Source: an uncultured Clostridia bacterium (lineage in GTDB: Bacteria > Bacillota > Clostridia > Oscillospirales > Acutalibacteraceae). From it: a stretch of DNA of 14,593 bases. The translations under genes and the position numbers were made by a program. Of this stretch, positions 1-14,593 are shown piece by piece. The DNA is taken from the NCBI GenBank assembly GCA_946409885.1, contig CAMJYF010000013.1, positions 1 to 14,593 of the forward strand, written 5' to 3'. Position 1 is the first letter of the stretch. Every line of letters starts with the position of its first letter. Below the pieces are notes generated by a model that saw nothing but the letters and a program-made list of their open reading frames with translations, was not told the origin of the DNA and searched no databases.

Positions 1-551
1 GCGGCGGCGATCAGCGTGATGGGCAGGCCCTCCAGCGATTTGGGCACGTCCGCCGGCTCCAGGCGCGAGCGCACCCCGGCGAACAGCACCATGGCCAGCA
101 GAAAGCCCGCGCCGGCGGCAAAGGAGCTGACCATGGCGTGGCCGAACCCGAAGCCGTAGGCGGAATAGGCGCTGATGTTGTCGATGTTCAGGATCACCAC
201 GCCCAGCACGGCGCAGTTGGTGGTGATGAGGGGCAGGTAGATGCCCAGGGCGTTATATAAGGATTTGACGTACTTTTTCAGCACGATCTCCACCATCTGC
301 ACCAGCGCCGCGATGACGAGGATGAAGACGATGGTCTGTAAGTAGGCCAGGTCGTGGGCTTCCAAAAACAGGTTCAGCGGGTAGGTGACCGCCGTGGCCA
401 GCAGCATCACGAAGATGACCGCCAGGCTCATGCCCACCGCCGTGTTCAGCTTTTTGGAGACGCCCAAAAACGGGCAGATGCCCAGGAATTTGGCCAGCGT
501 GAAGTTCTGGGTGAGGATGCCCATCACCAGCAGGGCGATGACGAATTTCAT
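1..551 (-). CDS. rnfA: Rnf complex subunit RnfA, C-terminus cut by window edge
   Basis: Integral membrane subunit of the Rnf ferredoxin:NAD+ oxidoreductase, which couples electron flow to Na+ or H+ export. The visible 183 residues are strongly hydrophobic, with about six membrane segments. Two conserved cysteines are present, C26 in LGICPFLG and C113 in TTNCAVLG; in this family the equivalents, with two from RnfE, hold an intramembrane [2Fe-2S] cluster. The reading frame is open to the window start and ends in the family's usual PITLI stretch, so only about ten residues should be missing. The ATG at 551 overlaps the rnfE stop as ATGA (551-548), implying translational coupling. rnfB is the expected next gene outside the window. 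The family call is secure; the cluster role is taken from known Rnf/Nqr structures. Confidence 0.96.
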   Translation of the reverse strand, partial: MKFVIALLVMGILTQNFTLAKFLGICPFLGVSKKLNTAVGMSLAVIFVMLLATAVTYPLNLFLEAHDLAYLQTIVFILVIAALVQMVEIVLKKYVKSLYNALGIYLPLITTNCAVLGVVILNIDNISAYSAYGFGFGHAMVSSFAAGAGFLLAMVLFAGVRSRLEPADVPKSLEGLPITLIAA

Positions 552-1330
552 TGCGCGTCGGCCTCCTTTCTGTCAGCGGGCGCTTCGGCGCACTCGCTTC
601 GGCCGCACACGGCGGCGTGGGGGCAGCCTTCGCAGCCCCGCAGCTCCGCCTTGGGCATGCCCTTGCGGTCCGCCAGCCGGTTGGCCAGCGCCATGATGAC
701 GCCGAAGGTGAAAAATCCCCCGGCGGGCAGAATGAAGACGGTCATGGGGGCCAGCTTCAGGTTGGCAAGGGTCTCGGTGAAATCAAAGCCCGTAAAGCCC
801 TTCAGGTCCACAAACCCGCCGATCATGGTGTCGATGCCGGCCAGGAAGGTGCCCGCGCCCAGGATCTCCCGCACCGCGCCCATGCAGAACAGGGCGGCGG
901 TAAAGCCGATGCCCATGCCAAGGCCGTCCACGGCGGAGACCAGCACCGGATTTTTGCTGGCGAAGGCTTCCGCCCGGCCCAGAATGATGCAGTTGACCAC
1001 GATGAGGGGCAGGAACACGCCCAGGGATTCATCCAGCGCGGGGACAAAGGCCTTTACCAGCATCTGCACGATGGTGACGAAGGAGGCGATGACCACGATG
1101 TACGCCGGAATGCGCGCCTTGGCGGGAATGACCTTCCGCAGGGCGGAGATGGCGATGTTGGAGCAGATCAGCACGATGGTGGCCGCGATGCCCATGCCCA
1201 CGCCGTTGACCACGGAGGTGGAGGTGGCAAGGGTGGGGCAGGTGCCCAGCACCAGCCGCAGCACGGGGTTTTCCCGCAGGAAGCCCTTTGTCAGCTCCTT
1301 GCCGTAACTGTATTTTTTCTTTTCAGCCAT
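548..1330 (-). CDS. rnfE: Rnf complex subunit RnfE with Cys-rich C-terminal tail
   Basis: Membrane subunit of Rnf and structural partner of RnfA, 260 residues. Conserved cysteines C31 (GTCPTLA) and C114 (VVNCIILGRAEAFA) match the family positions that help bind the intramembrane [2Fe-2S] cluster; about six membrane segments follow the family layout. After the last segment comes a hydrophilic tail with C233, C236, C242 and C247 (CX2CX5CX4C) plus H238, giving a protein longer than the roughly 200-235 residues I expect for RnfE. A GTG at 1351 overlaps the rnfG stop, but the ATG at 1330 has AAAGGGGG just upstream and gives the usual N-terminus, so I chose it. The gap to rnfG is then 17 bases. The stop overlaps the rnfA start. 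Confidence 0.95.
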   Translation of the reverse strand: MAEKKKYSYGKELTKGFLRENPVLRLVLGTCPTLATSTSVVNGVGMGIAATIVLICSNIAISALRKVIPAKARIPAYIVVIASFVTIVQMLVKAFVPALDESLGVFLPLIVVNCIILGRAEAFASKNPVLVSAVDGLGMGIGFTAALFCMGAVREILGAGTFLAGIDTMIGGFVDLKGFTGFDFTETLANLKLAPMTVFILPAGGFFTFGVIMALANRLADRKGMPKAELRGCEGCPHAAVCGRSECAEAPADRKEADAQ

Positions 1331-1347
1331 GGTGTTTCGTCCCCCTT

Positions 1348-1887
1348 TCACGCCACGCCGGCGTACAGCGCCAGCGCCTGATTGACCGCGTTGGTGACCG
1401 CGCGGGAGGTGATGGTGGCGCTGGTGATGGCCACGATCTCGCCGCCGTCCTTGTTCACGGCCAGCTGGCCGGATTTGCCTTTATATTGCTCTTTGAAGCT
1501 GTCCTTCTTGGCGTTCATGCCAAGGCCGGGGGTCTCCTCGATGGAAAGGATGCTGATCCCGGTTACCCGGCCTTCCGCGTCCACGCCGGTCATGATCTCC
1601 ACGTCGCCGCCGTATCCCTTGGCGGAGGTGGTGAACACGTAGCCCACGGTGGCGCCGCCGCTTTTGCCCGTGTAGTACACGGCGCCGTCCGGCGCGGTGT
1701 TCTCCTCAAAGCTGTCCGCCGCGGGCAGCACCTCGCCCCGGGCCTTATCGGCCGCCGCCGCGTTGTTGGCGGCGATGGTGGGGGCCGTCACCGTGTTGAC
1801 AAGGGCCAGCGCCCCCGCCGCCACGGCGCAGATGAGGAACAGCGACAGGGCGGTGATGAGAATGGATTTCACGTCTTTTCCGTTCAT
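1348..1887 (-). CDS. rnfG: Rnf complex flavoprotein subunit RnfG
   Basis: Single-pass membrane flavoprotein of Rnf, 179 residues, with most of the protein outside the cytoplasm. A hydrophobic segment covers about residues 8-31, followed by an FMN-binding domain. The flavinylation motif lies near the C-terminus as SATITSRAVT, residues 156-165; T158 is the expected acceptor of covalent FMN, added by ApbE, which this operon also encodes. The upstream motif EETPGLGM (118-124) is also typical of RnfG and NqrC. The ATG at 1887 overlaps the rnfD stop as ATGA (1887-1884). Length and motifs are normal for the family. Confidence 0.95.
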   Translation of the reverse strand: MNGKDVKSILITALSLFLICAVAAGALALVNTVTAPTIAANNAAAADKARGEVLPAADSFEENTAPDGAVYYTGKSGGATVGYVFTTSAKGYGGDVEIMTGVDAEGRVTGISILSIEETPGLGMNAKKDSFKEQYKGKSGQLAVNKDGGEIVAITSATITSRAVTNAVNQALALYAGVA

Positions 1888-2924
1888 GCGCCGGCGCCCT
1901 CCTTCGCTTGTTCTTTTGCTTTCTTTTCTTTTTTCTTTTTCACAAAGCCGAAATACGCCGGGGCCGTCGCCTTTTCGATCAGCGGGCAGGCGATGTTCAT
2001 CAGCAGGATGGAGTAGGAAACGCCCTCCGGCAGCGAGCCGTACAGGCGGATCACCGAGGTGAGCAGGCCGCAGCCGATGCCGAAGACGATCTTGCCCTTC
2101 AGGTTCACCGGGCTGGTGGCGTAGTCGGTGGCCATGAAGAACGCGCCCAGCAGCAGGCCGCCGCCCATCAGCTGGTAGGCGGTAAAGGCCAGGTTGAAGC
2201 GGGAGGCCAGCAGCATGAACACCGCCACGGTGCCGATATAAGAGAAGGGGATGGCGATTTTGATGACGCCCCGGATGAGCAGGTAGGCCGCGCCGATGAG
2301 CAGCGCCGCGGCGCACACCTCCCCGATGCAGCCCTGCCGTACGCCCAGGAACATCCTGAAATAAGAGGGCAGCTTGTCGGCCGCCTGATAAAGATGGATC
2401 TGACCGGTCAGGTCGCCCGACAGGTCAAAGCCGGACAGGGTGGCCAGCGGGGTGGCGGAGACGATGGCGTCCACGGATTTTGGCTCCGGGAAGTGGGTCA
2501 TGGCGGAGGCGAAGGACACCAGCAGCACGATGCGGGCGGTGATGGCGGGGTTGGCGAAGTTCTGCCCCACGCCGCCGAACAGCTGCTTGACGATGACGAT
2601 GGCCACAAAGGAACCGATCACGCACATCCACAGGGGGATGGAGACCGGCAGGTTGAAGGCCAGCAGCAGGCCCGTGACCACGGCGCTCAGGTCGCCCACC
2701 GTCACGCTCTTTTTCATTATTTTACGGGAGAGGTATTCAAACGCCACGCAGCTGCCAACGCACACCGCCATGACCAGCGCCGCGCGGAAGCCGAACACGG
2801 CGATCCCGGCGATGGCGGCGGGGCACAGGGCGATGATCACGTCGAACATCACGCCCGATACGGTGGCGGGCCCCTTTACGTGGGGCGACGCGCTGACGGT
2901 GAGTTTTGCGGTTTCGTTCATCAT
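1884..2924 (-). CDS. rnfD: Rnf complex membrane flavoprotein subunit RnfD
   Basis: Polytopic membrane subunit, 346 residues, related to NqrB, carrying covalent FMN and thought to take part in ion translocation. The N-terminus has the family signature SPHVKGPATVSGVMFDV in outline (about residues 13-29). GGVGQNFANPA (117-127) and VSATPLATL (155-163) are also diagnostic; T158 in SATPL is the expected flavin acceptor. Many hydrophobic helices follow. The C-terminus is very basic (KKKKEKKAKEQ), a likely cytoplasmic tail. Two adjacent ATGs occur at 2924 and 2921. I chose 2924 because it overlaps the rnfC stop as ATGA and has GGGAGG upstream; the choice changes only one residue. Confidence 0.95.
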   Translation of the reverse strand: MMNETAKLTVSASPHVKGPATVSGVMFDVIIALCPAAIAGIAVFGFRAALVMAVCVGSCVAFEYLSRKIMKKSVTVGDLSAVVTGLLLAFNLPVSIPLWMCVIGSFVAIVIVKQLFGGVGQNFANPAITARIVLLVSFASAMTHFPEPKSVDAIVSATPLATLSGFDLSGDLTGQIHLYQAADKLPSYFRMFLGVRQGCIGEVCAAALLIGAAYLLIRGVIKIAIPFSYIGTVAVFMLLASRFNLAFTAYQLMGGGLLLGAFFMATDYATSPVNLKGKIVFGIGCGLLTSVIRLYGSLPEGVSYSILLMNIACPLIEKATAPAYFGFVKKKKEKKAKEQAKEGAGA

Positions 2925-4270
2925 TTCACGCCTGCCTCCCTCATGATTTCCTTGGCCAGCCGCATGTGCTGCACCAGCGGCTCGCCCGCCGGGCAGGAAT
3001 AGGCGCAGCTGCCGCATTCCATGCACACGGAAACGCCCAGCCTCGCCAGCTCTTCCGCGTCCCGTTTGTTGGCGTATTTTACGATCTGCGTGGGGATCAG
3101 CCCCATGGGGCAGGCCTCGTGGCAGCGGCCGCAGCGGATGCAGTCCCGCTGGGGCTTCAGCCCCACGCCGCGCCTGCTGAAGGCCAGCACGGCGTTGTTG
3201 CTTTTCAGCAGGGGCACGTCGATGCTCACCAGCGCCTGGCCCATCATGGGGCCGCCGGAGAGGATCTTATAGGGCTCCTCGGTAAAGCCGCCGCAGAAAT
3301 CGATGATCTCCCGGATGCTGGTGCCGATGGGCACCCGCACGTTCATGGGCCTGCGGATGCAGTCGCCGCTGACGGTGACGGAACGGCTGGTAAGGGGTTT
3401 GCCGGTCTTTAAGTAGCGGGAGACAAAGGCGGCGCTGGCCACGTTCATGACGATGCAGCCCACGTCCGCGGGCAGGCCGCCCGCGGGCACCTTCCGGCCC
3501 GTGGCGGACAGCACCATCATCTTTTCCGCGCCCTGGGGATATTTCGATTTCAGCGTCATCAGCTTGACGATATCGCCCCGGTCGTTGTCCTCGTCCGCGA
3601 TGGCCTTCAGCACCCGGATGGCCTCCGGCTTGTTGTCCTCCACGGCGATGACCACGTTTTTCAGGTCCAGCAGCTCCGCCAGCGTATACACGGCCCCCAT
3701 GATGTTCCAGGAGTTTTCCAGGCATTCCCGGTAATCCACGGTGATGTAGGGCTCGCATTCCGCCGCGTTGACGATCAGCGTGTCGATGGGCTTGTCCGGG
3801 GGCGTGTTCAGCTTTACGTGGCTGGGAAAGCCCGCCCCGCCCAGGCCCACCAGGCCGGAGGCGCGTATGGCCGCGAACAGCTCCTGCCGGTTGGTCACTT
3901 TGGGCGGCCTCAGCCCCTCCCAAAGGGTCATCTGCCCGTCGGATTCAATGGTGACGGCAGGGGCGATACGACCGTTGGCCAGCTTCACATCCGCCACGGC
4001 GGTCACCGTGCCGGAGACGGAAGCGTGGATGGGGGCGCTGACGTATTTGTCGGAATCGCCCACCACCTGGCCCACGTCCACGTGGTCGCCCTTTTTGACG
4101 GTTGGCGCGCAGGGCGCACCGATGTGCTGCTGCATGGGCAGCACCACGCAGCGGGGCGGGGGCATCCGCACCGTTTCGCAGTCCGCGGTGATTTTGTTGT
4201 GCGCGACGTGAATGCCGCCCCTGCCTTTGGCAACGGCTTTCAGGATCGCGCCGGGAGAAGGGTGTGACAT
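2921..4270 (-). CDS. rnfC: Rnf complex NADH-site and iron-sulfur subunit RnfC
   Basis: Peripheral cytoplasmic subunit that exchanges electrons with NAD(H), 449 residues. In order: an N-terminal RnfC barrel-like domain; the flavin/NADH fold with GLGGAGFPSHVKL (142-153) and NAAECEPYITVDYREC (168-183); an SLBB-like region; and two [4Fe-4S] ferredoxin motifs, C377/C380/C383/C387 and C416/C419/C422/C426, each followed by proline. All eight cluster cysteines are present. Length is normal. The frame stays open far upstream into the neighbouring gene, but the ATG at 4270 has GGAGG at 4278-4282 with seven bases between, and gives a standard N-terminus (MSHPSPGAI). It is first of the rnf genes proper, 44 bases after the Gx-transporter gene. 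Confidence 0.96.
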   Translation of the reverse strand: MSHPSPGAILKAVAKGRGGIHVAHNKITADCETVRMPPPRCVVLPMQQHIGAPCAPTVKKGDHVDVGQVVGDSDKYVSAPIHASVSGTVTAVADVKLANGRIAPAVTIESDGQMTLWEGLRPPKVTNRQELFAAIRASGLVGLGGAGFPSHVKLNTPPDKPIDTLIVNAAECEPYITVDYRECLENSWNIMGAVYTLAELLDLKNVVIAVEDNKPEAIRVLKAIADEDNDRGDIVKLMTLKSKYPQGAEKMMVLSATGRKVPAGGLPADVGCIVMNVASAAFVSRYLKTGKPLTSRSVTVSGDCIRRPMNVRVPIGTSIREIIDFCGGFTEEPYKILSGGPMMGQALVSIDVPLLKSNNAVLAFSRRGVGLKPQRDCIRCGRCHEACPMGLIPTQIVKYANKRDAEELARLGVSVCMECGSCAYSCPAGEPLVQHMRLAKEIMREAGVK

Positions 4271-4277
4271 ATGGTAT

Positions 4278-4282
4278 CCTCC
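4278..4282 (-). promoter_or_regulatory. Ribosome binding site of rnfC
   Basis: On the minus strand the bases read GGAGG, seven bases before the ATG at 4270. This is the only strong Shine-Dalgarno near the start and decides the rnfC N-terminus against a much longer open frame. Confidence 0.75.
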
Positions 4283-4314
4283 ATTGGAGTAAAGTATTGG
4301 CTGTGGATACAGAG

Positions 4315-4839
4315 TTACCGGAACAGCTTCAGTTTCGCCAGCGCCGGCATGACGGCGTTCAGGATCACGCCGGTGAGCAGTCCGAAGCCCACCCCGCTGA
4401 GCAGCAGCACGGGCAGCCAGCTCAGGTACAGGGCGCTGCCCACCAGCGCGGAGGCGGCCGCCAGCTGCCCCAGGTTGTGGGCCACCGCGCTGAGGGCGGA
4501 AACCCCCGCGTAGCTCAGCCGGCGGTGTTTGATTTGCAGCAGAAAATACATGGCCAGCACGCTCAGCAGCCCGCCGCAAAGCGACAGCAGCGAGGCCGTC
4601 GGCCCTGCCGTCAGCAGCGTAAAGCCCGCCTTGACCGCCGCCACGGACAGCGCGGAGGGAAGCCCCAGCGAGGCGCAGGCAAACAGCACGGCGATATTGG
4701 AAAATCCCGGCTTGACGCCCGGGGGCAGCGGCAGGCCCGCCGTAAGGGTGGTTTCAAAAAAGGACATGGCCAGCGCCGCGGCCGCCAGCATGGCGGCGAC
4801 GGCCAGCTTCGTCAGCTTTTTGCGTTTTTCGTTCATCAT
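4315..4839 (-). CDS. Gx transporter family membrane protein
   Basis: A 174-residue membrane protein with about five hydrophobic segments. It belongs to the family named Gx transporter or, in older annotation, heptaprenyl diphosphate synthase component I (Hpre_diP_synt_I). Signature pieces are PGVKPGFSN (40-48), GPTASLLSLCGG (79-90) and VAHNLGQL (119-126). The biochemical role is not settled. The fold resembles small-molecule S-component-like transporters, and the prenyl synthase name is probably historical. It sits between the NusG domain II gene and rnfC, an arrangement I have the impression recurs in anaerobes with Rnf, suggesting a role in flavin, quinone or cofactor supply for the complex (inference). 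The ATG at 4839 overlaps the upstream TAA (TAATG). Confidence 0.85.
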   Translation of the reverse strand: MMNEKRKKLTKLAVAAMLAAAALAMSFFETTLTAGLPLPPGVKPGFSNIAVLFACASLGLPSALSVAAVKAGFTLLTAGPTASLLSLCGGLLSVLAMYFLLQIKHRRLSYAGVSALSAVAHNLGQLAAASALVGSALYLSWLPVLLLSGVGFGLLTGVILNAVMPALAKLKLFR

Positions 4840-5216
4840 TATCCCGTCAGCGCGTCCGGCGCGTTCCTCGCGCGCCCGGTAACGCGGATCAGCGTTTCGT
4901 TGGGCAGACAGGCGGCGCTTTCGCCCGCCTTTGTCAGCTTACCCGCCCGCACGCACAGTTGATTGGGGCAGCCGGAGGCGCAAAAGGAGATGGCACCGGG
5001 CTCCACCGCCACGGTCACGCCGTTGTCCAGCGCGATGGTATAGGGCTCCCGGACGGCGGTCAGGTCCACGGTCTCCACGGTCTGCCGGCCGACGATGATC
5101 TCGGCCGTTGCCCCGTCCGTTCCGCCGAGCAGCGCCAGCAGCCCCGCGGCCGCCAGAACCGCCGCCGCGGCGATCAGATCCGCCGGACGGAGGAACCGTT
5201 TCAGTTTATTCTTCAT
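4839..5216 (-). CDS. Membrane-anchored NusG domain II protein
   Basis: A 125-residue protein with one N-terminal membrane anchor (about residues 13-31) and a small outside domain of the NusG_II type. There is no NusG N-terminal transcription domain, so this is not a transcription factor. The conserved pattern is C79, C83 and C88 in FCASGCPNQLCV, then C103 in ACLPN; the cysteines are a family hallmark and could bind metal or form disulfides. Its start overlaps the apbE end by 11 bases and its stop touches the Gx-transporter start. Function is unknown. Linkage with ApbE and Rnf suggests a part in extracytoplasmic flavin or electron transfer, which is inference. Confidence 0.85.
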   Translation of the reverse strand: MKNKLKRFLRPADLIAAAAVLAAAGLLALLGGTDGATAEIIVGRQTVETVDLTAVREPYTIALDNGVTVAVEPGAISFCASGCPNQLCVRAGKLTKAGESAACLPNETLIRVTGRARNAPDALTG

Positions 5217-6258
5217 AGGTTTTTAATGTAAAGCTGTCGTCGGTCAGGGTGAAGGCGTCCTTCAGCCCGTCCGTTACATAGTACTCTTTGTTCTGATAGA
5301 CAAAAACCGCCTCCGCGCCGAAGCTGTTCAGCCAGCGCAGCGTTTCCCCGTTCAGCCCGTTGATGAAGCAGGCGGTGGAAAGCGCGTCGCTGTTGATGCC
5401 GGAGGTGGCGTATACGGTCACGGAGACCAGATCCGTCTCCACCGGATAGCCGGTAAGAGGGGACAGGATGTGGTGGTAGACGACGCCGTCTTCCGTGAAC
5501 TGCTTTTCATAGCTGCCGGAGGTGGCGACAAAGCCGGTGTAATCGGGTTTGTCCGGTGTAAGGGACAGACTGGCAAAATAGTCGTTTGGCCCGCTGAAGG
5601 GATCCCGCACGCCGACCGTCCAGCTCTTTCCCTTTTTCGGCGTTCCGAACAGCAGCACGGAGCCGCCGAAGGAGACCACGGCGGAATAGGCTTTGGACTG
5701 CAGCGCGTCGCGGGCCTCGTCCAGCGCCACGCCCTTGCCGAAGGCGCCGGGGTCAATCTTCTGCCCCGGTCCCAGCACGATCGTTCCGTTGACGTCGTCG
5801 ATCAACAGCCGCTCCAGCCCCACCGTTTCCTGTGCGGCGCGGAGCTCCTCTTCTGAGGGCAGACGGGGGTGGTCGGTGGAAAAGCCCCACAGCTGCGTGA
5901 CCGCCCCTACGGTCACGTCCAGCGTTCCGTTCAGCATGTTGCACAGCATTACCATGTCGCCCAGCGTTTTGCGGGTAAAGGCGGAGGCGTTGGCGGAGCC
6001 CTTGGCGTTCACCGCGGAAATCTCGGAGGAGGGATCGGTGGCGGAAAGGCAGGCGTCCGCCGCGTTGACCTTTTCGGTGATGCGGTCGAACAGCAGGTCG
6101 GCGTCCTCCTTCGGGGCGTACAGCCTTGCGGTCAGCACGCTGCCCATGGCAAAGGCGGTGCGTTCTTCATAGGTGGCGGCGCAGCCGGTGAGCGCGCCGC
6201 ACAGGGTCAGGGCAGCGCACAGCAGCGCGGCGGCGCGGAACAGGCGGTTACTTTTCAT
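5206..6258 (-). CDS. apbE: FAD:protein FMN transferase ApbE (lipoprotein)
   Basis: Transfers FMN from FAD to a threonine of target proteins outside the membrane; the likely targets here are RnfG and RnfD of the same operon. 350 residues, normal length. The signal peptide ends in the lipobox LTGC with lipidated C26. Family motifs in order: AMGSVLTARLY (37-47), DPGAFGKGVALD (169-180, the usual D-x-G-x-x-x-KG), VSFGGSVLL (195-203), SGSYEKQF (247-254), HHILSPLTGYP (262-272) and SDALSTA (290-296), with D291 and T295 as the expected Mg2+ ligands. The ATG at 6258 has AAAGGAG a few bases upstream. It is the first gene of the operon, behind an extended -10 promoter. Confidence 0.96.
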   Translation of the reverse strand: MKSNRLFRAAALLCAALTLCGALTGCAATYEERTAFAMGSVLTARLYAPKEDADLLFDRITEKVNAADACLSATDPSSEISAVNAKGSANASAFTRKTLGDMVMLCNMLNGTLDVTVGAVTQLWGFSTDHPRLPSEEELRAAQETVGLERLLIDDVNGTIVLGPGQKIDPGAFGKGVALDEARDALQSKAYSAVVSFGGSVLLFGTPKKGKSWTVGVRDPFSGPNDYFASLSLTPDKPDYTGFVATSGSYEKQFTEDGVVYHHILSPLTGYPVETDLVSVTVYATSGINSDALSTACFINGLNGETLRWLNSFGAEAVFVYQNKEYYVTDGLKDAFTLTDDSFTLKTYEE

Positions 6259-6321
6259 AGGGCTCCTTTGACCCGGCCGTCGGGAGCGGCGGACCGGCGA
6301 TTTTATTCCATAAGTAATATC

Positions 6322-6350
6322 AGTATAGCAAAAAAAACCGTTCCCGTAAA
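6322..6350 (-). promoter_or_regulatory. Promoter of the apbE-rnf operon
   Basis: On the minus strand: -35 TTTACG (6350-6345), a 17-base spacer, and -10 TATACT (6327-6322) preceded by TGC, i.e. an extended -10. Transcription would start near 6315, about 57 bases before the apbE ATG. This fits a sigma-A type promoter; a run of eight T in the spacer may add curvature. Confidence 0.6.
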
Positions 6351-6451
6351 GTACTTTTCCAAACTTTCTTGCAGGGATTTCTCCCGCTTCCTCCGTTTGC
6401 TTCCAAAAAAGGGGAGATTTTTCTGCAAAACCAGCTCCCCCGGCGGAGGGA

Positions 6452-6480
6452 TTGATAATTTCAGAAATAATGCTTGTAAT
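6452..6480 (+). promoter_or_regulatory. Upstream promoter candidate of the sortase module
   Basis: TTGATA (6452-6457) and TGTAAT (6475-6480) are separated by exactly 17 bases, each one base off the sigma-A consensus. The spacer contains the palindrome ATTTCaGAAAT. It overlaps the next promoter candidate, so only one may be used at a time. Confidence 0.4.
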
Positions 6481-6502
6481 CCTCCGTTATATGTGATATT
6501 AT
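6474..6502 (+). promoter_or_regulatory. Main promoter candidate of the sortase module
   Basis: TTGTAA (6474-6479), a 17-base spacer, then TATTAT (6497-6502) with TG one base before it, an extended -10. Transcription would begin near 6509, leaving about 90 bases of leader before the GTG at 6601. AT-rich sequence follows immediately. Confidence 0.5.
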
Positions 6503-6600
6503 TATTTATATATTTTATATAGCGGACGGTTTTTAAGGTTCATCAAAAGGTAGGGGCGTATAATTCCCCGCGTTACCGTTAATCCGAACGGAGGATCACC

Positions 6601-7707
6601 GTGAGCGACGCGAAAAACAGCGAAACTAAAAAGAAAGAGACCGGCGCGCCCGCGCAGCAGCCGCAGGGCGCCAGCGTCAATTATATCGACGAACTGAACA
6701 ACGATGAGGAAGACCTGCGGGATATGAAGCTGGCGCAGGAGCGCGTTATCGCCCCGAAGGACAAACGGGTGCTGGCGCTGCTGGCCGCGCTGAACGTGCT
6801 GGTGTTCGGCGTCATCGGCCTGTTCCTGATCACCACGGGCAGCGCGAACGAGTACGATTCCATCAAGGGGGAATCCGCCTTTGACATGAAGACCCCCTAT
6901 TACGACGCTTCCACGGTGCTTTCCGCCGAACCGGAGCCCGTTCTGGCAGAGGCCAGCTTTCCGGAGGGGATGCAGGAGAAATTCCGCCCGCTGTTTTCCG
7001 TCAACAACGATACGGTGGGCTGGATCCGCATCAACGACACCCCGGTGGATTACGTGGTTGTGCAAAGCGATACCAACTCCTATTATGAGCGCAAGGATTT
7101 CTATCAGGATTATTCCGTGCGCGGCATCATCTTTATGGATTACCGCAATATCCTTTGGGATACGGTGCCCGTCACCTCCAAAAACACGGTGCTGTACGGT
7201 CACCACATGGCCTCCGACGGCACGGTGTTCACCTGCCTGGAGAATTACACCGATCCGGAGTACTATAAAAAGCACCCGCTGATCGAGTGCGATACGCTTT
7301 ACGCCGATTACCAGTGGAAGATCGTGGGCGCGTTCCTGAACTACCCCAACGATCCCGCGGACGGTGACGACCTGTTCTATTACTGGTACACGGATTTTTC
7401 CGACGACAACACCGTGGCCTTCGCCAACGAGGTGGCCAGCCGCAGCTTTTTCGTGAACCCCTCGGTGGACGTGCAGCCCACCGACCGGTTCCTGACCCTT
7501 TCCACCTGTACCTATATGCTGGACCGCGGCTCCCGCGTCAACGCGCGTTTCGTGGTGGTGGCCCGGCAGGTGCGGCCGGGGGAAAGCGCGGCGGTGGACG
7601 TGGAGAAGGCCTACGCCAACGACGGCCGCCGGATGCCGCAGCTGTGGTATGATATCCACGACGAGGACAACCCCTATGCGGACGTGCCGATCTGGCAGGC
7701 GTGGTAG
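6601..7707 (+). CDS. Class B sortase, first copy
   Basis: A membrane-bound cysteine transpeptidase that cleaves a sorting motif and joins the protein to peptidoglycan or another protein. 368 residues, longer than a usual SrtB (about 230-260). Layout: a charged cytoplasmic N-terminus of about 55 residues; membrane segment about 57-79; sortase domain about 120-325. Catalytic residues are all visible: H201 in LYGHHM, C303 in LTLSTC and R316 in NARFVVVAR. A 45-residue extension, starting RPGESAAVD, follows the domain and recurs in the second sortase of this locus. The start is GTG at 6601 with GGAGG at 6590-6594. First gene of a five-gene set. Substrate unknown; no sorting signal is visible in the window. 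Confidence 0.93.
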   Translation: MSDAKNSETKKKETGAPAQQPQGASVNYIDELNNDEEDLRDMKLAQERVIAPKDKRVLALLAALNVLVFGVIGLFLITTGSANEYDSIKGESAFDMKTPYYDASTVLSAEPEPVLAEASFPEGMQEKFRPLFSVNNDTVGWIRINDTPVDYVVVQSDTNSYYERKDFYQDYSVRGIIFMDYRNILWDTVPVTSKNTVLYGHHMASDGTVFTCLENYTDPEYYKKHPLIECDTLYADYQWKIVGAFLNYPNDPADGDDLFYYWYTDFSDDNTVAFANEVASRSFFVNPSVDVQPTDRFLTLSTCTYMLDRGSRVNARFVVVARQVRPGESAAVDVEKAYANDGRRMPQLWYDIHDEDNPYADVPIWQAW

Positions 7708-7765
7708 GAAATCAGCGGTTGGTGGTCAGTGTCAGTGGACGGATGATAAATGGAGATTGGAAGGG

Positions 7766-7771
7766 AAGGAG
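7766..7771 (+). promoter_or_regulatory. Ribosome binding site selecting the ATG at 7780
   Basis: AAGGAG, eight bases before the ATG at 7780. The in-frame ATG ten codons upstream lacks a comparable site. Confidence 0.65.
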
Positions 7772-7779
7772 AACGCGAT

Positions 7780-9357
7780 ATGACCAATGACGGCGCAGGC
7801 AGCGGAAGAGGGCCCGCCGACCGTTTTCAGGATGATTCCGTTGACGAGATTCTTTCGGGGATCCTGAACAAAGACGGTTCTTTCAATGAGGAATTCGACG
7901 CGCTTCTGACAAAATATCTGGGCGAGGACGCGGCGCACGTGGCGTCGCTGCGGGGCGTGGATCTGTCCAGCCGGGTGGATGAGCCCCGTCCGCGCCAGCA
8001 TGTGGAATATGAGGATCCGGACGATCCCTACGGCTACGGCCCCAGCCGCCCCGGCAGGGACGTGGACCGGCGCATTGCGGACAAAATGCCGGAGGACGTG
8101 CGCTACGTTTACACCGAGGCGGCCTCGCAGGCGCAGCGGCCGGAGTTTACGGCCACCGGCGGCGTGCGTTACCCCGCCATGGGCGTGGGCGATTCCGAGG
8201 AGCGCGTGGTTTACGACGCGGAATGGGAAGAGCGCGCCCGGGAGGAGGCGGCGCGGCTGCAGCGCGTCCGGGAGGACCGGATGCTGCGGGGCGACAGCAC
8301 CTACGTGCGCTCCTTTGTGGCCGGCGGCAGGCCCATGCGCGGGCGGTCGCCCTTTATCGACCCCCTTTCCGCCGACGACGATTTTGACGACCCCTACCGC
8401 GGCGACGCGCGGAGACAGAACGGCGGCAACTCTTTTTTTCAGGAAGGTCCTCCCGCAAGACAGGCAAGAAATAAAGCGGGCCGGCAGCGCGGCTCCGCGG
8501 GCGGAAGGACCGGATCGGCAAGAACAGCCCCGCGCGGCGCGGGCGGAAGAGAGGACGTCTTCGAGTCCTTTTCCGATTCCTACGAAATGGCGGAGCGGTC
8601 CCGGGCGGCATGGATGCAGCCGGATGACGAATCCTCCTCCGGCAGAAGACGCCGCGGCGACCGGCGGCGCGATCAGCTGCCCCGGATCACCAGCACCCTG
8701 CGGGACGATTATGACAGCATGAGCGGATTGACGGAGGACTACGGCAGCCCGCCCCGCCGGGAGCCGCCTCCCCAGCTACGGGAAGAGCCGGAGCTGGACC
8801 CCCGCGGCGAGCGTTTTGCGGCGGCGTTCCACCGGAATCATCCGGAAGAACTTCCCGAAGAGGAGGAGCCGCAGCCCAGCCGGGTGGACCCCCGTGCGCT
8901 GGAGCAGGCGCGGGAACAGCGGCAGGGGCTCCGCTCCACCGTTTCCGAAATCGTGGATAAGTACGACAGACGCAGCGAGGAAGAGGCCCAGGCCCGCGAA
9001 AAAGCGCTGCGGGAGGAAATGGAGCGGCAGGAGGCGGAGCGCACCGCGCGCGAGAACTTTCTGAACAGCCTTTCCAGCGAGGTGGCCACCGCGCTGGACG
9101 AGGAAAACGGCGAGGAGGAGCAGCCGGAGGAGTATGACGATCTCACCGGCGCCACCGGCGGGCGGTACGTGCCCGGAACGGACGCGCTGAAAGCCTTTGC
9201 GGCGGCCCACAGCGGCGGCAATGAAGGCGACGGAAGCGGCGGGACGCCGGAGGGCGAGGACCCTCCGGAGGAGCCGGCGGCGCCTGATTACAGCATCTAT
9301 CTGGATCCCATCACGGAACCGGAGGAGGGGACCGGCGAAACCGGCGAACCCTCCTGA
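7780..9357 (+). CDS. Charged, low-complexity coiled-coil protein of unknown function
   Basis: I do not recognise this 525-residue protein. It has no signal peptide, membrane segment or cysteine, so it is probably cytoplasmic. A short ordered N-terminus (about 14-48, with VDEILSGILN and FNEEFDALLTKYLG) looks like two amphipathic helices. Then come Pro/Asp/Arg-rich stretches, a basic Gly/Arg-rich part (about 224-298), an acidic/basic alternating segment likely to form a long coiled coil (about 371-440), and a very acidic Gly/Pro/Glu tail. Arg, Glu, Asp and Pro dominate. AAGGAG at 7766-7771, eight bases before the ATG at 7780, selects this start over an in-frame ATG at 7750 that has no such site. 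Lying between two sortase genes, it could be a cytoplasmic scaffold for their unusually long N-termini, but that is a guess. Confidence 0.8.
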   Translation: MTNDGAGSGRGPADRFQDDSVDEILSGILNKDGSFNEEFDALLTKYLGEDAAHVASLRGVDLSSRVDEPRPRQHVEYEDPDDPYGYGPSRPGRDVDRRIADKMPEDVRYVYTEAASQAQRPEFTATGGVRYPAMGVGDSEERVVYDAEWEERAREEAARLQRVREDRMLRGDSTYVRSFVAGGRPMRGRSPFIDPLSADDDFDDPYRGDARRQNGGNSFFQEGPPARQARNKAGRQRGSAGGRTGSARTAPRGAGGREDVFESFSDSYEMAERSRAAWMQPDDESSSGRRRRGDRRRDQLPRITSTLRDDYDSMSGLTEDYGSPPRREPPPQLREEPELDPRGERFAAAFHRNHPEELPEEEEPQPSRVDPRALEQAREQRQGLRSTVSEIVDKYDRRSEEEAQAREKALREEMERQEAERTARENFLNSLSSEVATALDEENGEEEQPEEYDDLTGATGGRYVPGTDALKAFAAAHSGGNEGDGSGGTPEGEDPPEEPAAPDYSIYLDPITEPEEGTGETGEPS

Positions 9358-9451
9358 CGGCGGCTTGTGACGCCGGGGCGGTTTGCCCACCCAAGCGCCG
9401 GTTCCAGGCCCGCATTGCGCAAGCGATATTACAGTACAAAGGACAGATAAC

Positions 9452-10540
9452 GTGAAGTACCACACCATCAACAGTTTTGACGAGCCCGCGCGGGTGTTCA
9501 AACGCGCCGGCGCGCCGGAGGAGATCGAGATCCCCGCTACCATCGCGGAGTCGATCCGGCTCTATTTCAAAAGAAAGTTTTCCGCGGAAGGGCGGCGGCG
9601 CTTCCGCACCGATCATTTCCCCGTCAAGGGCGACAGCGCGAAGGAGGTCATCCGCAAGATCGTCAGGGCGGTGGCGTTCCTGCTGATCGTGGCCGGGCTG
9701 CTGTATTACGTCTACTATTACCACAATTACCGGCAGCGGGTGGCCCAGTACGGCAAGCTGACCGGTATCGTGAACGAGTATATCGACGTGCCGGAGGTCA
9801 AGCTGGACAAGGCCTGGAACGACATCAAGAGCAAATATCCCGCGGTGACCTTCCCGGAGGGGATGAACATCAAATACGCGCCCCTGTACGCCATCAATCA
9901 GGACGTGGTGGGGTGGCTGTCCATCCCCAATACCAACATATCCACGGTCCTGCTGCAAAGCGAATACAGCGATTATTATCTGTATAAGGATATCTTCCGC
10001 GAGACCAGCCGCTACGGCAATCCCTTTGTGGATACCAATTGCCGCATCGGCCCGGACGGCACCAGCAAGCAGATCATCATCTACGGGCACAACACCCACG
10101 ACGGGCTGATGTTCCATCAGCTGACCAAGTATATGGATGTGGAGGGCTACCGGAACGCGCCGGTCATCCAGCTGGATACCCTTTATGAATCCAGCCAGTG
10201 GAAGATCTTCGCGGTAATGCTGACCAACTCCACCTCCGATATGAACAACGGGGAAGTGTTCACCTACCTGTATCCGGATTTCTCCTCCGAGGCCTCTTTC
10301 CTCTCGCTGGTGCGTGATATCCGCGCCCGCTCCATGATCCATACGGACGTGGACGTGCAGGGAGGGGATACGATTTTGACGTTATACACCTGCTATCAGA
10401 ACATTTTCAAGGGCGGCCGTCTGGTGGTGTTTGCCAGAAAGGTGCGCGACGGCGAAAGCGCGGCGGTGGATACGTCAACGGCCTATTACGATTCGTCCGC
10501 TATTTTCCCGCAGGCTTATTACGACGCGATGGGATATTGA
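9452..10540 (+). CDS. Class B sortase, second copy
   Basis: Second membrane-bound class B sortase, 362 residues. A cytoplasmic N-terminus of about 68 residues, rich in Arg/Lys near the membrane, precedes a membrane segment (about 71-90). The sortase domain covers about 130-332, with H213 in IIYGHNTHDG, C314 in LTLYTC and R323 in GGRLVVFAR. Its short tail begins RDGESAAVD, almost the same as in the first sortase, so the two are paralogues that share an extension after the catalytic domain while their N-termini differ. The frame stays open to 9383, but GTG at 9452 has AAAGGA eight bases upstream and follows a 94-base gap with nothing else recognisable. The next gene starts ten bases after its stop. 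Confidence 0.93.
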   Translation: MKYHTINSFDEPARVFKRAGAPEEIEIPATIAESIRLYFKRKFSAEGRRRFRTDHFPVKGDSAKEVIRKIVRAVAFLLIVAGLLYYVYYYHNYRQRVAQYGKLTGIVNEYIDVPEVKLDKAWNDIKSKYPAVTFPEGMNIKYAPLYAINQDVVGWLSIPNTNISTVLLQSEYSDYYLYKDIFRETSRYGNPFVDTNCRIGPDGTSKQIIIYGHNTHDGLMFHQLTKYMDVEGYRNAPVIQLDTLYESSQWKIFAVMLTNSTSDMNNGEVFTYLYPDFSSEASFLSLVRDIRARSMIHTDVDVQGGDTILTLYTCYQNIFKGGRLVVFARKVRDGESAAVDTSTAYYDSSAIFPQAYYDAMGY

Positions 10541-10550
10541 GGGGGCAGCA

Positions 10551-12137
10551 ATGAATATCAGAATCTTTTTAGTCAATAACGAAAAAAACAATTACGCCGC
10601 GCGCCTGGCGCCGGAGCTGGCCTTTCTGTTTGAAGGGCAGCTGCCCTCGGAGGGCGGCGTGCGGTCGTACCGGTCCCTGCGCGACGCGGCGGACGACGTG
10701 GCGGCTGCCTTCTTGGATTCCCACGCCATTCTGTTTCTGGCGGAGCCGGCCAGGCTGGCCGAGACCAAAAAGCTGCTGGCCGCTTCCGTGGGGCTGACCC
10801 TGCGCTGCGACAGCGCCCTGCTGGAAAAGGCCTCGGCGACGCGCAACTCTTTGGCAGGGGAGCATTCCGATTTCGCCGTCACCCATGCCTACGTGCCGGA
10901 AAACGGCCGCGCGATCGTATGTGAGGACGGGCTGTACGCCGGTTTTTCCGTCACCGCCGGCAACCAGACGATTCTGGTGCTGCCGCTGGAGCGGGGCCGT
11001 ACGGAGCTGCTGCTGGAAAAAGAGGTGATCCCGCAGCTCAACGCCTCCTATCTGATCCGCGTGGATATGGGCGCCCTGAAGCGCTATCACGCCCGGCGGC
11101 TGGCGGCCGTCTGCGAGGAGCAGGACCTGCGCATTGCCGTGGCGGGTACCAACACCGCCGATTTCTTTACGGATTACCTCTCCTCGGAGCCCACCCTTGC
11201 CGACCGCATCATCCTTTCCGGCAAGGCGGAAAAGCGCGGCTCCCTGTCCCCGGCGGATTATGTGGTCAATCTTTCCATCACCGCCGCGGAATTCTACGGC
11301 ACCCCCTACGGCGTGGCCATTTCCAACGCGTTTTATTCCGGCAGCAATCCCTCCGGGGAAAAGCTCATCTATCTGGCCATCACCAACGAGTATGAGACCT
11401 CGTTGCGGGAGGTCCGTTCCCTGCCGGGGGAGGAGATCCCCTCGCTGCTGTCCCGCTGCTGCGGCGACCTGTGTACCTTTATCAGCGATATCGCGGGTAC
11501 GGACGCGGGCAACCGGGAGGTGTCGCGGGTCAACGAAAAATCCCTGACCTCTCAGTATAAGGTCATCATCGCCCTGGTGGCGGCGCTGGTGGCGGGGCTT
11601 GTCCTCTTTGCCGGCCTGTTTTTCACGCTGCACGGCTATACCCTTAAAACCTGGGCGGCCAACGCCTGGAGCGCGGTCTTCCCGGGCAGCAAACCCATCT
11701 TCACCTCGGAGGCGGAAACCACCACCGGGGAGGTGACGGAAAGCGTAGTGGCCACCACCAACAAAATCTCTCTGACCTCCGTCACGGCGCAGGATACCGC
11801 GGCGGCTACCACCGCCGGGGCTGCTTCCGCGTCCGCCTCCGCGTCGCGTTCTTCCTCGTCGGGCTCCGGTTCGTCGGGCTCTGATTCCTCCGGCGGCAGC
11901 GCGGCTACCCGCGCGCCGACCACGGCGGCCCCCACTACGGCGGCGCCCACCACGGCCGCGCCCGTTACGGTCCCGCCCACAACGGCGGTCGCGCCCCCCG
12001 CTTCGGAAACGCCCACCTCCGAAACGCCCGTTTCTGAGGAGACGCCCTCCGGCGAAACGCCGAGCGAGGAACCCACACAGCAATCTTCCGGAACCGAAAA
12101 CAATGAAGGCTCCGGTGAACAGGAGGAAGGCAACTGA
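10551..12137 (+). CDS. Single-pass membrane protein with degenerate CinA-like cytoplasmic domain and Thr/Pro-rich tail
   Basis: 528 residues in three parts. Residues 1-335 have no signal peptide and should be cytoplasmic. 337-360 is one membrane helix. 380-528 is a Ser/Thr/Pro/Glu-rich outside tail with APTTA and SETP-type repeats. By eye the first part follows CinA: VPENGRAIVCEDG then YAGF (115-132) fits the P-GA-x-N-x-GTAxGF stretch, LVLPLERG (142-149) the LPGPP loop, and EKEVIPQL (156-163) its following helix. LAAVCEEQDLRIAVAG (184-199) fits the start of the C-terminal deamidase domain, and YGVAISN (253-259) with SGEKLIYLAIT (268-278) fits its end. The GGLGPT and ESCTGG active motifs are absent and the middle domain is reduced to about 15 residues, so I infer a non-catalytic relative. 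Weak GAGGGG site before ATG 10551. There is no LPxTG-like signal at the C-terminus. Confidence 0.75.
   Translation: MNIRIFLVNNEKNNYAARLAPELAFLFEGQLPSEGGVRSYRSLRDAADDVAAAFLDSHAILFLAEPARLAETKKLLAASVGLTLRCDSALLEKASATRNSLAGEHSDFAVTHAYVPENGRAIVCEDGLYAGFSVTAGNQTILVLPLERGRTELLLEKEVIPQLNASYLIRVDMGALKRYHARRLAAVCEEQDLRIAVAGTNTADFFTDYLSSEPTLADRIILSGKAEKRGSLSPADYVVNLSITAAEFYGTPYGVAISNAFYSGSNPSGEKLIYLAITNEYETSLREVRSLPGEEIPSLLSRCCGDLCTFISDIAGTDAGNREVSRVNEKSLTSQYKVIIALVAALVAGLVLFAGLFFTLHGYTLKTWAANAWSAVFPGSKPIFTSEAETTTGEVTESVVATTNKISLTSVTAQDTAAATTAGAASASASASRSSSSGSGSSGSDSSGGSAATRAPTTAAPTTAAPTTAAPVTVPPTTAVAPPASETPTSETPVSEETPSGETPSEEPTQQSSGTENNEGSGEQEEGN
11913..11990 (+). repeat. APTTA-type coding repeat
   Basis: About four imperfect 15-base units coding APTTA/PPTTA, in the outside tail of the CinA-like membrane protein. 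Third bases vary between units, so selection has kept the amino-acid pattern. Such Thr/Pro stretches usually span the wall or carry O-glycans. Confidence 0.75.
12003..12074 (+). repeat. SETP-type acidic coding repeat
   Basis: Successive units coding SETPT, SETPV, SEETPS, GETPS and EEP, just after the APTTA block. They make the end of the tail acidic. Copy number is likely to vary between strains. Confidence 0.65.
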
Positions 12138-12199
12138 CCGACCGGCTGGGCAGGCGGTTTACGGCCGTCCCCGCTGTTCGGGCTTTGCCGGACAATACA

Positions 12200-13522
12200 A
12201 TGATGAAAAAAAAGCTTATCAAACTGACGGCGCTGCTGGCGGCGCTGGTACTCATGGCGCAGCTGTTTGCCCTGTCCGCGTTCGCGTTGAAGGCGGCCTT
12301 TTTGGGCGACGTGAACCTGGACGGCGCGCTGGATCCCGGCGACGCCCGTCTGGCGCTGCGCATCGCCATCGGGCTGGAGGGCGCTTCCACCGCCCAGAAG
12401 AAGCTGTCCGACGTGGATTCCGACAAGGAGATCACCCCCGCCGACGCGCGGCTGATCCTGCGGGCGGCCGTGGGGCTGGAGGCGGCCTTCCGTATTCAGT
12501 TCGTCTTTACGGACGCGGAGCTCAACGACGGTCCCGAAAAGCCCACCCCCACGCAGCCCACGCCTTCGCAGCCCTATCCGCAGGTGCCCGACGATTCCAA
12601 GCCGGAGCAGGGCGGTACCCAGACGCCGCAGACCGGCACGGTGCCGAAGCCTGTGGCAAGCACCCAGTCCGGCACGTTCACCTTCGTCTCCTACGGCTGG
12701 GGCGACGGCGTCGGCATGCCCCAGTACGGCGCGGTGAGCCTGGCCAAATCGGGCTATTCCTGCGAGCAGATCCTGAAGCACTACTTCACCGGCGTGAAGA
12801 TCGTCACCAATACCGACTATCCGGAGACGACGGATTACCTGGGCGAGTACTGCAATACGGATGAACTGATCGCCCGGATGGTCTACATGGAGATGTACGG
12901 CATTGTGGACGACAATCCCTCCGTGGCCGTGGAGGCGCTGAAGGCCCAGGCCGTCTGCCTGTTCACGCTGCTGAAATACCACTCCTTCTCCACCGCCAAC
13001 CGGTATGAGATCGGCGTGGCCTCCGGCAAATCCTATTCGTCCCTGCCGGAGATCCTGAAAAACGCCGTCCGCTCGGTGCGCGGGCAGTACCTGACGCTGG
13101 AGAACTCCGCCAACAACGCGCCCATTCAGGCGCTGTACGGGGCCATCTCCGCGGGGCGTACCGCTTCCGCCAAGGACGTGTGGGGGGAGGATTATCCCTA
13201 CCTGCAGTCCGTCAGCAGTCCCCTTACCACGGACAGCCCCAGCTTTTCCAATACCTTCTATTTCTCCAAAGAGCAGATGCGGGATATCATCAAGAGCTAC
13301 GACAGTTCCATCGTCCTGCAGGACGATCCCTCCCAGTGGATCAAAATCGTGTCGCACTCCGCCTCCATCGACGCGGACCGGGGTTATGTGACGAAGATCC
13401 AGGTGGGCAACAAGGTGCTGGACGGCTATTTCGGCTTCTGCGACGGCATGATGCGCAGTTACTTCTGGAGCACCCGGTATTTCAACTCCAGCACCTGCTT
13501 CTGTGTGATGTATACGCCGTGA
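12200..13522 (+). CDS. Secreted dockerin protein with circularly permuted SpoIID/LytB domain
   Basis: 440 residues. A signal peptide (cleavage near ALSAFA, residue 29) precedes two dockerin-type calcium loops, D37/N39/D41/D45/D48 and D71/D73/D75/E77/D82, each followed by a [10 protein letters not shown] helix ending GLE. A Pro/Thr/Gln linker follows (about 111-160). The SpoIID-like pieces then come in unusual order. [14 protein letters not shown] (165-178) and [11 protein letters not shown] (191-201), normally at the end of this domain, come first. MVYMEMYG (227-234) with E231 at the expected catalytic Glu, EALKAQAV (245-252), [18 protein letters not shown] (318-335) and WSTRYF (423-428) follow. 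The usual His of GWGHGVGM is Asp169. The family acts on stripped glycan strands or enhances wall amidases. Start: paired ATGs at 12200/12203, with no strong ribosome site; I took the first. Confidence 0.85.
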
Positions 13523-13560
13523 TACGCGCCTGCGCGTTCCTGCGGTCCTGAAAAGCATGT

Positions 13561-13590
13561 CCGCGCGGGGCAAAGGTCCCGCGCGGTTTT
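13561..13590 (+). terminator. Rho-independent terminator of the sortase module
   Basis: Perfect 9-base-pair GC stem (13561-13569 with 13578-13586), an 8-base loop, then TTTT. It lies 38 bases after the SpoIID-like gene and just before the folE ribosome site, so it would end the five-gene transcript. The U-tract is short. Confidence 0.75.
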
Positions 13591-13595
13591 CGGAT

Positions 13596-13602
13596 AAGGG
13601 GG
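13596..13602 (+). promoter_or_regulatory. Ribosome binding site selecting the TTG start of folE
   Basis: AAGGGGG, eight bases before the TTG at 13611. It lies directly after the terminator hairpin, so the in-frame ATG at 13557, which would put the hairpin inside the gene, is unlikely. Confidence 0.65.
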
Positions 13603-13610
13603 AAAAATTC

Positions 13611-14165
13611 TTGGACAGAGAGAGAATCGAAAACGCCGTGCGGGAGATCCTGCTGGCGGTAGGGGAGGACCCGGACCGGGAGGGCCTGGCGGAGACTCCC
13701 TCCCGCGTGGCGCGGATGTATGAGGAGATCTTCAGCGGGCTGAAGACCGATCCGGAGCAGTTTCTGAAAATCTTTTCGGAGGAAAAGAACGACGAAATGG
13801 TGGTGGTACGGGATATCCCGTTGTACTCTATGTGCGAGCACCACCTGCTGCCCTTTGTGGGCAAGGCCCATATCGTCTATATCCCCGGGGAGGGCAAGGT
13901 GATCGGCCTTTCCAAGCTGGCGCGGATCGTGGACTGCTTTGCCCGGCGGCCCCAGATCCAGGAACGGCTGACCTCCCAGATCGCCGATTTCCTGATGGAC
14001 CGTCTGGAACCGCGTGGCGTCGCCGTGCTGATCGAGGCAGAACACCTCTGCATGACCATGCGCGGCGCCCGGGCGGCCGGCGCCGTCACCAAAACCTCCG
14101 CCCTGCGGGGCGTGATGAAAAGCGACGCCCGCACCAGGGCCGAGGCTATGTCGTTGTTGGTTTAG
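13611..14165 (+). CDS. folE: GTP cyclohydrolase I
   Basis: Converts GTP to 7,8-dihydroneopterin triphosphate, the first step of the tetrahydrofolate/pterin pathway; cytoplasmic, usually a decamer. 184 residues, normal length. Zinc ligands C75 and H78 (in MCEHHLLPF) and C147 (in [11 protein letters not shown]) are present, as are the catalytic histidines H77 and H145. The family stretches [23 protein letters not shown] in outline (99-121) and [11 protein letters not shown] (157-167) are intact. An in-frame ATG at 13557 would add 18 residues coded across the terminator hairpin. TTG at 13611 has a good ribosome site and gives the standard N-terminus ([13 protein letters not shown]), so I chose it. 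No other folate gene is visible beside it. Confidence 0.96.
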
Positions 14166-14166
14166 A

Positions 14167-14180
14167 GGGAGTAGGGAGTA
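14167..14180 (+). repeat. GGGAGTA short tandem repeat
   Basis: Two perfect copies of the 7-mer GGGAGTA directly after the folE stop, followed by a degenerate third (GGCAGCA). This is a simple sequence repeat with no visible role. Confidence 0.6.
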
Positions 14181-14224
14181 GGCAGCAGGGGAGAACCTGA
14201 GTGGGGGCGACTTCCGACTGCACA

Positions 14225-14233
14225 TGATACAAT
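14225..14233 (+). promoter_or_regulatory. Possible extended -10 element before rarA
   Basis: TGATACAAT fits TGn-TACAAT. No good -35 is present upstream, so this is a weak call; rarA may instead be read through from folE. Confidence 0.25.
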
Positions 14234-14254
14234 TCCACTTGAGAGGTGAGACCT

Positions 14255-14593
14255 ATGGCAGTACCGCTGGCCGACAGGATGCGGCCGAAAACGCTGGATG
14301 AGATCGTCGGGCAGCGACATCTGTTCGGGGAGGGCTGCGTCCTGCGCAATATCATTGAATCGGGCCGCATTCCGAACCTGATTTTCTACGGCCCCTCCGG
14401 CACGGGAAAGACCACGGTGGCGCGGATCATTGCCGCCTCCGCCAAAAAGCGGCTGCATATCCTCAACGGCACCAGCGCCTCGCTGAACGACGTGCGGGAT
14501 GTGATCGGCGAGATCAACACCATCGCCGCCCCCAACGGCCTGCTGCTGTATCTGGATGAGATCCAGTATTTCAATAAAAAACAGCAGCAGTCC
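14255..14593 (+). CDS. rarA: Replication-associated recombination protein A, N-terminal part
   Basis: AAA+ ATPase of the RarA/MgsA/WRNIP1 family, which acts at stalled replication forks together with single-strand binding protein. Only the first 113 residues are in the window; the full protein is usually a little over 400. Visible: PLADRMRPKTLDEIVGQRHL (4-23), the family's N-terminal signature; Walker A GPSGTGKTT (46-54); a T-S-A-S segment in the usual place; and Walker B LLLYLDEIQ (96-104) with D101 and E102, followed by FNKKQQQ. GAGAGG stands eight bases before the ATG at 14255. A DnaX-type clamp-loader subunit would show a zinc module and a different N-terminus, so RarA is preferred. Confidence 0.95.
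   Translation, partial: MAVPLADRMRPKTLDEIVGQRHLFGEGCVLRNIIESGRIPNLIFYGPSGTGKTTVARIIAASAKKRLHILNGTSASLNDVRDVIGEINTIAAPNGLLLYLDEIQYFNKKQQQS

Follow-up and report, generated by a model that had tools for sequence, protein, structure and literature searches.

A putative CinA-derived pseudoenzyme with a predicted membrane anchor in a class B sortase locus of Clostridia

Why should a relative of CinA stand in a sortase locus? CinA is known as a soluble enzyme of NAD recycling and sortases as transpeptidases that work outside the cell. In the 14,593-nucleotide stretch of DNA analysed here (the window: contig CAMJYF010000013.1 of an uncultured bacterium of the Acutalibacteraceae, Clostridia), a gene with traces of CinA follows directly on a class B sortase gene. 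A sequence-only reading had taken its product for a catalytically dead CinA-like protein turned into a membrane protein with an outside tail, recruited as a cytosolic sensor or scaffold. The features concerned are:

6601..7707, + strand: class B sortase SrtB1, with TLSTC and YGHHM (TIGR03064, E 4.2e-43; Pfam Sortase over cut-off)
7750..9357, + strand: soluble protein of 535 residues, rich in Glu, Arg, Asp and Gly, with no significant family and no transmembrane segment
9383..10540, + strand: class B sortase SrtB2, immediately preceding the CinA-like gene, with TLYTC and YGHNT (TIGR03064, E 8e-36; Pfam Sortase over cut-off)
10551..11060, + strand: degenerate COG1058/MoCF (CinA N-terminal) domain, residues about 1-170, with the GGLGPT region replaced and LPGPPxE changed to LPLExxR
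11061..11510, + strand: degenerate PncC/CinA_C (NMN deamidase-like) domain, residues about 171-320, with the catalytic Ser changed to Thr200, the Lys segment deleted and two conserved Arg columns lost
11562..11618, + strand: transmembrane helix, residues 338-356 (hydropathy; 51 of 51 family members; within helix 296-360 of the predicted model)
11643..11678, + strand: short outside juxtamembrane helix, residues 365-376, in the predicted model (W368 invariant in the family)
11697..12134, + strand: outside tail rich in Thr, Ser, Ala and Pro by composition, modelled at low confidence (pLDDT mostly under 50)
12185..13522, + strand: SpoIID/LytB-type protein (TIGR02669, E 2.5e-30; Dockerin_1, E 7.2e-5) with a hydrophobic segment at 17-35

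The family, its topology and its neighbours

The gene at 10551-12137(+) is, as had been read, a real one: a single open reading frame from an ATG at 10551 to a stop at 12137, encoding 528 residues, whose M1 is nearly invariant among its relatives. A protein search with the product returned 53 rows, the first of which (P0002) is the window's own near-copy; the family alignment, A1, holds 51 sequences, the window protein included and P0002, P0008 and P0051 omitted. Residues 1 to about 330 are strongly conserved in A1, which has 37 invariant columns, and they are followed by the membrane helix and a tail of highly variable length. Only 11 of 245 genomes sampled from the order match A1, the window's own among them, and some of these matches are ordinary CinA or the membrane and tail region alone. 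Within the genus, a long match is present in every one of 26 genomes (one per genome, the window's own included), with a second, weak match to the membrane and tail region only in two.

The membrane helix falls at the aligned place in all 51 members of A1, and no other is predicted in 47 of them. Mean net charge is +2.6 before this helix and -0.1 after it, and by the positive-inside rule, according to which the positively charged flank of a membrane helix stays on the cytosolic side, the N-terminal domain is predicted to lie inside the cell. In the predicted model the CinA_C domain runs on at its end into the membrane helix through a single unbroken helix, residues 296-360. The window's tail is 19% Thr, 17% Ser, 16% Ala and 9% Pro, and tails in A1 run from 42 to 192 residues (median 90), so that the membrane helix and the Thr/Pro-rich outside tail that had been proposed both find support. 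Although the tails otherwise vary freely, a C-terminal Gly recurs, ending 36 of the 51 proteins, most often as VG (20) and then as AG (7).

Both sortases of the window retain the TLxTC and YGHx motifs, and their scores (147.3 bits for SrtB1, 123.5 for SrtB2) lie below the curated TIGR03064 (SrtB) cut-off of 153.75. In all 16 loci (15 related ones and the window) the CinA-like gene directly follows SrtB2, and in 15 of them a SpoIID-type gene comes next, the exception being L013, where the locus ends; all 26 genus genomes have a sortase upstream and 21 have SpoIID downstream, matched only in part in three (L069, L071, L072), and the two sets of counts, which overlap in species (identical dN/dS values), are not independent. 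Four of the five genus genomes that lack an adjoining SpoIID gene (L073-L076) carry in its stead what we take to be a sugar-epimerase-like gene, and the fifth locus is short. SpoIID is thus not an obligate neighbour, whereas the assignment of the gene to a sortase locus holds throughout; the search for homologues and gene neighbours that had been suggested finds the same order of CinA part, membrane helix and tail in the family, behind a class B sortase in every genome examined.

Other elements of the locus show features of their own. A region corresponding to the 535-residue protein was detected in 12 of the 15 related loci, and in several relatives (L009-L015) its counterpart is a long N-terminal extension of SrtB2, the stop-to-stop SrtB2 frames spanning 576-874 residues in these seven loci. 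At 548-6258(-) lies what is presumably a divergent Rnf-type operon with an ApbE-like gene and a short NusG-II-like protein, parts of which adjoin the sortase locus in 10 of the 15. In the product of 12185-13522 a dockerin-like repeat precedes the SpoIID domain, which is circularly permuted when read against 5i1t/5txu: the G(H/D)GVGM.QxGA segment, with which solved SpoIID chains end, here (query 163-206) precedes the rest (286-414).

The CinA fold and the remains of its active sites

Searched singly, the window protein is a weak match to CinA. The NCBIfam CinA model NF001813 finds residues 72-162 at E 0.01 and 14.9 bits, far from its curated cut-off of 379; a Pfam search of the protein gives no CinA model, there is none among the 25 of 46 Pfam families listed for the A1 members, and PDB sequence searches with the protein or the A1 profile did not find CinA. 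Such Pfam and PDB sequence matches as the protein has are at chance level. CID_GANP, matched by 16 of the 51 members (best E 0.0068), was dropped because 4dhx, which we take to be a GANP-type chain, matches profile positions 281-327 only at E 2.2 and the PncC fold covers that stretch. NF047981 matches one member (E 0.00018), and there are other single-member matches.

The signal strengthens when the family is taken together. NF001813 is matched singly by 35 of the 51 members at E up to 1 (best 8.7e-6), while the next-most-matched NCBIfam models reach eight. With hhalign, A1 matches a profile of 11 CinA proteins at E 4.7e-10 across 284 columns, and domain by domain the N part does so at 6.4e-13 and the C part at 3.6e-4, against best values of 0.13 over 30 column-shuffled controls and 0.68 for reversed ones; the C part matches 16 stand-alone PncC proteins of the genus weakly (E 0.0054, hhalign probability 6.7%). 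A sister family, in which a pseudo-CinA part, a membrane helix and SpoIID are joined, matches the window family at E 3.2e-35 over 304 columns and CinA at 6.6e-13 and 6e-17. A structural search with the predicted model has T. thermophilus CinA as its best three PDB matches (compared as 4ct8/4cta/4uux), a result obtained with VIA-align 2 only, a method that realigns the matches as ranked by Foldseek. The landmarks that had been read in CinA order along residues 1-335 are therefore confirmed by the profile and fold comparisons proposed at the time: the COG1058/MoCF fold at the N-terminus is found by profile and structure, the PncC-type fold follows it, and order and fold are those of CinA. By its defining features the protein is a CinA homologue and not a CinA enzyme. 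It differs from CinA in lacking the KH-type middle domain and the pyrophosphatase and deamidase motifs and in its added membrane helix and outside tail.

The extent of the losses is seen in a combined alignment (the domain and residue comparisons took in 30 of the 120 CinA-SrtB fusion proteins listed), where the window family shares the majority residue in 18 of the 80 columns that are at least 95% conserved in 42 CinA proteins. LFL-AEPARL is aligned with the TTGGLGPT stretch and AGTNT with AESCTGG, which is where the sequence-only reading had put LFLAEPARL and AVAGTNTADF. GGLGPT and the Asp pair after it are gapped or replaced, the column taken as the metal-site Asp holds mixed residues, and LPGPPxE reads LPLExxR. 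The middle domain, which had been called nearly gone, is gone from the profile (hhalign E 0.13 and 0.23, no match), and all 51 members have gaps at the columns that CinA conserves strongly from E188 through Y250. Reference residues D44 and E188 are assumed here to be Asp45 and Glu187 of T. thermophilus CinA. In the passages available of two reports, Asp45 of the N domain and Glu187 of the KH domain handle the metal (PMC9678776, PMC4246079). With GGLGPT, the metal-binding Asp and the KH-domain Glu all missing from the family's columns, the pyrophosphatase half is very likely dead.

The deamidase half is altered in a different manner. Alanine mutants of A. tumefaciens CinA (S31A, K63A, Y58A, R145A) had no detectable PncC activity, according to the passages available of that work (PMC5384747), and neither the Ser/Lys dyad nor the phosphate-binding Tyr/Arg set is kept in the window family. 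CinA catalytic S277 is Thr in 51 of 51 members (T200 of the window protein) and T351 is Ser in all 51; the Tyr/Lys segment is deleted, its columns being gapped; and of two conserved late Arg columns, either of which may be that of the phosphate-binding Arg, one is Ile or Val in 49 of 51 and the other Leu in 50. Judged by these losses the pocket is dead for NMN. However, T200, S258 and R229 are invariant in A1 and K228 is nearly so, K228 and R229 standing beside the deleted Lys segment, and the hydroxyls at two catalytic positions together with these two residues leave some room for altered chemistry. The earlier verdict of catalytic death is thus firm for the pyrophosphatase half and less so for the deamidase half. 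New residues have also been fixed, CinA Q117 being His in 51 of 51 (H112) and E155 Arg in 50 (R150). No full-length CinA match was found in 24 genus genomes and 21 of these have a stand-alone PncC, so NMN deamidation is probably covered elsewhere in the genus.

CinA joined to sortases and to SpoIID

The view that CinA proteins are soluble, from which the earlier reading set out, does not hold everywhere in the order, where fusions of an intact-looking CinA with a membrane sortase are common. L089 (genome G182) encodes CinA, a linker, a membrane helix, SrtB and a Thr-rich end in one protein of 1039 residues, with both CinA motifs and TLxTC. Among 143 genomes of the order with CinA over cut-off, at least 15, from five families, have a class B sortase fused to it (seven, in the same frame) or near it (eight, within about 1 kb on the same strand), a lower bound read by eye. 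A database search with the L089 protein found at least 616 proteins at E up to 0.001; among the 120 matches listed, the query's record included, 110 carry CinA Pfam domains and PF04203, and 117 keep the GGLGPT-type, ESCTGG-type and TLxTC motifs. Those that carry a database name are called competence/damage-inducible protein A, nicotinamide-nucleotide amidase or SrtB family sortase. A few (P0094, P0116, P0121, P0125, P0135, P0168) also carry PF03793 or, more rarely, PF02368 and more, which points to further architectures in this fusion family.

Like the window family, these fusions have a membrane-tethered CinA module associated with a class B sortase, and the end of the L089 protein is Thr/Pro-rich; unlike it, they keep the CinA motifs in 117 of the 120 listed and are one polypeptide, where the window has separate adjacent reading frames. 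Common descent of SrtB2 with the fused sortases was considered and is given no support by the sortase tree (24 of the 120 fused proteins listed), in which the fused sortases form a separate branch and the window's SrtB2 lies outside it. The fusions show, therefore, that a link between CinA and sortases exists, not that the pair is the same. A juxtamembrane motif was likewise rejected as a mark of CinA-linked sortases and is not used as an orthology mark because its counts are patchy: 27 of 120 fused proteins, eight of 18 SrtB2-labelled rows and a single one, the L090 fusion, of 15 SrtB1-labelled rows.

L090 (genome G264) has the layout of L089 with degenerate CinA motifs. Its gene at 4672-7347(+) encodes a double pseudoenzyme by motif, with TLATP for TLxTC and YGSN for YGHN, the His, the Cys and apparently the Arg of the sortase part being lost by reading; elsewhere its genome encodes another CinA and another class B sortase, which score above their cut-offs.

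The sister family (L091, L092; P0175-P0185) brings the other neighbour into the same polypeptide. In L091 and L092 a truncated, motif-less CinA, a membrane helix, a Thr-rich linker and SpoIID make one protein of 762-773 residues, whose gene comes right after SrtB2. It shares with the window family the truncated fold, the losses, the membrane helix and a Thr-rich stretch, and differs in that SpoIID, in the window, is the next gene. A database search gave at least 12 matches, the query included, 11 of which cover 89-100% of it. The combined tree (43 of 105 rows, in which c_L027, labelled plain and included in A2, represents the CinA portion of a fusion) was used only for the grouping of the window and sister families, which it places together at 100/100, with long branches meeting. 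By reading, the fused SpoIID is permuted in L092 and not in L091; what is presumably a sugar-epimerase-like gene follows the fusion gene in L091 (5487-6503).

The clearest sign of origin is the gene order in L092, where a gene for a CinA that has both motifs stands in a row with SrtB2 and the pseudo-CinA-SpoIID gene, preceded by genes that we take to be those of a cysteine desulfurase and thiI. On this ground the pseudo-CinA lineage probably arose by duplication of cinA in a thiI-cinA-sortase locus.

What the protein may do

Fold, losses, predicted topology, conservation, linkage and fusions together point to a pseudoenzyme recruited to the envelope. On balance we lean towards the view that this CinA derivative, now a single-pass membrane protein, acts as a cytosolic sensor or docking platform for wall enzymes, a function that, like the loss of a part in recycling NAD breakdown products, we infer from these features. 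The changed and conserved nucleotide pockets would bind a new ligand or a protein partner, the continuous helix from CinA_C to the membrane would carry the state of the pocket outside, and there the juxtamembrane helix and tail would position SrtB2, the SpoIID-type peptidoglycan enzyme or both. If only one of these is a real partner, SrtB2 is the better bet, since the sortase is always there and SpoIID is missing in some genomes.

That same difference (26 of 26 genus genomes against 21), and the fact that CinA-SrtB fusions look commoner than those of pseudo-CinA with SpoIID (at least 616 matches against at least 12), could mean that the protein serves the sortase only, either by chaperoning, inhibiting or anchoring SrtB2 or, through its tail, as an unusual substrate of it, with SpoIID a separate neighbour and no small molecule sensed. 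We consider this unlikely: the sister family is fused to SpoIID and not to a sortase, and, as a canonical sorting signal needs a second membrane helix, the single predicted one in 47 of 51 members makes such a signal on the tail improbable. Less probable again is that the protein is a membrane-tethered enzyme whose active site has been remodelled for a new substrate, a reading for which the retained hydroxyls of T200 and S258, the neighbouring K228 and R229 and the new, conserved H112 and R150 would provide material. Against it stand the loss of the GGLGPT region, the KH-type domain, the Lys segment and the late Arg columns, the mixed metal-site column, and the variation outside A1. In L073-L076, members of the genus that were compared by reading, T200 and H112 are kept, but S258 is Thr and K228 is replaced in all four, R229 is Ile in one and R150 His in one, which suggests a conserved shape more than a conserved catalytic set; eight of 11 sister-family proteins have Asn in the T200 column, and Asp is the majority residue of that family at the K228 position.

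Lost catalytic motifs and an internal stop in two of the 26 genus copies are also what a decaying cinA remnant, or a passenger in the operon, would show. However, the long match is present in all 26 genomes and free of internal stops in 24, dN/dS in the cytosolic part is 0.08-0.40 (the 25 least saturated pairs, seven of them distinct after collapsing same-species copies), the alignment keeps its 37 invariant columns and the sister family has the same shape. The newly fixed residues and the dN/dS values argue for selection for a role rather than decay, which we regard as very improbable. Most improbable of all is an unrelated fold that resembles CinA by chance; it would accord with the absence of CinA from the Pfam tables and PDB sequence searches and with the weak single-sequence match, but runs against the 35 members that match NF001813 and the sister-family matches, and is refuted by the family-level hhalign results and the structural matches to CinA.

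The preferred reading, a pseudoenzyme acting as sensor or platform, has parallels elsewhere in kind. The closest one with a worked-out function is SteA of the Mycobacteriales, which, in the passages available (PMC12977500), has a cytosolic core, a membrane helix at 344-366 and an outside amphipathic helix at 371-393 and controls RipA. The likeness is one of layout only, a core with a nucleotide-type pocket, a single membrane helix and an outside helix, and in the window it is predicted; SteA is tied to a peptidoglycan hydrolase, and the window family is linked to SpoIID-type domains by gene neighbourhood and, in relatives, by fusion. The C-terminal domain of SteA, as those passages describe it, resembles thiamine pyrophosphokinase, not CinA, and no homology is shown (PMC12977500). 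Among the 50 structural matches listed for the model of the CinA-like protein a thiamine pyrophosphokinase-like fold is absent. Glp and gephyrin, which to our knowledge have no PncC domain, offer a second parallel. In the available part of its description Glp is a MoCF enzyme, duplicated and with an altered active site, that became a membrane-linked scaffold, though it is of the MoeA family and uses a separate membrane receptor (PMC11733289). Neither SteA nor Glp is a demonstrated homologue of the whole window protein. Plant FADS1 has kept a CinA-type pyrophosphatase domain in inactivated form, fused to FAD synthetase, and the passages at hand mention no membrane or wall link (PMC9678776).

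The association itself is without precedent as far as was found, although envelope-recruited pseudoenzymes as a kind are not. In a literature search whose coverage left out most subscription papers, no title or abstract start among the papers listed joins CinA or PncC with a sortase, and none describes sortase fusions, SpoIID with a sortase or circular permutation of SpoIID. Again and again CinA occurs in one protein with a class B sortase or next to one, and where its motifs are lost the fold is kept, anchored in the membrane and conserved at a sortase/SpoIID locus. It is possible, if on the doubtful side, that membrane-tethered CinA modules, intact-looking when fused to SrtB and rewritten in the window family, make up a so far undescribed class of systems by which the cytosol controls the wall in Clostridia. 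They would sense nucleotides of the NAD cycle or others (ADP-ribose, NMN or a new ligand) and determine how active class B sortases and SpoIID-type wall enzymes are, or where they act. The forms make up a graded natural series, from intact through intact and fused and degenerate and fused to degenerate and free-standing, of an enzyme becoming a structural or sensory part, parallel to the passage from MoeA to Glp. With CinA joined to sortases and its degenerate form kept at a sortase/SpoIID locus, a possible influence of cytosolic metabolism on wall anchoring becomes open to test.
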